From a virus: DNA of 64,000 bases. The notes below the pieces were generated by a model that worked only from the letters and a program-made list of their open reading frames with translations, did no database searches and was not told the origin of the DNA. Below, one piece after another: positions 1 to 64,000 of this stretch (its first letter is position 1; every line of letters begins with the position of its first letter). The DNA lies in IMG/VR virus record IMGVR_UViG_3300020448_000004, positions 26,580 through 90,579 of that record; one strand, given 5' to 3'. The translations under genes were made by a program, and so were the position numbers.

Positions 1-308
1 TTAACAGCAGAACCAATACCCGCTGCCACGTAGGAAAATCCTGACGGGGGCGACCCATCAGTTCCTGCACTAGGATTAAAGAAGACGACACCGTTTGCAG
101 CAATACCAATAGCACCCAAACCGACAATCCCAGAATCAGACGTGTTTGATCCACCTCTGTAAACAAAGTTGTGGTTAAAAGCATATGATGTTATTGTGTT
201 TGAGTTGTTAGCATTAGGAAAAGTTCCTGAGTTAACTGGAGTTGGCAAACCATCGCCAGTTACTGTTAGGACATTATTGCTACTATTATAGGATCCGTTT
301 GCTGCCAT
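1..308 (-). CDS. YHYH-type virion protein, C-terminus outside window (partial)
   Basis: The ATG is at 306-308 and about 102 codons are visible before the window edge. The visible protein contains GLGAIGIAANGVVFFNPSAG, which resembles the conserved core of YHYH-domain proteins that recur in marine T4-like phage structural modules; the giant protein just upstream contains a second such domain. It starts 8 nt after the stop of the 7028-residue gene, so it is probably cotranscribed and virion-associated. No Shine-Dalgarno sequence is obvious. The family call rests on pattern memory and the protein is incomplete. Confidence 0.6.
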   Translation of the reverse strand, partial: MAANGSYNSSNNVLTVTGDGLPTPVNSGTFPNANNSNTITSYAFNHNFVYRGGSNTSDSGIVGLGAIGIAANGVVFFNPSAGTDGSPPSGFSYVAAGIGSAV

Positions 309-316
309 AGGAGTAT

Positions 317-3300
317 TTAGTCGTCATCAAAGATTTGAGTAGGTGTGAAGGAACTAAGTGTTGTTGCACCGATATTAACGGTAAGAACAGAAGCAGTTGA
401 TAGAACAGGAACCGCACCGTTAGATGTGATACCAACACGATATTCATCATTTGTATCTGCCTGTGTAGTAGCAGCAGTTGTATATGTAGAACTAATCGCT
501 CCAGTGATATTGTTCCAACTTGATGTTCCATAATCTTTCTTCTGCCACTGATATGAAAGAGTTCCGTTGTTAACATTAATTGCTGAACCCATATACTGAT
601 GATTACCACATACGTAATTAAGAGTGGCAGGAGCATCAGCAGCGACTGTAATACTAACACTACGTGTTGTAGCAGCATTAAATCCTGCAACATATGTTGC
701 GTAGTCTGCAACTTGATTACCATTAAGACGATATACAACACCAGTCTCATATCTACTATTACCACCATAAGCAGTAGCATCTTCACTAAAGTAAAGTGCG
801 TGAGTAGCATTGGTAACATCGTTTTGATTAAACTGATATGTTGCTCCACGAACAAATACAAGTGTTGGTGCTTCAGCATTTGAATTGAATTGACCACCAG
901 TAAAGTTATAACCTTTTCCAGATCCTTGACTATAGTAAGGATGGTTAACAGACTTATCAGCAACAGTAATTTGATAAGCAACAACATTAGATATTGTTAC
1001 TTTTGCTGCAACTTGGAATGTAGCAGTCTGACCTTGGTTAACAGTAATATTTCTAGGTGATTCAGTTATTGTTATAAAGTTCTCTATGACTCCAGTACCA
1101 CCTGTTACAGGTATGAAGTTAGGATCGTAAATATCAATACCACCATTTAATGCAGGTCCTGTAGGTCCTAAGAAATCATCTGCAACAGTTGTATTTGCAA
1201 TAATAGAAGGTAATGAATATCCTTGACCTGCGTTCTTAACATCAATTCTTGCTACACCAACAAGTGCCTTAATACGTCCACCAAATCCTGTTGAAGATAT
1301 AACATCAACTTGTGGTCTTGTATTATAACCATCACCAGAGTTTGTTAATACTGCATTAGTAATACGTCCTTTTTCAATTTCAGCAAGTGCAGAAGCATTA
1401 CGTCCTTTAACTGCTCCACCATACTCGAATGTAATTAGAGAGTTAGATGATTCAATAAGAGCAACTGTTCTTGTTTCCTCCTCACCATCAATAATAAGTT
1501 CATCACCTGCTTCAATAGGTGGCACAACTGTTGCTGCAATAACGTCAACATCAGAACCAACATAAGAGAATGCAACGAAGGTTGAACCTGCACGAGGAAC
1601 TTCAGAGAATATAATTCTAGAACCAACAATTTCAAAACCAATTCCAGGTTCCTGTATAACACCATTTAACTGACAAATAATATTGTTCTCAGGTAAAATT
1701 GTATTTGACTGTACACCATCAGTTAGAGTCAATGAGTAGAACACTCCATTTAACTTTAAGTTGAATGAGTTACGTAATGAATCAAAGTCGAATGATATAT
1801 CATCTAATTGTCTTAACTTACCTTTATATACACCGTGGAAAGTTGATCCTATAGCAGGTGCTTCAGTAAACTGTATATTATCTGAGAATGCAGTGAATGC
1901 GTAGTCAGCACCAGGTGGTTGTAAGATACCATTCACAAAGATCATCATATGTCCTGCGGGATCTGGGAAGTATTGTGTACCATTTCCTTGAGTTAGTTTG
2001 AATGCCTTTTGTACACCATCAAATCCTCTAAAGAATCTGCGTACTCTACCTCTTAAGAATCTAGCAGATGAACAAGCACCTTTGAAACTATTGTCTCCAA
2101 TAATTTGTGAGTTCTTCTGGAATGTTCCACTTGTTCCTTCTAAGTGTAGAACAGCACGAGTACCAAACTGTGTAATCTTAGCAATCTTACCGTATGCTGT
2201 TGTATCTGTTATTGTAACATTAGCAACTTGTGTATATACGGATGGGAATAGAGTTCCAACTGGTACTTTAGCAAGTTGATATTGTGAATTACTTGCAATA
2301 TCAGAAATAGTTACACCTTCGGGAGTTCCAGTTTCATTTGCAACAAATACGTAATTATTATTTGTGTCTATTTCAGTAACTGTTACCGTCCAACCAATAC
2401 TAATACCACCAGATTGAACCTGTAATACGTCACCAACATTAAATGTATCACTAACACCTGTATCAGTAATTAACTGAGCATATGTAAGTCTTGTAATTTG
2501 TCTACCGTGTACATACTCACCAAAATTAGGTAGAGTAACAAAAGATTCTATTTCAATAATTTGGTCAGTAACAGATCCATAGATAACATCTTGGGGTTTA
2601 AACTCTCCAGTTACTGTGGAGATGTCGTAAGTGATTCTACCACTCTGATTATCAATTAGTGCACCGTTATTGTTTCTAACAATTAAAGCAGTCGCTTTAG
2701 ATCCAGTATCTGTAGAGAAGAACTTATCAGTTGCAATAAATTCACCCTGACGGAAGTTAACAAGAATTCTATCGTGCTCATCAACAAATGTACAAGTACC
2801 ACCAGATGTAACACCTTCTATAGTATCACCTGCTGTAAATGTTCCATTGTAATCAATTAACTTAATATATGTTTCGTTATCAGTAGCAAGAACTTTACCA
2901 GTGTTTGATGTAGCACCTTGAACAACAACCATCTCACCATTCTGAATCTTGATTCCAGTTCCACCACCTTGTGCAGAGAATGTATTACAGGTCATATATT
3001 TTGCCTGATACATAATATCTGCTAAATTATCTTCCATACGAACTATCTGTGCAGTAGCATCAGATGTTCCACCGTAGATAACATCAGCAAGGTTAAATCC
3101 TGCTTTGATTGGTGTTGGTACATCACGTACTCCATAAGTTGTAGGTACACGATCTACACCTGGATCTACTTCAACAGCGAGTGTATGTAACTGTGATGCT
3201 AGACCTGGACTTAGATATATTGGTTCTCCATCAATATATTCTGTAAGAACTATCTTATTAGATGTTGAATTAGGATGTACATAATAGGTTGTTCCATCAA

Positions 3301-6300
3301 GTTCTGGAATATTAGATCCTAGAACAATATAAGCAACTCTATCATATGGTTCAAAGTTATTAGCAACATTAATAACTCCATCATAAACAGCAACACCTGC
3401 GTCAAATTGTGTTCTTAGGTATGTTGTTGGGAATTGTGAGTATTGTAATGCAGTTAATATTAAGTGGAATAATTGATGTAACTTATGAGATGCAGTCGCA
3501 GTAGGACGTAATTCTCTATCAGGATTAGTTCCATCAAGTGAATAAAGAGGTTGGTTAGCATTTACACCAGGATCAGGTGCAGTTCCTTTTAAGATATGAT
3601 CCATCAACTCTTTAATCATTCTTGCGTGATAAAGAAGACGAGTTCTAAAGAGTGTTGGGTATGCTACAAAATTACCATCAGCATCAAACCAAGAGTTAAC
3701 TAATTGTAAAGTCCTAGCATTACCATTTGTAATGAAGTCATATACAATCGCTTTCTGTATTGGTTCAGCAAACGAAGCATCTCCTGCATATCCAGGATAT
3801 TGACTTAAAGTTTTCTCATATGATTCTAATCTAGTATATGTGTCATTGTATATTAATAATCTTGCAGATTGTTTATACATCTCTGTACCACTTCCAAGAC
3901 CGTGAAGAAGTGTCTTGAATAGTACGTGTGCAGCAGATGTAACATCGTAACAAGTTCCACCTTTATATACGGTGTTGTTAGTGACAGGTGCAGTTCTGGT
4001 TATAGTTGCAAGATGACTACCATTTCCTTGAGCAGCAGTATCAACAGTATTAATAAGTATCTCCCAAAGGGTATTAATCGCTGAACTCTGTGTGGTGCAG
4101 TTTCCGTTACCTGCTGAATCGTAAGTTATAGAAACGTCACGTCTAATAGCACGTTCACCTGTAAGTGGCCATTCGAGTGGTAATGTTCTCGTAATTCCAG
4201 TTAGATATGATGTAGGATTACTTGTATTACTACTATCAAATAGATTGATAGGAATACCCATCAATGTTGTTATAGACGCTGCTTCATTTACACAACGAAC
4301 TCCACCACCACCAATAATAAAGGTTATAGCATTAGTATTAGCACTTACAAAGTTATGAGGATGATTACCACCATAAGATACAGCACCAGAAACAGCACTT
4401 ACAAATGTATGTGGATATTGTTCGTTTGTAGGTGCAGGGTTTACATTAACCTTGATACGTCCATCTTTGAATCTAACACCTCCAGATGCAGCAGATATAA
4501 ATGTATGAGTGTAATTTCCACCTGCACTTATTGCATTTGTTGCAGCATTTACAAATGTATGAGTAGTTACGTTAGTAGATGGGATTCTTCCAGATGCTAA
4601 AACATTAACTGTAATAGTTGTTAGACCAACTGCTTTTACTTCTAAAGGAACATCATATGCTCTATCTTTCTTCCAAGTAATATTATTTGTAGCAGAAGAA
4701 ACATATGTGTGTGGTGTTGTGTTTGTTGAAGGTATTCCAGTAGATAATAAGACTTGAACTTTAAATGTATTTGCAGTTACATCTGAAATTTCTAACCAAG
4801 AATTAGCAGCAGGGTCAGTAGCACGTGGATATGTATGATTTGTTTGATTATTATCTTGACCACAAGTAAATGTTAGAGAATCAGTTGCAATCTTAATTTG
4901 ATCACCATTACTAAATCCGTGTTGAGGAACAGTCAACTGCATCATACCTGTAGAAGGTTCATATACAGCAGCAGTGCTCTGATGTATTGTAGTTGTTGTT
5001 CTAGGATATGAATGCTCAGTAGCATTATTATCTTCTAAACAAGTAAATATTAATGAATTATCAGCAATCTTAATGTGTGATCCAGGAACAAGACTATGAT
5101 TACCTATTGTGATAACCATATCTCCTGTAGTAGGACTGTAAACAACATTTGATGGAGTATAATTTAAAGTGTTTGTAGAACCAACGTTTACATCAAAAGT
5201 ATTTGTAGCAACATTACTAATTGTTAGATACTGGTTTGATGCAGGATCACTAGCACGAGGATAAGAATGTACACTATAGTTGTTATCCATTGTACAAGTG
5301 AAGTTCAATGAATTGTTAACAAGTCTTATCTGATCACCATTACTAAATCCGTGTTGAGGAACAGTTAGAGTCATAGCACCAGTAGTAGGTGAATATGTTG
5401 CTCCTGTTGCTGTAAATGCAGAATCAGTAATTTCTAAAACTTCTAATGATTTACCACTAGCATAGTCAGTAGGACGAGGATATGCGTGGTTAGTAGTATT
5501 ACCATCTTTTGTGCAAGTAAATGTTATTGCATAATCTTGAGAGAACTTAATATGTCTTCCAACATTAAGATTATTTGTACCAATATCTAAGAATAGATTA
5601 CCAGTTGCTTCTTCATATATTGCATCAGTAACATCGTGAGTTCCGTTAGCAGTAGTTCCTACATTTACAGTAAATGTATTTGTAGTAAATGCTGTAACTG
5701 GTAATAAAGCACCGCTAGAAGGATCTAATGGTCTTGGATATGTATGGTTTGTTGCATTACCATCAAAATCACAAGTAAATGTTAATGAGTTTGGAGCAAG
5801 TTGAATACTGTCACTTGTAGTTAAGTTATGACCATTAACAGTAAGTCTTAAATTACCTGTAGTTGGGAAGTACTCTACATTTGTTGGAGTTAAGTTACCA
5901 ACTGTTGTATTAGTACCATCAATAGTAATACTAGAATCATATATTGCACTTCCTTCTGTTACACCATTAATTGTAACAATTTGCTGTCTCATTATTTGTA
6001 TTGCAATATCTCTTGCTTGTTCAAAGATATATTTAACTTCTGCTGCTTGGTTACTAATATGCTGTATAGCATTTCCAACTGTAATATAGAACTCACTTGA
6101 ATACCACATACGGTTGTTACCACCGTGCTTTAAGTTGAATACTAATGCTTCAAGTAAATCTACAACGTCATCAACACAAGACTGATAATTATAACCACCA
6201 GAGAATGCCAAATTAGGATACTGAGACATACCACGACCAACAGCAGTTGTAGCGATAAATCTTATATTATTTTCAATTTCATTTGCAGCATCATAGTAAC

Positions 6301-9300
6301 CATTGGTTGTAGCATTATTATAGTAATCAGGTCTTGCTATTGCTTGTCCTAATCCACCTGTTGCTGCCTCACTCTCATAGGGAGTAAACCCTAAACGGTT
6401 TCTGATGGTTAGGATTGACATATCTCTTGCTAACTTAAACGCATAGATTGTCTCATCAGATTGATTAGTTACGTGACTTAATGCTAAATCAGTATTTAAG
6501 TATAAAGCAGCAGCATCATATGTCTCGCTGTTACCACCAAAACGTAAATCGTGTGCTACAGATTCGATGATGTCAATAATATCATCTTCACAGTTAACTT
6601 TACCACCTGGAACTCTAAACTTCTTAGATTGTGCAAACGATGTTTTAGTTAGAATATCAACTGCTTCACCTGCAATGGTCTTAGCATTTTGCTGTAAAAG
6701 ATTTGCAGCGTCAAGATCTCTATCAGATCCAGTATATGCTTTAGGATCTATTGTAATAGTATCGTCACGATAAACAGACTCATCTGTGTATAACATCTGA
6801 TAGTAATCAGAGAAATCAGCAGCAACTTGAGCAGGGTTCTCATTTCTACCAATTAATAAACCTTGTATTGCTTTTTGTGCTAACTTCTTAGCATATTCAA
6901 TAGCATCAATCATTGCAAGCAATTCATCTTCAATATAATTGATATTAGTTTCATTATCGAGATAACTATCAATCATTGCTTGTGTTTCAAAGTTACCACC
7001 AGTGATCAAGTCACCTGCAATAGCAGGAAGTATATGATCTCTAATATCTCTTACACATTTTGCTCTATTAGGTATTGTTAGTTTATTTACTGTTGAGAAA
7101 CCAACTTGTACTTGATATTTGTTTTCAATATAAAATACTGACTCATCAGCGATTGCTTTTCTATTAAAGTAAATTAAATCAGCACCATCTCTAAATCTGT
7201 GACCTGTAGGACCTATAACATCTAATAGATCATCTACAAGAGTCATAATATCAGTTTGTATCTGTGAAGATGCAGGAGATGCAAAATAATTAGGAACACG
7301 AACCTTAGTTGAATAAGATCCTTCTAAATTTGTTTCATCTAATGTAATTACATCAATACAAAGTTTTGCAACTTCTCTCCAAGTATAGATTGATTGTAAT
7401 TGCTCACCACCAATATGTTGTAAAGAACCTGATCCTTCAATATAAGCACGACCAACGATAGTTGTTTGGAAGTTACCACCTGCAATTAAATCATCAATGA
7501 TAGCGGGTATGATATATGATTTAGTATCACGTAAACAAACATTAGATCCATAACCACTCATACCACCATCACCAGGGATGACAAATTCTGGGTATCTGTA
7601 TTTAAGACGACCAACTGCCTCTTCAGCAATATAGTCAATATTTTTACGTATAACTTCAGCACATATTCTATATTGTTCACGACTAAGATCAACACCCTCT
7701 GTTGTTATTTCAGAACGCCATAGCTCAACTTCATCAGCAGTAGCAGTAGATATTATATGATTAACGTATGTTGCATATACTGCACTCTGTTCCATAGGGA
7801 ATGGTGCTTCACCAAGAAGTGCGAATGATACATTTGTACTATCATTAAAGATAATAGGGGGAGTAAAACTACTATTGTACTGGGAAATTCCTTTGCGGAT
7901 TACAAGATTGTCAATCCAACCATTGAAAGGATTACCATTGTTCCATCCTGCACCAACAGTAATCTTACTATTTGCATTATAATTATTTGTATCAGTGTAT
8001 GTACCCATCTGCTGACCATTTACAAACAGTTTAGTAACACTTGTAGAACGAGATACTGCAATATGATACCAGTTATTAATTGTAGTAATAGCAGAACTAA
8101 CAGTAATTACATCACTAGCACCTATAGATAAGCGAAGTGATTGACCAGACATTAATATACCTAACTTAGTGTCAGAAGATGACTCTCTAAGATCAATAAG
8201 TCTCTGTGTGCCAGTAACAGAAGCAGGACGTATCCATAATTCCATTGTATAGTCACCAGTAGCAGCATCTGCTCCATCACCAAATAATACAGCATTACTT
8301 GATGGGAAAGTAGCATATGAACCAGATCCAGTAAATCTAAGTGAACCAGAATCAGTTTTAAATGTTAATTTATCTTGAGATACGTTTGCATATGTAAGTT
8401 TAGAGTTGGTTATATACTCACCTGCTTGTAATACACCACTAATCTGTTTAGAGAAGATCCACTTGTTACCTGCATTAGATCCAATAACATCATATGTTGC
8501 ACCTGATGTAACTGCTCTTACAGTATCACCAAATACAAAGAATCCACCAGATGATTTATCTCTATAAGCGTGTTTAGCACAACGTAAAGTTTCTCCATCT
8601 ACAAAAGCATAAGGAGGAAGAACACGAGGTACATTAGTAATAGACCACTGATATGTTGCAGGAGTGCCACCTGTAGGATCCTGTAGAGTATCAGTAATGA
8701 TTCTCATATAGGATGTTATAGCATTTGCCTGATTAACACAACTATTAGTATATCCTGCATATGCTCCAGAAGGTGCAGTCTCAGTTACTGCTGCTTCAAA
8801 TGCTGCTACTGTTCCTGGAGATGCAGTTGATCCAAGATTAGTAATCAAAATATTCATTAATGTAGTAATTGCTGATGCAACTGCTTGACAAGTTGGATTT
8901 GCAGTATCAGCAGTTATTGTTAGATCTTTTACTTGATCCCAGTTATGAGATCCTGCTTTAGTCCAAGTATTGTTTCTCATTACCTCAATGGCAATATCTC
9001 TTGCCTTAGTAAAAGCATTTACAATAGTATCTCTATCACCAGATGTTACACCATACTGTAGAGTTTTCTTAGTTGCTTTATATACAAAGTTATTACCACC
9101 GTGTGCCAAGTTATAAACCATTGCTTCAAGAACATCAACAATATCAGATAAGCAATGAACATCTCCACCCGATACGTTATATCCTGGATTTTGTGTCTTA
9201 GCATAATGTAATGCTTCATATGCAATAAACCATTTATTAGCAAGAATTAGATCTCTTGCATCACCGTGACTGTTGCTTATAACAGCAAACTCTTCTGTGA

Positions 9301-12300
9301 TAGTAGGATCTCTATATTGAGGTAGATTAGTTGTATTTGTACTAATAGTTTCATTACGGATACACTGTATTGCTAAGTCACGTGCTTTGTTAAATGCGTA
9401 TATTGTTTGTGCTACCTCACCATCAACGTGATAGATTGCATTACCCTGTACATATGTACTAGCAGCATCCCAGATCTCTGAGTTACCATCAACTTCTAAT
9501 TGATATGCAACTATGTTTAGAATATCTACAATATCATCTTCACAATCTCTGTCTCCACCTAATGATGGGACTGTAAATGATGGATAAAATGCTTTCATCA
9601 ATCCAACTGCTTCTTCAGCAATGAATCTAGCATTCTTTCTTATCAATACAGCAGCATCAAATGAACGTTGATCGTCTACACCTACTAATGAAGCGTTATC
9701 ATAGTAGATTTGTTTGTTACGTATTGAGTCACCTGCTGTAAATTGTGATCCTGACAAGTAATTATATCTAATTTCTTGGTTTCTTACCTCTTCAAAGTCT
9801 AAGAAGTCTTGGTTATTAGCAGTTCCCTCTTCATATAGTTCTTCTGGATTGATAACTGTCTCAGAAATATTGTCTAATATGGTATTTGGATAGGTAATAG
9901 AAGGAACACGTTGGAAAATAAGACCAAAAAATGTTGATGGAGGTGATAAATCAACGGTATCAATGATTTGTTGAGATGAATCGTCTGTATATGGTGCAAT
10001 TACAGTAACTCTTGCAGCAATTTTAGATGCAGCAGAGTATATTGTATCGTTAAATTTGATATTAAAGTCACCAGTTTCAAATTCAGATGTACCAGATGTA
10101 CGAGAAACTACTAATCTAGCGTCTACAACACCATCTCTAAGGTTATTTTCTTCAATAATTGCAAAATCACCTTGTAAATTTGTTATTCTTTCACCTTGTT
10201 CGTAAATTGTTTTGCTAGTTAAACCATTTACAGCACTTAATACACCATCAAATCCACTAGATGACGCTAAAACATTATCACCAATCTGGAAAGTACCTTC
10301 TACATCAATAACATCAATATAATCTACACCACTATCAATAACAGTTGCAGTTCCTTCGTTCTGTAAAGACCTTATAGGTTTACCTGTTAGTGGGAAAATA
10401 CCAGATGTTGAACTAAATGTATATCTTATAATGTTAATTTGAGAGAATGTAAGATTTCTAAATTTAATTCTTGAAGGTGCTTTAGGTGGTTCAGAAAATA
10501 CGACAGATGGACCAGATGTTGTGAATGCAGTTCCAGGTGACTGAGCAACACCGTTAATAAGAATCAATAATTGATCATCAGTTGCAGTTACAGAGTCACC
10601 TTCTACATTCAATGCAAATTGTGTCTTAACACCATTAAAATCATTGTCAATATTATCAAGTTTTTTAACAATAGAAGTTAAGATTTCTTCAGAGTTAGTA
10701 AGTCTTCTTTGTCTGAATAATACTTCAGTATTATTAAACTCGGTATATATTGGTTGTGAGTTAGCAAAAGATGTAATCTGATTAATATTAGTAGCACTAA
10801 AGATATTAACTTCTTTAACAAGATCAGATACAACCTTTCTTCCTGATATATCTTTACCTGCTGCAAGTGATAATTCACCAAACATATTAAATCCAACAGG
10901 ATGATTGGTTTCAAGAATACTCTTTCTCCATTCGTTAATAGGAGTTTGTGATTTAATAACGTAAGAGAAGTTTTGATAGAAATAAGAGTCTTGAATCTTC
11001 TGTACAATTTCAGATGGTTTACCAACGTCATCAATAAACTGACCAGTAGTGGTTGTCATTGAGTCAATGTTCAATGTACCACGAGCAATAGATAAGTTAT
11101 CAATTAAACCAGATGCACGAGATACTTGTGCAGTTACACGTTCTCCAACAGTCCAAGTTCCATTATAATTCTCAAGTTTTAATATACGAGGACCAATTTG
11201 CCAACCCTCATTTTCTGAAACGTAACCTGTTGCAGTAGCAGTTTCTAGAGATGAACCTTGATATACAAGTTCTCCTTTTAAGAAACGAGATGTTTGTACA
11301 ATAGCAGTTGCTTGACCACCAAACACTTCAGTAAGAAGAATCTGACGACCATCACCTTGAGTTAAAAATGTAATAAAGTTACCAGACTCAGCATCAACTT
11401 GTGTTAGTGCTATTCTAAGTTGGTCTGCCTCAAGTGAATTTGCTTCACCTGCAATAGCATAGTAAGTAGTTGTAGAACTTAAACTAACCAAACCTGCTGA
11501 ACTTGGTTTTGGTAGAACACCAACTGTAGATCCTAAATCTTCTGCTCTAAGTTGAATAGCAGCACCAGTTGTAATACCGTGTGGGAAGTTAAACTGTAAA
11601 TAACCTAAATCAAGGTTTACAACATAGTTAAATTCTGACTTAAGTGTGACTGTAGGTTCAGAACTATATCCAGATCCAGGATTCTTAATTATTACTTCAG
11701 ATAATCTGTTATTTTTAACAATCGCTTCTGCATCAGCACCTGATCCACCACCACCTTCAATAACAACTCTAGGAACTGATGTATAACCAGAACCAGGATT
11801 TGTAACTTTAATTTCAGAAAGTATAGCAGTATTAAACAACTGAAGGTTTACAGGGAATGTAATCTCAGGTCTTAGTGTATAGTCGTGAGAATAACCAAAA
11901 CCAAATTCATTGTTCTTAAGTTTCTTAATTTTACCAATACTATTACCTTGTAAGAACACAGATGCACCAGATCCCTCAGCAGGAATTACAACATCAAGTT
12001 GTCCACCAGAACCTTGTAATAGTGATCCTAATATTCCTGGAATAGTGTCAATGTCAATAGATGCAGTAGTATATCCTTTACCTGGAGATGTTAATTCAAC
12101 AGCAGTAATAACACCTGTTAATTCACCATCATCTGCAACTGTAATATTACATAGACCACCTTCACCATCTCCTGCAATAGGAACATTATAATAGATGCCA
12201 TTAATGTATTCTGTACCACCAGATGTGATACGAATTTTCTCAATTTCTCTGTCAGATGATATATCAGTAACAATAGGTAATTTCTGATAGAAACCACCTG

Positions 12301-15300
12301 GGTTTACCAGTTTGATACTTGCAATAGGACCAATCGCTTTTAGAGAAGTTGTACTATAAGATGCTCTTGCAAGACCTGTTTCAGTTGATCCTAAAGGAGC
12401 AGTTGTTTTTTCTGGTTCTACAAGAAGTGGGAACGTAAATTCTGTGTCTGATAATATCTGATTGATAGTAAATGTTCCTTTATAAGGAGTTTGTATAACG
12501 TCAATAAATGATGCTTCACCTACAGGAGAGTTAGTTGGGAGAGTTCTTGATGGATCAAAGTAATATGAAATATTGGTAACATCTTCATCAACAATAAACT
12601 TAACAAGTGGTTTAGGTGATGTTTGGTCAGTTAAACCTGGGATACCTTCTCTAACAATGTTTACAAAAGGATATTCCAATTTATATTGATTATCCTTAGA
12701 GAATGACATATAATATCCAAAGTTAGATGGATCATCAAGGTCAAATATGTATTGATGTTTACGAACAAATAATAATTGTGGATGTTTAGCGTAGATATTA
12801 ACACTTGCAATAGTAGAACTTGTAAATGAAGGATTTTGTACAGCAGTTGATCTTAAACGATATAAGAATCTTCTAGTATCAAGAACCTCTTCTATAAAGA
12901 ATGATCCACCATATTCAGTTGTTGTAAATCCTTCAACAAATATAATTTCGTTTTGAGTAAAATTATGTCTACTTGTAGAAACACAGAATACTAAATCTGT
13001 AAATGCTAAAGCACCAGTTGGAATAATATCTTTATCAAGATTAGATGTAAGATGGAATTTCTTAACTCCAACTAAACCTGCTATTGTTATTATTTTTCCA
13101 GTAGCATCAAATGTTGCTGAAAGACCAACAGCATCAGCATCAATATTATCACCTTTAATAAATGCTGATCCATCATATACTGCTTCAATTCTGATTGAAT
13201 AATCTGCTGCTATAAATGGTCTCCAAGAACTAAACTGATTTAATGTTCCACCAGAGTATGAAGTATTTGCAAGATCTATATCAAAACTACCTGCATCACG
13301 AGTATATACCCAGTTAATATTTCCATCAGTTACTGTACCAATCGTATGAACAGGAGCAGTAGCACCAGAAACTCCAGTAGAACCTGCTGTATAAATTCTA
13401 CCTGCATTATAAACTTCATCTCCAGTTGTGTAACTGAAGTTTGTATTCCATTGAGGTATAGTTGTTTCAACTAAGAATGTTTGATTAATAAGGTTTACAT
13501 CATTTGCAGTTGATTTTAATTTCTTAGTAGTATCAAAATTACCAATAATATTACCAATATCAACCTGCCCTTGTGATGCACGAACATTTACAATAGTACC
13601 GTATGCACTAACTACATCTTGTCCACCAATAACTGAGTACTGTTGTAAAATAGAACCTTTAGTAAAGTTTGCTGTTTGGTTAAATGTTACTGTTTTTACA
13701 GTATCAATAGACTGATATACCGCATCACGAATATAGAATTTAGGAATAACAGTAGTGCTTAGAAGTAGTTTTCTACCAAGAGGTGTTGGTATAGTAGCAG
13801 TTCTAGTCTCATATATTTGATCTGTAGATGTAAATGAGTAAGTTCCTTCAACATTATTTGATACAACATCAGCATAATCAAGTATTTGTAGACCCGCAGG
13901 ACCTAATGCCCAATCCCCAGAAGTAATCACTTGGGTATTAAACGTAAAGTCGTTCACAGCGGCTGCAACTTGAATCTGCATACCAGTTTGAACTGTGCTT
14001 AATGTATATGTTCCAGTCTTAGTTTGTTCTCTATCTAACTTGTAGCAGAAAGCAGATACTGTTTTATTAGAACCAACTGCTTGTGCAGGAGTAAATGTAT
14101 CACTATATTTTGCAATACTTGATACGGAAATATTATCTACCCAACCACCAATAGAACTAGCGACAACAGGAGATGATTTACCAAATAATAGTATAGATTT
14201 AAGTTGTGTATCTATAGTTGTACTTGTTACATCAATTTGTTCAACACCATTGATGAATACTTTATAAACATAAGTACCAACACCAGGAGTTGACTTAACA
14301 AGAGCAACGTGTATAAATGTTTCGTTATCAAATGTTGTCCAGTTAGTTGTGGATGTAGATAGGTAAATATTAGAACCTAACTTTAAACGAACTTTACCAA
14401 AATCAGCACTTGTAGCATCACCTTCTAGTTCTACAACTGCATTATCACCTGTAGTAGGAGTAACATCAAAAATATTTGGTGTAGAACTTTGAGCGTTGTA
14501 TTGTGATTGCCCAATAGCAATCCACGCTTCAACTGTATAATTTGTTGCTACATCAGCACCCCAATCTAATGACAATCTATTTGCAGCAGCACTTGTATTT
14601 ACTGACTGTGCACCATACTTCCATTTAGAAGTATCTAATGTAGGGTCTACAGACCATCCTGCTGTTAAAGTATTATTATATGTTTCATCTCCAGTTATAG
14701 TCGATTCAAAATTAAGTATTGCTAATTCATTAGATTCAATTTTATTACCTGCAATAATAGTATCACCAGAATTATCGTTACTAATTGTAGTTGGTTGGAA
14801 ACCAATACCACTAACCTGTTTTACAGAAGCAGCAGTCAATATATTACTTGTATTCCAAGAAACCTTAAATATGATTGCTCTATGATCATTAAAAGCATAT
14901 TTAACGTATGCACCAACATCAACGTTACCAAATATATCAAATTTTACTCCAGTTGATTGTATATCTTCAAATACGCCAGTAGGTGCAAGTAATTTAACGA
15001 CTGATGGAGTTTTGTAATCACTAGGTGAAAACTTCATATACAAAACAGCAGTATTCTTGGTATTAGCAATTTGATATGCAGTCGCAGTTACATATCTAGA
15101 ACCATAGTCATCAATAGTAACTTTAGGATTAGAAAATCTATATCCTGTATTACCAAACTGTCTACTCCAAGAAACGTTAATAGTTACATTATCATAGTTA
15201 GTTTCACCAATAATAATTTCACCAGTTCCCGCAGGATCATTAACACCGACAAATATACAGTTGTTATTACTTGTAAATTTAAGATCTGTTAGTTGTTCTG

Positions 15301-18300
15301 ATCCTGATGCAGTACATATTTTACGTTTTTCTTTAATAGCACCCTGTTCATCTAATAAAGCAATCCACATATCATCTGGATTTGGAGAGTTAGTATCTGT
15401 TGTACCACCAACATATATTTGACCATTATCATCTATAGTTAAAGATGTTATGTAATCTCTTCTTGTAGAACCAGAAATACCTGCAATTTCACGTTGCCAT
15501 ACAGGAACAGCAGTAGGATTGTTCTGTGCATCAAATCCAGAGGTATATTTAGCAACAACTAGGTCTGGGTTATATGTTAAGTTAACACTATTAGGAATTG
15601 TTTCACCAACAACGTAGATAGAATGTGGTGATGTGTTTTCAAGATAAATTCTATTAAATACACAACGTTTATCTCCCGCAGCAGGTTGTAGTGGTGCCAT
15701 TGTACGTGTCCACAACAATCTACCATCACTATTGAATTTTGCAAGTAATCCTGCTGAATCTCCATCAAGATCATCTGCTTCACCAACAACGTAAAATGTT
15801 CTATCATCAGCAGTAACAATATCTTTAATTTTTACTATTTTTTCAATACTGCTATTTTCATCTAATAATGTAAGAGCATAATTTGCTTTTTTATACCTTT
15901 GTGGGTGACTTACTCTAACTTCTGGTGGAGAACTAGGTGTATATTGTGATCCAGAGTTAATAATATTAACTGTATTAACAGCACCAGATTCTAGTTGTAC
16001 AAGTTCTAATTTAAAATCTTGACCAGTTCCTGTAACAATTTCGTAAGTTGGTGGAATATCATCATTATATCCAAGACCTTGTTGACTAATATCTACTGTT
16101 TCAACACCAGATACGACTTTTACTCTGTAAGTTTTGTTTGTTTGATCAATAATTGGAATACTATCAACAATAATCTCATCATTAACTCTTAGATCGTGTT
16201 CACCAGAAGTTGTAATTTTTGCTAATGGTGAATCATTAACCAAAGATGAGGTGTACTGACTAACACTAATACCTTGTACAGCGTTAACTTTAGCAGATGC
16301 ACCATATCCACCAGTCCCTGTATCGTCAAAAAATAATTTATCATTAACTTTATATGATATACCTGGGTTTTCAACTACAAATCCACTAATTTTAGCATCT
16401 TCAAACTTGGTAGTAGTATCAATCTCAATATCAACTTGTGATCTAGTAGATACACTAGGGTAGTAATCAAATAATTGTAGTACAGGTTCTTCTGAGATAT
16501 AATTTAATTCGTTTTGTTCTTCTGTTGATATAACACCGTCTCTGTTAGTATCTTCTATTTCAAAAATAAACTCATCACCTATTTCAGTTACAAGAGTATC
16601 TGTATCTTGGTTAGGTGTACGTTCAATATCAATATCAACATCTTCGTAAGGATCACGGAATCTAACAACATCACCTGGAATATTTGTTTGTACAGCATCT
16701 TGACTGTAGTTCCACTCGTCAGGTCTTGAATATAACTGTGGTCCACATACATATGGGAATACAGGTAAACCTGCTTCTGATGCGTCAATAGAAACAAAGT
16801 AAGCATATGTACCTTCAGGATATTCAGGTGTCTTACAATATCTACCATTATATTGATCTAAATCACCTGCTTGGAACACATACTCATAATCTTCTATGTA
16901 AGTTCCTGCGGGTTTATCTGATAATAACGGTCCATCAGTACGAATTGGATTTGGGTTAGTTGCAGTATCAAATTCTAGTATTGGTTTGATTCTATAAGAT
17001 GATACACATCTCTTAATACCAGATGATTGATCAGCAGCATCAATGTAACCATATGGTCCGTATATTGGGTTTCCATCAAATGCCCATCCAATAATAGGAG
17101 AGTGTCTCAGTCCTGCTGAAAGTTCTCTAAGATTACCTGATGATGGATCTTTAAATACATTATCACCAAGAACATAACGTAATTGTTTAGGATCTGATAA
17201 ATGTGCATATTCACCACCATACTGTGTGTTATATCCTGCAAAAACATAACCACGAGAAGGATCTGTCAATCCTGACAACTCAGTTTCTAAATTTTGTGTC
17301 CACTCAAATACATTTGCAGTAAATGATGCACCTTGACCAATAGATTCACAACGAATAGTTGTAAGACCAGTTGAATATCCTATACCTCTATTTTCAACAC
17401 TAATACTTAAAACACGTCCTTTATCTTCACCAAATGTTCCTATAGTTGCTTTTGCGATAGCACCGTAACCATCACCGTTAATAATTACATTAGGAGGAGA
17501 TGTATATCCACTACCTGAGTTAATAATAGCGATTGATACAATACGTCCATTAATTATAATTGGTTGTGCAACAGCACCTTCACCAGAATTTAATTTAATA
17601 TTAGGTGCAGTTGTATAACTTGATCCTGCTGTATCTACACTAATAGATTGAATAGGACCTCTTACCTCGGCAGTAGCAGTTGCACCTGTTCCATTGCCTC
17701 CTGAGATGCTTACAGTAGGTGCTGAGGTGTATCCTTGACCAGGTGTTTCAACAAGAACTTTACTTACAACTCCATTTGTAATAACAGCAGTTGCAGTAGC
17801 ACCAAATCCACCTCCACCAACAATAGAAACTAATGGTGATGAGGTATATCCAGAACCACCTGCTGTTACATCAACATTAAATAAAGAACCATTTACAACA
17901 ACACTAGCAGCAGCACCAGTTCCACCACCACCAGTTATTTCGATTAATGGTTTAGAAGCAGCGTCATATCCAGAACCTGCATCTATAATGTCAAAACTGG
18001 TAATTCCACCAAATTTTGTCTTAATTTGAGACTTATAAGACCAAACAGCAACACCATTTACCCAACATCCAATAGGACCAAATGATAAATCATCACGACG
18101 TGATACAGTATCAACAATTCTAGGAAATCTACTTAACTTTCTTTGGTTTCCTGGGAGTAGAGCAGACCCAATGAACGGACCAACTTTATAGTTTGGAATA
18201 CCTGTTGTAGCAATATAAGAGTAATTTGAGTTGAAGAATGTATTTTGTACATTGGTTGTAAATTGTGCGATAGAGTTATTAATTGATTCTTCGTCTGATT

Positions 18301-21300
18301 TACCTTTATTAAGGTCAACAGACATCAAAATGTTACCTTGAGGTGCATTAGGTGCAGGAGCAGATATTTGATATGAAAATACGGTACCACTAATACGAGA
18401 AGTTACAGCAAATGTACCGTTAAACACTGTTGGGTTTGCACCATAGATTGTTACAGAGTCACCAACAAGAAGACCGTGATTATTTGTAGTGTAAACAGTT
18501 GCAGTCTGGTTATTAAGACCACCTGGTTCAATATTATTTACAGAAATTAATTTTTTAACATTATACAACCAAGATGTAACTCTCTGATCTGTAGATGAAG
18601 AACCAAGAGATGCTACGTTTAATTTGTCACTAGGTAGATAATATGAACCAGTATCAGTAAGAACTGTTCCTGTTGCTTCAGCAATACCAAGAACACGTAA
18701 TTTTACTTCAGTATCTTGTCCTCTATTGATATAACAGAAAATATCAGAGTAAATTGGAGTACCAGAATCCCAATCTTCTACAACACCGTTTTTAGAACGT
18801 GTACACTCAATAAACTGGTTTAGTGATTTTTCTTTGTACTGTATTCTTTCACTATCACCCATAATAATGATACCGTTTCTTTCTGGCCAACCAATAGTAG
18901 AGTCAACAGTTATAATCGATTCAGTTGTTGATATTGGTTCTACAAGTGTAGTTTTATAAGGTATTGAGAACTTACCTTCTAAAGTTTCTTCAGATATTGA
19001 TAATTCATAGATTGTTCTATCACCAGTATTGATTGCAATAACGTTTTCAACCAAACATACAGCATTTCCAACAGTTGTATCTACAGCATCGGCAAATTGG
19101 AATAATTGGGAGTCTAAAATATCAACTGGACTACCACTTATCAACTCAACACGAATAATGGTGTCAACAGACCAAGTTGCAGCAGATGGTTTGATTAATT
19201 CATCTTTTGGATATGAAACATCAACATTTTCAGAGAATAATATTTTAAATAAGTATTCTGTAGCAGTTTTTGTACCTTTAGAGACATAAAAGTCTTGAAT
19301 TGTCTTAATAATCTGTGGAGCATTGATTGTAGTGTAATCAATTTCAGCATCAGGTAAAAATTGGTTTACAAAACGCTCATATAGTGTTTTTGCAAATAAA
19401 GAATCAAGATTTTCTATAGAAGTTCCAACTTCGTGTGAAGATTGAATACTTTGTGCTTCATTAGTAAATACTTGATTTCCTCTAATATCATATGAAGAAA
19501 CACCAGAAACTCCTCTCTTACAATTTTTAAATTGTGATGGTTGATATTCAGAACCGTGTGAATGAACTGTAAAACCAGTTACTTCTTGAAATCCAACATC
19601 ACAAGACGCTGCTGCTGCTTTTGGACTTGCAATAAAGACTTGTGGAGGTTCAGTATCAGAATATCCATCACCAAAACTTGTTATATTAATATCAGTAATT
19701 TCACCATTGAATATTGTTGCAACAGCAGTTGCTCCAGTTCCACCTATTGCTTCACCAGATAAATTCTTTCTATTATCAACAATATAAACAGATGGTGCAT
19801 CATTGTAACCAGATCCACCAGTTAAAAGTTGAATATCAGTTAATTTACCACCAGATACTTTAACATCAAGTATTTGAGCACCTATAGGGTCAATAATACG
19901 ACATCTAGGAGCAGTTACATATCCTCTACCAGGAGAAATCATTTCAATCCTATCTACTCTGCTCTGATCGTCTAAAACTGCTATAGCAGATGCTGTAATA
20001 CCAATAGGATCAACAGGAGAATCAATATAGACTTCTGGAGCAGTTGTATAATGTAGTCCTTTATTTAATACTTTGATAGATCCATCAACTACCTTGCCTT
20101 CTGAGTCAATTTCAGCATCACTAATAGTTGCACCTGCTGCATTTGTAAAACTAATAGATGGAATAGTGTCATATCCAGATCCAGATGATTGTACATTGAT
20201 TCCTGTAACCTGACCACTAGCATCATCAACAGTTACAGTTGCTTTTGCTATAGAACCAGAGGGATCAGCGGGTGTGTCAAATACAACTACTGGAGGATTA
20301 GCAGAAGTGTAACCTTGACCACCATCAATTAATTGTACATTCTTAATACCATTTACAAGTGCTTCAGCAGTCGCTTCTTTACCAGTTACACCTTCTGGAG
20401 TAAGAATAGTTACTTTTGGTGTAAAATTAATTCTATAATCTTGACCACCCTCTTTTACAATCAAATCTGTAACTTTATTATCACTAACTCTAGCAATAGC
20501 AGAGGCACCTTTACCAAACTGAGGTGCTATGAGTTCAACAGACCTTACAGTGATCTTATCATTTAAAGATACTGCTTTTTTTAGTATTAAATGATCATTA
20601 TAAACTGTATAGTCAGTAAATGGTATTTGTTGTACTCCATTTACAGCAACCAAACAAGATACTGTAGATAAAGGTGTATATACAGCAGTGTTTAATCTTA
20701 ATGGTAGTATTGTTGCACCTATAAGATCGTTAGTTATATTAATTACATCTAAAACTCTAACAGGAACACTTGTATAACCTATAAGATACTCAATTTTAGT
20801 TACTGTAGTTGATCCTGTAAGGTTTGCAGGAGGAGTTTGGAATCTAATGTTTGATCCATCAAGAAAATAATCAACATTAGGTTCTAACTGCAAACCATTG
20901 ACTATAACACGTAAATACTCAACAGAACTTGGTGTAATTGGAGTTCCAAGTAGTTTTAATTGGAAACTTGTTTGAGTTCCATTAAATAGAGATCTTATAC
21001 TTTCTAACTCTTGTATTTTTTTATCAAATTCTAATTTATTGACACCTGGAGTAAATACAACCTCTGGTGATTTAGTTGTTTCTTCATAAAATATAATTTC
21101 ATTATCAATTTTTATTGTTCCATCTTTCTCAAGAAAATTATCAACAGTTTCTACAGTAATATTTTGATCAGTAGCACCTATACGATTTAAAACAATAGAT
21201 GTTGAAGAAATAAAGTTAGGATCATATTCAGCACTCGAAATATCTGTATAACTTAAAATATTGTTTAAAATATCGTACGGTTTACCACTTTTCTCCTGTG

Positions 21301-21403
21301 ACTTGTAGTATTGTACTAACAAGTCTACAAAAGACTGATCCTCTTCTTTTATAAACGCAGGGATCTGGTCCTGTAACCTCTGGGATACCTTAACTGACTT
21401 CAT
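317..21403 (-). CDS. Giant 7028-residue modular virion protein (gp7 position, baseplate/tail fibre)
   Basis: A single uninterrupted 21 kb frame directly after gene 6, the place of the baseplate-wedge gene 7 in T4. Residues about 1-80 (QIPAFIKEEDQSFVDLLVQY) and about 670-730 (LPDAEIDY, then YPKDELIKPS) resemble the baseplate-proximal part of large cyanophage tail proteins. Other modules: GSGY-type beta repeats (about 280-620 and 1130-1350), a YHYH domain around 1440 (GWAFDGNPIYGPYGY), an EF-hand-like loop at 1618-1629 (DTNRDGVISTEE), kelch/SBBP-like beta repeats about 1850-2200, LamG-like domains near 2290-2425 and 4360-4510, helical Cys repeats about 3950-5090, an FTC/YPR repeat block about 5200-5690, and a C-terminal Ig-like domain with an inserted cupredoxin (6774-7017). 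T4 gp7 is only about 1030 residues. The start has a weak AAGAG Shine-Dalgarno. Virion role is likely; exact position is inferred from order. Confidence 0.85.
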   Translation of the reverse strand: MKSVKVSQRLQDQIPAFIKEEDQSFVDLLVQYYKSQEKSGKPYDILNNILSYTDISSAEYDPNFISSTSIVLNRIGATDQNITVETVDNFLEKDGTIKIDNEIIFYEETTKSPEVVFTPGVNKLEFDKKIQELESIRSLFNGTQTSFQLKLLGTPITPSSVEYLRVIVNGLQLEPNVDYFLDGSNIRFQTPPANLTGSTTVTKIEYLIGYTSVPVRVLDVINITNDLIGATILPLRLNTAVYTPLSTVSCLVAVNGVQQIPFTDYTVYNDHLILKKAVSLNDKITVRSVELIAPQFGKGASAIARVSDNKVTDLIVKEGGQDYRINFTPKVTILTPEGVTGKEATAEALVNGIKNVQLIDGGQGYTSANPPVVVFDTPADPSGSIAKATVTVDDASGQVTGINVQSSGSGYDTIPSISFTNAAGATISDAEIDSEGKVVDGSIKVLNKGLHYTTAPEVYIDSPVDPIGITASAIAVLDDQSRVDRIEMISPGRGYVTAPRCRIIDPIGAQILDVKVSGGKLTDIQLLTGGSGYNDAPSVYIVDNRKNLSGEAIGGTGATAVATIFNGEITDINITSFGDGYSDTEPPQVFIASPKAAAASCDVGFQEVTGFTVHSHGSEYQPSQFKNCKRGVSGVSSYDIRGNQVFTNEAQSIQSSHEVGTSIENLDSLFAKTLYERFVNQFLPDAEIDYTTINAPQIIKTIQDFYVSKGTKTATEYLFKILFSENVDVSYPKDELIKPSAATWSVDTIIRVELISGSPVDILDSQLFQFADAVDTTVGNAVCLVENVIAINTGDRTIYELSISEETLEGKFSIPYKTTLVEPISTTESIITVDSTIGWPERNGIIIMGDSERIQYKEKSLNQFIECTRSKNGVVEDWDSGTPIYSDIFCYINRGQDTEVKLRVLGIAEATGTVLTDTGSYYLPSDKLNVASLGSSSTDQRVTSWLYNVKKLISVNNIEPGGLNNQTATVYTTNNHGLLVGDSVTIYGANPTVFNGTFAVTSRISGTVFSYQISAPAPNAPQGNILMSVDLNKGKSDEESINNSIAQFTTNVQNTFFNSNYSYIATTGIPNYKVGPFIGSALLPGNQRKLSRFPRIVDTVSRRDDLSFGPIGCWVNGVAVWSYKSQIKTKFGGITSFDIIDAGSGYDAASKPLIEITGGGGTGAAASVVVNGSLFNVDVTAGGSGYTSSPLVSIVGGGGFGATATAVITNGVVSKVLVETPGQGYTSAPTVSISGGNGTGATATAEVRGPIQSISVDTAGSSYTTAPNIKLNSGEGAVAQPIIINGRIVSIAIINSGSGYTSPPNVIINGDGYGAIAKATIGTFGEDKGRVLSISVENRGIGYSTGLTTIRCESIGQGASFTANVFEWTQNLETELSGLTDPSRGYVFAGYNTQYGGEYAHLSDPKQLRYVLGDNVFKDPSSGNLRELSAGLRHSPIIGWAFDGNPIYGPYGYIDAADQSSGIKRCVSSYRIKPILEFDTATNPNPIRTDGPLLSDKPAGTYIEDYEYVFQAGDLDQYNGRYCKTPEYPEGTYAYFVSIDASEAGLPVFPYVCGPQLYSRPDEWNYSQDAVQTNIPGDVVRFRDPYEDVDIDIERTPNQDTDTLVTEIGDEFIFEIEDTNRDGVISTEEQNELNYISEEPVLQLFDYYPSVSTRSQVDIEIDTTTKFEDAKISGFVVENPGISYKVNDKLFFDDTGTGGYGASAKVNAVQGISVSQYTSSLVNDSPLAKITTSGEHDLRVNDEIIVDSIPIIDQTNKTYRVKVVSGVETVDISQQGLGYNDDIPPTYEIVTGTGQDFKLELVQLESGAVNTVNIINSGSQYTPSSPPEVRVSHPQRYKKANYALTLLDENSSIEKIVKIKDIVTADDRTFYVVGEADDLDGDSAGLLAKFNSDGRLLWTRTMAPLQPAAGDKRCVFNRIYLENTSPHSIYVVGETIPNSVNLTYNPDLVVAKYTSGFDAQNNPTAVPVWQREIAGISGSTRRDYITSLTIDDNGQIYVGGTTDTNSPNPDDMWIALLDEQGAIKEKRKICTASGSEQLTDLKFTSNNNCIFVGVNDPAGTGEIIIGETNYDNVTINVSWSRQFGNTGYRFSNPKVTIDDYGSRYVTATAYQIANTKNTAVLYMKFSPSDYKTPSVVKLLAPTGVFEDIQSTGVKFDIFGNVDVGAYVKYAFNDHRAIIFKVSWNTSNILTAASVKQVSGIGFQPTTISNDNSGDTIIAGNKIESNELAILNFESTITGDETYNNTLTAGWSVDPTLDTSKWKYGAQSVNTSAAANRLSLDWGADVATNYTVEAWIAIGQSQYNAQSSTPNIFDVTPTTGDNAVVELEGDATSADFGKVRLKLGSNIYLSTSTTNWTTFDNETFIHVALVKSTPGVGTYVYKVFINGVEQIDVTSTTIDTQLKSILLFGKSSPVVASSIGGWVDNISVSSIAKYSDTFTPAQAVGSNKTVSAFCYKLDREQTKTGTYTLSTVQTGMQIQVAAAVNDFTFNTQVITSGDWALGPAGLQILDYADVVSNNVEGTYSFTSTDQIYETRTATIPTPLGRKLLLSTTVIPKFYIRDAVYQSIDTVKTVTFNQTANFTKGSILQQYSVIGGQDVVSAYGTIVNVRASQGQVDIGNIIGNFDTTKKLKSTANDVNLINQTFLVETTIPQWNTNFSYTTGDEVYNAGRIYTAGSTGVSGATAPVHTIGTVTDGNINWVYTRDAGSFDIDLANTSYSGGTLNQFSSWRPFIAADYSIRIEAVYDGSAFIKGDNIDADAVGLSATFDATGKIITIAGLVGVKKFHLTSNLDKDIIPTGALAFTDLVFCVSTSRHNFTQNEIIFVEGFTTTEYGGSFFIEEVLDTRRFLYRLRSTAVQNPSFTSSTIASVNIYAKHPQLLFVRKHQYIFDLDDPSNFGYYMSFSKDNQYKLEYPFVNIVREGIPGLTDQTSPKPLVKFIVDEDVTNISYYFDPSRTLPTNSPVGEASFIDVIQTPYKGTFTINQILSDTEFTFPLLVEPEKTTAPLGSTETGLARASYSTTSLKAIGPIASIKLVNPGGFYQKLPIVTDISSDREIEKIRITSGGTEYINGIYYNVPIAGDGEGGLCNITVADDGELTGVITAVELTSPGKGYTTASIDIDTIPGILGSLLQGSGGQLDVVIPAEGSGASVFLQGNSIGKIKKLKNNEFGFGYSHDYTLRPEITFPVNLQLFNTAILSEIKVTNPGSGYTSVPRVVIEGGGGSGADAEAIVKNNRLSEVIIKNPGSGYSSEPTVTLKSEFNYVVNLDLGYLQFNFPHGITTGAAIQLRAEDLGSTVGVLPKPSSAGLVSLSSTTTYYAIAGEANSLEADQLRIALTQVDAESGNFITFLTQGDGRQILLTEVFGGQATAIVQTSRFLKGELVYQGSSLETATATGYVSENEGWQIGPRILKLENYNGTWTVGERVTAQVSRASGLIDNLSIARGTLNIDSMTTTTGQFIDDVGKPSEIVQKIQDSYFYQNFSYVIKSQTPINEWRKSILETNHPVGFNMFGELSLAAGKDISGRKVVSDLVKEVNIFSATNINQITSFANSQPIYTEFNNTEVLFRQRRLTNSEEILTSIVKKLDNIDNDFNGVKTQFALNVEGDSVTATDDQLLILINGVAQSPGTAFTTSGPSVVFSEPPKAPSRIKFRNLTFSQINIIRYTFSSTSGIFPLTGKPIRSLQNEGTATVIDSGVDYIDVIDVEGTFQIGDNVLASSSGFDGVLSAVNGLTSKTIYEQGERITNLQGDFAIIEENNLRDGVVDARLVVSRTSGTSEFETGDFNIKFNDTIYSAASKIAARVTVIAPYTDDSSQQIIDTVDLSPPSTFFGLIFQRVPSITYPNTILDNISETVINPEELYEEGTANNQDFLDFEEVRNQEIRYNYLSGSQFTAGDSIRNKQIYYDNASLVGVDDQRSFDAAVLIRKNARFIAEEAVGLMKAFYPSFTVPSLGGDRDCEDDIVDILNIVAYQLEVDGNSEIWDAASTYVQGNAIYHVDGEVAQTIYAFNKARDLAIQCIRNETISTNTTNLPQYRDPTITEEFAVISNSHGDARDLILANKWFIAYEALHYAKTQNPGYNVSGGDVHCLSDIVDVLEAMVYNLAHGGNNFVYKATKKTLQYGVTSGDRDTIVNAFTKARDIAIEVMRNNTWTKAGSHNWDQVKDLTITADTANPTCQAVASAITTLMNILITNLGSTASPGTVAAFEAAVTETAPSGAYAGYTNSCVNQANAITSYMRIITDTLQDPTGGTPATYQWSITNVPRVLPPYAFVDGETLRCAKHAYRDKSSGGFFVFGDTVRAVTSGATYDVIGSNAGNKWIFSKQISGVLQAGEYITNSKLTYANVSQDKLTFKTDSGSLRFTGSGSYATFPSSNAVLFGDGADAATGDYTMELWIRPASVTGTQRLIDLRESSSDTKLGILMSGQSLRLSIGASDVITVSSAITTINNWYHIAVSRSTSVTKLFVNGQQMGTYTDTNNYNANSKITVGAGWNNGNPFNGWIDNLVIRKGISQYNSSFTPPIIFNDSTNVSFALLGEAPFPMEQSAVYATYVNHIISTATADEVELWRSEITTEGVDLSREQYRICAEVIRKNIDYIAEEAVGRLKYRYPEFVIPGDGGMSGYGSNVCLRDTKSYIIPAIIDDLIAGGNFQTTIVGRAYIEGSGSLQHIGGEQLQSIYTWREVAKLCIDVITLDETNLEGSYSTKVRVPNYFASPASSQIQTDIMTLVDDLLDVIGPTGHRFRDGADLIYFNRKAIADESVFYIENKYQVQVGFSTVNKLTIPNRAKCVRDIRDHILPAIAGDLITGGNFETQAMIDSYLDNETNINYIEDELLAMIDAIEYAKKLAQKAIQGLLIGRNENPAQVAADFSDYYQMLYTDESVYRDDTITIDPKAYTGSDRDLDAANLLQQNAKTIAGEAVDILTKTSFAQSKKFRVPGGKVNCEDDIIDIIESVAHDLRFGGNSETYDAAALYLNTDLALSHVTNQSDETIYAFKLARDMSILTIRNRLGFTPYESEAATGGLGQAIARPDYYNNATTNGYYDAANEIENNIRFIATTAVGRGMSQYPNLAFSGGYNYQSCVDDVVDLLEALVFNLKHGGNNRMWYSSEFYITVGNAIQHISNQAAEVKYIFEQARDIAIQIMRQQIVTINGVTEGSAIYDSSITIDGTNTTVGNLTPTNVEYFPTTGNLRLTVNGHNLTTSDSIQLAPNSLTFTCDFDGNATNHTYPRPLDPSSGALLPVTAFTTNTFTVNVGTTANGTHDVTDAIYEEATGNLFLDIGTNNLNVGRHIKFSQDYAITFTCTKDGNTTNHAYPRPTDYASGKSLEVLEITDSAFTATGATYSPTTGAMTLTVPQHGFSNGDQIRLVNNSLNFTCTMDNNYSVHSYPRASDPASNQYLTISNVATNTFDVNVGSTNTLNYTPSNVVYSPTTGDMVITIGNHSLVPGSHIKIADNSLIFTCLEDNNATEHSYPRTTTTIHQSTAAVYEPSTGMMQLTVPQHGFSNGDQIKIATDSLTFTCGQDNNQTNHTYPRATDPAANSWLEISDVTANTFKVQVLLSTGIPSTNTTPHTYVSSATNNITWKKDRAYDVPLEVKAVGLTTITVNVLASGRIPSTNVTTHTFVNAATNAISAGGNYTHTFISAASGGVRFKDGRIKVNVNPAPTNEQYPHTFVSAVSGAVSYGGNHPHNFVSANTNAITFIIGGGGVRCVNEAASITTLMGIPINLFDSSNTSNPTSYLTGITRTLPLEWPLTGERAIRRDVSITYDSAGNGNCTTQSSAINTLWEILINTVDTAAQGNGSHLATITRTAPVTNNTVYKGGTCYDVTSAAHVLFKTLLHGLGSGTEMYKQSARLLIYNDTYTRLESYEKTLSQYPGYAGDASFAEPIQKAIVYDFITNGNARTLQLVNSWFDADGNFVAYPTLFRTRLLYHARMIKELMDHILKGTAPDPGVNANQPLYSLDGTNPDRELRPTATASHKLHQLFHLILTALQYSQFPTTYLRTQFDAGVAVYDGVINVANNFEPYDRVAYIVLGSNIPELDGTTYYVHPNSTSNKIVLTEYIDGEPIYLSPGLASQLHTLAVEVDPGVDRVPTTYGVRDVPTPIKAGFNLADVIYGGTSDATAQIVRMEDNLADIMYQAKYMTCNTFSAQGGGTGIKIQNGEMVVVQGATSNTGKVLATDNETYIKLIDYNGTFTAGDTIEGVTSGGTCTFVDEHDRILVNFRQGEFIATDKFFSTDTGSKATALIVRNNNGALIDNQSGRITYDISTVTGEFKPQDVIYGSVTDQIIEIESFVTLPNFGEYVHGRQITRLTYAQLITDTGVSDTFNVGDVLQVQSGGISIGWTVTVTEIDTNNNYVFVANETGTPEGVTISDIASNSQYQLAKVPVGTLFPSVYTQVANVTITDTTAYGKIAKITQFGTRAVLHLEGTSGTFQKNSQIIGDNSFKGACSSARFLRGRVRRFFRGFDGVQKAFKLTQGNGTQYFPDPAGHMMIFVNGILQPPGADYAFTAFSDNIQFTEAPAIGSTFHGVYKGKLRQLDDISFDFDSLRNSFNLKLNGVFYSLTLTDGVQSNTILPENNIICQLNGVIQEPGIGFEIVGSRIIFSEVPRAGSTFVAFSYVGSDVDVIAATVVPPIEAGDELIIDGEEETRTVALIESSNSLITFEYGGAVKGRNASALAEIEKGRITNAVLTNSGDGYNTRPQVDVISSTGFGGRIKALVGVARIDVKNAGQGYSLPSIIANTTVADDFLGPTGPALNGGIDIYDPNFIPVTGGTGVIENFITITESPRNITVNQGQTATFQVAAKVTISNVVAYQITVADKSVNHPYYSQGSGKGYNFTGGQFNSNAEAPTLVFVRGATYQFNQNDVTNATHALYFSEDATAYGGNSRYETGVVYRLNGNQVADYATYVAGFNAATTRSVSITVAADAPATLNYVCGNHQYMGSAINVNNGTLSYQWQKKDYGTSSWNNITGAISSTYTTAATTQADTNDEYRVGITSNGAVPVLSTASVLTVNIGATTLSSFTPTQIFDDD
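4330..5790 (-). repeat. In-frame repeat block in the giant gene: FTC...H.YPR and HTFVSA units
   Basis: Five related units encode the pattern FTCxxDxNxxxHxYPR, with their H-x-YPR ends near 4824, 5001, 5258, 5473 and 5730. Five shorter units of type HT(F/Y)(V/I)(S/N)A lie near 4345-4710. A stretch of about 30 nt (caccattactaaatccg and onward) is identical near 4905 and 5335, which points to recent duplication. Each long unit has conserved Cys and His, so metal binding or disulphide bonding is possible but unproven. Confidence 0.8.
17350..18000 (-). repeat. GSGY/GGGGTGA-type beta-repeat block inside the giant gene
   Basis: Tandem coding units of roughly 45 residues follow the pattern GSGY-x-PxV-x-GGGGxGAxAxAxV. 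Closely related units occur near 19540-20560, 11640-12300 and 1170-1400 and in the 1096-residue neighbour. Regular glycine and small-residue spacing suggests a beta-solenoid fibre. They are protein-coding repeats, not a separate element. Confidence 0.75.
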
Positions 21404-21422
21404 CTCTTATTATTTTTGGTGC

Positions 21423-23516
21423 TTAGAAGCAAGTGTCAAACTCAGGGTATTCAAATACCGTGGTTGGATAATCAATTATATTTATCGAGGTTCCGTCAAA
21501 GTTGATTGGAGTAAAGTCTAACGGATCAAAGTTTGGAATATTAGTTCCATCAATGGTGTAATCTATAGTGATTACTTGTGGGTTGAAAATAGTAGGATCT
21601 ACACCAGTTCCTATATTTACATTACCACTATCTAGCAGAACTGTAACAGGAATACGTGCTGTTCCATCAGGAGTGCTTGCTACATCTATAGGACCTAAAC
21701 AAACTTCTCCAGTTTTATAATTTACGGTTCCAACACCAGATTTAAGAATAACTTCTTTTTCATCAAGTTTTGTAACCATTATCAAATTACCTCTACCATC
21801 ATCTCTTATGTTAACTGGTAAAAGTGCACTAGCATCATTTTCTACAAACGTACTGATACTCAATACTGAGTTTGTGGTTAGTTGTTGAGATGATACAGCA
21901 AGATCTAGTAAATTTTCTGTATAACCTGTTGAGTAGAATGTACCAGTCTTTACTGATGAGAAATTAGGACTACAAGTTATTCCTCCAGATGAATCGGAAG
22001 GATTACCTGCACCAATATCTCCAGGATTAACTATAGAGTTACCAAAGTCTACACATTGAGTAAATGTGCTTCCAAATGGGAACCCTGTAACATTTAAACC
22101 AAGAGTCATAGTGGTTTGATTACCAACTATGGCATTCTGTGATTGGTCTATCATTGTTTGGAATGCAGACTTATCAATTCTTCCATTAAATCTATTTGCA
22201 GATCCTTGAGTATTGTACTGATCAACAGCACCTAGAACTCTAGAAGCAAGTTCATTATTAGAAAGTGTTGTTGAAGTGCCATCAAAGAACACATAAGTCT
22301 TAGGACGTATGTATAGAGTTGTAGGATCGATAATAACTGGTTCGATCGCTGCCATAGAGTATTTCAACAAATCATTCTTAATACGCTTCTTAGTAGTTGC
22401 GTTTAATGCAGCACCAGACTTAGTTTTTACAGCAACAAAGACCTTTCCGTAAACTGGTGGATAGATTCTTTCTCCACCATATGCAGTAACAGACTTTGCT
22501 TGAGGATAAACCAGTTTAGTAATGTATTCATAGTCGGACTCCGTGACTGCTCTGTTTTGGGCACTGAATGCCCTTGGAGCATTGTACTTGATGGATATAA
22601 CATCTTCTCCCATTTCACCGTCCTGAGAGGCATCTACGGTCGCTAGAGAGATGTTAGCAGATGATACAGCACGACCAGTATTATCTCTTACTTGACCTAT
22701 AAAAGTAAACTTCTTACAACCATTTGCTTCTGGTCCGTCTGTTCTAACATACTTTAGTCTTATAACCTCACCTGCAATTAGTTCTCTACCAATAATACCA
22801 TCACCAAATATAATTGTATATCTTAAATCATCAGTTTCTTCTAAAAAATATCCACGAGTTGTTCCATCAACATCAACAATGTTAGTAATTTTATTGTAAG
22901 TATCAATTTCCTCACTCTGAGCATTAGGTGAAATAGACACATAAAGCAAGTCTGTATCTATATTATCAACAGGAATTTCATATTTTCTTTTTTTAACATC
23001 AACAACATCATACTCATATGAAAGTAAGTTTCCTTGATATATGATTGTTTTGTTAAAAGATGCAATACCAGTCTGTTGATCTACCATTTGAGTGATCTGT
23101 TCTGGAACAGTAAATGTAAATGCTCGACCATCAACAGATGAAACAAATACATCACCCGCAGGAATAGTTACGGTAGATGGGTAAGTGGTACTAGCACCAA
23201 CAAATGTGGTTTGCACAGAAAAAGCGACACACGCTTTTGCTGCTTTTATTGATCTAGGTGTATAATTTAACTGTTTTGCTATCTTTACTACGTTGTCTCT
23301 TATTGTTGCTGACTCTAAAAATGCTTCGTTCATCGCCATATTAGCGTTGAAAGCAGAATAATATGTATTGTATGCTAATACGTCTAGTAGATAAGAAGCA
23401 GCAGAACCCTCAAAATCATAATCAGTGAACTCAGTTCGAGTTCTCATATATGATTTGATAGATTCTTTTATTTCTGAAAAATCTAAAGAAGTTAAATTTG
23501 AAGGTATTGCGGGCAT
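21423..23516 (-). CDS. 6: Baseplate wedge protein gp6
   Basis: 697 residues, close to T4 gp6 (660). The N-terminus carries the family signature: FEGSAASYLLDVLAYNTYY near residues 36-54, then AFNANMAMNEAFLESATIRD and LNYTPRSIKAAKA. gp6 dimers form the inner iris of the T4-like baseplate and relate to baseplate J-type proteins; the protein acts in the virion during assembly and sheath contraction. The ATG follows a GGAGA Shine-Dalgarno, and gene 25 ends immediately before it, giving the conserved 25-6 order. The giant gene follows after 19 nt. Confidence 0.92.
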   Translation of the reverse strand: MPAIPSNLTSLDFSEIKESIKSYMRTRTEFTDYDFEGSAASYLLDVLAYNTYYSAFNANMAMNEAFLESATIRDNVVKIAKQLNYTPRSIKAAKACVAFSVQTTFVGASTTYPSTVTIPAGDVFVSSVDGRAFTFTVPEQITQMVDQQTGIASFNKTIIYQGNLLSYEYDVVDVKKRKYEIPVDNIDTDLLYVSISPNAQSEEIDTYNKITNIVDVDGTTRGYFLEETDDLRYTIIFGDGIIGRELIAGEVIRLKYVRTDGPEANGCKKFTFIGQVRDNTGRAVSSANISLATVDASQDGEMGEDVISIKYNAPRAFSAQNRAVTESDYEYITKLVYPQAKSVTAYGGERIYPPVYGKVFVAVKTKSGAALNATTKKRIKNDLLKYSMAAIEPVIIDPTTLYIRPKTYVFFDGTSTTLSNNELASRVLGAVDQYNTQGSANRFNGRIDKSAFQTMIDQSQNAIVGNQTTMTLGLNVTGFPFGSTFTQCVDFGNSIVNPGDIGAGNPSDSSGGITCSPNFSSVKTGTFYSTGYTENLLDLAVSSQQLTTNSVLSISTFVENDASALLPVNIRDDGRGNLIMVTKLDEKEVILKSGVGTVNYKTGEVCLGPIDVASTPDGTARIPVTVLLDSGNVNIGTGVDPTIFNPQVITIDYTIDGTNIPNFDPLDFTPINFDGTSINIIDYPTTVFEYPEFDTCF
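21479..21486 (-). promoter_or_regulatory. Weak late-promoter-like box (GATAAATA) upstream of the giant gene
   Basis: One mismatch to the T4 late consensus TATAAATA, about 75 nt upstream of the giant gene start and inside the 3' end of gene 6. The same variant occurs ahead of gene 25. Chance occurrence is quite possible in AT-rich DNA. Confidence 0.25.
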
Positions 23517-23930
23517 TTATATTGTCTCCAATAGGAAGTCAACAGTTTGTATCAAGGTTTCACCAACAATAGTATAGTCAAATTCAACACGAAGATTGTT
23601 TTCATCCTCTGGATCATTAAAAACTCTAACTTGACGAACATTAATTCTGGGTTCTAGTCTTTTAACGACGTTGATGATTTCTTCTTTTATGTCTTGTGCT
23701 AGAAAAACATCATATGGTTCAAATAATAGTTGTCTCAAACGTGATCCAGTCTTAGGTTGAAATGGTCTTTCACCCATTCCAGTTAATACTAAATTACGAA
23801 CTGATTGTTTAATAGCGTTTTCATTCTTAACCACGGTAAAATCTTCAGTATTCGGATTTGCTCTCATCTGAATACTAAAGTCTTTAAATTGTCTGCTAAG
23901 AGTTCGTTCTGCTCTGAACTTGTACGCCAT
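23517..23930 (-). CDS. 25: Baseplate wedge protein gp25 (lysozyme-like fold)
   Basis: 137 residues, typical for gp25. The pattern NENAIKQSVRNLVLTGMGER, then PFQP, LLFEPYD and the EPR triplet (LEPRINVRQV) is characteristic of the gp25/TssE family, which builds the baseplate wedge core together with gp6. It directly abuts gene 6. A GATAAATA box about 27 nt upstream may be a late promoter. The T4 protein is not thought to act as an enzyme despite the lysozyme-like name. Confidence 0.93.
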   Translation of the reverse strand: MAYKFRAERTLSRQFKDFSIQMRANPNTEDFTVVKNENAIKQSVRNLVLTGMGERPFQPKTGSRLRQLLFEPYDVFLAQDIKEEIINVVKRLEPRINVRQVRVFNDPEDENNLRVEFDYTIVGETLIQTVDFLLETI

Positions 23931-24033
23931 TACTCAAAACTTTCATTTGTTTTAAGTATTTATCACGTTCGGGCATAGTTACTAACCATTTACCACTTTT
24001 AATAAAATCTTCACTAATATCTACTCGAATCAT
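23896..24033 (-). CDS. Small hypothetical protein (45 aa) overlapping gene 25
   Basis: Reads MIRVDISEDFIKSGKWLVTM at the N-terminus and continues past the gene 25 start to a TAG at 23896-23898, overlapping gene 25 by 35 nt in another frame. Its ATG overlaps the TGA of the upstream 45-codon gene (ATGA), which supports coupled translation. No family is recognised. The 3' overlap is longer than usual here, so the call is moderate. Confidence 0.5.
   Translation of the reverse strand: MIRVDISEDFIKSGKWLVTMPERDKYLKQMKVLSNGVQVQSRTNS
23957..23964 (-). promoter_or_regulatory. Late-promoter-like box for genes 25 and 6
   Basis: GATAAATA on the minus strand, one mismatch from TATAAATA, ending about 27 nt upstream of the gene 25 ATG. 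This is the right distance for a T4-type late promoter, which needs no -35 element. Confidence 0.4.
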
Positions 24034-24167
24034 TTACCCTGTCCTCGATAACGTTTTCTTGCTTTATTACGAGAAGTTGCAGAATACTTACTGTGTTGTC
24101 CTGTTCCTTGTCTTGTCTTTTTAGGTTTGGATTCAATAGTTTGACCCATACTGAAAGTTTTTGCCAT
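24030..24167 (-). CDS. Small basic conserved phage protein (45 aa)
   Basis: A lysine/arginine-rich protein with KKTRQGTGQHSKYSATSRNK followed by ARKRYRGQGK, ending at a TGA that overlaps the next ATG. This composition and ending match a small protein I associate with the gp25 neighbourhood of T4-like cyanophages. The strongly basic tail suggests nucleic-acid or acidic-protein binding, but the function is unknown. The overlapping 60-codon frame at 24014-24196 is a shadow. Confidence 0.7.
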   Translation of the reverse strand: MAKTFSMGQTIESKPKKTRQGTGQHSKYSATSRNKARKRYRGQGK

Positions 24168-24226
24168 AGTAATAATGTGGTTTTATGAGAGGGCACTCCT
24201 TCTAAGTGGAGATCTTTTGTACTCCC

Positions 24227-24358
24227 TCAGTGTGAGTGACTATAATCTATATCTATATCCATTCCTGATGCGTCAGGAATCTCTGGCACATCTTCTTCTT
24301 GCCCTTCTAACATTTTTTTCATCCATTCGTCAAAACTTTTCGTTTTAGTTTTTTCCAT
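24227..24358 (-). CDS. Small acidic hypothetical protein (43 aa)
   Basis: Starts at the ATG at 24356-24358 (MEKTKTKSFDEWMKKMLEGQ), four bases after the PAAR gene stop, and ends in an Asp/Ser/His-rich tail. A longer frame reaches back into the PAAR gene, but the internal ATG is the natural start. It lies between the spike tip and gp25 and is probably cotranscribed with them. No function is recognised. Confidence 0.6.
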   Translation of the reverse strand: MEKTKTKSFDEWMKKMLEGQEEDVPEIPDASGMDIDIDYSHSH

Positions 24359-24362
24359 TGGA

Positions 24363-24890
24363 TTAACCACAGAGAACAGTAGGTGAACCATAAGCAACGA
24401 CAGACTTACAGGGCCAGGATGCTTTTGGAACTCCTGCACCTAATGGGTCTAGCATTCTGGCAACTCTTCTCTTAAGGGCAAATACTGTAAATGTAGTAGC
24501 GTTTAAAATTCTTTCGTGACCAACACCACCTTTATCTTCTATAGTCAACAATCCACAAATTATCGGTGTTGGAATAATACACATTGCTTTTCCGCAAGGA
24601 CACAAATAATTTATGATATTTGTAGTAGGAGATATATGCGGAGTAAAAACATCCAACTCTAACATAATGGGAAGTTTATTTACTAATACTGTTGATCTCT
24701 CAGGTGTCAACCCAGTTAAAGGAATCAATGGAGTGGGTGGCCACCAACAAGTTTTATCTTTTATCTCGATAGTAAATGGTATGGGTGGACTTCCGCAAGG
24801 TTGTTGATTATGAATAGTTGAAGGTATAGGAATCCCGTGCCCACTACAAGGTAGACCATTATGACTTGCAACTGGCATTGGTTTTCCCAT
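24363..24890 (-). CDS. 5.4: PAAR-type baseplate spike tip (gp5.4-like)
   Basis: 175 residues with the proline/glycine/cysteine/histidine-rich pattern of phage PAAR proteins: PVASHNGLPCSGHG near the N-terminus, repeated PCG and CxxP motifs, and a C-terminal ARMLDPLGAGVPKASWPC, SVVAYGSPTVLCG segment. PAAR proteins sharpen the central spike with a metal-stabilised cone. Position ahead of genes 25 and 6 matches T4 gp5.4. It is longer than minimal PAAR proteins (about 90-100 residues), implying an added middle region. Confidence 0.75.
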   Translation of the reverse strand: MGKPMPVASHNGLPCSGHGIPIPSTIHNQQPCGSPPIPFTIEIKDKTCWWPPTPLIPLTGLTPERSTVLVNKLPIMLELDVFTPHISPTTNIINYLCPCGKAMCIIPTPIICGLLTIEDKGGVGHERILNATTFTVFALKRRVARMLDPLGAGVPKASWPCKSVVAYGSPTVLCG

Positions 24891-25060
24891 TAGAAAGATG
24901 CGTCTGAATAGTCTTCTGTTTTTTCAAAAACAGCAGAGTATGTGAGTTCTTCTTTAAAATAGGATTGATATATCCTACCCCAGATGAGATCAAACTCCTC
25001 TTGGTTTAAGTTCTTGAATAAACATTCTCCTCTTAGATAGATGTGATAAGTTGGAATCAT
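24890..25060 (-). CDS. Small hypothetical protein (56 aa)
   Basis: Reads MIPTYHIYLRGECLFKNLNQ at the start. Its ATG overlaps the stop of the 1096-residue gene and its stop overlaps the PAAR ATG (both TAATG), so it is a translationally coupled member of the baseplate operon. Such small tail genes are common in this position in cyanomyoviruses, but I recognise no domain. Confidence 0.7.
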   Translation of the reverse strand: MIPTYHIYLRGECLFKNLNQEEFDLIWGRIYQSYFKEELTYSAVFEKTEDYSDASF

Positions 25061-28000
25061 TAGTCGAACCTCAAATCACATTCATCGAAGTAAGGGTTTC
25101 CGTAGTTGTTCATTGTGTCATCTAGTAACTTTGTGCTCGCTGCGGAATAATTACGATAAAGTAATGTACCCTCGTAGGGTCCCATCTCTATATAGTTGTC
25201 CGCGTTAACTAAGTTTGGATCTATGGATATAGCAGCGTGTACTACTTGATACAAAGCACTACACGATTGAAATGGTGAGGAACTGCACAAATCCGCTTGT
25301 GAAAGAGCATTTCCACTTCCATCATATCCTTTATTGACATCTAGTACTCCATCCGTGACAAAATTATGCCAACACGGATTAGGTAACTTTCCTCCACTAC
25401 ACGCTGCGATTGATGCGTTGTTATAACCATAACTGAAGTTAGTATTCGCTCCATATCCGCTAACATTGTTTCCTATCCACGTTTGTAGTTGTCCTAACTC
25501 CGACATTCCAGATAATCCGTAATCAAATGTATTTTCATCACCACCAAGAGGAACAAATGCGTATTGACCTGCGGAAGTCCTGTAACATCTACCCTCCGCA
25601 TCTCCTTGAAAACAAGGGTGTGCTTTTATTCCATTAGGTAGGTTTGCAATCTTCCTAGGACGTGTTAATGAGGGTGCAGGTAGTGATTTAAGGAAATTGT
25701 TAAAAGCAGTGCTTACAGACGCTCCTGCACCGCTTACATCGCCTTCTATCTCCATAGATACACGTATCCTTGCAGTCTCTTGTTGACTAGCACAATACTT
25801 GTAAGGCATAAACCCAAATACTGACTTCTGACCATCAGAATCTAGTGTTACATAAGGACAAGGTATGTCAAAAAACCTTCTTACGTGAAATATGTTTGGT
25901 TGTTCCCATTCGTTACAACCTTGCGGATATAATGACTCCATTCCACCCGTATCTAAGGAAACTTCATCAGATGTTTCGCGGGACATTAACCACATCTGCG
26001 ATATTTCCGCGTTTCTTTCGTTAAAGTCTGGTGCATATCTCCGCACACTTGCAAAAGTGGTGTCTGTATCGTAAATATTATTAATATCACTCCATCCAGG
26101 TTCAATTTCTAGGTTAATACAGTTCTTTGGAGTAGATTCACAGTCTTTACTCATCTCTTCTGGGTTAACATCTGGCATATTAATATAACTTGTGATAGTT
26201 CCTTCACTTCTAGGTTCATCATACTCAGCAATATCTTGACTAAAGTTTGCTAAATTGTCATCTACCTGCTCCTGCATCTCAGGATCTAGTGCTCCAGTCT
26301 TTAAAGTTGAGTTATATTGCGAATCTAACTCTTGAACTTGGTTGTCTGTACCCTTTTCTTCTAGTTGTTCCTCATATCTTTCTGCAACTAATATCTTTGG
26401 TTGAGACGAAGGACTATATCCCGCACCAGGATCTTCAACAATTACGTTTATAATACTACCTTGATCATCTAAAACTGCTCTTAACCGTGCTTGTTTCAAT
26501 GTTCCCATAAATCCAGACTCATTTTTATAGGATTCATTGATGATTGTTGCTGTTCCTTCCTTCTGACTTTGCTCTCCATCCTTAAAATCTGGGTCTTCTA
26601 TCTCTTTTGACTGTAAATCTATACCTGTATCGTTCTTAAATGTCTCTTGACGGAACTTCATAGGGTCTGCAAACCCTTGTTCACGCAATGTTTCTGGAAA
26701 TTCTATCGCAAGATCGGGATCTTTGTAGTCTTTTCCGCTATTAATGATGTTAATTGACGCAACTTTTCCTAATTCATCAATTCTTGCCTCTAAAAATGCC
26801 TCATCTAGGTTACGATCTGGTATAAGTGCACCATCTTTTAGTGAAACTGGTACATAAGATACTCTTTTTGGGAACTCATACACTCCCCAGAACGCTGCTT
26901 TGTCCTTTATACCGTATCCTGCTAGTACATTTATACTCCCACCATTGATTGAAGTAAAAGATTGGTTGTATGTAAACGCATTTCCTGTAGTTTCATTGTT
27001 TATTTGGGTCAATTCCATATATCCGCAGTTCATTTCATCACCAAAATAGCGACACGCACTAATCATCCAGTTGTTTATACGTTCTCCTATTGCAAAAAAC
27101 CCAGTACTAGAGGTATATCGGAAAAATATGCGGTGTTCATCTGTACAAGTTCCCCAAAATGACTCATTTGCACCTACTTGGTTCTGAGGAGCATCAACAT
27201 ATATTCTAGTCTTATGTGTAACCCACGCACTCTCCTTTATAGTGTAATTAAAGGTATGATATTCATAAGTAGGTTGAGATGAGTCATCTAGACACGGAGC
27301 ATCAGTTGTAAGGAAATTTATACCATATACGGGTCCATTCCACGGATATGAGGTATCATAGAGGTAATATACGAATTGTCCCTCAAAAGCATCGTGAAAA
27401 TTAAGTGATCTTGGCACAGAACCCTTTACTGGTCCGTTTTTTCCGTAAAACCACTCATAATATGCTGCTGTACTCAATATTTCTACGTTAGAACCACCCC
27501 AACCTGACTGAGATGGGTTATCCATTGATTCTAAGTAGTCTCTTAACGCATAATTACCCGCTTCATCCCAATCATACCATCCTGCACGAGAAATTTCCCC
27601 AGTATTTCTCGGTCCACCTAAATTTTCTATTCTTTTCTTACCTCTTGGACCTGTAGAGGTCATTACATACCCAAAAATGCCCACATATGCGTATTGTTGC
27701 TGTCTAGCATCCAAACAATCGGGAACTCCCGCAACTCCTACCTCTAAATTTACCTCAGTTACGGGATTTATTGTATAAAATGTATCAGGACCACGGTTTA
27801 CTCCGTTTGGTAACTTATATTCATACAAAGGAGTTACAGTTTCTCCTCCTTTCAGTAAACCAGATGAGTTAGCAGCACTTTCAGATGTCCAAATGTATCC
27901 TAGTAACTCTCCTCCGCTTCCTGTAGTTAAATATGTGTCATTAGTTACGGAATCATAGTTGCGGTACACAGCAGAAGTACCTGTTTGACTATCTTTCATC

Positions 28001-28350
28001 AAAGAGAAGTATGCTGCTGACCTTTGACGTGGTTCTCTGTTATAGGAACGGAACTCTTCTTGAGTATCCTCCATAACATCATTCTTTGTATATGCGTGAT
28101 CACGTTGTTTACCACTATAGTATCTAAATATAGTATTTCTCTCTGCATTACAGTTATCTAAACACGTTTCAGTAGGTTCTCCTAGGTAGAATACTTGATC
28201 CTTACCAAACTTATACCCACCAGGACCCACACCTTGAAACGTAATCGTATATCCCGCAGGTACGTTAGTTCCAGTATAGACTTTAGTGTAATCTTCAGAG
28301 TCAACAGGGTTCATATAAGAACGACCTGTCTCTAGGATCTTAGCGGGCAT
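25060..28350 (-). CDS. Large virion structural protein (1096 aa), tail/baseplate
   Basis: Located one gene upstream of the PAAR tip. Residues about 85-240 contain FRYYSGKQRDHAYTKND, FYTINPVTEVNLE and YVGIFGYV, resembling the beta-rich carbohydrate-binding-like repeats of the DUF5648 type. Residues about 540-680 carry two GSGY-type units (INSGKDYKDPDL and DPGAGYSPSSQPKILV) like those of the giant protein. The C-terminal half is rich in Cys pairs. The gene is coupled to its neighbours by an 11-nt overlap upstream and TAATG downstream. A baseplate hub or side-fibre role is inferred from location only. Confidence 0.7.
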   Translation of the reverse strand: MPAKILETGRSYMNPVDSEDYTKVYTGTNVPAGYTITFQGVGPGGYKFGKDQVFYLGEPTETCLDNCNAERNTIFRYYSGKQRDHAYTKNDVMEDTQEEFRSYNREPRQRSAAYFSLMKDSQTGTSAVYRNYDSVTNDTYLTTGSGGELLGYIWTSESAANSSGLLKGGETVTPLYEYKLPNGVNRGPDTFYTINPVTEVNLEVGVAGVPDCLDARQQQYAYVGIFGYVMTSTGPRGKKRIENLGGPRNTGEISRAGWYDWDEAGNYALRDYLESMDNPSQSGWGGSNVEILSTAAYYEWFYGKNGPVKGSVPRSLNFHDAFEGQFVYYLYDTSYPWNGPVYGINFLTTDAPCLDDSSQPTYEYHTFNYTIKESAWVTHKTRIYVDAPQNQVGANESFWGTCTDEHRIFFRYTSSTGFFAIGERINNWMISACRYFGDEMNCGYMELTQINNETTGNAFTYNQSFTSINGGSINVLAGYGIKDKAAFWGVYEFPKRVSYVPVSLKDGALIPDRNLDEAFLEARIDELGKVASINIINSGKDYKDPDLAIEFPETLREQGFADPMKFRQETFKNDTGIDLQSKEIEDPDFKDGEQSQKEGTATIINESYKNESGFMGTLKQARLRAVLDDQGSIINVIVEDPGAGYSPSSQPKILVAERYEEQLEEKGTDNQVQELDSQYNSTLKTGALDPEMQEQVDDNLANFSQDIAEYDEPRSEGTITSYINMPDVNPEEMSKDCESTPKNCINLEIEPGWSDINNIYDTDTTFASVRRYAPDFNERNAEISQMWLMSRETSDEVSLDTGGMESLYPQGCNEWEQPNIFHVRRFFDIPCPYVTLDSDGQKSVFGFMPYKYCASQQETARIRVSMEIEGDVSGAGASVSTAFNNFLKSLPAPSLTRPRKIANLPNGIKAHPCFQGDAEGRCYRTSAGQYAFVPLGGDENTFDYGLSGMSELGQLQTWIGNNVSGYGANTNFSYGYNNASIAACSGGKLPNPCWHNFVTDGVLDVNKGYDGSGNALSQADLCSSSPFQSCSALYQVVHAAISIDPNLVNADNYIEMGPYEGTLLYRNYSAASTKLLDDTMNNYGNPYFDECDLRFD

Positions 28351-28624
28351 CCATTTGTGCTAGAGTTTCTTCAATTTTATTTAGTCTGTCAAAAATAGTG
28401 TCAAATACCTGTAGTAAATTACTATGGTTATCATTTCCTGGGATTTTATACTGTATCATATCTGCACCTCTACTTAAGAATGCTTCTATCTGCTGAGTAC
28501 GATTGGCAAGGTTAGTAGCAGTCTTTGCTATCATCTCAAACCTCCACTCGTTCTCCTCTTCTATAGATTTAAACTCAGGTACCTCTATATCTTGAGGTAT
28601 TACTAGATCTTCTTGGTTTTCCAT
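28340..28624 (-). CDS. Helical/coiled-coil hypothetical protein (94 aa)
   Basis: Acidic N-terminus followed by long predicted helices (FEMIAKTATNLANRTQQIEA and VFDTIFDRLNKIEETLAQMD). Its ATG overlaps the stop of the upstream oxygenase gene (TAATG) and its end overlaps the 1096-residue gene by 11 nt. It may be a chaperone or small structural partner of that protein; this is inference from coupling. Confidence 0.65.
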   Translation of the reverse strand: MENQEDLVIPQDIEVPEFKSIEEENEWRFEMIAKTATNLANRTQQIEAFLSRGADMIQYKIPGNDNHSNLLQVFDTIFDRLNKIEETLAQMDAR

Positions 28625-29160
28625 TAAAAATAATTAAAATTCAATACTACACGGAACTTTTGGTCTGTGCAACTGGTACCTGCGTGAGGTGTATTCACCT
28701 TAAATTTTAGCAAACGATTTGCCTTACTGTCAATTTTAGTACCGTCTTGAAAGTATGTATAACCATTATTGTCATTTAGATAGTATATTGCAGTAGTAGC
28801 ACCTTCAAACTCATTAGACCCATACTCACCACAGTCTGTATGAAAGTCATATTCCTGTAGTCTATCAGTATGATGGTTTAGGTTTGCCTTTATACGTATC
28901 AGTGCTCTTGGTTCTAAACGGTTCACTATAGGTAGTACCTTCTCATATTGAGGTCCTAGAGGTTGTCCTCCTCCATATACGTAGTTTACCATTTGCCAGT
29001 TATATATTTCTTTCGCTTGTAAGTCAGGATCTATCATTCGGGCAACGTGCATTACCTTCGCTTGGTTTACATACCACGGAAAGTCTTGTCCCACGAAGTA
29101 ATCTCGAACATCCTCAAATTCGTTCGGGGGGAGGTAGTTATCGATTATTTCAAAGTTCAT
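28624..29160 (-). CDS. 2OG-Fe(II) dioxygenase family protein
   Basis: 178 residues. The facial triad is visible: HxD in YDFHTDCGEYG, distal His in NTPHAGTS, and the 2-oxoglutarate-binding Arg in KFRVVLNFNYF. The double-stranded beta-helix order matches prolyl-4-hydroxylase-like phage oxygenases, which hydroxylate protein side chains or small molecules using oxygen and 2-oxoglutarate. The annotated start is the ATG preceded by an in-frame GTG. It sits between the NlpC/P60 group and a large tail gene, so a virion protein is a plausible but untested substrate. Confidence 0.85.
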   Translation of the reverse strand: MNFEIIDNYLPPNEFEDVRDYFVGQDFPWYVNQAKVMHVARMIDPDLQAKEIYNWQMVNYVYGGGQPLGPQYEKVLPIVNRLEPRALIRIKANLNHHTDRLQEYDFHTDCGEYGSNEFEGATTAIYYLNDNNGYTYFQDGTKIDSKANRLLKFKVNTPHAGTSCTDQKFRVVLNFNYF

Positions 29161-29230
29161 CACGATTTCAGAATAGTTACGACGTTCGCGGGGGTAACGT
29201 TTCTAGCGTCAGACCCCTCTATATGCCCCT

Positions 29231-29395
29231 CTAATGGTTACATTCGTAGTTCTCGTTGTATCTCTTCACACTAGGTGCTATTTTATCCAATAAATCCTCA
29301 ACATCTTCATATGTCTCAGTTTGATAAGTCGCTAAGGACTTCTGGTATAATTCTAAGGCATTATAGATCAATGCCATCTCTTTTCTGTTAAACAT
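29231..29395 (-). CDS. Small hypothetical protein (54 aa)
   Basis: Reads MFNRKEMALIYNALELYQKS at the N-terminus and is mostly helical and acidic. It overlaps the AbrB-like gene by 8 nt and is followed by a 70-nt gap before the oxygenase gene. No family is recognised. Confidence 0.65.
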   Translation of the reverse strand: MFNRKEMALIYNALELYQKSLATYQTETYEDVEDLLDKIAPSVKRYNENYECNH

Positions 29396-29549
29396 CTGCT
29401 CTAGTGATGATTAGTTTGTCGTCTATAATGTCATATTGTAGCATATCCCCCACTGTTAACGCAAGTTCTTCAACGATCTGATCGGGTATTTTAAAAGTCA
29501 TTTCACCGTAGTCATCTTCCTCAATGGAAACTAGAAATCGTTTACTCAT
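29388..29549 (-). CDS. AbrB/SpoVT-like small protein (53 aa)
   Basis: The segment FKIPDQIVEELALTVGDMLQ followed by YDIIDDKLIITRA resembles the swapped-hairpin AbrB/MazE-type fold: short beta strand, P-x-x-I/V helix, LxxGDxLxY turn and final strands. AbrB-type proteins are dimeric DNA-binding regulators or antitoxins. No toxin partner is seen; the 54-residue neighbour is helical and unknown. Coupled to the NlpC/P60 gene by an 8-nt overlap (ATGAGTAA). Confidence 0.55.
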   Translation of the reverse strand: MSKRFLVSIEEDDYGEMTFKIPDQIVEELALTVGDMLQYDIIDDKLIITRADV

Positions 29550-29970
29550 TCTTTCGTAAAATATAGCGTATCAATGGTATATAGGATTCTATGTATTCTA
29601 CGTTACTAACATACGCATACTTGTGTTGAAGTATAAACCCATCACCCAAATATACTGCTGCGTGTTTGATTTTATCACTACCAAATGAGAAACATATCAC
29701 ATCATTCTTTTTCATTATATCCTTATACCAATCTGTACCATCCCACTCTCCTTCATCCTTCTGAAAGATAATTCCCCATCCTTCTTTCTCTATATCCTCT
29801 ATTTTATACTCTTTAACTGTAAGAGAGTAGTCCTGAGAGAACTCCTGTACTCCAGTATCCTTCATATAGTCGTATATTAGCGTAAAGCACCCTCCACCTC
29901 TCTGTTGTTTCCAAGGGCGACCTAACCAAGGGGAGTAATCTTCTTCGTACTTTTTTAGCAAATGGTCCAT
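29542..29970 (-). CDS. NlpC/P60-type tail peptidase
   Basis: 142 residues. Catalytic Cys28 lies in GGGCFTLIYDYM at the start of the expected helix; the catalytic His is in KIKHAAVYLGDGFILQH, with a third polar residue in the second His or its vicinity. This is the papain-like NlpC/P60 arrangement found in tail-tip peptidoglycan hydrolases. It would cleave peptidoglycan stem peptides during DNA entry. It is the first gene of a coupled group that runs into tail genes, supporting a tail role. Confidence 0.75.
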   Translation of the reverse strand: MDHLLKKYEEDYSPWLGRPWKQQRGGGCFTLIYDYMKDTGVQEFSQDYSLTVKEYKIEDIEKEGWGIIFQKDEGEWDGTDWYKDIMKKNDVICFSFGSDKIKHAAVYLGDGFILQHKYAYVSNVEYIESYIPLIRYILRKNE

Positions 29971-30153
29971 ACGTAAAATTTTTTTGGGATTTTTTTTATA
30001 TATCAGGGTACCTTAAATGCGATTTCGATAATATATCAAACCCTATACTTTTGTAGGTTAGTCAAAAAAGATTTTTTTAATATGCCAGTTTGTAAAGTGG
30101 CACAAGGCGAAAATGATAATCGTTTTCATTCTCACCTGTATCACCTCTGAGAC
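29971..30153. other. Intergenic region with a Fur-box-like palindrome
   Basis: 183 nt separate the accessory region from the structural block. The 19-nt sequence at 30109-30127, GAAAATGATAATCGTTTTC, is an imperfect palindrome (three mismatched pairings) and agrees at 16 of 19 places with the classical Fur consensus GATAATGATAATCATTATC. The rest is T-rich near the NlpC/P60 start, and I could not assign a promoter with confidence. Confidence 0.4.
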
Positions 30154-30570
30154 TTAACGCTTACTTAGTGCGGTTAAAAAATCTTCGGATAACCAAATTA
30201 AATTGCCACCGTCAATTTTTTCTCTAACTTCTACCCATACCACATTTTTTTTATCAAGTGATCCAATAATGCCCTTAACAACATTTTTAGATACTACGTT
30301 ATCTCTATTAAGGTATGCGTGAATTTCGTCAAAGTCTGTTAAAATTTCGTTAGGGTCTAAGTCTCCATAATAAAAACCGTACTCTTTAGACTCTGCAATT
30401 ATTCCGTCAAGTGCAAAGAAACTTAGGAAATTCTTTTCTAACTCAGTAAGGTTAGTTGCTTTACTTACTTCTTTATTGAAATAATCTTTTATCTCTATAG
30501 TTCCCTCTAATAGTGGGGAAGTTTCCATTTTGTTGTATGTTGCTACAGAATTTGCGAATTGAGTAGTCAT
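30154..30570 (-). CDS. Hypothetical protein, possible winged-helix fold (138 aa)
   Basis: The C-terminal half (KNVVKGIIGSLDKKNVVWVE, then GGNLIWLSEDFL) resembles the recognition helix and wing of a MarR/winged-helix protein: residues pack as helix, SLxKK turn, then a beta wing ending in Leu-Ser. The N-terminal half is helical. It is the only gene behind the strong promoter at 30598-30627. A DNA-binding role is a suggestion from this pattern only. Confidence 0.65.
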   Translation of the reverse strand: MTTQFANSVATYNKMETSPLLEGTIEIKDYFNKEVSKATNLTELEKNFLSFFALDGIIAESKEYGFYYGDLDPNEILTDFDEIHAYLNRDNVVSKNVVKGIIGSLDKKNVVWVEVREKIDGGNLIWLSEDFLTALSKR

Positions 30571-30597
30571 AGAGGGTTGCTTAGTGTTGTTATATTA

Positions 30598-30627
30598 ATT
30601 ATAGCGAATAATTCCGTATAGTGTGAA
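30598..30627 (-). promoter_or_regulatory. Sigma70-type promoter
   Basis: On the minus strand: -35 TTCACA, 18-nt spacer, -10 TATAAT (perfect). The transcript would carry the conserved AACAACACTA leader before the 138-residue gene. The spacer contains a small dyad (CGGAATTATTCG). Confidence 0.7.
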
Positions 30628-30789
30628 TAAACTCCAATATATGTTAAGTTGCAGTTATTATGACAATTTGTAACAGAATAGGTAGAAAAAAAATCCGTTT
30701 CGTGCTAACTTCCTAAGACTACAATTAACTAGAGATATAAAATTATAAACTATATTTATTTTAACCTTTTTAATATATACTAAATTTAT

Positions 30790-31155
30790 TCATTTATACC
30801 GTAAGTTTTTAAAATGATCGTTTACTTTGTTTCCGTCAATATGCCTAACTTGTTTATTTTCGATAGTGGTTTTTAGTCCACTTTCTGAAGTCTCCGCACT
30901 TAAAAATGCACTTGCTACTAACCTCGCAATTCTTCTTACTACTGTCTTACCGTTATATCTCAAAGTCACTCTCTTGTAACCGTTTTCATTAATATGAGTT
31001 TGTAATTTTTTCCACTTTCCCCACTTAGTAGAGAATACTTCCCCACTTTCATTTATATAATAATCTTCATACAATGGTAGAGGTTTATAGATGATTCCGC
31101 TATCGTCTAGGAAAGTTTCCGCATCTACTTTTTTAAATGTGTAAATAGTCATCAT
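30790..31155 (-). CDS. HNH homing-type endonuclease with NUMOD4-like N-terminus
   Basis: 121 residues. Residues about 25-50 (YEDYYINESGEVFSTKWGKW) match NUMOD4, a DNA-binding module of phage homing endonucleases, and residues about 103-118 (VRHIDGNKVNDHFKNLRY) match the HNH_3 core with H-x-D-G-N-K-x-N. The protein ends right after the HNH core, as in short free-standing versions. It probably nicks or cuts DNA to spread its own gene. Only 13 nt separate its ATG from a strong terminator hairpin upstream, leaving no room for a promoter. Confidence 0.8.
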   Translation of the reverse strand: MMTIYTFKKVDAETFLDDSGIIYKPLPLYEDYYINESGEVFSTKWGKWKKLQTHINENGYKRVTLRYNGKTVVRRIARLVASAFLSAETSESGLKTTIENKQVRHIDGNKVNDHFKNLRYK

Positions 31156-31168
31156 TTTAAAGGATAAT

Positions 31169-31197
31169 AAAAAAAGGGACTTGTTAATAGTCCCTTT
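31169..31197 (-). terminator. Intrinsic terminator after the first ArdA-like gene
   Basis: On the minus strand AAAGGGACT, a loop of about 7 nt, AGTCCCTTT, then a run of T. It follows the ArdA-like stop by about 32 nt and lies immediately before the HNH gene. Confidence 0.85.
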
Positions 31198-31229
31198 ATA
31201 TATAAGATTAATTAATGCCCTTTTTTAAC

Positions 31230-31769
31230 TTAAAAGTTGCTAAAAATGTGATTATCCCATTCGCAATAGTCATAACTTAGTGAATGATTCCATATTTTAT
31301 CATAGTCAATACAGTTTTCTATCCAGTAAGGTAAAGAGTTAGAGATATAACCACATTCTGAGATTAATTCCTCTGTAAATTCTGCTCCGCTGTCATATCT
31401 CCCTCTATAACTATCTTCTAAGTGCATTAAGTCGTTTATTGAAAAAAGATTAATAAATGCTTCAATAATCTCATCTACTGGACTATTGTAATATCTTAAT
31501 TCTGAACATACATTTTCGTATGTGTCAATTTCGTCAATAGCGTCATCTATATCTAAGTTGAAAGTCTCTTGAAATTCTTGAATTTCGTCAAGTCTCTCTA
31601 TTCCCTCATCAAGTGCAATTTCTGTAACTTTAGTAAATTCTACTCCATAATCAGTAGAAAATTCTAAACTACGGTCAACAATAGCATTAAGTTCTAATAC
31701 TCTTGATTTTCTTAGGTCAGCATTGATTTTGTCTAGTCTAGTTTGCTGAGAGTTAGATAAAGTTTGCAT
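31230..31769 (-). CDS. ArdA-like antirestriction protein (copy 1)
   Basis: 179 residues, strongly acidic. The C-terminal part has the ArdA order: LEDSYRGRYDSGAEFTEELI, then LPYWIENCIDYDKIW, then SYDYCEWDNHIFSNF. ArdA proteins mimic bent B-form DNA and occupy type I restriction-modification enzymes. The N-terminal about 70 residues are helical and less typical. It is a single-gene unit with its own promoter (31794-31823) and terminator (31169-31197). A related copy is at 38860-39303. Assignment is from the motif, not from a search. Confidence 0.65.
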   Translation of the reverse strand: MQTLSNSQQTRLDKINADLRKSRVLELNAIVDRSLEFSTDYGVEFTKVTEIALDEGIERLDEIQEFQETFNLDIDDAIDEIDTYENVCSELRYYNSPVDEIIEAFINLFSINDLMHLEDSYRGRYDSGAEFTEELISECGYISNSLPYWIENCIDYDKIWNHSLSYDYCEWDNHIFSNF

Positions 31770-31793
31770 TTTGGGATTAGTGTTGTTAAATTA

Positions 31794-31823
31794 ATTGTAC
31801 CATACTTTTTTGATATATGGCAA
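31794..31823 (-). promoter_or_regulatory. Sigma70-type promoter with extended -10 and dyad spacer
   Basis: On the minus strand: -35 TTGCCA, 18-nt spacer, extended -10 TGGTACAAT. A dyad CCATA...TATGG has its left arm over the -35 and its right arm just ahead of the -10, as in the other accessory-region promoters. Drives the ArdA-like gene with an AACAACACTA leader. Confidence 0.7.
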
Positions 31824-31850
31824 GAAAAAAGAGAATTTAATATTCTCTTA
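31824..31850 (-). terminator. Intrinsic terminator overlapping the stop of the 80-residue gene
   Basis: Minus strand: AAGAGAAT, short loop, ATTCTCTT then a T run. The stop codon of the 31848-32090 gene forms the base of the stem, and the next promoter's -35 begins directly behind it. Confidence 0.75.
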
Positions 31851-32090
31851 ATATTCGCTCCATTGTCTCAAATATGAGTTAATTTCTGCTAAAGTGCAAG
31901 AATATTTGTATTCAGCACCATTACCAGTAATAAATCTTCCAAAACTATTAGTAAGTGCTAACTCATATAATCCGTCATTTTCAAAATAAAGGATAGATGC
32001 ACCAAAACTATTATTAGGGAAATTAATTTTACTTACTTTAGTGTTTGGGATATTTCCCTTTTCTGTAGCGTAAGGATAAAACTCGAACAT
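31848..32090 (-). CDS. Hypothetical protein (80 aa)
   Basis: Reads MFEFYPYATEKGNIPNTKVS at the start; aromatic-rich with alternating beta-like segments (GASILYFENDGLYELALTN). Single-gene unit between a family-2 promoter cassette and a terminator, with an ACACTATG start context. No domain is recognised. Confidence 0.65.
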   Translation of the reverse strand: MFEFYPYATEKGNIPNTKVSKINFPNNSFGASILYFENDGLYELALTNSFGRFITGNGAEYKYSCTLAEINSYLRQWSEY

Positions 32091-32114
32091 AGTGTAATTA
32101 GTGTTGTTAATACT

Positions 32115-32161
32115 ATGATAACATAAATTTTACATTATGTGAGTTTTGAATTGTTAAGAAA
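32115..32161 (-). promoter_or_regulatory. Family-2 promoter cassette, copy D
   Basis: Minus strand: TTTCTTAACAATTC (32148-32161), 4 nt, -35 CTCACA, 17 nt, -10 TATCAT with an extended TGT. A dyad ACATAA/TTATGT overlaps the -35 and the spacer. It precedes the 80-residue gene. Confidence 0.6.
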
Positions 32162-32172
32162 TAATAAAGCAT

Positions 32173-32205
32173 AAAAAAAAGGTTAGAGTTCCCAATTCTA
32201 ACCTT
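32173..32205 (-). terminator. Strong intrinsic terminator
   Basis: Minus strand: AAGGTTAGA, loop, TCTAACC and eight T residues. It ends the short transcript that starts near 32290. Confidence 0.85.
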
Positions 32206-32221
32206 AAATATAGGAAACAAC

Positions 32222-32278
32222 TTAGTATTCTAAGTTATTAATTTTTAATTTATTATTTGAACTAACAATATTAACCAT
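32222..32278 (-). CDS. Possible 18-residue micropeptide
   Basis: MVNIVSSNNKLKINNLEY, stop TAA. The ATG has the ACACTATG context used by accessory genes and follows a plausible promoter, but the length alone gives no coding evidence. The stop lies inside the perfect hairpin at 32219-32236. Confidence 0.25.
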   Translation of the reverse strand: MVNIVSSNNKLKINNLEY

Positions 32279-32295
32279 AGTGTGAGATATGATTA

Positions 32296-32323
32296 ATATT
32301 ACTGGACTTACAATAAAAGTGAA
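32296..32323 (-). promoter_or_regulatory. Sigma70-type promoter of the small transcript
   Basis: Minus strand: -35 TTCACT, 16 nt, -10 TAATAT. Located just after the stop of the 144-residue gene. Confidence 0.5.
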
Positions 32324-32351
32324 CACTAAAAACTTTTAAATGCCAGTTACC

Positions 32352-32786
32352 TTAAACTGGTAGTGGGTAGAATCCGTTAGTGTTGAAATAGTCAATATCT
32401 GAAATAGTTAAATGCTTTTCAAATACTTTCATACCTTCATAAAATTGAATCTCAGCACCAGTAAGTGTATCAATAACTACCCATTGCTTTTTTACTTGCT
32501 TTATATAAACTCTATCCTTAGTTAATTCGCTAAGAATAGCGTTTAATCTCTCTTTAGTTGTTTTAGTTCTAAATCCGCCATTATACAATTTAACTGACCT
32601 ATAACCAAAATGTGTATGGTCAATTTCTGCTATAACAGTATCGTAGAATTTTACGTCAACAATATTTGAACCGTCTTGTCTAGTAATAACTTCAGTATTA
32701 CCTAGTCCAGTTCCTTTTGTGTTGCACTTCATCATAGCGAAAATTGCTGATGTAGTACTGGGTTTTGAAAAAGTCAAAGTTGGCAT
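32352..32786 (-). CDS. Hypothetical protein (144 aa)
   Basis: Basic protein, unlike the acidic neighbours. The N-terminus (MPTLTFSKPSTTSAIFAMMK) is followed by beta-like segments, a helical KTTKERLNAILSEL element at about 95-108, and a tail around WVVIDTLTGAEIQFYEGM. It is a single-gene unit behind family-2 cassette C and an ACACTTTTTCAAAATG leader. I recall similar proteins in cyanophages, but no function. Confidence 0.65.
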   Translation of the reverse strand: MPTLTFSKPSTTSAIFAMMKCNTKGTGLGNTEVITRQDGSNIVDVKFYDTVIAEIDHTHFGYRSVKLYNGGFRTKTTKERLNAILSELTKDRVYIKQVKKQWVVIDTLTGAEIQFYEGMKVFEKHLTISDIDYFNTNGFYPLPV

Positions 32787-32816
32787 TTTGAAAAAGTGTT
32801 TTTTGCTTATGTACCT

Positions 32817-32862
32817 ATATTAACATAACATATAGGTTAGTGTGGATTGAATTGTTAAGAAA
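32817..32862 (-). promoter_or_regulatory. Family-2 promoter cassette, copy C
   Basis: Minus strand: TTTCTTAACAATTC (32849-32862), 4 nt, -35 CACACT, 16 nt, extended -10 TGTTAATAT. A perfect dyad CCTATAT / 9 nt / ATATAGG overlaps the -10 and spacer. It follows the stop of the 43-residue gene by 2 nt. Confidence 0.6.
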
Positions 32863-32864
32863 AT

Positions 32865-32996
32865 CTAAAATCTTTTTTTCTTAGAATCTCTTATCATTTT
32901 ATTAAACTTTTTACTTTCTTTTGGGGTCATACCACAAAAATAGTTTAATAAGTTGCCTTCATATTGATCGGCAAGTTCAAGTAACTCTTTATCCAT
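32865..32996 (-). CDS. Small hypothetical protein (43 aa)
   Basis: Starts MDKELLELADQYEGNLLNYF and ends in a basic SKKKRF tail; predicted helical. Its ATG overlaps the stop of the preceding 34-residue gene (TAATG). Third gene of a three-gene coupled operon. Confidence 0.6.
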   Translation of the reverse strand: MDKELLELADQYEGNLLNYFCGMTPKESKKFNKMIRDSKKKRF

Positions 32997-33100
32997 TATT
33001 TTCTATCCTTATTAATAGCGTGGTAGTCTAGGTTAGTTGCAATCGCTTTACCAGTTATGAATAAAGCATAACAACCGCCTATGAGAATGAATAATTCCAT
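32996..33100 (-). CDS. Small membrane protein (34 aa)
   Basis: MELFILIGGCYALFITGKAI forms one hydrophobic segment (residues about 3-16) followed by a polar, basic tail. It would span the inner membrane once. Coupled on both sides by TAATG. Tiny membrane proteins of this kind are frequent in phage early regions; function unknown. Confidence 0.6.
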   Translation of the reverse strand: MELFILIGGCYALFITGKAIATNLDYHAINKDRK

Positions 33101-33234
33101 TAGTGAATACCTCTAAGTAAGTTTTTACTGTTGTTAAACTGATCTATAAGAATCTCAGTTTTAGCGTTTTGTTTCGCTATTTCCTTATCTGCAAATTTGA
33201 TAAGTCTATGAAGCATTTTTAAATCCTTATCCAT
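33100..33234 (-). CDS. Small helical hypothetical protein (44 aa)
   Basis: Starts at MDKDLKMLHRLIKFADKEIA (ATG 33232-33234). A longer frame extends upstream to 33291, but the shorter start has the AACACTATG context and the upstream residues overlap the promoter at 33270-33298. Basic and helical; first gene of the 33234-32865 operon. Confidence 0.6.
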   Translation of the reverse strand: MDKDLKMLHRLIKFADKEIAKQNAKTEILIDQFNNSKNLLRGIH

Positions 33235-33269
33235 AGTGTTGGTTAAGTTAGTGTTGTTTGTATATAACC

Positions 33270-33298
33270 AATATAAGGGATAATTAAACATAATGCAA
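33270..33298 (-). promoter_or_regulatory. Sigma70-type promoter
   Basis: Minus strand: -35 TTGCAT, 17 nt, -10 TATATT. The transcript carries AACAACACTA and then AACACTATG ahead of the 44-residue gene. Confidence 0.6.
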
Positions 33299-33313
33299 TA
33301 GGAAATCCGATTC

Positions 33314-33556
33314 TTAACATTTTTTTAACAATTCATCTTTTCCTCTTTGAATATATCCCTTTTTGTATGATTCGATACTAATTTCGCTTAAATTCTCTAT
33401 TTCTTCCCTAGTTAAACCCGATTCTTCAAAAATTAGTGCATTATCACTAAATTCCATTAATGTTTCAAGTACTTCCTCAAAAGTAAAATCTCTATTAATT
33501 GCATTTTCCCCAAATGCAATTTCAAAAACTTCCTCAATAAATTGTTTTTGGTTCAT
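33314..33556 (-). CDS. Acidic helical hypothetical protein (80 aa)
   Basis: MNQKQFIEEVFEIAFGENAI at the start, and LTREEIENLSEISIESYKKG around residues 47-66; very Glu-rich and helical. TAATG coupling with the upstream 74-residue gene. Last gene of the four-gene operon driven by cassette E. Function unknown. Confidence 0.65.
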   Translation of the reverse strand: MNQKQFIEEVFEIAFGENAINRDFTFEEVLETLMEFSDNALIFEESGLTREEIENLSEISIESYKKGYIQRGKDELLKKC

Positions 33557-33780
33557 TACTTAGAATCCTCCATAACTTCGCTAGTATCTTGAATTGTAAA
33601 CTCATAATCTACATTATCATTAATATCAACATAATTGCAATCGAAAAAACTTTCAAATTGACAATTAGTTAAAATATTATCTTTTAGATAATAAAATGTT
33701 ATGTTATCATCAGGATTACACGTTGATTTTTCATAATCAACAAATAAACCCAATTCTTTAATTAGTTGCTTGATTTTCAC
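33556..33780 (-). CDS. Acidic hypothetical protein (74 aa), GTG start
   Basis: Starts at GTG overlapping the TGA of the upstream gene (GTGA). Reads MKIKQLIKELGLFVDYEKST, then many Asp/Asn and Phe residues (FYYLKDNILTNCQFESFFDC). No recognised domain. The 4-nt overlap supports the non-ATG start. Confidence 0.6.
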   Translation of the reverse strand: MKIKQLIKELGLFVDYEKSTCNPDDNITFYYLKDNILTNCQFESFFDCNYVDINDNVDYEFTIQDTSEVMEDSK

Positions 33781-33914
33781 TTGATTAACTCCTTATGTAA
33801 TTTGATTAAAATGTCAGAATTAACATCAAGAATTTCATTTTTCTTGTCATCATTTTCTGAATAATGAAAGTTTAAACACTCTATCATATAGAGTAACTCT
33901 TTTTGTGTAAACAT
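33777..33914 (-). CDS. Small hypothetical protein (45 aa)
   Basis: MFTQKELLYMIECLNFHYSE at the start, helical and charged. Coupled upstream by TAATG and downstream by GTGA. Function unknown. Confidence 0.6.
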   Translation of the reverse strand: MFTQKELLYMIECLNFHYSENDDKKNEILDVNSDILIKLHKELIK

Positions 33915-34123
33915 TATACAATTCCCTCCTCTATTAATCCCATTATGTTGCCTGTTTCATCAATTATTTCCCCAGTTTTGTTATCTCTAACACAACTGTA
34001 TTCATAATCACAACCAAATTCAAAGGATAAATCCTTTGCTTTTTCTAAATCATCAGTATATACCTCTGAATCGAAAAGTCTAGGTGTTTCAACTGTGTAT
34101 TTGAAATTGAATGGATTTGACAT
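33914..34123 (-). CDS. Small hypothetical protein (69 aa)
   Basis: MSNPFNFKYTVETPRLFDSE, followed by DLEKAKDLSFEFGCDYEYSC and VRDNKTGEIIDETGN: the pattern of a short beta-alpha-beta protein with a helix that repeats in the 71-residue gene at 34757-34972. First gene of the cassette E operon. Function unknown. Confidence 0.6.
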   Translation of the reverse strand: MSNPFNFKYTVETPRLFDSEVYTDDLEKAKDLSFEFGCDYEYSCVRDNKTGEIIDETGNIMGLIEEGIV

Positions 34124-34151
34124 TTTTTTTAGTGTTGTTTGTTTATAATTT

Positions 34152-34199
34152 ATTATTGCATATATTTCTAGTATATGTCAATAATGAAATATTAAGAAA
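34152..34199 (-). promoter_or_regulatory. Family-2 promoter cassette, copy E (best -35)
   Basis: Minus strand: TTTCTTAATATTTC (34186-34199), 4 nt, -35 TTGACA (consensus), 18 nt, extended -10 TGCAATAAT. Dyad CATATA/TATATG lies between -35 and -10. Drives the 34123-33314 operon with an AACAACACTA leader. Confidence 0.7.
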
Positions 34200-34202
34200 T
34201 AA

Positions 34203-34430
34203 TTAAGGATTTTCCCATTTAATTTTCTTTTCTGAATTTGCTATATCAAAACAGATTTCGCAAAGACAATCAGCATCAGGGAAGTGATCTCGCCAATCGT
34301 ATTTTTCTTGTAATGGATAATCCCAATAGTAATAGAGATCAGGTTGATAATCTGGGTCATTTTTGAACATATCAATTTCGCCATCAATATGTTCATCATT
34401 AAAATTTCCACACTTATCGCAATATGACAT
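34203..34430 (-). CDS. Putative zinc-ribbon hypothetical protein (75 aa)
   Basis: Two CxxC knuckles, CDKCGN at residues 4-7 and CEICFD near 57-60, separated by an acidic, aromatic segment (PDYQPDLYYYWDYPLQEKYD). Consistent with one Zn site. TAATG-coupled to the 84-residue gene. Role unknown; could bind a host protein or nucleic acid. Confidence 0.65.
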   Translation of the reverse strand: MSYCDKCGNFNDEHIDGEIDMFKNDPDYQPDLYYYWDYPLQEKYDWRDHFPDADCLCEICFDIANSEKKIKWENP

Positions 34431-34684
34431 TATGCAACCCCCATTTTTGTTAATGTTTGATTAGTTGCTCTACGCTCTATAACAAAATCTCTTACTCTCT
34501 CTCTATCAAGAGAATCGCCACCACCCCAAGTAACGTGAGTTCCAACTTCGCATAGGTCAAGATAGTTTAAAGTTGCAAGTGCTAACTCTTCCCTAGTTAA
34601 ACCGTCAATAGGGTAAAGTACATCAGGGTGATTAGGTGAATAGAATGATTCACAATAATCAAGAAATTCTTTAAAGTTGTCCAT
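34430..34684 (-). CDS. Hypothetical protein (84 aa)
   Basis: Starts at ATG 34682-34684 (MDNFKEFLDYCESFYSPNHP) with AACACTATG context; a longer frame upstream would cover the promoter. The middle GLTREELALATLNYLDLCEV segment is helical, followed by a basic SLDRERVRDFVIERRATNQT part. First gene of the cassette B operon. Unknown function. Confidence 0.65.
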   Translation of the reverse strand: MDNFKEFLDYCESFYSPNHPDVLYPIDGLTREELALATLNYLDLCEVGTHVTWGGGDSLDRERVRDFVIERRATNQTLTKMGVA

Positions 34685-34706
34685 AGTGTTTTTTGTATAT
34701 GAATCC

Positions 34707-34753
34707 ATCATAACATAAAATAATGAATAATGGATATTTGAATTGTTAAGAAA
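34707..34753 (-). promoter_or_regulatory. Family-2 promoter cassette, copy B
   Basis: Minus strand: TTTCTTAACAATTC (34740-34753), 4 nt, -35 ATCCAT, 17 nt, extended -10 TGTTATGAT. A dyad ATCCAT / ATGGAT flanks the core, as in copy A. Confidence 0.6.
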
Positions 34754-34756
34754 TTA

Positions 34757-34972
34757 TTAAATTGATAATGATAGTTGAGTATCAGCGAAAATTTCTTCTT
34801 CAATGTCCTCTATAACTTCATTGAATTCGCCAAAATCTTCAGTATAATCTGACCAACCATAATCGCCACTTTCATAGATTTCTTTAGCGTGGTTCTTACT
34901 TTTTGCTTCAAAAGTGTAAGTTCCATATTTTTCAAATTTTACATTGATGTAATATCTTTTTAATTGATTCAT
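34757..34972 (-). CDS. Acidic hypothetical protein (71 aa)
   Basis: MNQLKRYYINVKFEKYGTYT, then EAKSKNHAKEIYESGDYGWS and a very acidic C-terminal half. The NHAKEIYES helix resembles LEKAKDLSF in the 69-residue protein at 33914-34123. Second gene of the cassette A operon. Function unknown. Confidence 0.65.
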   Translation of the reverse strand: MNQLKRYYINVKFEKYGTYTFEAKSKNHAKEIYESGDYGWSDYTEDFGEFNEVIEDIEEEIFADTQLSLSI

Positions 34973-34976
34973 TTTT

Positions 34977-35240
34977 TTAACCCTTTGCTTCTAGTTTTTG
35001 TTGGAATGCAATTCTATCCCTTTCTTCGGGTGTAGTCATTCTCTCAGGGTCATATTGAGCGTTATATGCTCCTTGAAAGTCAAATCCTAGCATACCGTCA
35101 ACGATTTCCTGTAACTCGTCAATATCTGTTTCAAATTGACTAAACCAAAAATCTTGATTCATAATGTGTAAGGACTCATTTTCCTTACGATAGTTTTCTA
35201 GGTCAGTTTGGAACTGTTCTAAAATTTTTTCAAAATCCAT
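34977..35240 (-). CDS. Hypothetical protein (87 aa)
   Basis: MDFEKILEQFQTDLENYRKE start, then QFETDIDELQEIVDGMLGFD and YNAQYDPERMTTPEERDRIA. Acidic and helical. First gene behind cassette A, with an AAAACACTATG context. Unknown function. Confidence 0.65.
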   Translation of the reverse strand: MDFEKILEQFQTDLENYRKENESLHIMNQDFWFSQFETDIDELQEIVDGMLGFDFQGAYNAQYDPERMTTPEERDRIAFQQKLEAKG

Positions 35241-35263
35241 AGTGTTTTATGTGTGTTATATCC

Positions 35264-35310
35264 ATATTACCATAACATAGTGAATAATGGATATGTGAAT
35301 TGTTAAGAAA
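35264..35310 (-). promoter_or_regulatory. Family-2 promoter cassette, copy A
   Basis: Minus strand: TTTCTTAACAATTC (35297-35310), 4 nt, -35 ATCCAT, 17 nt, extended -10 TGGTAATAT. Dyad TATCCAT / ATGGATA brackets the core. About 30 nt around box and -35 are nearly identical to copy B. Confidence 0.6.
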
Positions 35311-35318
35311 TTATTAAA

Positions 35319-35603
35319 TTAATAATTGCAAGTAGCAAAGGAATAAGATTTGCATAAATCAAATATTTGTGAAGTCAAATCCTCTAATTCACTTTCCCAA
35401 TTTTCATTTTTATCTGAAATTTCTACTTTACTGAGTGCTATATGTTGACATTCATACCATAAGAATTGATCTGTGTCATATCCTACAATTTCAAGAATGT
35501 CATTACCATATTCTGCATAACAATTAGGATAATATTCTTTAATATGATCTATTAATTCTGTTTCCCAATTATCAAATTGTGTTGTTTCAGTTTTAGTTTC
35601 CAT
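35319..35603 (-). CDS. Acidic hypothetical protein (94 aa)
   Basis: Preferred start METKTETTQFDNWETELIDH at 35603, which overlaps the previous gene by 11 nt; a longer frame upstream to 35645 would overlap far more. Two WE(T/S)EL segments (residues about 12-16 and 68-72) hint at an internal repeat. Strongly acidic; unknown function. Confidence 0.6.
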   Translation of the reverse strand: METKTETTQFDNWETELIDHIKEYYPNCYAEYGNDILEIVGYDTDQFLWYECQHIALSKVEISDKNENWESELEDLTSQIFDLCKSYSFATCNY

Positions 35604-35742
35604 TGTGATAAACCTCGTAGTGTTGAATTGTGTCAAATGTTTCAATTTGATGATCGTTTAACTCAAAGTCCATATCTCTGAGTATATCATACAATTTAAC
35701 CATATTGTAAATTTGATCGTTTGTCAATGGTATATTAATCAT
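35593..35742 (-). CDS. Small hypothetical protein (49 aa)
   Basis: MINIPLTNDQIYNMVKLYDI start; helical, acidic, with a C-terminal His/Tyr-rich end. Overlaps the upstream gene by 8 nt (ATGATTAA) and the downstream one by 11 nt. The LTNDQIYNMVKLYD pattern resembles FTKDQLSIIETSLE in the 47-residue gene at 39865-40008. Confidence 0.6.
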   Translation of the reverse strand: MINIPLTNDQIYNMVKLYDILRDMDFELNDHQIETFDTIQHYEVYHNGN

Positions 35743-35950
35743 TTTCCTTACCTCGCATTGAATCGTCAAATTTGTAATATGTGTATAACCACTCGAAATT
35801 TTCTGTTAATGGTTCATTACCATCTACAACAAATTCCTCAAATAATGCTCTTGAGTCCTCCATACGGTTCTCATCAACTGCTTTAATAGTTGATTTCATT
35901 ATTGTGTCAATACAAACATCAATAGATTTATCTAGTGATTCTGTTTTCAT
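35735..35950 (-). CDS. Hypothetical protein (71 aa)
   Basis: Start MKTESLDKSIDVCIDTIMKS at ATG 35948-35950; an in-frame TTG further upstream is less likely. Helical and acidic, ending KFDDSMRGKEND. Third gene of the operon starting at 36280. Confidence 0.6.
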   Translation of the reverse strand: MKTESLDKSIDVCIDTIMKSTIKAVDENRMEDSRALFEEFVVDGNEPLTENFEWLYTYYKFDDSMRGKEND

Positions 35951-35951
35951 T

Positions 35952-36119
35952 TTAAAAATCCTCAACTGTTAAATTGTTTACTGCATCAAATACTTTATCT
36001 TCCATTGAGTCAAATGTATCTGTGTCATATAAATCACTTCTATATTTTACCGTTTTAGGGTGGCATAATAATTGAGTGAGTGATTGATGCTCTTCGATTG
36101 ATAGTTTGATTATAGGCAT
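35952..36119 (-). CDS. Small hypothetical protein (55 aa)
   Basis: MPIIKLSIEEHQSLTQLLCH start, acidic C-terminus (FDSMEDKVFDAVNNLTVEDF). Overlaps the upstream gene by 10 nt. The LSIEEHQSLTQLL helix belongs to the same general pattern as the 49- and 47-residue small proteins here. Confidence 0.6.
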   Translation of the reverse strand: MPIIKLSIEEHQSLTQLLCHPKTVKYRSDLYDTDTFDSMEDKVFDAVNNLTVEDF

Positions 36120-36280
36120 AAGTCCTCGAACCTCCTACCAACGATAGCATCTATAGATACAAAGTCAAGATCGGACTCTTTAACATTGTTGAATCCTTCT
36201 TTTCTTAGATTTTCGAGTGACTCTGCAACAACTTCATCATAAAGTGTTTCTAAGATTGACTCGTGATGTAAAACTGACAT
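36110..36280 (-). CDS. Small hypothetical protein (56 aa)
   Basis: MSVLHHESILETLYDEVVAE start; helical, acidic, ending GRRFEDLCL. The terminal RRFEDL resembles the TRFD ending of the 47-residue gene at 38638-38781. First gene of a five-gene coupled operon; the ATG follows an AACACTATT leader. Confidence 0.6.
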   Translation of the reverse strand: MSVLHHESILETLYDEVVAESLENLRKEGFNNVKESDLDFVSIDAIVGRRFEDLCL

Positions 36281-36304
36281 AATAGTGTTTTGTTTCTTGA
36301 TTTA

Positions 36305-36332
36305 ATATTAAACGATAATGTGACTATTTCAA
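36305..36332 (-). promoter_or_regulatory. Sigma70-type promoter (divergent relative of family 1)
   Basis: Minus strand: -35 TTGAAA, 16 nt, -10 TAATAT, followed by TTAAATCA exactly as in family-1 copies 1 and 3. A GTCACAT element lies inside the spacer rather than upstream of the -35, so the regulatory site seems shifted. Confidence 0.5.
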
Positions 36333-36557
36333 GTTTGGTAGTGCCACTTCGTTAACTGTCATAGCATAGAACACTTTTTCAAATGTTGCTTTGCTATCTT
36401 TTAATTTGTTCTTTTTGTACCATACTCTATACATATCAACGGTATTTGATGTATCATTACCTTTTGTTTCATTATTATAGAATGTAAAAAAGAACATCAT
36501 AGAGTCAATTAAAATCTGTTGCTCTGTTTCATTTAATGTTATGTTAAATTGTTTCAT
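36324..36557 (-). CDS. Hypothetical protein (77 aa)
   Basis: MKQFNITLNETEQQILIDSM, then FFFTFYNNETKGNDTSNTVD and a basic VWYKKNKLKDSKATFEKVFY part. Follows the 112-residue gene after 2 nt. The promoter of the next operon overlaps its last codons. Unknown function. Confidence 0.65.
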   Translation of the reverse strand: MKQFNITLNETEQQILIDSMMFFFTFYNNETKGNDTSNTVDMYRVWYKKNKLKDSKATFEKVFYAMTVNEVALPNLK

Positions 36558-36559
36558 AA

Positions 36560-36898
36560 TTACATATAGAATGAAGTAGGTCTTTTAGAAATTTTATTAT
36601 GATCTTTTCTTTTCATTCTTAGAACCTCGAAATCTCTATCAATACCAAATGCTGATTCACTAGGTATTGGAAATGTAGTTTTACGTTGCTCTTTAGATAA
36701 CTCTAGTTCATTTTCTGTTAACCATTGATCGTTAATGAGTTCTTGAACCTTTCTAAATGCTCCTACAACTGCATCTTTACCGTATCGGTCAAATGCTAGT
36801 CCAGTTGGTGCATTATTCTCGTCTAGGTCACAATAACAATAACCTAGTCTATTTGCGACTAAACCTAGTTCTCTTGCTGTTAAATTAAGTTGATACAT
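36560..36898 (-). CDS. Hypothetical protein (112 aa)
   Basis: MYQLNLTARELGLVANRLGY, CYCDLDENNAPTGLAFDRYG, then a basic C-terminal third (RMKRKDHNKISKRPTSFYM). One of the few basic proteins in this stretch. First gene behind the cassette F promoter. Unknown function. Confidence 0.65.
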   Translation of the reverse strand: MYQLNLTARELGLVANRLGYCYCDLDENNAPTGLAFDRYGKDAVVGAFRKVQELINDQWLTENELELSKEQRKTTFPIPSESAFGIDRDFEVLRMKRKDHNKISKRPTSFYM

Positions 36899-36933
36899 TT
36901 TAGTGATGTGGGTTGTAGTAGTTTAACAATAAC

Positions 36934-36969
36934 ATTATAACAAATATAATTACTATAAATGTTAAGAAA
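36934..36969 (-). promoter_or_regulatory. Family-2 promoter variant, copy F
   Basis: Minus strand: TTTCTTAACATTTA (36956-36969), 16 nt, extended -10 TGTTATAAT. The box-to--10 gap is 16 nt instead of 27, about one helical turn less, so the box coincides with the -35 position. Confidence 0.5.
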
Positions 36970-36970
36970 A

Positions 36971-37219
36971 TCATAAGATTTTTTCCTCCATTTTGTTGTC
37001 AATTAAATAAGCAATAAAATCATTCCATTCTGACCAATCTTGATCGTAAACTTGATAACAAATGTCTTTGATAAATTCCTCATCAATTTTTGTTGTATCC
37101 CATTCTTCCCTATCGTATGTGTCAATAACAGATAATACATCTGATTTTATGTCAACATAGTCCATAGCAAATTGCATAGGATTAGGGCAACTGTTTAACC
37201 AGTTTTCATAGGTCATCAT
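36971..37219 (-). CDS. Acidic hypothetical protein (82 aa)
   Basis: Starts at ATGATG (MMTYENWLNSCPNPMQFAMD). Highly acidic with many Trp/Tyr (YDREEWDTTKIDEEFIKDIC, DQDWSEWNDFIAYLIDNKME). Overlaps the upstream gene's TGA. Size and charge are compatible with a DNA-mimic or host-protein inhibitor, but that is a guess. Confidence 0.65.
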   Translation of the reverse strand: MMTYENWLNSCPNPMQFAMDYVDIKSDVLSVIDTYDREEWDTTKIDEEFIKDICYQVYDQDWSEWNDFIAYLIDNKMEEKIL

Positions 37220-37380
37220 TTTTCGATCTCCAAAGAGTCAATAAAGGCAACACAATATTCAGTAAATTTCTTTACATCAATAGGTGCTACTTTGTCATCT
37301 TCTTCTCCAATATAATAAAATTGGTTATTGGTGTTTGAAATGAATGTTTCAAGTGCTATTTCGTTTTTGGTGTAACTCAT
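37216..37380 (-). CDS. Small hypothetical protein (54 aa)
   Basis: MSYTKNEIALETFISNTNNQ start, then FYYIGEEDDKVAPIDVKKFT. First gene behind family-1 copy 1 with AACACTACTATG context. Unknown function. Confidence 0.6.
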   Translation of the reverse strand: MSYTKNEIALETFISNTNNQFYYIGEEDDKVAPIDVKKFTEYCVAFIDSLEIEK

Positions 37381-37401
37381 AGTAGTGTTGTAACTGATTT
37401 A

Positions 37402-37444
37402 ATATTAATACTATTATGTGTAGAATACAATAGTTAGTGTGACA
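37402..37444 (-). promoter_or_regulatory. Family-1 promoter cassette, copy 1
   Basis: Minus strand: TGTCACAC (37437-37444), 6 nt, -35 TTGTAT (37425-37430), 17 nt, -10 TAATAT (37402-37407). A dyad ACTATT/AATAGT covers the -35 and spacer. Upstream, GACAAT/ATTGTC around the previous stop may form a small hairpin. Confidence 0.7.
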
Positions 37445-37449
37445 ATATT

Positions 37450-37641
37450 TTAATTGTCCTCTATCAAATCTTCCATAAGTGCGTCTAGTTCTTCAGCACA
37501 AAATCCACACCTCCAACCCTCAACTTCCTCGTTATATACTGCATAACGATTGACATATCTACCTGTTCCAAGTGAACATAGATTACCACAATCAACACAT
37601 ATTTCAGTTTTGAAAGTATTTACTGGTTTGCACATTAACAT
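37450..37641 (-). CDS. Putative zinc-binding small protein (63 aa)
   Basis: CVDCGNLCSLGTGRY near residues 17-31 and WRCGFCAEELDALMEDLIED at the end give two CxxC knuckles, so a Zn ribbon is likely. Acidic C-terminal helix. Start ATG overlaps the previous stop (TAATG); an internal ATG two codons later is an alternative. Last gene of the seven-gene cassette-2 operon. Confidence 0.65.
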   Translation of the reverse strand: MLMCKPVNTFKTEICVDCGNLCSLGTGRYVNRYAVYNEEVEGWRCGFCAEELDALMEDLIEDN

Positions 37642-37802
37642 TAATCAATACCTCTTAAGTGTGAATTTTCTTGATAGACTTTCTTAGTCCAGTATTCTAT
37701 CTGATAATTAAATGTATCATCATCTAGTGAATCTCTACGGTGTTTCATCATTTCGTATGCCTTATCTGTGGCATATTCCCATAATCCCTCTTCATAATAC
37801 AT
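37641..37802 (-). CDS. Small hypothetical protein (53 aa)
   Basis: MYYEEGLWEYATDKAYEMMK, HRRDSLDDDTFNYQIEYWTK. Aromatic-rich, mixed charge, helical. Separated from the upstream stop by 3 nt and TAATG-coupled downstream. Confidence 0.6.
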   Translation of the reverse strand: MYYEEGLWEYATDKAYEMMKHRRDSLDDDTFNYQIEYWTKKVYQENSHLRGID

Positions 37803-37805
37803 TGA

Positions 37806-37988
37806 TTAGTCCTCCTGATACTGTTGATACTGATTAGTGATTAAATCCTCAACTTGATTAAGTTGATCTTTATTCATCAATTCTATCATAAAATCTATTA
37901 AATCATAAGGTGTACCATTATCCCCATCTTCGAGGATTGATGCAATCTCTGAAAAAATAGTTGCTTTTTGATCTCTGTACTTAGTCAA
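37806..37988 (-). CDS. Small acidic protein (60 aa), TTG start
   Basis: MTKYRDQKATIFSEIASILE, DGDNGTPYDLIDFMIELMNK. The only in-frame start giving full coverage is TTG at 37986-37988, overlapping the upstream TAA by 8 nt (TTGACTAA) and preceded by AAGGA. That geometry mimics the ATGACTAA overlaps nearby and makes the unusual start believable. Confidence 0.55.
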   Translation of the reverse strand: MTKYRDQKATIFSEIASILEDGDNGTPYDLIDFMIELMNKDQLNQVEDLITNQYQQYQED

Positions 37989-38199
37989 TTTCCTTGACCT
38001 CCTCTATTAATTCTTCAACAAATTCCTCATCATAATATGAGTACATATTTTCTATACACTCATTTTCTGGCATACTACCAAAACATTCTATCATATCTGC
38101 TGATACATATTCGGCAAGTTGAACAGTATTCATATTGTCAACTACTCTCTCAACAAATATTTCTATGAGAGTGTCGTGTTGTTTTTTAGTGAGTTTCAT
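37981..38199 (-). CDS. Acidic helical protein (72 aa), LAxYV family
   Basis: MKLTKKQHDTLIEIFVERVV, DNMNTVQLAEYVSADMIECF, then an acidic tail with YYDEEFVEELIEEV. The pattern of an M-x(4)-LAxYV helix, gap and YDExxxEKL-type helix is shared with the 100-residue protein at 39561-39863, so the two look paralogous. I recall related proteins in cyanophages; no function is known to me. Confidence 0.65.
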   Translation of the reverse strand: MKLTKKQHDTLIEIFVERVVDNMNTVQLAEYVSADMIECFGSMPENECIENMYSYYDEEFVEELIEEVKEID

Positions 38200-38372
38200 A
38201 GTTCAATGTTTTCTGTAAGTTCTGAGTCATAGAGTCTCATTGAAAGTTCTGAGTTTTGAATGTCATAACCTTCTCTCTCCATTGCAATTTCGATAATGTT
38301 CCATATCTTGCATAGTTCATCATCATCTAAAAATGATTGAACTGCGTAGTAATGTTCTGAATCGTATAACAT
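38196..38372 (-). CDS. Small hypothetical protein (58 aa)
   Basis: MLYDSEHYYAVQSFLDDDEL, then WNIIEIAMEREGYDIQNSEL. Helical and acidic. ATGA overlap with the downstream gene. Confidence 0.6.
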   Translation of the reverse strand: MLYDSEHYYAVQSFLDDDELCKIWNIIEIAMEREGYDIQNSELSMRLYDSELTENIEL

Positions 38373-38374
38373 AA

Positions 38375-38638
38375 TTAAATCCTATGTAAAGTGTAATTCA
38401 TAATTTCCTCGTTATCATAGTCAGAATTACCTGATCTATACTTCTCAGGGTCTTTAAGAATGTACTCCCACGCAACTTGCATTAAGTCCTCGTTATCCCA
38501 ATCTGATAGATCGGACTCTTCCTCATCAAAATCCATTTCTTTACAATAATCTTCCCAAATATCATCAAATGATATTTCAAAGTTTTGATAGTAGTCAGTT
38601 CTTGTAGTAAACTGCATAACGTACTGTTGTTTAACCAT
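38375..38638 (-). CDS. Very acidic hypothetical protein (87 aa)
   Basis: MVKQQYVMQFTTRTDYYQNF, then a run of acidic residues (IWEDYCKEMDFDEEESDLSD, WDNEDLMQVAWEYILKDPEK). TAATG-coupled to the 47-residue gene. The charge pattern would suit a DNA mimic, without direct evidence. Confidence 0.65.
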   Translation of the reverse strand: MVKQQYVMQFTTRTDYYQNFEISFDDIWEDYCKEMDFDEEESDLSDWDNEDLMQVAWEYILKDPEKYRSGNSDYDNEEIMNYTLHRI

Positions 38639-38781
38639 TAGTCGAACCTCGTATCTTCTAAAATTTTCCAGTATCCACCGTATGAGTAAACTTGTCCATC
38701 TACTTCAACTTCATAAGGATAGAATCCAAAGTTGTCATAATGGTCGTTAACATACTCTTGAATAATTTGTTTAAGAGTCAT
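38638..38781 (-). CDS. Small hypothetical protein (47 aa)
   Basis: MTLKQIIQEYVNDHYDNFGF, then YPYEVEVDGQVYSYGGYWKI: a helix plus a beta-hairpin rich in Tyr. First gene behind family-1 copy 2, AACACTATG context. Confidence 0.6.
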   Translation of the reverse strand: MTLKQIIQEYVNDHYDNFGFYPYEVEVDGQVYSYGGYWKILEDTRFD

Positions 38782-38802
38782 AGTGTTGTTGTAACTGATC
38801 TA

Positions 38803-38845
38803 ATATTAAATCTATTGTGTATAGAATACAATAGTTTGTGTGACA
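38803..38845 (-). promoter_or_regulatory. Family-1 promoter cassette, copy 2
   Basis: Minus strand: TGTCACAC (38838-38845), 6 nt, -35 TTGTAT (38826-38831), 17 nt, -10 TAATAT (38803-38808). Dyad CTATTGT/ACAATAG overlaps the -35. Heads a seven-gene operon down to 37450. Confidence 0.7.
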
Positions 38846-38859
38846 CTTTGTCAACTGTC

Positions 38860-39303
38860 TCATATCCATTTTAAGTTTTTGAATATGTGTCCATAGGTGT
38901 GATCTTCCATATTACAATCAATTTCAACATAATCATTTGAAAGTCTAGTTTCCCATATATTATCATAATCAACAGATAACCAATCTGGTAAATTCATTGT
39001 TGCTTCATTCACTTCATTGCACCAATATTCTGCAAAGTCTTTTCCTGTTTCAAACTGTCCTTCGTACATATCTTCAAAATGCTCTACAGTATCCACATCA
39101 AACTCTTGAGCAAAGTTATCTACTAATTCTGTACCATAATCTTCACAAAGTCTGTGGTATGTTTGATAATATGTTTGGAACTCTGTTTCCCCATAATTTT
39201 CAATGAAACGACACATTTCATTGTAATCCCAGTTCCAAATGTTATTGTACTCATCAAGAAGTTCTCTTGTAGATTCTTGCATTTGTCCAGTTGGTTTTCC
39301 CAT
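38860..39303 (-). CDS. ArdA-like antirestriction protein (copy 2)
   Basis: 147 residues from the ATG at 39301-39303 (MGKPTGQMQESTREL), which overlaps the upstream stop (TAATG); a longer TTG start is less likely. The C-terminal half follows the ArdA layout: HFEDMYEGQFETGKDFAEYW, then LPDWLSVDYDNIWETRLSND, then HIFKNLKW. It is acidic and, by family, expected to mimic DNA and block type I restriction. It is closer to the canonical EDxYxGxF/YxxxxDFAE motif than copy 1. Confidence 0.7.
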   Translation of the reverse strand: MGKPTGQMQESTRELLDEYNNIWNWDYNEMCRFIENYGETEFQTYYQTYHRLCEDYGTELVDNFAQEFDVDTVEHFEDMYEGQFETGKDFAEYWCNEVNEATMNLPDWLSVDYDNIWETRLSNDYVEIDCNMEDHTYGHIFKNLKWI

Positions 39304-39488
39304 TACCAATCTCCGTTAGATTCAGCAAAGACATCTTCATTCCAATGCTCTGTATTTTTTAAGACACCGCAATGTCTCATAATACCGTCATAGATTTCCA
39401 TACCTGATCTTGACATTCTACCGCAAGTATAATCCCAACCTAATTCAGTTAAGTTATCAAGAATAAATGCAAGTGAAACTTTTTTCAT
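39303..39488 (-). CDS. Small hypothetical protein (61 aa)
   Basis: MKKVSLAFILDNLTELGWDY, TCGRMSRSGMEIYDGIMRHC. Mixed charge, three Cys/His residues. Cotranscribed with and coupled to the ArdA-like gene, so it may be an accessory antirestriction factor or simply a neighbour. Confidence 0.6.
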   Translation of the reverse strand: MKKVSLAFILDNLTELGWDYTCGRMSRSGMEIYDGIMRHCGVLKNTEHWNEDVFAESNGDW

Positions 39489-39512
39489 AATGTGTTTGTG
39501 TTGTATGATTTA

Positions 39513-39555
39513 ATATTAATACTATTGTTTATAGAATACAATAGTTAATGTGACA
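39513..39555 (-). promoter_or_regulatory. Family-1 promoter cassette, copy 3
   Basis: Minus strand: TGTCACAT (39548-39555), 6 nt, -35 TTGTAT (39536-39541), 17 nt, -10 TAATAT (39513-39518). A perfect 8-bp dyad ACTATTGT / 9 nt / ACAATAGT overlaps the -35 and spacer. Heads the ArdA-like operon. Confidence 0.7.
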
Positions 39556-39560
39556 ATATT

Positions 39561-39863
39561 TTAATTGTCATAATAAATGTTATCCTGTCGATCTCTTAAA
39601 AACTCACATAATGCTGAATATGAGTCTGGTTTGTCTAACACATAGTCAGTAAGTTTTTCATACAAGTATTCATCATACTCGTCAATTTCTTGCTTAAGAG
39701 TCTCGTCTAGTGTAAGATCAGGTCTTGATACTATGATCTCTTGTCTCATACTATCATAGACGTATGATGCCATTTCGTCTCTAGTCATTTCTTCTATGCG
39801 AAATAACACATATTCATCAAGTAGTTTCTTTTTTTGATCTACTGTCCAATCTTTAGTTAGCAT
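39561..39863 (-). CDS. Acidic helical protein (100 aa), LAxYV family
   Basis: MLTKDWTVDQKKKLLDEYVL, FRIEEMTRDEMASYVYDSMR, then EIDEYDEYLYEKLTDYVLDK. Shares the helix pattern of the 72-residue protein at 37981-38199, suggesting duplication. Last gene of the cassette-4 operon. Unknown function. Confidence 0.65.
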   Translation of the reverse strand: MLTKDWTVDQKKKLLDEYVLFRIEEMTRDEMASYVYDSMRQEIIVSRPDLTLDETLKQEIDEYDEYLYEKLTDYVLDKPDSYSALCEFLRDRQDNIYYDN

Positions 39864-39864
39864 T

Positions 39865-40008
39865 TTAAAATCTGGTGTTGTTTTTAATTTCTTTTAGAAT
39901 TGCATCAACTTCGCTGATATATTCGCTATCAGCATATTTAAGTGATGCTTCAAGACTTGTCTCAATTATTGAAAGTTGGTCTTTTGTAAATGGAACTAAA
40001 TGTCTCAT
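39865..40008 (-). CDS. Small hypothetical protein (47 aa)
   Basis: MRHLVPFTKDQLSIIETSLE, then YADSEYISEVDAILKEIKNN. The TKDQLSIIETSLE motif recurs in other small cyanophage proteins as I recall. ATGA overlap with the upstream gene. Confidence 0.6.
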   Translation of the reverse strand: MRHLVPFTKDQLSIIETSLEASLKYADSEYISEVDAILKEIKNNTRF

Positions 40009-40184
40009 TTTAATTTCTCCGCTAACTTTTCTTCAACCATTTTCTCTACTTTTTCGTAAAACCAATCTGAGTCAGTAATGATGTCAGTTTGATGATCTAC
40101 TAATTCTGAGACATACGCTTTGATGACTTCGGCAAGTTTGTTTCCGAATGTCTCATCAACGCTATTTAACATTGGGTCAATCAT
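40005..40184 (-). CDS. Small helical hypothetical protein (59 aa)
   Basis: MIDPMLNSVDETFGNKLAEV, IKAYVSELVDHQTDIITDSD, ending in a charged helix (VEKMVEEKLAEKLK). First gene behind family-1 copy 4 with an AACACCAAAATG leader. Unknown function. Confidence 0.6.
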   Translation of the reverse strand: MIDPMLNSVDETFGNKLAEVIKAYVSELVDHQTDIITDSDWFYEKVEKMVEEKLAEKLK

Positions 40185-40208
40185 TTTGGTGTTTGTTAAC
40201 TATAATCT

Positions 40209-40251
40209 AGTATTGCATAGCATTGTGTACTATGCAATTCCAGGTGTGACA
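40209..40251 (-). promoter_or_regulatory. Family-1 promoter cassette, copy 4
   Basis: Minus strand: TGTCACAC (40244-40251), 6 nt, -35 TTGCAT (40232-40237), 17 nt, extended -10 TGCAATACT. A 9-bp dyad ATTGCATAG/CTATGCAAT spans the -35 and spacer. Its sequence differs from copies 1-3 but the geometry is identical. Confidence 0.65.
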
Positions 40252-40268
40252 GTATTATAACTGTCACA
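40245..40268. repeat. Perfect 9-bp inverted repeat containing TGTGACA
   Basis: TGTGACAGT, six-base loop, ACTGTCACA. It includes the TGA stop of the nuclease-like gene and the TGTCACAC element of promoter copy 4, so it may be both a transcript end structure and a protein-binding site. There is no T run. Confidence 0.6.
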
Positions 40269-40764
40269 TAATTTTAGTTCCTTGTTCAACAATTAGTTTA
40301 TTACTAATAGTGTGACCTAAACGTGGGTCTTTTCTATTCTTTACAGTATTGAATTTCTTTTTCAATTCTGGTAAAAGAATATCAAGGACTTGCCCTGCGG
40401 TCATTCTCCACACCTCAACGATTTTACCATCTTTGTATCGTGCATAGTAGTGATGATGATACTTTCCTATCTTCTCATCAACTAGGTAGTCAACTTGTTC
40501 TTCCCACGTTGGTTGAACTGATATACCGTTGTATGTCGCTGTCAACTTCTTACCTATGGTTGACTTGTATTCTATGGGTAAGTCATATTTGTCGTATGCG
40601 TCAGCACCTGAGTAATCCTCAGCGACTTTGTGACCTAGTACCCCTGCTAGATGTATCTCTCTTGATCGAGCATAAGAGAAAGGGTCTCCCCAACCTTGCT
40701 CAATACATAACTGATACATCTTTTCAAATAATTTCTGATACTTTTGTTCTGGTGTTTGCATCAT
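40264..40764 (-). CDS. Possible PD-(D/E)XK nuclease (166 aa)
   Basis: The segment SGADAYDKYDLPIEYKSTIG (residues about 53-72) has the spacing of a PD-(D/E)XK active site: an Asp, a beta strand, then E-x-K. Downstream GKKLTATYNGISVQPTWEEQ and HHHYYARYKDGKIVEVWRM look like the remaining core strands. Such folds include restriction-type and repair nucleases. I recall similar cyanophage proteins. Last gene of a four-gene operon. The fold call is from motif spacing only. Confidence 0.5.
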   Translation of the reverse strand: MMQTPEQKYQKLFEKMYQLCIEQGWGDPFSYARSREIHLAGVLGHKVAEDYSGADAYDKYDLPIEYKSTIGKKLTATYNGISVQPTWEEQVDYLVDEKIGKYHHHYYARYKDGKIVEVWRMTAGQVLDILLPELKKKFNTVKNRKDPRLGHTISNKLIVEQGTKIM

Positions 40765-40916
40765 TGGTTATCCTCTGATAATAATGTTCCCCACTCAGTA
40801 TAGACGTAAGGAAACTGTTTTGCAAGTTTTTTAAAAAATAAGAAATCATCAAATGAGATTTCTTCGGTTGTTTCGTGATAGCGTTGCCACCTCGTTTGCA
40901 CTTCATTGAATGTCAT
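40761..40916 (-). CDS. Small hypothetical protein (51 aa)
   Basis: Start MTFNEVQTRWQRYHETTEEI at ATG 40914-40916; a longer upstream frame uses a weaker start. Then SFDDFLFFKKLAKQFPYVYT. Overlaps neighbours on both sides. Function unknown. Confidence 0.6.
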   Translation of the reverse strand: MTFNEVQTRWQRYHETTEEISFDDFLFFKKLAKQFPYVYTEWGTLLSEDNQ

Positions 40917-41088
40917 TTTGATCTGTCTCCGAATCAATAATTGCTTCAACTTTCATTTCCCATATATCTGGGTAAATGTCGTGAAATGACATTGCTTCCA
41001 TCATTATTTCAGCAATCTGTTCACGTTGCTCTCTTGTTAAAAGGTCATAGCAATCTACGACCCTCGGTTTGATGTCTCCTAATATCAT
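40903..41088 (-). CDS. Small acidic hypothetical protein (61 aa)
   Basis: MILGDIKPRVVDCYDLLTRE, QREQIAEIMMEAMSFHDIYP. ATGA overlap with the upstream gene. Helical and acidic, no domain recognised. Confidence 0.6.
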   Translation of the reverse strand: MILGDIKPRVVDCYDLLTREQREQIAEIMMEAMSFHDIYPDIWEMKVEAIIDSETDQNDIQ

Positions 41089-41561
41089 ACTAATACTTCT
41101 CCTTTTTCAATTTGATCTAACGCTCTACGAGTGCAGGGTGTTGCTTCATAGGATAGTATCTGGTCATAGTTCTCATCATACTGATGTGTGACCTCATACA
41201 TTGCCCAGAATCCTTGACCTCTACCGTTTGGAACAAAGATGTATGAATACTCTTGCCAACAATCAATCATAAAGAAATCTTTTCTTTTCTTACTGATAAT
41301 TGGTTTTTCATTTTCTCCACCATAGTAACTAGGTTTTGGGTCTGCTATTGGTGTGAACTCTCCTGTTTCTACATTAAACTTACTGTCAGACCAACAGTTT
41401 GACATATTGCCACCGTCAATAAGTTTGTTTACTGATTCTTCAGTAGTGTAGTGAGTAAGTAATTTGACTCCTAGTCCTTCTGGGTATCCATCAAAGTGAT
41501 GATATACAGATTTGATTGAACCATCTTCGAGTTCAATTCCGATTCTTGATCTAGTTGACAT
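41085..41561 (-). CDS. Conserved phage hypothetical protein (158 aa), RSRIG family
   Basis: The N-terminus MSTRSRIGIELEDGSIKSVY followed by HHFDGYPEGLGVKLL matches a widespread phage family defined by RSxIG and YxHxDGYPE. It contains DFFMIDCWQEYSYIFV and a C-terminal acidic segment. The family is found in many T4-like and other phages but has no established function. First gene of the cassette-5 operon with an AACACCAATTTATG leader. Confidence 0.75.
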   Translation of the reverse strand: MSTRSRIGIELEDGSIKSVYHHFDGYPEGLGVKLLTHYTTEESVNKLIDGGNMSNCWSDSKFNVETGEFTPIADPKPSYYGGENEKPIISKKRKDFFMIDCWQEYSYIFVPNGRGQGFWAMYEVTHQYDENYDQILSYEATPCTRRALDQIEKGEVLV

Positions 41562-41587
41562 AAATTGGTGTTTTGTTAACTGACTCC

Positions 41588-41630
41588 ATTATTGCAATAA
41601 AAAAACCCCCTGTAAAGGGGGAATGTGACA
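41588..41630 (-). promoter_or_regulatory. Family-1 promoter cassette, copy 5, fused to a terminator
   Basis: Minus strand: TGTCACAT (41623-41630), 6 nt, -35 TTTACA (41611-41616), 17 nt, -10 AATAAT (41588-41593, extended TGC). The -35 lies in the loop of the CCCCC/GGGGG hairpin and the T run forms the spacer. Confidence 0.6.
41599..41621 (-). terminator. Intrinsic terminator (CCCCC/GGGGG plus seven T)
   Basis: Minus strand CCCCC, TTTACA loop, GGGGG, TTTTTTT. It follows the stop of the 133-residue late gene by about 10 nt, so it ends that transcript while overlapping promoter copy 5. Confidence 0.9.
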
Positions 41631-41631
41631 C

Positions 41632-42033
41632 TTACCAATGTGTCCCTAAGTGCGTCATATTTGCCTTGAATGTGGTAAGGGTAGAACTATCTGTAATATC
41701 AGTTGTACTGACTCTTGCTGATGCTTCATCTTTACCTATGAGTCCGTCTTTGGTTACAAATCCCCATACTGATACGACAGAACCTCTGTCAGTTGGTGCA
41801 GTTGCGACTATTTCTAAATCGTCTCCTGCTGTCCTACTAGCAAATCCCCAGACTACTGATGAATCATCTGAATCAATCTTTACTTTCTTAGCATTTAGTT
41901 TGTAATCAGATAAACTTCCAGTACCTGCTGATGTCATTCTAGCAGTAATGTTTGCGAGTCTATATGCCTTCGCTTTTGCAACTAATTCAGTACAAATACC
42001 ATTCGTTGCAGTTTTTACTTTTGCAGTTGCCAT
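41632..42033 (-). CDS. Hypothetical protein, probably late-expressed (133 aa)
   Basis: MATAKVKTATNGICTELVAK, then Ser/Thr/Asp-rich beta segments (SSVVWGFASRTAGDDLEIVA, GSVVSVWGFVTKDGLIGKDE) with two related VVWGF/VSVWGF strands. Composition resembles small virion decoration proteins, and a perfect TATAAATA box lies 28-36 nt upstream, unlike the early cassettes around it. Bounded by a strong terminator. A structural role is inferred from timing and composition. Confidence 0.65.
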   Translation of the reverse strand: MATAKVKTATNGICTELVAKAKAYRLANITARMTSAGTGSLSDYKLNAKKVKIDSDDSSVVWGFASRTAGDDLEIVATAPTDRGSVVSVWGFVTKDGLIGKDEASARVSTTDITDSSTLTTFKANMTHLGTHW

Positions 42034-42061
42034 TTTAACGTGTTACTTTGTTTCGTATTTC

Positions 42062-42069
42062 TATTTATA
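42062..42069 (-). promoter_or_regulatory. T4-type late promoter (TATAAATA)
   Basis: Perfect match to the T4 late consensus on the minus strand, ending 28 nt upstream of the ATG at 42033 and overlapping the TAA stop of the helicase gene. Confidence 0.7.
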
Positions 42070-43333
42070 CCACTAACGACTCAGGAGGTAGTCCATTGAT
42101 GAATATAGAATCTACAACCGCCTGTAATCTCTTGATTATATGCTGACCGTAGTTTGCGTGACAGGGTACAGTAACATATCCTGTTTTCTTCCTGTAAAAC
42201 TGTAATGCACCCGCTTTGATTACACCTTCTCTAATGTCCTTAGAATCGTCTGTATCCATTCTAATTACTCTACCTATAGTTTGTGCCATAGAGACTACAT
42301 CTAACTGTCTCAAGAGGATACAATGGGTCAATCCTGATACGTTAATGCCTTCACTCAGGATACTATAATGGAATATGATAAACTTCTTGTCTTTATCTCT
42401 ACCATATTGAGTAAGAGTATTGAAAAACTTTTCTCTGTTTACCTTTTGTCTATTGATATATGCACCAAACTTAGATGTAATGTGCAAGAACTCAAATCCA
42501 CGTTTCTCAAGTTGATATATCAAATCGGTTTGAGACATCATTGCTCCCAACATTCTGCTAGACGGTACACTAACAAGAACCTTATGTGCGTCATCACTAT
42601 CAAGAGTGTCAAGTATATCTGTGACAGTTTGACTATCAAGATCAAATGCCTGTTTCCGATCTCTTTTCTCTTTAGTATGAAATGGAACTATGGTAGGAGG
42701 GATAATCGAACCGTTGTTGACAAGTTCTTTTGCTTCAATATTGCAAATAATATTTCCATATATGTTTCCGTTGTTCATTCCCCTATTATTGCGATAACTA
42801 ATACGAGGAGTAGCAGTAAAAAAATATGTGGATTTAGCACGATAAGAAACAGACTCAGTAGGAGGACTAAAAGACCTCGTAACGGAGTTATGTGCTTCAT
42901 CAAAATAAGCAGTATCAATAGTAGTATCAGACTCGACAACACGTTTCAAAGAGTGATAAGTTGTAAAAATAATTATATGTTTGGTACTATTGTTAACCCA
43001 AGTTTTGATTTTCTCTGGTTTAGTAGTGCTGTAGAAATGTGTTTCTCCACTATGAACGTGCATCACATCTACACCTTGATTATAGTTACCATCAAGATTT
43101 TGCTCTAAGAACTCAGAACATAACTGGTTTGCAAGTAATATGCGTGGTGCAACAACAACAAAAGTTTTAGGATACCAACTTAGAGTTCCACCTTCTGTTG
43201 TTTGTAAACGTCTTTTAAGATCGTGTATCATACACATAGTCTTACCACCGCCAGTAGGCACAATAACCTGACCTTTGGTGTTGTTCTTCATAATATCGAC
43301 AATACGTTTCTGGTGTGGTCGTAATGTAATCAT
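42065..43333 (-). CDS. SF2 helicase, UvsW/type III-Res-like
   Basis: 422 residues from ATG 43331-43333 (MITLRPHQKRIVDIMK); a GTG six codons upstream is less likely because the AACTACAACACTTTG leader precedes the ATG. Motif I VPTGGGKT, motif II DEAH (AYFDEAHNSV), motif III FFTATPR, motif VI QTIGRVIRMD. This is a superfamily 2 ATPase near UvsW and restriction-type helicases. UvsW of T4 unwinds branched DNA and R-loops at the shift from origin to recombination replication. No nuclease domain is present. Driven by family-1 copy 6. Confidence 0.85.
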   Translation of the reverse strand: MITLRPHQKRIVDIMKNNTKGQVIVPTGGGKTMCMIHDLKRRLQTTEGGTLSWYPKTFVVVAPRILLANQLCSEFLEQNLDGNYNQGVDVMHVHSGETHFYSTTKPEKIKTWVNNSTKHIIIFTTYHSLKRVVESDTTIDTAYFDEAHNSVTRSFSPPTESVSYRAKSTYFFTATPRISYRNNRGMNNGNIYGNIICNIEAKELVNNGSIIPPTIVPFHTKEKRDRKQAFDLDSQTVTDILDTLDSDDAHKVLVSVPSSRMLGAMMSQTDLIYQLEKRGFEFLHITSKFGAYINRQKVNREKFFNTLTQYGRDKDKKFIIFHYSILSEGINVSGLTHCILLRQLDVVSMAQTIGRVIRMDTDDSKDIREGVIKAGALQFYRKKTGYVTVPCHANYGQHIIKRLQAVVDSIFINGLPPESLVV

Positions 43334-43354
43334 CAAAGTGTTGTAGTTCACTCC

Positions 43355-43397
43355 ATAATAAATGCAAAAACTCCACGTTTCAATGTGGAGTGTGACA
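43355..43397 (-). promoter_or_regulatory. Family-1 promoter cassette, copy 6, fused to a terminator
   Basis: Minus strand: TGTCACAC (43390-43397), 6 nt, -35 TTGAAA (43378-43383), 17 nt, -10 TATTAT (43355-43360). The -35 is in the loop of the CTCCAC/GTGGAG hairpin. Drives the helicase. Confidence 0.65.
43366..43390 (-). terminator. Intrinsic terminator (CTCCAC/GTGGAG plus T run)
   Basis: Minus strand CTCCAC, ATTGAAAC loop, GTGGAG, TTTTT. It ends the nine-gene operon that starts at 45581 and overlaps the helicase promoter. Confidence 0.75.
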
Positions 43398-43410
43398 GTT
43401 GTTAAATTGG

Positions 43411-43554
43411 TTACTTGATACAGTAATCTGCATCAACCTTACATAATTCTTCTTGTAGTCTCTGGTTTCTCTCATTTCTATCAATCTTAAGTGACCCTCG
43501 AATGAGACTAAGAAAAACAAGTCCTATAAAAATGTATAGTAAATAGGGTTTCAT
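43411..43554 (-). CDS. Small membrane protein (47 aa)
   Basis: MKPYLLYIFIGLVFLSLIRG has one hydrophobic helix (residues about 4-18) followed by a basic, helical cytoplasmic-type tail with two Cys (ELCKVDADYCIK). ATGA overlap with the upstream gene. Last gene of the nine-gene operon. Confidence 0.65.
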   Translation of the reverse strand: MKPYLLYIFIGLVFLSLIRGSLKIDRNERNQRLQEELCKVDADYCIK

Positions 43555-43787
43555 AATGATTTGTCGTAAGTTTCTTTGAGTCTATTTAGTTCCTTATGTA
43601 CAAATTCTAATTTGTCTTGTAGATACTCACTTGTTGGGTACTCTGCTACCTGACAATGAATTGACTCTACTTGTCTCATCACTATCTGTATGTCAGTTAC
43701 ATCAAACTTTTGTACCTGTTCAGTTTCAAGGTTGGTATAGTTTATCCTTCCCTGATTAAAGTCAAATGTTTCGTAGTCTCCACTCAT
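43551..43787 (-). CDS. Hypothetical helical protein (78 aa)
   Basis: MSGDYETFDFNQGRINYTNL, then QKFDVTDIQIVMRQVESIHC and a charged coiled-coil-like end (YLQDKLEFVHKELNRLKETY). Coupled on both sides by ATGA. Function unknown. Confidence 0.65.
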   Translation of the reverse strand: MSGDYETFDFNQGRINYTNLETEQVQKFDVTDIQIVMRQVESIHCQVAEYPTSEYLQDKLEFVHKELNRLKETYDKSL

Positions 43788-43978
43788 AAACCTAATTCCT
43801 CCTGTAATCCTTTTAAGATGATTTGTTCAAGTTGTGCTTGAGATAGTCCATTGAGCATTGCCCAACGTGGGTCTTTTTTATCCCACTCTAACATAAATGA
43901 ACCATCTTCATTTTGTATGATTTCTAAACCACCGTTCGGGTCAGAATCCAGTTCCACTTTGTTTAGTTCGTTTTGCAT
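43784..43978 (-). CDS. Conserved small acidic protein (64 aa)
   Basis: Starts at ATG 43976-43978 (MQNELNKVELDSDPNGGLEI); the preceding in-frame TTG is unlikely. The core GSFMLEWDKKDPRWAMLNGL followed by SQAQLEQIILKGL matches a small protein I associate with T4-like cyanophages (LEWD..DPRW..LNGLT). Function unknown. Confidence 0.7.
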   Translation of the reverse strand: MQNELNKVELDSDPNGGLEIIQNEDGSFMLEWDKKDPRWAMLNGLSQAQLEQIILKGLQEELGL

Positions 43979-44147
43979 CAATTACCTCAACTCTGTCAAT
44001 GTATTGGTTGAAATTCCACCAACATTCTAACACTTCTTCGTAACTATGTAAAATCTTTACAGATTTATCTTTACAATGAACCTTATACCAATTTCTGTCA
44101 TAAGGTTTATTTGATGTGTTTGTAAAATGTTCTAAGGGTACTATCAT
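43941..44147 (-). CDS. Small hypothetical protein (68 aa)
   Basis: MIVPLEHFTNTSNKPYDRNW, then CKDKSVKILHSYEEVLECWW. Basic with Trp/Tyr. It overlaps the next gene by 38 nt, longer than usual, so the last codons are less certain. ATGA coupling upstream. Confidence 0.6.
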   Translation of the reverse strand: MIVPLEHFTNTSNKPYDRNWYKVHCKDKSVKILHSYEEVLECWWNFNQYIDRVEVIDAKRTKQSGTGF

Positions 44148-44374
44148 TCGCTAACAACTTCCCCTTCCTTTACCTCCATATAATCCCAATTAGGGTCATC
44201 TGGGGGGTCTATCCAGAACCAATACTCTCTATTATATTCTGATGATACGAAAATCCTACCATCTTCTCGCTTGTTCTCTATATATACGAATGTGCTTCCA
44301 CCCATATATGTGGCAAGGTTAATCTTTGCCTGTTCAGACTTTGCTTGAACTATTGCCATTTGTCTTAATGCCAT
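44144..44374 (-). CDS. Hypothetical protein (76 aa)
   Basis: MALRQMAIVQAKSEQAKINL, then FVYIENKREDGRIFVSSEYN and an acidic DPPDDPNWDYMEVKEGEVVS tail. Overlaps both neighbours. Function unknown. Confidence 0.65.
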   Translation of the reverse strand: MALRQMAIVQAKSEQAKINLATYMGGSTFVYIENKREDGRIFVSSEYNREYWFWIDPPDDPNWDYMEVKEGEVVSE

Positions 44375-44520
44375 TGCCTTCTCAATATCTCTGTTTTGAT
44401 TTTTTCGTGTAACTCATTACAACTTATTGAGTTATCGTTTTCAATTTTTACTTGATTATAGGTTGATAGCAACATCAAACTATCTTCAAGTGCGTGTAGT
44501 TCGTCTTTAGATAAAATCAT
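44365..44520 (-). CDS. Small hypothetical protein (51 aa)
   Basis: MILSKDELHALEDSLMLLST start; helical with the LSxDELxxLE pattern of several other small proteins in the window, ending ILRRQWH. Overlaps neighbours by 4 and 10 nt. Confidence 0.6.
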   Translation of the reverse strand: MILSKDELHALEDSLMLLSTYNQVKIENDNSISCNELHEKIKTEILRRQWH

Positions 44521-44843
44521 CTTTTTTTAACAGGTGGTAAGTACTCATTTCCAGGGTGGTCATTGGTTTTTCCCTTATAATTCTTTACATTTTTGAAGTG
44601 TGAATCTTCAATTTCTAAATTATCCCACTCGTGTCGAGGGCATACTACATTTACTTGTCTGTGTCCATCTTTATACAACTTGTCAGGTATTTTTCTGACA
44701 CATATTGTGATGTAGTGATCTGATATGAAACTAATAGTTCCAACATCATCATTCCATTTAATCGGCATACCGATTTCTAGTGATTTTAAGATGTTTCTTA
44801 GTTCCAATGGGATTGATTCTGATAAGAATAAGGGTGTTGTCAT
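44517..44843 (-). CDS. Conserved cyanophage-type hypothetical protein (108 aa)
   Basis: PLELRNILKSLEIGMPIKWN, DDVGTISFISDHYITICVRK, then PRHEWDNLEIEDSHFKNVKN and a basic GKTNDHPGNEYLPPVKKR tail. The WNDDVGTISFIS...YITICVR beta core looks like a small OB/SH3-type barrel, and I recall close relatives in T4-like cyanophages. Function unknown to me. Confidence 0.7.
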   Translation of the reverse strand: MTTPLFLSESIPLELRNILKSLEIGMPIKWNDDVGTISFISDHYITICVRKIPDKLYKDGHRQVNVVCPRHEWDNLEIEDSHFKNVKNYKGKTNDHPGNEYLPPVKKR

Positions 44844-45385
44844 TTAAGGTAAAACTCAAGAACACTCACGTTATTTCCTGTATGTCCAATGCTAAGAGTC
44901 ATTGAACTAGGATATAAACAAAAGTTTCCTTCAGTTGGTGTGAATTGAAATTCATTTGAATTTACTAAATTTTCATTACCAAATTTTAGATCCAAACCTG
45001 CAAACCATTGCTCTGAATTGTCTGTCCAGACCATTTGTGATTTAGGTTCTTCAATAAACCATACTCCAGTTAATATTCTATCATTTTTTGGTAGTAAGTG
45101 CAACGATTGTCCTTGTTTCAATCTATGTACATAGGACTCTTGTAATTTAAGTTCCGTTTCCAATCCAATTAGACCTGACATAGACTCTAATTGTGAATAA
45201 ATTAATGTTTTCCACGCAACTTGTCTAGTCGCAACATCATTATTCACACTTTTACCTGTGTCATTATTGACTAAAAGTGCATTTGCGTGTTGCTTTGTGC
45301 CTTGTTGAGACTCACAATATTGAATATAGATCGGTTTACCGAAAACTGGTAACAGATCAACACTCTGGAATTGTACTCGATTCAT
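44840..45385 (-). CDS. Degenerate 2OG-oxygenase-like double-stranded beta-helix protein
   Basis: 181 residues with the layout of the TIGR02466-type oxygenases nearby: SLHLLPKNDRILTGVWFIEE stands where active members have HxHxxxSGxYY, and GNFCLYPSSMTLSIGHTG followed by SVLEFYL stands where they have the distal His and Arg. The HxD/E pair and the 2OG-binding Arg are not visible, so it may be inactive or use other ligands. It lies in the small-protein operon, not the halogenase operon. Homology is inferred from layout. Confidence 0.5.
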   Translation of the reverse strand: MNRVQFQSVDLLPVFGKPIYIQYCESQQGTKQHANALLVNNDTGKSVNNDVATRQVAWKTLIYSQLESMSGLIGLETELKLQESYVHRLKQGQSLHLLPKNDRILTGVWFIEEPKSQMVWTDNSEQWFAGLDLKFGNENLVNSNEFQFTPTEGNFCLYPSSMTLSIGHTGNNVSVLEFYLK

Positions 45386-45581
45386 TATGTTTCAAATGTA
45401 ATAATTCACAAATTTCATCTACTACTGATAAATCAACTTTTAATCGTTCATCATCAATAGAGTGCCTTGAATTTTTTTTGTATAAGTCACCCATATAGAG
45501 TGTGATTGCTTTTTTGATGATAGATTTTTGCCTATCATCTAAAATACGAGACTTACCCACCATTTTAGTTTCGCTGTTCAT
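45357..45581 (-). CDS. Hypothetical protein (74 aa)
   Basis: MNSETKMVGKSRILDDRQKS, IIKKAITLYMGDLYKKNSRH, then a helical DLSVVDEICELLHLKHNESS end. Basic first half. It overlaps the next gene by 29 nt. First gene of the nine-gene operon, directly behind the promoter at 45592-45618. Confidence 0.6.
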   Translation of the reverse strand: MNSETKMVGKSRILDDRQKSIIKKAITLYMGDLYKKNSRHSIDDERLKVDLSVVDEICELLHLKHNESSTIPEC

Positions 45582-45591
45582 AATACTATGT

Positions 45592-45618
45592 ATTATAGCG
45601 TTTATTTAATGTCGTCAA
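45592..45618 (-). promoter_or_regulatory. Sigma70-like promoter of the nine-gene operon
   Basis: Minus strand: -35 TTGACG, 15 nt, -10 TATAAT. The hexamers are good but the spacer is short. It overlaps the TGA of the last gene in the oxygenase/halogenase operon. Confidence 0.45.
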
Positions 45619-46247
45619 GGGGAAACATTAAACGTTAATGTGATTCTGTTAGCGTGTCCTGACCCTTCATATCCGTGTTGTAAGTTAGGGGGGTGAATTA
45701 TAATATCACCTTCATCATACGGTACTGTGCAGTCTAATTGATTAAATGCGTTCATTTGTGTTGTATTAATTTGAAGTATAGGATAGTGTGATGAAATTAT
45801 ATTTCTCCTAAATTTCATCATAGTGTGTCTCTCTCTATCAAAGTTAACGTAGTAAGTTCCTGAGTAGATGCAATTACTATGTTCGTGTGGTGCATATAAC
45901 GCACCCTGTTGTCCTAATTCCAAATAACTGTCAGCAAAGTGTGTGCCATCAGTTAGTTCATAACAAAATGACTGTTTATTTACCTCATTAACTGCGTTCT
46001 TGATCTCGTTTTTTAATTCTCTAAATTCTGGTAGTTCAAGGATTTGATGATCTCCTAATTGTGAGACATTAACAGATATAGTAGGGTGCTTATTTTCTAA
46101 TTTAGAACCATCTAATTCAGCAATATACTGCATAATGATAGTTTTAAATTTTGCGTGATTCTTTACTTTATACTTTCCTACTGGTTGCATAAAGACACCA
46201 TACACATTTGTGTCTGATACATTTTCTAGTGAGTCTGATAAGTTCAT
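45615..46247 (-). CDS. 2OG-Fe(II) oxygenase family protein (TIGR02466-like)
   Basis: 210 residues. YAPHEHSNCIYSGTYYVNFD provides the first metal motif (HxH with the SGxYYL strand typical of this subfamily), GDIIIHPPNLQHGYEG the distal His, and NRITLTFN the Arg that would bind 2-oxoglutarate. Expected reaction: oxygen- and 2OG-dependent hydroxylation of an unknown substrate. Last gene of the 13-gene operon; ATGA overlap upstream. Confidence 0.8.
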   Translation of the reverse strand: MNLSDSLENVSDTNVYGVFMQPVGKYKVKNHAKFKTIIMQYIAELDGSKLENKHPTISVNVSQLGDHQILELPEFRELKNEIKNAVNEVNKQSFCYELTDGTHFADSYLELGQQGALYAPHEHSNCIYSGTYYVNFDRERHTMMKFRRNIISSHYPILQINTTQMNAFNQLDCTVPYDEGDIIIHPPNLQHGYEGSGHANRITLTFNVSP

Positions 46248-46954
46248 AATAATGGAATGAGAGAGAATTGATCGTCAGGTAGTGTTGATTGAGTTATAAT
46301 ATCAAAACCCAAAGTAATCCTATCGCCTTTATAATCGTTGTTAACTACGACTTTGTGCATCCTCGAAAACCCAGGCCCCAAGTAGATATTTCCAATTTTA
46401 TTGTTTATAGTATATTCGTATGCTCCTACTGGTAAATGCTCTTTGAATTTTGTTACTGAATCTTTTGGGTCAATACTAATATATCCGTGCCAAGGAAAAT
46501 GATGATCGTGCCAATTCAATACTTGATCTGGTTTATGAAAATTCATCCAACATTGCATCCATAATGGGTCATCTGGATTACCACCAAAATTACTTAAGTG
46601 TTTCCTTACAATTACACTAAGTTCTTTTAATAAATGATAAAACAGAGGACTAGGGGAAGTTAGATTAAATACATTATAAAATCTATATCCACTCAAGTCT
46701 CCCGATTTCATATTTTTTAGTTGTTCTATATCATCTTGTCGTGCATCTACCTGAGAAAATAAATCTGGTAGTGCATCAAGTGTTAGTCCATCATTTTTTA
46801 ATGACGAGTCACACCCTGTAAAAGTATTCTTGAATAGACGATATGCTCTACCAAGTTGTACTTTCATTTCCTCTGATTCATTGGATACAACTTCTGATTT
46901 ACAGACTACCCAATCCTCTCCTGAGTCAATTAAATTAGGTTCGTAGTTACGCAT
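46244..46954 (-). CDS. 2OG-Fe(II) oxygenase family protein
   Basis: 236 residues. Metal site candidates: WHDHHFPWHGYISID (HxH) and GFSRMHKVVVNN (distal His), followed by GDRITLGFDI (Arg). The N-terminal 90 residues are helical and acidic and may form a substrate-binding cap. Overlaps neighbours by 4 and 8 nt within the operon. Confidence 0.75.
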   Translation of the reverse strand: MRNYEPNLIDSGEDWVVCKSEVVSNESEEMKVQLGRAYRLFKNTFTGCDSSLKNDGLTLDALPDLFSQVDARQDDIEQLKNMKSGDLSGYRFYNVFNLTSPSPLFYHLLKELSVIVRKHLSNFGGNPDDPLWMQCWMNFHKPDQVLNWHDHHFPWHGYISIDPKDSVTKFKEHLPVGAYEYTINNKIGNIYLGPGFSRMHKVVVNNDYKGDRITLGFDIITQSTLPDDQFSLIPLL

Positions 46955-47582
46955 TGCTATAAGGATTTTGTGTAATAGGGTTTAGTGATATGTTTATGTT
47001 AACAACTGGTCTCCACGTCTTACTGGGGGTCGTAGAAGCGTGGAATAGGTCGCCTTTAAAGGCAACTGCTCTACCCTTTTTAGGTGTGACTCTAACCTTC
47101 TCTGTGAAGTTATCTTCTTTCAGATATTTGTTATAGTCATAATCATTTAGGGTTCTTTCGTTGTAGATAATTGTGTCTCCATCTGAGTTATCCATATAAT
47201 ATATTACGTTCCAACTGTCTGGAACGTATGAGTCAATGTGTGGTAACTGTGTCACGTTATTAAACATAGCGGGTACACAATTAATTCTCATTCTCATTAA
47301 ATTAAATGCACTGATTTTGTCCATAATGTTGAGTGCCATAGGAACAAATGCGTTACATAAAGGAGATACATTTCCACCTTTATCACACTCATACATATAA
47401 TGAAAATTACAGAACCCATTTCTAGGGTCTGCCGAATTTGCATCCATAATTGCTGAGTCTTTTCTGTGCCACATCAAGTTTTCATCTTTAATTAAAGAGA
47501 TTAACCATTCTTGATATGTTTCAGATACGAGATCATCAACAATTATATAATCAGGAATTTTTGGAAATGCAGGACTAATCAT
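46947..47582 (-). CDS. 2OG-Fe(II) dioxygenase, prolyl-4-hydroxylase-like
   Basis: 211 residues from ATG 47580-47582 (MISPAFPKIPDYIIVDDLVS), which follows AGGAGG closely and overlaps the upstream TAG by 8 nt; another ATG four codons upstream is possible. HxD in LPHIDSYVPDSWNVIYYMD, SDGDTIIYNE strand, GDLFHAST distal His, and RPVVNINI Arg: a complete triad. The KKGRAVAFKGDLFHAS stretch is typical of phage prolyl-4-hydroxylase-like proteins and is echoed by the gene at 49235-49771, a likely paralogue. Confidence 0.85.
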   Translation of the reverse strand: MISPAFPKIPDYIIVDDLVSETYQEWLISLIKDENLMWHRKDSAIMDANSADPRNGFCNFHYMYECDKGGNVSPLCNAFVPMALNIMDKISAFNLMRMRINCVPAMFNNVTQLPHIDSYVPDSWNVIYYMDNSDGDTIIYNERTLNDYDYNKYLKEDNFTEKVRVTPKKGRAVAFKGDLFHASTTPSKTWRPVVNINISLNPITQNPYSNA

Positions 47583-47811
47583 CTTCCTCCTCATCTTCTG
47601 CTTTGAAAACTAATAATTCATCACCGTTTTTCACCTCTTGCATTTCGGGGTGTGATGTTCTATATGGTTTCATAGCATCACCATAACTGTTAGTAGGTGA
47701 TCTATCCATTTCTTTTAATGTTGCTGTCATCACCTTGAACATATATGCAAAGGTCATTGCAAATAGTGCAACAAAGAAACACAAATAAATGAATACTGTG
47801 GTTTCATTCAT
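47575..47811 (-). CDS. Small membrane protein with HPEM motif (78 aa)
   Basis: N-terminal hydrophobic helix (FIYLCFFVALFAMTFAYMF, residues about 7-25), then YRTSHPEMQEVKNGDELLVF and a Glu/Asp-rich tail. The RxxHPEMxxVxxGxELLVF motif matches a small membrane protein I recall from many T4-like cyanophages. Its presence in the middle of the modification operon is notable. Function unknown. Confidence 0.75.
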   Translation of the reverse strand: MNETTVFIYLCFFVALFAMTFAYMFKVMTATLKEMDRSPTNSYGDAMKPYRTSHPEMQEVKNGDELLVFKAEDEEEDD

Positions 47812-47891
47812 TTTTTAACTTTCTCCCATTGAATTATGAGAAATATTCCTAGTGTTACCCAAAACACTATTTCTAGTCCGTAATTAGTCAT
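47808..47891 (-). CDS. Very small membrane protein (27 aa)
   Basis: MTNYGLEIVFWVTLGIFLII followed by a short basic tail QWEKVKK: one transmembrane helix. ATGA overlaps on both sides argue that it is a real gene despite its size. Confidence 0.6.
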   Translation of the reverse strand: MTNYGLEIVFWVTLGIFLIIQWEKVKK

Positions 47892-48619
47892 AATAGTTCC
47901 TCGATTGCTTCATCATCTTCATCAAAACCCTCTCCAGTATTGTTTTCACATTTACCGTAGTATGGATCGTGATTTTGTAGTGATTGTTCATTTCTTACTA
48001 AATCACTTGCTGCTTCCCAAGGTGCTGCAAGCATTGGTCTGCCATCCCATTTTCTGTTAGCGTATTGTCCGTTCTTATCAACATAAGAAACGAAACATTG
48101 TATTTGTTCTTTGTTTCCTTCGTAGTTTGGTCGCCAATGCAAATCTTCGTGTCCTTTGAAAATTACCGAATCACCTGTTTCCAAAAATAATTCGTGTTTC
48201 TCACCGTTAACATCTATAAAGAATGACCATTTATATTGTGGGTCTGCTGTTACACAAATGTTTCCCACCCATTCTCCCGAACTACGATCTCTATGCTGAT
48301 AGCACTCTGTGTTTTTTACATACAACCTACCATAACTAAATGTTTGCCATAATTCTTTTTCAATTAATGTTTCAACAAATGGTTTATGGTACTGTCCCAA
48401 TGCTTCAAAACATACAGGGCAATACATACTAAATGCCCCAGGCATAGTGGGGTCTCCCATAGGCATATCTGGATATTGGTATTGAACAACATCCTTTATC
48501 ATATGATATTCGAGTGCTGTGTGTTCACATAACTCTTTTGGAACTGCACTGCGGGCAACAAATAGACGATCTTCTACAAGAACCTCAACTGCTACACCTT
48601 CGTGATTAATTGTTCTCAT
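47888..48619 (-). CDS. 2OG-Fe(II) oxygenase-like protein (243 aa)
   Basis: YQHRDRSSGEWVGNICVTAD gives the HxD site, then a long beta segment (KWSFFIDVNGEKHELFLETG), GDSVIFKGHEDLHWRP with the distal His, and a final strand EQIQCFVSYVD in which the usual Arg is not obvious; the adjacent Arg in LHWRP could serve. The acidic C-terminal 60 residues are an extension. Operon member with ATGA overlap at both ends. Confidence 0.75.
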   Translation of the reverse strand: MRTINHEGVAVEVLVEDRLFVARSAVPKELCEHTALEYHMIKDVVQYQYPDMPMGDPTMPGAFSMYCPVCFEALGQYHKPFVETLIEKELWQTFSYGRLYVKNTECYQHRDRSSGEWVGNICVTADPQYKWSFFIDVNGEKHELFLETGDSVIFKGHEDLHWRPNYEGNKEQIQCFVSYVDKNGQYANRKWDGRPMLAAPWEAASDLVRNEQSLQNHDPYYGKCENNTGEGFDEDDEAIEELL

Positions 48620-49245
48620 AATACTTTACCAAAAAATACTAGGGTTAATCGACCTGTGGTGATGTCATTTCCAAAATAATCACCGCCTGAGTGGTATTTT
48701 CTACCATCAAATATGATGCAGCGATTAAAACGTGCTTCAACTGATGTATTAGGAGTGAAATGTTTATTACAGTCCACTCTCATTTTATTCAGTCGTTTTC
48801 TTAATTCAATATCATCTGTAGTTACATTTGATTTGAACTCTTTTTCATAGTTGATGCTATCGTCATTGCTAGGTACATCATATAATATTGTACCACAATT
48901 TTGTGGATTTGTCTCGTTTAAATAAATCAAACCACCGATACCATAATCATCATCATCCCTATGAATCCATCCCGATTCATAATCATCTGTACATACGTGG
49001 AAAGTTGCATCTAATTTTTCAAAGTATGTTGCGTGTGGTATATACTGAATTAATTTTTGTGCTAATTTTTGATGAAAACGATAATCATTTTCGTGTAGTA
49101 ATGGAGTTGCTCTCACACCTGACCAATAACCACCTGACGGATGTTTCGCAGCAGGTAAATAATTCAATCCTAATGCCCATTCTCTTACGAGTGTGGGTGT
49201 CTCAAAGAAATCATCTACAACTACTGTGGGATAATTATATGACAT
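48616..49245 (-). CDS. 2OG-Fe(II) oxygenase-like protein, DUF6445-like (209 aa)
   Basis: GWIHRDDDDYGIGGLIYLNE (HxD), then NTSVEARFNRCIIFDGRKYH with the distal His, and GRLTLVFF with the Arg. The YNYPTVVVDDFFETPTLVRE N-terminus and FDGRKYHSGGDYFG motif are typical of the DUF6445 family as I recall it, a hydroxylase-like group. Overlaps the upstream gene by 11 nt. Confidence 0.75.
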   Translation of the reverse strand: MSYNYPTVVVDDFFETPTLVREWALGLNYLPAAKHPSGGYWSGVRATPLLHENDYRFHQKLAQKLIQYIPHATYFEKLDATFHVCTDDYESGWIHRDDDDYGIGGLIYLNETNPQNCGTILYDVPSNDDSINYEKEFKSNVTTDDIELRKRLNKMRVDCNKHFTPNTSVEARFNRCIIFDGRKYHSGGDYFGNDITTGRLTLVFFGKVL

Positions 49246-49771
49246 AATTAAAATTTAAAACTAATCTGTGTGAGTTTTCTTTAGGGCAACTAGATGAATG
49301 ATATATTAAACCATTAAAAGTTACGATCCTACCTTTTTTAGGTTTCACCGTTTGGATCACCGATCCATTAGGATTAAAGAAATAGGTGTCACCATCACTA
49401 TCATTCACATAATATAATGTGGTTGTGTGTGGTATCTCCGCATCTATGTGTGCGTGATTATAACCTGTATTTGTATTTAATAGTAATCCACCCTTTGCTC
49501 TTAACAATTCAAAGTTTGGATTATCTACAATAGTTAGAAACAATGGAAACAAGAAATCCCAATAACGTGACTCGTGTTCACTTTGTCTATCATAAAATAA
49601 ATGTGCAAATCCAGTAGTTCCTGTTGCGTTTGCGTTTATATTTTTTGCTACATCATTCTCTCTGTATGTGACATCCTGTAAAAATGTCCACGGAAATACC
49701 GTGTTAGTCATCATACTGTAAATTCTGTCCTGATATAACTCAGGTATTATGTCATCTTTAATCGCAATCAT
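49235..49771 (-). CDS. 2OG-Fe(II) dioxygenase, prolyl-4-hydroxylase-like (178 aa)
   Basis: HxD in YNHAHIDAEIPHTTTLYYVN, SDGDTYFFNPNG strand, PKKGRIVTFNGLIYHSSS distal His, and HRLVLNFNYV Arg. Shares the SDGDTxxxN and PKKGRxVxFxG...H signatures with the 211-residue gene at 46947-47582 and ends like the separate oxygenase at 28624-29160. The triad is complete. Confidence 0.85.
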   Translation of the reverse strand: MIAIKDDIIPELYQDRIYSMMTNTVFPWTFLQDVTYRENDVAKNINANATGTTGFAHLFYDRQSEHESRYWDFLFPLFLTIVDNPNFELLRAKGGLLLNTNTGYNHAHIDAEIPHTTTLYYVNDSDGDTYFFNPNGSVIQTVKPKKGRIVTFNGLIYHSSSCPKENSHRLVLNFNYVI

Positions 49772-50357
49772 AATTAATAGTTAAACAAACTCTATCTTCA
49801 TCAGTTTGGTTTACCTGTGTTCTATGTTTTAACCACCCTGGAAATACTATTATGTCATTTGTTTCTACTTCAACTTCTTTCCATAATGAAATTTGAGGTT
49901 CCCCTGGACTGCCCCATCTATGGTATTCCAATGGATCTCGGTATTCAAAGTTTCCAGTTTTGTTTGGTGCTTTCAAATAACAACTAACAACCATAGGGCA
50001 TTGATTATGATAATGTTCCATAGTTTTTCCCGTTTTTTTATGTACGTTTACCCAAGAACGAACGGGTTTTGTTATCTTGTTACTATATCCCCAATGTGTC
50101 CATATCTCTTGTAACTTTGGTTGTAGAAATATGAACAAATCTTCTAACACTTCCCAATTATGTGGAGAATGTTCCTGATTATATACTGTAGAAAATGATG
50201 CACCAGTTTCTAATGCTGATCCAGTTCCATAATTCTGTATAGTATGGTCTATCAGTTTACCGATATGTTCTTGTAGAGACTCTCCTTCGTATGCAAACTC
50301 GTATTTGAGTTTCCATAACCAATGAACCTCATCTAATGGTTTAAGATGATGATCCAC
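49758..50357 (-). CDS. 2OG-Fe(II) oxygenase family protein (TIGR02466-like)
   Basis: 199 residues. MEHYHNQCPMVVSCYLKAPN gives the HxH-type first site, GNFEYRDPLEYH the middle strands, DIIVFPGWLKHRTQVN the distal His, and EDRVCLTINYD the Arg. The PGWLKH motif is characteristic of this subfamily. Overlaps neighbours by 14 and 17 nt. Confidence 0.8.
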   Translation of the reverse strand: MDHHLKPLDEVHWLWKLKYEFAYEGESLQEHIGKLIDHTIQNYGTGSALETGASFSTVYNQEHSPHNWEVLEDLFIFLQPKLQEIWTHWGYSNKITKPVRSWVNVHKKTGKTMEHYHNQCPMVVSCYLKAPNKTGNFEYRDPLEYHRWGSPGEPQISLWKEVEVETNDIIVFPGWLKHRTQVNQTDEDRVCLTINYDCD

Positions 50358-50646
50358 CTATAATCTCCATTTCTTCATTTCCACCACCTTCAACCTCAAG
50401 GTTGTTTGGAATAGAAACTTCACCGTCATCACCAAGAACATCACGTTTACAAATCATTAGGGCATCAATAGCACCTTCTAATTGTGATCTTTTTTTAATT
50501 GCTTCAGATCGTTTCTCAAACTCAATGGTTGTAACACCGTATGGGTTTAATTTTTTGTCAGCAAACTCTTTGTCATAGTTTTCAATTTCTAAATCTACCT
50601 GTTGCTGTTGTAGATAGAAATTTTGGATTAGTTCGTCAATAGTCAT
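50341..50646 (-). CDS. Coiled-coil hypothetical protein (101 aa)
   Basis: MTIDELIQNFYLQQQQVDLE and EFEKRSEAIKKRSQLEGAID indicate a helical coiled coil for residues 1-65; the remaining third is Gly/Glu/Ser-rich and probably flexible. It may be a scaffold or partner for the surrounding enzymes. ATGA-coupled to the upstream gene. Confidence 0.65.
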   Translation of the reverse strand: MTIDELIQNFYLQQQQVDLEIENYDKEFADKKLNPYGVTTIEFEKRSEAIKKRSQLEGAIDALMICKRDVLGDDGEVSIPNNLEVEGGGNEEMEIIGGSSS

Positions 50647-51455
50647 TTGTTTTTGTGGTAATTAATTGCCTTCATAGCACGAGATATACGACCTTGAACA
50701 TTATCGTGTATCATATACTCGGCATTGATTGAGTAATTAAAAGCGTGTTCTAAATCCCAATCTTTATCAGTCGCATTATTGACTGTCATATCATACCACC
50801 CTTTCTCTAAGTAAATACGTGGTATAGGTATATATTGTGCTAATGGAGTACCTGCTTTCACAAGTGTTCCATCTGTGCCACTATCCATAACGTGCCATTG
50901 TAATTGCACGTTGACTTGCATAGCATATCTAGGATCAAAGATCCCAGTCACAGCAGTAAAACGATCTTCATTATTCCAATGAACGTGTTGTTGTAATAAA
51001 ACAACATCATCACTAGATGTCAGTCGCCAAGGTGTTTCCACCTTAATTATGTGTGCTAATGTGTCACGTGGACTGTCAATTAATGGAATAACCTGTTCTG
51101 GTGCGTGATTACTAATGTAATTAGTATGTCTTGAGAATCGGCCAGGGGTTTCCCAAGTAAAAGATGCACCATCACCATTTGTGATAATAATAAAATCCAT
51201 AGGTGCAACAACTACCCATCCCATTCTCGCAATTTGCTTGATACCAGGGCAGTTTGAACTATTCTGTGATCCTTGAAAAGGGCATTTTTTGTCTTTTGTT
51301 TCTTTTTCTTGCCAAGAACGTTTAATCTTAGATGTTGGCATAACTGGATAACACTCTGCCAACCCAGGTTCTAGACTGTGAAATCTAACCCAAGACTTAG
51401 GTTCTTTTTTCTTTTTCTTTTTAAATAAGTTCAGCACGTAATTCATCCCCTCCAT
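50643..51455 (-). CDS. DUF6065-like protein (270 aa)
   Basis: After a Lys-rich N-terminus comes KCPFQGSQNSSNCPGIKQIA, GWVVVAPMDFIIITNGDGAS and a beta-rich body with ETPWRLTSSDDVVLLQQ and GTPLAQYIPIPR. This order (two Cys-Pro motifs, a PxDFxI strand, GTPLxQxIP) resembles the DUF6065 family, which I recall next to halogenase or oxygenase genes. It may be a substrate-binding or partner protein. The gene overlaps the halogenase end by 35 nt; an internal ATG at 51444-51446 is an alternative start. Confidence 0.6.
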   Translation of the reverse strand: MEGMNYVLNLFKKKKKKEPKSWVRFHSLEPGLAECYPVMPTSKIKRSWQEKETKDKKCPFQGSQNSSNCPGIKQIARMGWVVVAPMDFIIITNGDGASFTWETPGRFSRHTNYISNHAPEQVIPLIDSPRDTLAHIIKVETPWRLTSSDDVVLLQQHVHWNNEDRFTAVTGIFDPRYAMQVNVQLQWHVMDSGTDGTLVKAGTPLAQYIPIPRIYLEKGWYDMTVNNATDKDWDLEHAFNYSINAEYMIHDNVQGRISRAMKAINYHKNK

Positions 51456-53061
51456 AGATGTAGTCTCTCAAGTATTCATAGTGTGTAGGGCAGTCATCAC
51501 TCTCAACAAAGTCATTGACTTCTTTTTGGTATTGTAAATGACTGTTCTCAACGAATGTAAGTTCATCTGGATCACGATCAGCATACCAATCCCGTCCTAA
51601 CATCATTCCTTGACCTGCTGCTATGTAATTCATACCGTTCATATTTACATCCATAGTTTGATCTAGGTCTAATGATGATCCAAGTCTCTCATAGTTATCA
51701 TTGACTCTAACTACACCATCAAACTGTTCTACTACATACTCGTTTCTTTGTGAACACCACCTCCAATAAGGATTATCTGTTCTTTGTGATAGAGCATAGT
51801 GCATAGCAACAAACTTACTAAATCCAATTACTTCTCTCTGTGCAGCGTAGTTATACCAGTTTCTTTCTATTTGTGTTACATATCCTCTTCTTCTTGATAA
51901 CACATCTACCAGTCTGAGTATATTTTCGTGTGTTGTTAACAGTCCCGTTGACTCTAATGGTTCAACAAATCCATAAGACAGTCCAATAGCAACAACATTC
52001 AAGTTCCACGCTTTTTCGTGATACCCGTGTTTTATATCAATAGTTCCTACCTCATACTGATCTGGTGATACACTATATTTTTGTTCTATCCACGTTTCAA
52101 ACTCTGTCCTAGTCTCTGTTTCCATTGCAAATCGAGATGACCAACAATATCCAACTCCGATCCTATTCCATAGTGGTATTGACCATAACCAACCATTTTC
52201 CGCTGCTTGACAGTCAGTCACGTTGTGCATATGTTTTTCTCTTTCGTCTTGTGTGAGATATGGTATGCGGGCAAAATATGCTTTATCGTTTGCTAAATCA
52301 TTAAATTTAATAAACCTAGTACCCATATACTCTTCTAATAGGACTGATTTAAAACCAGTACAGTCAATAAACAAGTCGCCAATAACACCTACAGTCCTTT
52401 TATCTTCATTTAATCTGACTGCTAACTGTTTAATATATCTGTTTGAGACTGCGGGTGAACCACCTGCGTTTATATCTTTCACCGATCCCCTGACTTCACC
52501 TCTAATATGTGTAAATCTATCATCAAAGTTATCACAATACTCATCCCTTAGATACTCTGCAAACTTTTCAGCATCTAAATGATATGCAACGTCAGTCAAC
52601 CAATCAAAGTTTCTCCATCTATTATCTCTATTATCCCATTGCTTATTATGTTTTACCAACGCTGAGTTTTCTTTGTTAAAGAACTCTGCAAATGATTCTG
52701 GAGGAAAATCTTCTGGTCTTTGTCTAGCAAGATCAAACCAATCTTTCATACCTTCTACAGTATCAGTATAATCATATTTACCAAATGGATATTGAAATAC
52801 TGTTCCCTTCTCTCTAAAATCTGTAAACTGAATACTATTCTTATATGTTGCATTACACTTAGGCATCCAATCTTTATCTTCTAAGTCTAATGCTCTTAAA
52901 TACTTGTTAAAATGACCTAATGTAGATTCTCCTACACCGACTGTAGGTTTGTCTGATTCAATTAGAATTACATTTGTCCACGGGCAGCACTTTAATAATG
53001 CAGCAGCAGTCATCCAACCTGATGAACCACCACCCACAATAACAATGTTTTCAACTTTCAT
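51421..53061 (-). CDS. Flavin-dependent tryptophan-halogenase family protein (546 aa)
   Basis: FAD-binding GGGSSGWMTA at residues 10-19 and GVGESTLGHF near 42-51. Lys74 in CNATYKNSIQF aligns with the catalytic Lys79 of PrnA. WLWSIP at 291-296 is the halogenase WxWxIP motif. FVEPLESTG supplies the conserved Glu-Ser pair. These enzymes use FADH2, O2 and halide to form HOX, which reacts through the Lys. A related cyanophage enzyme, VirX1 of Syn10, is known to halogenate, including iodination. A FAD reductase is not seen nearby. AGGGGA Shine-Dalgarno; starts 2 nt after the second halogenase gene. Confidence 0.9.
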   Translation of the reverse strand: MKVENIVIVGGGSSGWMTAAALLKCCPWTNVILIESDKPTVGVGESTLGHFNKYLRALDLEDKDWMPKCNATYKNSIQFTDFREKGTVFQYPFGKYDYTDTVEGMKDWFDLARQRPEDFPPESFAEFFNKENSALVKHNKQWDNRDNRWRNFDWLTDVAYHLDAEKFAEYLRDEYCDNFDDRFTHIRGEVRGSVKDINAGGSPAVSNRYIKQLAVRLNEDKRTVGVIGDLFIDCTGFKSVLLEEYMGTRFIKFNDLANDKAYFARIPYLTQDEREKHMHNVTDCQAAENGWLWSIPLWNRIGVGYCWSSRFAMETETRTEFETWIEQKYSVSPDQYEVGTIDIKHGYHEKAWNLNVVAIGLSYGFVEPLESTGLLTTHENILRLVDVLSRRRGYVTQIERNWYNYAAQREVIGFSKFVAMHYALSQRTDNPYWRWCSQRNEYVVEQFDGVVRVNDNYERLGSSLDLDQTMDVNMNGMNYIAAGQGMMLGRDWYADRDPDELTFVENSHLQYQKEVNDFVESDDCPTHYEYLRDYIYGGDELRAELI

Positions 53062-53063
53062 AA

Positions 53064-54548
53064 TTAATTCCCCTGCTCATTATATAGGTACTTTTCATAG
53101 TATTCATATGCGTTCGGGTATCTCCCTAAAGTCTGATCCATAAAGGTTCTTCTTAGGATCGGTTCTTCAAAATCAGGTATGTTATATCCATTTCTTTTGG
53201 ATAACATTTCATAATGTTCTGGCATTATATCATATTCATAACCTCCTAGCAAGTATGCTTCACCCTCTGAAACACAATTCAATGCTTGTATTTGCTCCCA
53301 ATCACGTGTAAGTAAATCTGGAAACTCACCTAGTGCATCCATATCCGTGTAATCTTTCCAAAACGGTGTATCATCTCTATAACCCATAGTATAATGTTTC
53401 ACAACAAAATCTCTGAATGATGTAAATTTCTTTCTGACTGAGTGATTAAATTGTTCTCGTTGAAATCCGTTCCATTTATTAGACGCTCTGGGTAATACTT
53501 GTATGAGTTTAAATAAGAACTCGTGGACTGAGTACAGTCCTCCAGACTCTAATGGTTCTATAAAACCTGCACTTAAACCAATACTCACTACGTTATGTGA
53601 CCATACTTTCTCTCTAATCCCTGTTGGCCACTTAAGTAATCTAAACATATTCTCTGGTATATCTACTCCTAGATGCTCTTTAAACTCTGCAAGTGCATCT
53701 TCATCTGTAATATATTGTGAACAATAATTATATCCCGTTCCGATTCTATCCCAAGTAGGTACATTCCATACCCATCCCGAACTCAAACCTGTACATTCGG
53801 TGTATGGTTGCATTTCTGTTTTCTTATTTGTATATGGTTTTCTTACCGCCCAAGTAGAATCATTTTTTAATAATGTACTCCAATCTTCCCATTTAACGTT
53901 AAGTTCGTTCATTAATAATGCACGAAATCCAGTGCAATCTATGAAGAGATCACCATCAACGTACCTATCGTCAGTGCCAAGGAAAACTCTGCTAACCCCA
54001 TCCACGCAGGATTGAATGTTAGTGACCGTACCTTTAATGTGTTTAACACCTTTTGGAATTGCATAATGATCTCTTAAAAAATTTCCGAATAATAGTGCGT
54101 CAACGTGATAACCCACAAATCTTTCTAAAAATGGAGGATAAAGACGGTTGACTTCAATAGGGTCTATAACATCTGAGAATACCCTACAAAAGGTCATACT
54201 GTCAATATTTCTTCCTCTCCTCCAATTATAATACTCGGTCAGAGGTATATTCGTGCCTCTTGTACCGAATGGATAATGAAATGAACCGTCTTGATTGAAG
54301 TTAGTAAACTTGACACTATGTTTATATGTAGCATTACAATGTGGCATCCAATCTTCATCTTTGAGATCGAGATACCGTATAAAGGTATTAAAAAACTGTG
54401 TCGTGCTTTCTCCGATTCCGATTCGTGGAATGTCTGCTTCGACAACAGTTATTTCTATACCAGTCCCTTCAAAATGTCTTGACAACATAGATGCTGTCAT
54501 CCACCCTGCACTACCACCTCCGATAATGCAGATTCTATCTAACTTCAT
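53064..54548 (-). CDS. Flavin-dependent tryptophan-halogenase family protein (494 aa)
   Basis: FAD-binding GGGSAGWMTA at 10-19 and GIGESTTQFF; Lys76 in CNATYKHSVKF is the catalytic Lys position; WVWNVP is the WxWxIP motif with Ile changed to Val; FIEPLESGG replaces FVEPLESTG, so the residue after Ser differs (Gly for Thr). All catalytic residues remain, making activity plausible with a changed pocket. Tandem with a 546-residue paralogue, it is first in the 13-gene operon with a TATAAGTA late-like box 21 nt upstream. Confidence 0.88.
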   Translation of the reverse strand: MKLDRICIIGGGSAGWMTASMLSRHFEGTGIEITVVEADIPRIGIGESTTQFFNTFIRYLDLKDEDWMPHCNATYKHSVKFTNFNQDGSFHYPFGTRGTNIPLTEYYNWRRGRNIDSMTFCRVFSDVIDPIEVNRLYPPFLERFVGYHVDALLFGNFLRDHYAIPKGVKHIKGTVTNIQSCVDGVSRVFLGTDDRYVDGDLFIDCTGFRALLMNELNVKWEDWSTLLKNDSTWAVRKPYTNKKTEMQPYTECTGLSSGWVWNVPTWDRIGTGYNYCSQYITDEDALAEFKEHLGVDIPENMFRLLKWPTGIREKVWSHNVVSIGLSAGFIEPLESGGLYSVHEFLFKLIQVLPRASNKWNGFQREQFNHSVRKKFTSFRDFVVKHYTMGYRDDTPFWKDYTDMDALGEFPDLLTRDWEQIQALNCVSEGEAYLLGGYEYDIMPEHYEMLSKRNGYNIPDFEEPILRRTFMDQTLGRYPNAYEYYEKYLYNEQGN

Positions 54549-54568
54549 TTGTCAGTAGTTTGTACTAC

Positions 54569-54576
54569 TACTTATA
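54569..54576 (-). promoter_or_regulatory. Late-promoter-like box (TATAAGTA) of the halogenase operon
   Basis: One mismatch to TATAAATA, ending 21 nt upstream of the first halogenase ATG and lying just behind the stop of the fibre-associated gene. Followed by a small AGTAGT/ACTACT dyad. Confidence 0.5.
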
Positions 54577-54585
54577 ATACTTTCG

Positions 54586-55113
54586 TCAACCTTCTCCCAG
54601 TTCATCATATGCACCACCCCAGTTAGAATATCTTTCCCAACAAGGTACATCTTGTGATGATAATTTGCAAGGTCTGTTGACACTTGGTTCAGCAGCGTCA
54701 CTCATAAATTCTGCTACTTCCTCTTCAGTCATAGTGGGGTCCATTGGTTCCGCTACACTTGAAGGTGCAGTAGTCGCTGCTTTTACTCCTTTAATATGAT
54801 TAAACCATATTGCATCAGCAGCACCTAAATCTTTTCCCGCTGCAATGTCTTTATAGAGCATATCTAATTGTTCCCCGATTTCACCATACGCTACAACGCG
54901 AGCAGTAGCAGGGTCTGTATATGATTCTGTTCTTTCTATCCAGATCATATCAGCAGCAGCAGGACTCCACTCTAGTGTCCACGCTTTTGTTATGTTATCA
55001 GGTGCGTTTACCCACATCTGTGAACAACCTCTACCAAAGAATAGTGTATATTCTTCCCCAGGTTCTACAACGTCGGCAACGTAACCAGTAAAATCCATTA
55101 ATGCTTTCTTCAT
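54586..55113 (-). CDS. Tail-fibre-associated protein (175 aa)
   Basis: MKKALMDFTGYVADVVEPGE start, with ARVVAYGEIGEQLDMLYKDI near residues 86-105: the Y-x-x-IGxQLDML-x-D motif is common in phage tail-fibre-assembly and fibre-associated proteins. The C-terminus is acidic with a Cys pair. Located 9 nt behind the glycine-rich adhesin gene, so it may be its chaperone or cap. Inference from motif and place. Confidence 0.6.
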   Translation of the reverse strand: MKKALMDFTGYVADVVEPGEEYTLFFGRGCSQMWVNAPDNITKAWTLEWSPAAADMIWIERTESYTDPATARVVAYGEIGEQLDMLYKDIAAGKDLGAADAIWFNHIKGVKAATTAPSSVAEPMDPTMTEEEVAEFMSDAAEPSVNRPCKLSSQDVPCWERYSNWGGAYDELGEG

Positions 55114-55122
55114 AGTAACCTC

Positions 55123-55923
55123 TTATTTGTAGTTGATAACAGTAACAACACCATACTTACCGTTTGAACCACGGAAACTATGGAAGTGTCCACCTGACCC
55201 ACCTGCACCATACGCTGCGTGATCTTGATGATTATGTGAGAAGTTACCACCGTTTGGCCAACCTCCTGATACAGCACCACCAAAGTGAGAAGAACCTCCG
55301 ACTCCTCCACCACCACCGTGGTGTGACTGTCCTCCTCCACCCCAAACATTGAGGTCTCCACCAGAACCATTACGCCCTAGTCCACCTGAGTGTTGGTTGT
55401 TTCTATTAGCACCGTGTCCACCACCTGCTGATAGATATGGTCCAAATGATGATGAACCACCATCACCACCGTGTCCGAAGTACCAAGTACCTCCTCCACC
55501 ACCACCAACTGTGATACCAACTGAAGATATATTTACTACGTTCAATACACGTTCTGAATATCCACCTGACGCTCCTGATTCTCCGTGACCTGACGCTCCA
55601 CCGCCACCACCTTGAACTCTGATATGTATATACTTAACACCACTTGGTCTATTCCAAGTTCCGTTACCTGTCCATACTTGTAAGGATGAAATGTTTTCTG
55701 AACTAACATCAGTCCAACTCATAGATGAACCGTTTGTAGTTAAAAATTTACCACTTTGACCACTAACAGACGGAACGATCTGACTGGATGAACCAGACAT
55801 AGTTCCATTAATAGTGATGTTGCTAACTGTCAAATTTCCGTTAGCAGTGATGTTACCTGAAGCAAGTGTAAATCCACCAATGCCAGACAGGTCTCTAATA
55901 GATGCAACTTTAAGGGTACTCAT
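55123..55923 (-). CDS. Glycine-rich tail-fibre tip / adhesin-like protein (266 aa)
   Basis: The N-terminal half has short beta segments (MSTLKVASIRDLSGIGGFTL and repeats of IxxNGTxS). Residues about 120-255 are dominated by Gly-rich runs (QGGGGGASGHGESGASGGYS, GGGGGGTWYFGHGGDGGSSS, GGGGQSHHGGGGGVGGSSHF), ending KYGVVTVINYK. Such Gly tracts resemble polyglycine-II layered domains of T-even gp38 adhesins, whose loops set host range. A perfect late promoter lies just upstream. The tip assignment is inferred. Confidence 0.65.
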   Translation of the reverse strand: MSTLKVASIRDLSGIGGFTLASGNITANGNLTVSNITINGTMSGSSSQIVPSVSGQSGKFLTTNGSSMSWTDVSSENISSLQVWTGNGTWNRPSGVKYIHIRVQGGGGGASGHGESGASGGYSERVLNVVNISSVGITVGGGGGGTWYFGHGGDGGSSSFGPYLSAGGGHGANRNNQHSGGLGRNGSGGDLNVWGGGGQSHHGGGGGVGGSSHFGGAVSGGWPNGGNFSHNHQDHAAYGAGGSGGHFHSFRGSNGKYGVVTVINYK

Positions 55924-55947
55924 TTTGCCTGTTTAATTTCCTAATGT

Positions 55948-55955
55948 TATTTATA
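55948..55955 (-). promoter_or_regulatory. T4-type late promoter (TATAAATA)
   Basis: Perfect consensus on the minus strand, ending 24 nt upstream of the glycine-rich adhesin-like gene. Confidence 0.75.
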
Positions 55956-55966
55956 CCTTAAGACGG

Positions 55967-56821
55967 TTAACTATAATTATGTATGTGTATAAGTACGAGG
56001 TAGGGATTACCAGTTCCAGGGATTTCGTGGTTATGAATCGAAATATCTGCTCTTTGCATTATTCCACTCGCTCCACTACCGTTACTATAATATACGTTAC
56101 AACCGTAACCATTTACAGTCCACCCAGTAGGTGTACCTGTACCACCCTCAAAACGGGTATATACTTGCATTAAGGTTGCTTTCAATGTGTTATCAACTGG
56201 TGCATTTGTTAGATTAATAGTGTAGTTTCCACCACCTGTCTTTCTAACAAAAATATTACCACTATCGTTCCAGTTATGGTTTACCGTACCAGATGTCTGA
56301 TAGTAGTAAATATGTTCCTGTAAACCTGCGTGTGATAATGTTCCAGTGAATGTACCGTGACCAGATTCTATATCTTGGAATTGTGCGAAAGACAAATCAT
56401 CGTCACCGATCATAGTCCAAGTTGCACCTGTCTCAATAGTTACGGTATATCCATTATTAATCTGTATCGGACCTGCTGAAAAACCATTGGTAAACTCTAC
56501 ACCACCATTGAATGAAGGTCCAACAGTAATATTTTCTTCTATATTTGTTCCGTTGGTTCTAATGATTGAGTTTTCACCAACAGAAGGACCACCACCACCT
56601 ACGTCATCCCAACCTGGGTTTCCTGCGTTGGCATCTTGCAAATAAATTTGTGCCTGATCTTCAGTCGTGTTATAAACTAAAGTACCATAAGCAGGTGTAC
56701 CAAGTGCATTAATCTGCGATTGGTTCAACGGTGGAAGATTTAACTGTTCTGATATAGACCAAGCAGTTACAAGACCTCTTGTACTTGCCTGTATCTGATT
56801 ACCATTAATCTTTGTGGTCAT
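55967..56821 (-). CDS. Tail-fibre or baseplate-associated protein (284 aa)
   Basis: MTTKINGNQIQASTRGLVTA, then PAYGTLVYNTTEDQAQIYLQ: the pattern of a short beta-rich fibre head. A mid-region (YYYQTSGTVNHNWNDSGNIF) and a final IHNHEIPGTGNPYLVLIHIH are His/Asn-rich. Preceded by a weak late-like box. Position among fibre genes supports a virion role. Confidence 0.65.
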   Translation of the reverse strand: MTTKINGNQIQASTRGLVTAWSISEQLNLPPLNQSQINALGTPAYGTLVYNTTEDQAQIYLQDANAGNPGWDDVGGGGPSVGENSIIRTNGTNIEENITVGPSFNGGVEFTNGFSAGPIQINNGYTVTIETGATWTMIGDDDLSFAQFQDIESGHGTFTGTLSHAGLQEHIYYYQTSGTVNHNWNDSGNIFVRKTGGGNYTINLTNAPVDNTLKATLMQVYTRFEGGTGTPTGWTVNGYGCNVYYSNGSGASGIMQRADISIHNHEIPGTGNPYLVLIHIHNYS

Positions 56822-56842
56822 AGTGTTCTACAGTCCTACTAC

Positions 56843-56850
56843 TATTTAGA
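56843..56850 (-). promoter_or_regulatory. Weak late-like box (TCTAAATA)
   Basis: One mismatch to TATAAATA, 22 nt upstream of the 284-residue gene and overlapping the end of the 1191-residue gene. Confidence 0.35.
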
Positions 56851-59800
56851 TAACAAGTTCCCTGATCTGGATAGTATCATTTTGTTGTGGTGCAGTTCCG
56901 ATACTAAAGTCAACTGCATTACCAGTAACTGTGTAGTCTACACCTGGAATTTGACATACACCATTTAAGAATACAAGAACAGAATATGCTGTATGACCTG
57001 CTGATATTGCAAACGAAGTTGTAGATCCATTACCCGCATAGGTAACACCGTTATTACTGTTAGCAATACCAGTTGCTAATCTATACTTGTCAGCAGCACC
57101 ATAAGTTCCAGTAACGTCTAAGTTACCATCAAGGAATGTATTACCTAATATCTTCATCCTATTGGATGCGTCAGGCATTACACCTATACCATAGTGTGTA
57201 ACGTTACTAAATCTTCTTGCTTTTATTGGCGTGGTGTCAGTCATACCAAACTGATACCAAACTCCTGACTGATACATCCAACCTAGTGAGTCACCTGCCA
57301 CCCAGTCAATGTTGTATATAATATCTCCATCATTAAATGCAAGTGTTGAATCAATATCTGGTTGACCTGATCCATCATCCTCTGCTAAGAATGTCTGTCT
57401 AAGGACTGTACCATCATCATTTGAGTATGTGAGTCTTAGAGTTTGTATGTTCTCCTGTGCAGTAATTCTCTTTTGGAATGTAACTGGACCTGAGAATACA
57501 GACTCTAACTGGTTAGATGCACCACCAATAACAGTCAGTTTATCAGTCAGAACAACCTCAGAGAATGTCTGAATGGTTGTATTTTCTTCACCTAAAACGT
57601 TTAACTGTGCAATATCTTCGTTCGTGATCTGACCTGTAACTGGGTTAATAACTTGGTTTCCAACAAATAGTTCACCATCACTGTTAACACCAGAGTAGTA
57701 TGCAACACCCGCTGCTTCTTTCAATGACTGTGACAGTCTGACCTGTGCAGGGGTTAAAACTTCTACCTGAGTTGACGGGAACGCTGTTGAGTAGTTTCCA
57801 GGTCCGAAACCTAGATATTCAAACGTATGACCTGATGCTCTAAGAATAGAATAACGTCTAAGTTCACATAATATAGGTGCGACTGAGTTGTCAGCATTTA
57901 ATTTTAATGCAATCTTTCTTTCTTCTTCATCTCCTAGACGGGATGTAACAACAATAGAGTTTAGTGTATTTGCTGTAGTGTTATATCCTAAGTTATTTTC
58001 CTGTTCTAGTAAGAAGAACTGTGCAGTCTCTTTTGTAATTGATAGTTGCTTATCCTCATTTGGATTAGGTGATGCACCATCAGTTGTTGTTACAAGTCCT
58101 AGTGTTTCGTTGTCTGCAACTGAGATAGCAGGTCCTGGGTCTGCGAGTGGATTATCTCTGTCAAATGTAGGATATACATCAACAGTCTGCTGTGAGAATG
58201 AGAAGTCATCAAAGTTTGATGTTGCAGGTGACACTGAAGCATTAAGTATTGAAAGATAGTAAATACCATCATTTACACCACGTTCAAACTCTTGGAATGT
58301 CTCAACTTCAAAGATATAATACGTCTTATCATATGCAGGAGAGTTAGTTTCAGATGATCTAGGTTGTATGACGAAACCAGTAATAGGAGTTCTAGGAACT
58401 GGGAACGCATCCTTGTCTAACACATATCTAAATCTATAGATTCTATCTTTTAAGTCTCTTGCATCAGGAACACGTCTAATGAATGTAGTAGGTGTAAATC
58501 CTAAGTTATTGTATTGACTGTTTGCAATTAGTGTAGTATAAATGTCGTTATTTGATGAGTCAACCTGTATGTACCAGTTAGATTGGTTAGTATCATATTT
58601 AATTGGGTTTGCATCATCACCTGGGGATGTACCTGTAACTTCTGGTCCAGAAGGATCAATCTTTGCACTATGTGTTGTAGGTGCACTTGCTCCCGCTGCT
58701 ATCAACAGTACGTTAACTTTATCTGGTAATGTAGGTGAGTCTTTTCTTGCACCTACTGTATAACCCTGTATTTTTGAGGGTGGTTTTGCATTTTGATTGG
58801 TATAACCATACAAATATAATTTTGTTGGGTCTGCTGCTGCCTTTATTTTAGAAATATCTAATGTAACCCAGTTAATTGATACCTCTGCAACGTCAGACAA
58901 ATCTTTAGGAGGTATAACGTGTGTTATCTGTCCTGCTTTATCTTTTGTAAACGCTGCTGACTTAAATCCTTTTGATCTTAAAGATGTGTTACCGAAGTTA
59001 CTGTTAGAGTTAGTAATTGATAAGTCACCACCGCTATCTGAGAAGAAGTGATCACCGAAACCAACAGCGAAAACAGAAACCACCTGTATGAATGAGTCAT
59101 TACTTGCTCTAATGTGAACGTGTCGCCAACCTTTTCTATACTTTGCTAGACCATCAATATGTGCACCCGAACCCGCTGCTTGTGCTTCATAGTTACCTGT
59201 TGAAGCGTTGTACTTAACAAAAGCACGGTCGTCTTTTTGCAGTGAGATACCTGTAAACTGGGCAACAACCATAGATTTGAAACCAGTTGCCTGTGAACCA
59301 TCAGCGTGCATACCGTTGATTCCCCAAACTGATCTTAGTGAACAGTTGAATACGTAAGGTGATGCAGAGTCAACAGTATCAATCTCAACTTTAACCAATA
59401 CGTTAGAACCGATAGCATTACCAGTTGGTTCAGAACTCATCTGATATGTAAACTGGTTGCCCTGTGCTGACGTTACAAGGAAGGATCCGTTATAAAGATT
59501 CGCATCTGCCTCAGTTGGGCCCGTGACCCCTGAGATATTGACCGCGACCCCGACAGAGAAACCGTGATTAACAGGATTATCTTGTATGTCAACAGTAAAC
59601 GCAGTCGCTGTTTGTCCGTTTCTGATGATTTGTGAGACTCTGAATTCATCTGAGATAGGTCCAACGATTCTATTTTCTTCTACTCTTGCCTGTATCTGGT
59701 CTTGTGCAATGTTACCAGAAGTATCAGGAATTGTTGCATATGCCTTAGAAATCTTTTGGTAGTAGAGATCTAGGTCTGTAGTGTTTGCATACTCAAAACA

Positions 59801-60421
59801 AGTTATCTTATGATGTGAGAAGTTAGGTGCAATAGTGTCAGTAAGTTCTGGTCTATAATATACACCGTTGTTATCTCCATCAAAGAATGACATCTGCCAG
59901 AAATAACATCCACCAGTCAGTCTGAATATAGCAGACGTAGACGGTTCGTTAGCAGAGGAGATACCTAATGATGCTTGTGTTGTGGGATATGGTACAAACT
60001 TAGGTACAATTTTTGTACGTCTTAAGTCAGATCCAACAACAGAAACACCTCTTGGGCATATAACTCCACCGTTAACAGAGTTAAATTTATATAAGATATT
60101 ATTTGAGGAAGTTAAGTCAAAGTTAGAGTTTTCATCAAATGGAGTGATCTCTCCAAACGTAGCAACCCCAGGTCTGTTGTCTATAACATACTCTGAGGGA
60201 TATAGGTAGATACTAAATGCGTCAAATTCATCATTACTTAAACCAACTCTATATGAAAATCTTGCTACTTCTAAAAAGGCACGTTGCAACGTCTTAAAAG
60301 GTCGTAACGCAGAGTTACCTCGGTTGTCATACGCATCCGACGCATCAAAGTCGTCAGGGTTGACGTATATAATACGACCAGTCCTCGACGTGATGATATT
60401 TTTAAGACGAGTTAATGCCAT
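56846..60421 (-). CDS. Large tail-fibre / baseplate protein (1191 aa)
   Basis: The N-terminus MALTRLKNIITSRTGRIIYV, NPDDFDASDAYDNRGNSALR, PFKTLQRAFLEVARFSYR is a signature I recall from large cyanomyovirus structural proteins and resembles the start of a pectate-lyase-like right-handed beta-helix. A long beta-rich body follows, including GGVICPRGVSVVGSDLRRTK and HITCFEYANTTDLDL. The C-terminus (GNGSTTSFAISAGHTAYSVL, VFLNGVCQIPGVDYTV) repeats a small beta domain also present in the giant protein (VFVNGILQPPGADYAF). Virion role likely; position unknown. Confidence 0.75.
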   Translation of the reverse strand: MALTRLKNIITSRTGRIIYVNPDDFDASDAYDNRGNSALRPFKTLQRAFLEVARFSYRVGLSNDEFDAFSIYLYPSEYVIDNRPGVATFGEITPFDENSNFDLTSSNNILYKFNSVNGGVICPRGVSVVGSDLRRTKIVPKFVPYPTTQASLGISSANEPSTSAIFRLTGGCYFWQMSFFDGDNNGVYYRPELTDTIAPNFSHHKITCFEYANTTDLDLYYQKISKAYATIPDTSGNIAQDQIQARVEENRIVGPISDEFRVSQIIRNGQTATAFTVDIQDNPVNHGFSVGVAVNISGVTGPTEADANLYNGSFLVTSAQGNQFTYQMSSEPTGNAIGSNVLVKVEIDTVDSASPYVFNCSLRSVWGINGMHADGSQATGFKSMVVAQFTGISLQKDDRAFVKYNASTGNYEAQAAGSGAHIDGLAKYRKGWRHVHIRASNDSFIQVVSVFAVGFGDHFFSDSGGDLSITNSNSNFGNTSLRSKGFKSAAFTKDKAGQITHVIPPKDLSDVAEVSINWVTLDISKIKAAADPTKLYLYGYTNQNAKPPSKIQGYTVGARKDSPTLPDKVNVLLIAAGASAPTTHSAKIDPSGPEVTGTSPGDDANPIKYDTNQSNWYIQVDSSNNDIYTTLIANSQYNNLGFTPTTFIRRVPDARDLKDRIYRFRYVLDKDAFPVPRTPITGFVIQPRSSETNSPAYDKTYYIFEVETFQEFERGVNDGIYYLSILNASVSPATSNFDDFSFSQQTVDVYPTFDRDNPLADPGPAISVADNETLGLVTTTDGASPNPNEDKQLSITKETAQFFLLEQENNLGYNTTANTLNSIVVTSRLGDEEERKIALKLNADNSVAPILCELRRYSILRASGHTFEYLGFGPGNYSTAFPSTQVEVLTPAQVRLSQSLKEAAGVAYYSGVNSDGELFVGNQVINPVTGQITNEDIAQLNVLGEENTTIQTFSEVVLTDKLTVIGGASNQLESVFSGPVTFQKRITAQENIQTLRLTYSNDDGTVLRQTFLAEDDGSGQPDIDSTLAFNDGDIIYNIDWVAGDSLGWMYQSGVWYQFGMTDTTPIKARRFSNVTHYGIGVMPDASNRMKILGNTFLDGNLDVTGTYGAADKYRLATGIANSNNGVTYAGNGSTTSFAISAGHTAYSVLVFLNGVCQIPGVDYTVTGNAVDFSIGTAPQQNDTIQIRELVI

Positions 60422-60448
60422 CTAGGATTTCCTTCTGTTAATATTTAG

Positions 60449-62356
60449 TTAGGGTGCAGCACCACCGCCACCGCCACCGCCAATTCCACCTGCGGGAGGA
60501 ACGTAATCTACGATGCTATAATCACTTACTGTGTTAATAAATCCGTTCACTTGTGCACTCATATCTGCACTTGAAGCATATACAATTAAATGTGATCCAG
60601 GTCCTATAATTATACCTTTATGTTCTGCTGTTGCGTTAGCATCAATAGCAGCATCATAATAGATGTAATCTCCAGTTTCTACATCAGTTGCAGCAGTTAC
60701 ACTACTTACTGTTGCTACTGCTCTTGTAGGTCCTTGACCAGGGGGTGTATCTGGGAATGTATCAGAACCTGCAAATGCAGCAGGTGAATCATTATCAACA
60801 AATACTTTTAACTTACTTGTAGTTGTATCCCAAGAAGTTACATATCCGAAGGCACCTGCTGTTACAGTACCAACAGTCTGTGATGCAGTACCAACTGTAA
60901 ATGTATTACCAGTCACAGGAGTTCCAACTACATCATAGACGAATACTTCTGTAAAAGTAGGATCTGGGTTTACATCAATAGATCCAGAATATCCTGCCTG
61001 TCCTTCAGCGTAATAGAATATAGGATCAGGAGTAGTAGCAGAAATTGCAATTTCAATGTATGCAGTACCACCAGAACCTGCTGTACCAACCTTTGTAACA
61101 CCAGTTGTGAACTCAGTTCCTGGGGTTGGAGTAGCGTTTGTACCTTCATTAACGTCAGAAAATCTGAAAGGTAAACTTGTGTTAGATGAGTCAGAAATAT
61201 CAAATCTATATGTTTGATCAATGTTTATTGAGAATGTAGTCTCAGGAACAACCTCTTGTCCTGATGTTATTGCCCAAATAAATCCCGCTGAAAATGTTTT
61301 ATCAACTGTGATAGTATCTTGAACAACAGTAGTTGCGTTTGATGTACCACCTGTTAATGTCTCACCTGTAACAAAGATATAGAAACCTGCTGAACCCGCT
61401 GCTGTTAATGGAGTTACTGTTACACCGTCGTTATGGTTAGCAGCACTGGTTCCCATTTCTCCACGAGTGACTGTAACGTCATTACCAGAAACGTTAGTTG
61501 CTTGCATAATTTCATTACCAACAACAATGTATGAACCAGAAAGTATCGCAGCACCATTGGTTACAGTCAAAGTTGTGTCTCCTGACGCGAATGTACCACC
61601 CTCGTTAATAGTTGTGGTAGTTCCTGACGGAGTGTATGCTGTTACGTATTGACCTGGGGTATGTGTTGCAGGAGTTGTACCAAAGGTTCCACGTGTTATT
61701 GTCAAAACTCCAGGTCCTGTAGTTCCAGAGTTAAATGCAGCGTTAGTGACAGTAACTACCTCGGCAGATGCAGTTCCGTCAGATAAAAATAGATAGTCGT
61801 TAGCACTAATGTTTGTGGCAGAAGTAACAGGTACTGAGGTAACACCAGTTCCCATATTTGCCATCTCAATATTTAAACCAGTAGATGATGTTCCTCTGAA
61901 TGTCGCAGTCAATGCAGAGACACTACCAGTTATTGTTTCACCACCTTGGAATGTACCCGCATTTTGTGCTGAGTCAACTCCAATATTACTTGTGGTTGCA
62001 ACTTTTACTGAGTAAGTTGTAGTAGTTGTAGTTTTTACAACATCAGCAAGTTTTGCTGTAAAATTACTTTGAGCACCTGATATTTCTAAACCTGGGGTTG
62101 CGTCTCCAACAGTCAATCCTGGGGTTAGTGCTAACTTGTACTTTGTTACTACATTACCTTTTTGAAACTTGTATGTATTAGCATCAAGAGTAAGTTCTTG
62201 AGTGTAATCTTTATGTGCCAGTCTATACGTTCCTGCTGAACCTCCACGGTTACATATATGCACTACACCTGATGTAGTGTCATTAATATCTGAACTGTAT
62301 AAGACTGTATTTGTAGTTGCAGACGGTGCTACCGCTGCTAGTCTTCCTGCTGTCAT
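60449..62356 (-). CDS. Virion structural protein with degenerate cupredoxin-like domain (635 aa)
   Basis: MTAGRLAAVAPSATTNTVLY, followed by long Thr/Val/Gly-rich beta segments, including tandem TRGxFGTTPATHTPGxYVT-like units. Residues near 375-465 (YRFDISDSSNTSLPFRFSDV, then PIFYYAEGQAGYSGSIDVNP) align with the cupredoxin domain of the giant protein, but the Cys/His/Met ligands are gone. The C-terminus ends in a Gly-rich tail. Located between other fibre genes. Confidence 0.7.
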   Translation of the reverse strand: MTAGRLAAVAPSATTNTVLYSSDINDTTSGVVHICNRGGSAGTYRLAHKDYTQELTLDANTYKFQKGNVVTKYKLALTPGLTVGDATPGLEISGAQSNFTAKLADVVKTTTTTTYSVKVATTSNIGVDSAQNAGTFQGGETITGSVSALTATFRGTSSTGLNIEMANMGTGVTSVPVTSATNISANDYLFLSDGTASAEVVTVTNAAFNSGTTGPGVLTITRGTFGTTPATHTPGQYVTAYTPSGTTTTINEGGTFASGDTTLTVTNGAAILSGSYIVVGNEIMQATNVSGNDVTVTRGEMGTSAANHNDGVTVTPLTAAGSAGFYIFVTGETLTGGTSNATTVVQDTITVDKTFSAGFIWAITSGQEVVPETTFSINIDQTYRFDISDSSNTSLPFRFSDVNEGTNATPTPGTEFTTGVTKVGTAGSGGTAYIEIAISATTPDPIFYYAEGQAGYSGSIDVNPDPTFTEVFVYDVVGTPVTGNTFTVGTASQTVGTVTAGAFGYVTSWDTTTSKLKVFVDNDSPAAFAGSDTFPDTPPGQGPTRAVATVSSVTAATDVETGDYIYYDAAIDANATAEHKGIIIGPGSHLIVYASSADMSAQVNGFINTVSDYSIVDYVPPAGGIGGGGGGGAAP

Positions 62357-62363
62357 TGTTTAG

Positions 62364-63689
62364 TTACCATCCTGCTGCGAAATGTTGTTGTAATCTAAGT
62401 CTGCCACCTAGATCAGGTGCCGAAATTGGACCACCGAACGAAACACCCAATGTTCCTACGTTTGCTGTTGATAGAAGTGTAGCATCTGCATCTGGAAACT
62501 GAATTGTTTTAGTTCCTGTGATGTTACTTAGATCAAGGTTAACAATCCTTTGATCATCTACTTCATCAATTAATTTTAATGCAACAATAGATTTGTTGTA
62601 TAAAACTTGTGATGCTTGCGTAGCAACTAAAGTGTTGTTTGCAAGTATATTTGTATTTAGGTTAGTTGCAGGGAACTCATATTTAAGAGTGGTAGCACCC
62701 GAAACATTTGTTAAGTCAAAGAAAATACGAGCAGTTAAATCAGCACCATTAACAAAATAAGGGTCTGCATAGTTTTTGTTCGTAAAGTCTTGAGTTGCGT
62801 CGATACCTGCTATTGTAAACGATTGGTCAGGAAATGTTACTACTCTGTCTGTAGTAACGTCACCTGATCCAAAGGTAACTTTAGGTGTTGGGTTATTTGG
62901 ATCACCCGATGCAATATCAGATATTGAAGGGTTGATCAAATTCTTGTTACTGATGTCTTGTTCAGTAATAGTATCTATCAGAGTTGACTGTGATGCAGAT
63001 GTTCCATAGTCAGGTAGTCTGTAGATATGTTCTACTGGTGCTTCCCAAGAGTCAGTTTCAAACTTTGCTACTTTTCCTGCATTAGATGAACCAACTATCT
63101 GTAAGTTACCATCCTGTATGATGATAGTCTTATTTGATATTGTTTGTGCTGTATCGTTACCTATAAGAGTTGTAGATGTAAAACTTCCTGTGTTAGGTAA
63201 AGCAAAGGTACGAATACCTGCTCCTGTTGACACATTAGAAATTTCAAACTTTGCTCTTTTATCTGGGTTCTGGTCGTCTGCTAAGAAAAAGTTAACGTCT
63301 GTAAGTTCTGTAGGTCCATTCACTAAAAATTTCCCAGAACCTTGCGGTCTGAGATCAATGTTAACATTGGATGAAGTTGTGTCACCCGCAATCAAACGAA
63401 TAGTTGCTGATCCGTCAGCATTATTTTGCTTCCTATAGTACATAGATGATGTACCGAAAGCGAGTCCTATCTCGTTATATGCGTTCTGGTATAATCCAGT
63501 GTCCCTATCTAAATCGAAGGATAACCCTGGCTGAGACTGTGATCCCGCACTTACACCTTTAAAAAGTTGGTTTATCCTTGCTTTTCTATTTGGTATTAGA
63601 GGATCGGAGATAACAACAGGTAGAATCGCTTCACCAGTCAATACCTCGTCTGCCAGAGTCTCTAATTGCGAAATTCTCTTTGTTCCCAC
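62364..63689 (-). CDS. Tail-fibre / baseplate protein (441 aa)
   Basis: MGTKRISQLETLADEVLTGE, then LPVVISDPLIPNRKARINQL and repeated strands of the type SNKTI, ISNKNLINPSISD, FTNKNYADPYFVNG, LYNKSIVALKLID, a phage fibre repeat in which each unit begins with an xNK motif. A typical beta-rich trimeric fibre stem. Preceded by a perfect late promoter; the 635-residue gene follows after 7 nt. Confidence 0.75.
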   Translation of the reverse strand: MGTKRISQLETLADEVLTGEAILPVVISDPLIPNRKARINQLFKGVSAGSQSQPGLSFDLDRDTGLYQNAYNEIGLAFGTSSMYYRKQNNADGSATIRLIAGDTTSSNVNIDLRPQGSGKFLVNGPTELTDVNFFLADDQNPDKRAKFEISNVSTGAGIRTFALPNTGSFTSTTLIGNDTAQTISNKTIIIQDGNLQIVGSSNAGKVAKFETDSWEAPVEHIYRLPDYGTSASQSTLIDTITEQDISNKNLINPSISDIASGDPNNPTPKVTFGSGDVTTDRVVTFPDQSFTIAGIDATQDFTNKNYADPYFVNGADLTARIFFDLTNVSGATTLKYEFPATNLNTNILANNTLVATQASQVLYNKSIVALKLIDEVDDQRIVNLDLSNITGTKTIQFPDADATLLSTANVGTLGVSFGGPISAPDLGGRLRLQQHFAAGW

Positions 63690-63718
63690 AGCACTCTAGG
63701 CGGTATTTGATACAATCT

Positions 63719-63726
63719 TATTTATA
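63719..63726 (-). promoter_or_regulatory. T4-type late promoter (TATAAATA)
   Basis: Perfect consensus on the minus strand, ending 29 nt upstream of the 441-residue fibre gene. Confidence 0.75.
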
Positions 63727-63753
63727 CAAGTTCTAACTGAGTTATTATCACGT

Positions 63754-63951
63754 TTAATAGTTTTTTGATTTTGGCATTTTGCCACCCTCTTTTAACTCCG
63801 ATATTCTGAACGTAACAAGTTTCTCCCAAGGAGAATAGTTATCAAAGAGAACTGATGCTGTTTTCTTTGTGCATCTCTGAACAAATCCAACATACCCATT
63901 GTATATGGAGTTTGGATCGTCGATTGTAACTGTTGTTCCTGGTAAAATCAT
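63754..63951 (-). CDS. NdhS-like small protein (65 aa)
   Basis: Starts at ATG 63949-63951 (MILPGTTVTIDDPNSIYNGY) after a GGAGG Shine-Dalgarno; an upstream TTG is less likely. The body GFVQRCTKKTASVLFDNYSP, WEKLVTFRISELK matches the cyanobacterial NdhS pattern G-x-VQR-x(4)-A-x-VLF...W-x-KLVTFR-x-SEL (DUF3252/PF11623), an SH3-like ferredoxin-docking subunit of the NDH-1 complex. It could affect cyclic electron flow in an infected cyanobacterium, or the phage copy may have another role. The ATG overlaps the upstream gene's TAA. Confidence 0.65.
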   Translation of the reverse strand: MILPGTTVTIDDPNSIYNGYVGFVQRCTKKTASVLFDNYSPWEKLVTFRISELKEGGKMPKSKNY

Positions 63952-64000
63952 TAGTCTCTTTGCCTCCAATCATCACTACGTTTGTCATTATGAAACCAGT
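63951..64000 (-). CDS. C-terminal end of an upstream gene (partial)
   Basis: Fifteen codons are visible, ending WFHNDKRSDDWRQRD then TAA, with TAATG coupling to the NdhS-like gene. The fragment is too short to identify. It shows that the NdhS-like gene is part of a longer operon entering from the right. Confidence 0.55.
   Translation of the reverse strand, partial: WFHNDKRSDDWRQRD

Follow-up and report, generated by a model that had tools for sequence, protein, structure and literature searches.

The locus described here lies on the minus strand of a 64,000-nucleotide window (positions 26,580 to 90,579 of IMG/VR record IMGVR_UViG_3300020448_000004), the virus being, under the best explanation reached below, a T4-like cyanophage. 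Thirteen ORFs that an earlier note had described as one coupled operon were all found from 54548 down to 45615, every junction being an overlap apart from a 2-nt gap between the first two genes, HalA (53064..54548) and HalB (51421..53061), both of the VirX1 family of flavin halogenases. Behind them come the phrog_7084 protein (50643..51455), a cassette-conserved, coiled-coil-like protein of 101 aa (50341..50646) and seven 2OG-Fe(II)-like genes, namely O1 (49758..50357), O2 (49235..49771), O3 (48616..49245), O4 (47888..48619), O5 (46947..47594), O6 (46244..46954) and O7 (45615..46247); between O4 and O5 stand a membrane peptide of 27 aa (47808..47891), with an ATGA overlap at either side, and a 78-aa membrane protein of phrog_275 (47575..47811). 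The boundary of the operon is soft: downstream, a 74-aa gene lies 33 nt beyond O7 and is itself overlapped by O8 (44840..45385), a degenerate 2OG relative. Upstream, the cassette adjoins fibre genes, as had been stated; G40 (54586..55113), a phrog_1787 protein, is directly 5' of HalA at a spacing of 37 nt, and is preceded at 9 nt by a Gly-rich fibre-tip adhesin (55123..55923; Gly_rich_2-like, phrog_863 'tail fiber assembly').

Enzymes of the cassette and their conservation

Alignments and catalytic residues mark both HalA and HalB as intact members of the VirX1 family of flavin halogenases, in agreement with the two FDH-family halogenases proposed before. HalB aligns over its full length with VirX1 of cyanophage Syn10 (PDB 6QGM; E 1e-152), its best PDB match, and HalA over 400 residues (E 1.8e-92); both keep the GxGxxG motif (GGGSAG in HalA, GGGSSG in HalB), the catalytic Lys of the K79 type (K76 and K74), the WxWxIP motif (WVWNVP and WLWSIP) and the catalytic Glu (E334 and E370). 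Identity to the Syn10 homologue is 47.7% for HalB, while HalA reaches only approximately 39% with its syn9/Syn10 counterpart. The likeness covers alignment, motifs and catalytic residues; a preference for iodide and a trimeric state are features of VirX1. VirX1 has an open active site that takes bulky aromatics (PMC8407142); it is the one characterised viral halogenase, studied on synthetic substrates, and its natural substrate is unnamed in the literature surveyed.

The earlier count of seven 2OG-Fe(II)-like genes is borne out; four have the classic HxD…H iron site, and three have an HxH…H variant as a putative one. In O2 (phrog_274/PF13640-type; H108-x-D110, H158, R169), O3 (DUF6445; H95-x-D97, H185, R199) and O5 (phrog_274-type; H119-x-D121, H185, R195), the HxD, H and R are conserved among 16–44 homologues, and O4 (phrog_2954, 'ferrochelatase' by name) conserves H109-x-D111 and H161, with R163 adjoining this distal His. 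O1 (2OG-FeII_Oxy_5; HxH 115/117, H178, R189) and O6 (phrog_2696, weak PF13759; H149, H151, H200, R212) conserve HxH...H...R as a putative PF13759-type iron site, while O7 (2OG-FeII_Oxy_5/phrog_81) has HEH at 121–123, its iron ligands being putative and compared across 3 sequences only. By sequence, catalytic residues are intact in the halogenases and the 2OG-like genes, those of O1, O6 and O7 being putative. Two further relatives reported outside the operon, an eighth at 44840–45385 and a ninth at 28624–29163, both exist, but the former, O8, is without an HxD/HxH iron site and has only H33, H87, H96 and H168. When known anti-phage defence gene models were compared with the cassette, only generic 2OG models matched.

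The phrog_7084 protein had been called DUF6065-like, a label unsupported at the Pfam cut-off: the window protein has no match to DUF6065 (PF19541), and 2 of its 31 relatives match weakly (best E 0.089, below the cut-off). A dUTPase-like fold is predicted for this protein by comparison with solved dUTPases (Foldseek E 2.3e-4, prob 1.00, with a TM score on the query of just 0.34).

A comparison with related genomes, as proposed in the earlier note, found the order of the cassette conserved in isolates and contigs, down to 30–50% protein identity, at which chance is excluded as its cause; the same order occurs in syn9, S-RIM44, P-TIM40 and S-CREM1. Two halogenases are present in 23 of 42 loci, and 4–8 oxygenases in most of the 42. 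The notion that the set is unusually large was rejected on the same comparison with isolates and contigs; S-CREM1 and S-SCSM1 carry ten (PMC9964418) and 24 (PMC9602691) 2OG genes, respectively. These two phages resemble the window in holding many divergent 2OG oxygenases within one cyanophage, whereas their sets are read as auxiliary metabolism without a tie to fibre genes. In the syn9/Syn10 cassette (syn9 gp40–gp54, including the VirX1 family), Gly-rich fibre genes are likewise followed by gp40 with a Trp tail, a tandem halogenase pair, phrog_7084, a coiled coil and a 2OG array, the differences from the window lying in oxygenase number and order. The cassette is of a known kind, not characterised as a system in the literature surveyed, and the new lead is the Trp tail of G40, tied to halogenase adjacency.

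Fibre-tip genes and the tail of G40

Coupling to fibre-tip genes extends well beyond the window, with adhesin and G40 lying ≤2.5 kb upstream in 31 of 34 dereplicated loci that were found by the halogenase alone. A canonical T4-type late box, TATAAATA (55948..55955, minus strand), is positioned 32 nt ahead of the adhesin start and is kept in relatives even where the flanking sequence has diverged; this conservation makes it probable that the adhesin, G40 and the enzymes belong to a single late unit. Of 64 loci, 34 have a box of this type ahead of the adhesin and 16 have one immediately upstream of the halogenase. The late-type regulation suggested earlier is supported by the box ahead of the adhesin, but not by the TATAAGTA box (54569..54576, minus strand) from which it had been read, which is not conserved: at position 54576, relatives 94–95% identical at the neighbouring protein have TATAATTA.

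G40 is modelled by AlphaFold as a beta domain followed by a helical domain, to which an extra C-terminal tail is added (residues ~121–175, approximately 54587..54750). Its top-ranked Foldseek match, Pam3 gp25 (7YPX), is not significant (E 0.42, prob 0.09), and the sequence profile gave neither a match in the PDB nor any likeness to gp25. The resemblance to Pam3 gp24–gp25 is one of layout: in both, a small protein with a beta and a helical domain is encoded after a Gly-rich fibre. Pam3 gp25 is a chaperone embracing the distal tip of that fibre (PMC9608196), and by this analogy G40 may be a chaperone-like fibre partner; no Trp tail is reported for gp25.

A C-terminal tail with Trp occurs in 42 of 42 dereplicated halogenase-adjacent G40s, whereas 35 of 36 halogenase-less relatives have neither tail nor Trp and the remaining one has Trp in a short tail. 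Across 32 distinct tails, the Trp is the sole invariant residue (W159 in the window, within DVPCW and 16 residues before the end of the 175-residue protein), and its surroundings follow [D/E]xP[A/C/S]W, with PCW in syn9 gp40 and PAW in S-CREM1. The relatives without tail and Trp include four isolates, Syn33, S-H25, MbCM1 and S-RIM2, which share the adhesin–G40 order and have no Trp_halogenase genome-wide. P[ACS]W near the C-terminus appears in 71 of 3119 other ORFs of these loci and in 0 of 151 small ORFs beside bacterial homologues, the nearest of which is 35% identical and which have neither fibre-like nor PxW neighbours. On the G40 tree, a single event accounts for both the gain of the Trp tail and the adjacency to a halogenase, which leaves the contrast without independent replication. 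In seven to nine freshwater-type loci, the halogenase is 1.3–1.9 kb from a motif-less G40, and the intervening ~410-aa Cys-rich gene has no C-terminal motif. AlphaFold models the stretch around W159 with high confidence (pLDDT approximately 90), and the Trp may accordingly be packed into the structure instead of being exposed on a loose tail.

A correspondence of two Trp to two halogenases was rejected, given single-Trp tails beside two halogenases in S-RIM44, P-TIM40 and P-RSM6 and, conversely, a two-Trp tail with one halogenase in S-CREM1. Near G40-less halogenases (S-B64, Sf-CH11, S-H38, the loci L110, L127 and L130, and others), no convincing PxW-type tail was found, and FPAW in L126/L127 falls within an oxygenase fold.

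A parallel is offered by SrpI, a brominase that acts on the C-terminal Trp of a peptide with a leader but leaves free Trp unmodified (PMC10286304). In this SrpI/SrpE system, a sponge-microbiome RiPP, a structured and then a flexible region lead to a Trp that follows a small residue near the C-terminus, with a flavin halogenase encoded adjacently (PMC10858898, PMC10286304); SrpE and G40 are alike in layout, with no homology shown, and SrpI requires a terminal Trp, whereas W159 sits 16 residues inside the end of G40. The Trp tail strengthens the case for a role in protein modification.

Candidate targets of halogenation and hydroxylation

Gene order, conserved catalytic residues, the conserved late box and the lineage-restricted invariant Trp tail are observed, and the preferred reading of them, tentative and somewhat short of an even chance, is a cyanophage system that halogenates and hydroxylates its own fibre tip, with VirX1-family enzymes that act on, or dock via, the G40 Trp. 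The evidence suggests that HalA/HalB and the 2OG oxygenases modify the fibre-tip/G40 complex, with W159 as a candidate halogenation site or docking peptide; the narrower form, a late fibre-linked cassette that halogenates W159 while its oxygenases hydroxylate the adhesin–G40 complex, is held with marginally less confidence. In such a mechanism, HalA and HalB would place a halogen on the Trp in the C-terminal tail of G40, with reduced FAD, O2 and halide as their reactants; the 2OG-Fe(II) oxygenases would hydroxylate adhesin–G40 residues while the fibre assembles, and an accessory part would fall to the coiled coil and to the phrog_7084 protein with its predicted dUTPase fold. We infer modification of W159, oxygenase action on the adhesin–G40 complex and a chaperone-like G40 alike.

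It is also conceivable, if unlikely, that the tail stays unmodified and recruits halogenases and oxygenases to the adhesin that G40 holds, where they would halogenate or hydroxylate its receptor-binding loops. The co-occurrence of tail and halogenase would fit such docking, as would the conserved adhesin residues F160, Y163, H201 and W90 and a layout and gene position of G40 as in Pam3 gp25 (PMC9608196); yet the likeness to gp25 lacks significance by fold and by sequence, and the Trp/Tyr/His frequency of the adhesin is not enriched in halogenase phages relative to four halogenase-less phages, so that composition gives no support to the adhesin as substrate, a candidate rejected on this ground with four controls only. 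If G40 leaves the virion like gp25, its modification would bring no obvious benefit, which speaks against W159 as the substrate. A target elsewhere in the virion or on the host surface, such as a giant fibre or LPS, with the G40 tail being a structural trait of this lineage that has nothing to do with halogenation, seems improbable: the single origin of tail and adjacency, the high pLDDT at W159 and the S-B64, Sf-CH11 and S-H38 halogenases distant from any G40 all favour it, but one invariant Trp amid divergent tails beside Trp-type halogenases would then be coincidence, and the feature is absent from halogenase-less G40s.

Published proposals of antibiotic protection through prnA and of 2OG nitrogen signalling (PMC2984593, PMC3037559, PMC9964418) point towards a small molecule or host metabolism, by which a halogenated or hydroxylated metabolite would be made or 2-oxoglutarate levels shifted, and VirX1 does accept many small aromatics. 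This role is doubtful for the present locus, however, where it leaves the adhesin/G40 coupling and the Trp tail unexplained; the operon has 0 further biosynthetic genes such as a pyrrolnitrin-like cluster would contain, comprising only halogenases, 2OG-like and uncharacterised proteins, and seven divergent oxygenases exceed what 2OG consumption needs.

For the preferred reading of fibre-tip modification, the locus offers a concrete target in residue W159 of the 175-residue G40, with isolates that have or lack the cassette as controls. If true, it would represent virus-encoded protein halogenation and give viral halogenases a natural substrate. Phages would thereby diversify their host-recognition apparatus post-translationally with halogen and hydroxyl groups, and the reading of fibre specificity and of cyanophage 'auxiliary metabolic genes' would change.

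Composition and setting of the cassette

The source record comprises 90,579 bases, of which the window takes in bases 26580-90579; its gene content, with baseplate wedge, fibre, head-closure, tail-sheath-stabiliser and head-tail adaptor families, is that of a T4-like cyanomyovirus. A single 7028-aa ORF (317-21403) encoding a putative giant virion-type protein follows immediately after the baseplate wedge genes, and a PAAR-type spike protein family (phrog_281; 24363-24890) lies close to the baseplate genes. All thirteen minus-strand genes of the cassette (54548-45615), the 27-aa peptide at 47891-47808 among them, were found coupled as the earlier note described. The comparison of gene order with related phage genomes that the note proposed recovers the same cassette in nine named phages (syn9, S-RIM44, P-TIM40, S-CREM1, P-RSM6, S-WAM1, S-SZBM1, Sf-FP1 and Sf-FR1) and in dozens of IMG/VR contigs. 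Among 42 distinct loci with enough sequence, two halogenases occur in 23 and one in 19, with 2-8 2OG-Fe(II) oxygenase-type (2OG) genes per locus, most often 6-7; since published cyanophages carry up to 10 (PMC9964418) and 24 (PMC9602691) 2OG genes, the combined set, thought unusual in size, is ordinary for its group. The cassette belongs to a known but undescribed group, and the literature found does not describe it as a fibre-linked system.

The operon had been thought to start behind a late-like box at 54576, a position that reads TATAATTA in the closest relatives. The late box TATAAATA stands 32 nt ahead of the window's Gly-rich adhesin (55123-55923), is kept in relatives with altered flanking sequence, and lies directly ahead of the halogenase in another branch. 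Moreover, the adhesin and the small protein G40 lie within 2.5 kb upstream in 31 of 34 dereplicated loci, all retrieved with HalB alone and having at least 3.5 kb of upstream sequence. The likely late unit therefore runs adhesin-G40-HalA-HalB onwards, and the thirteen-gene boundary is somewhat arbitrary. The proposed late modification pathway, acting on virion proteins, the cell surface or a small molecule, is upheld in part: this box and synteny support late-type regulation and coupling to the fibre-tip genes, and the box at 54576 does not.

Enzymes of the cassette

Both HalA (53064-54548; PF04820, E 3e-101) and HalB (51421-53061; PF04820, E 3e-83) are flavin-dependent halogenases that keep an intact flavin motif, catalytic Lys, WxWx[I/V]P and catalytic Glu, and VirX1 of cyanophage Syn10 is the best solved relative of both. 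They fall in separate supported groups of a 74-sequence tree, so the pair stems from an old duplication rather than a recent one. Sf-CH11 (L014) shows a different arrangement beside adhesin-like genes: another halogenase with 2OG neighbours is flanked on both sides by Gly-rich proteins, and G40 is absent.

Conserved HxD...H sites are present in oxygenases O2, O3, O4 and O5, joined by Arg in O2, O3 and O5 and, in O4, by R163 beside H161; O1, O6 and O7 have the HxH...H...R pattern typical of their subgroup, conserved in O1 and O6 and compared across only three sequences for O7, whose residues would be candidate iron ligands in all three enzymes. The eighth relative reported outside the operon, O8 (44840-45385), exists as a gene and has lost the 2OG motif. 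Beyond the cassette there are two further 2OG-type genes, one close to head-tail genes (record bases 424-1041) and one close to baseplate/tail genes (window 28624-29163). Proteins of this 2OG-like set (45615-50357; PHROGs 274, 1644 and 2954) and their counterparts across cyanophages carry the PHROG/RefSeq labels 'DNA endonuclease V', 'minor coat protein' and 'ferrochelatase', which are probably inherited misnomers propagated by annotation. S-SM1 has at least six 2OG-type genes in an array at its fibre locus (L140, record 33-40 kb), and its whole genome gave no Trp_halogenase or phrog_1787 match; oxygenase arrays can thus occur without halogenases. The 270-aa cassette protein, formerly called DUF6065-like, does not reach DUF6065; it matches phrog_7084, and its predicted model is dUTPase-like (E 2.3e-4, though with TM on query of only 0.34).

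G40 and its C-terminal tail

G40 (54586-55113) belongs to phrog_1787 (116 positions). Five strands precede a helical part in its predicted model, and a BFVD search found the same fold in syn9 gp40 (TM 0.80) and in a tail-less S-RIM2 protein (E 6.6e-5). The top PDB match, below significance, is the 162-residue chain of 7YPX, Pam3 gp25, with which no sequence similarity was found; gp25 is a chaperone embracing the tip of a Gly-rich fibre (PMC9608196), and Pam3 gp24-gp25 has the gene order of adhesin-G40. A chaperone-like role is suggested for G40.

All 42 dereplicated halogenase-adjacent G40s carry a tail, 25 residues or longer, with a Trp that usually stands in P[A/C/S]W, and this Trp is the only invariant column among 32 distinct tails (dereplicated on the tail itself). 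Homologues in the same place 3' of the adhesin in Syn33, S-H25, metaG-MbCM1 and S-RIM2, whose genomes have no Trp_halogenase anywhere, stop at the family's end (102-119 aa). Where no halogenase is in view, 35 of the 36 homologues lack a tail Trp and one has a Trp in a 16-residue tail; this set takes in distant, partial-domain homologues and only four or five full-length, syntenic ones. Of the 3119 other ORFs in these loci, 71 carry the motif close to their C-terminus, against 0 of the 151 small ORFs that neighbour bacterial homologues. Tail and halogenase adjacency arise together on a single branch of the G40 tree, so that these counts are not independent observations; the tail evidence amounts to one retained residue and a shared history. 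The link is new, as far as literature and database searches show, and can be tested directly.

In a sister group of mostly freshwater-type contigs, G40 lacks the motif and the halogenase lies 1.3-1.9 kb further on, behind a gene for a Cys-rich protein of ~410 aa (L096, L100, L101, L103, L105, L108, L118 and L129). This protein has conserved Cys clusters (e.g., CRNQCWDCHECERTFG), may resemble peptidase U32 proteins, and is possibly another tailoring enzyme.

Candidate substrates

Peptidyl chemistry on the fibre-tip assembly is the most economical account, in which the tail Trp of G40, W159, would be halogenated and the 2OG enzymes would hydroxylate the assembly. The brominase SrpI modifies the C-terminal Trp of a leader-bearing peptide, ignoring free Trp and other Trp residues (PMC10286304); it is a precedent for peptidyl Trp halogenation, but requires a terminal Trp. 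A docking version of fibre-tip modification is nearly as good, and the high AlphaFold confidence of the W159 stretch fits a structural role as well. The small-molecule or nitrogen-signalling role proposed in the literature is possible, but accounts for neither the synteny nor the G40 tail. Taken broadly, phage or surface macromolecules are somewhat probable targets of modification by the cassette; that W159 is the substrate, within a fibre-linked modification cassette, is a tentative proposal that may well prove wrong.
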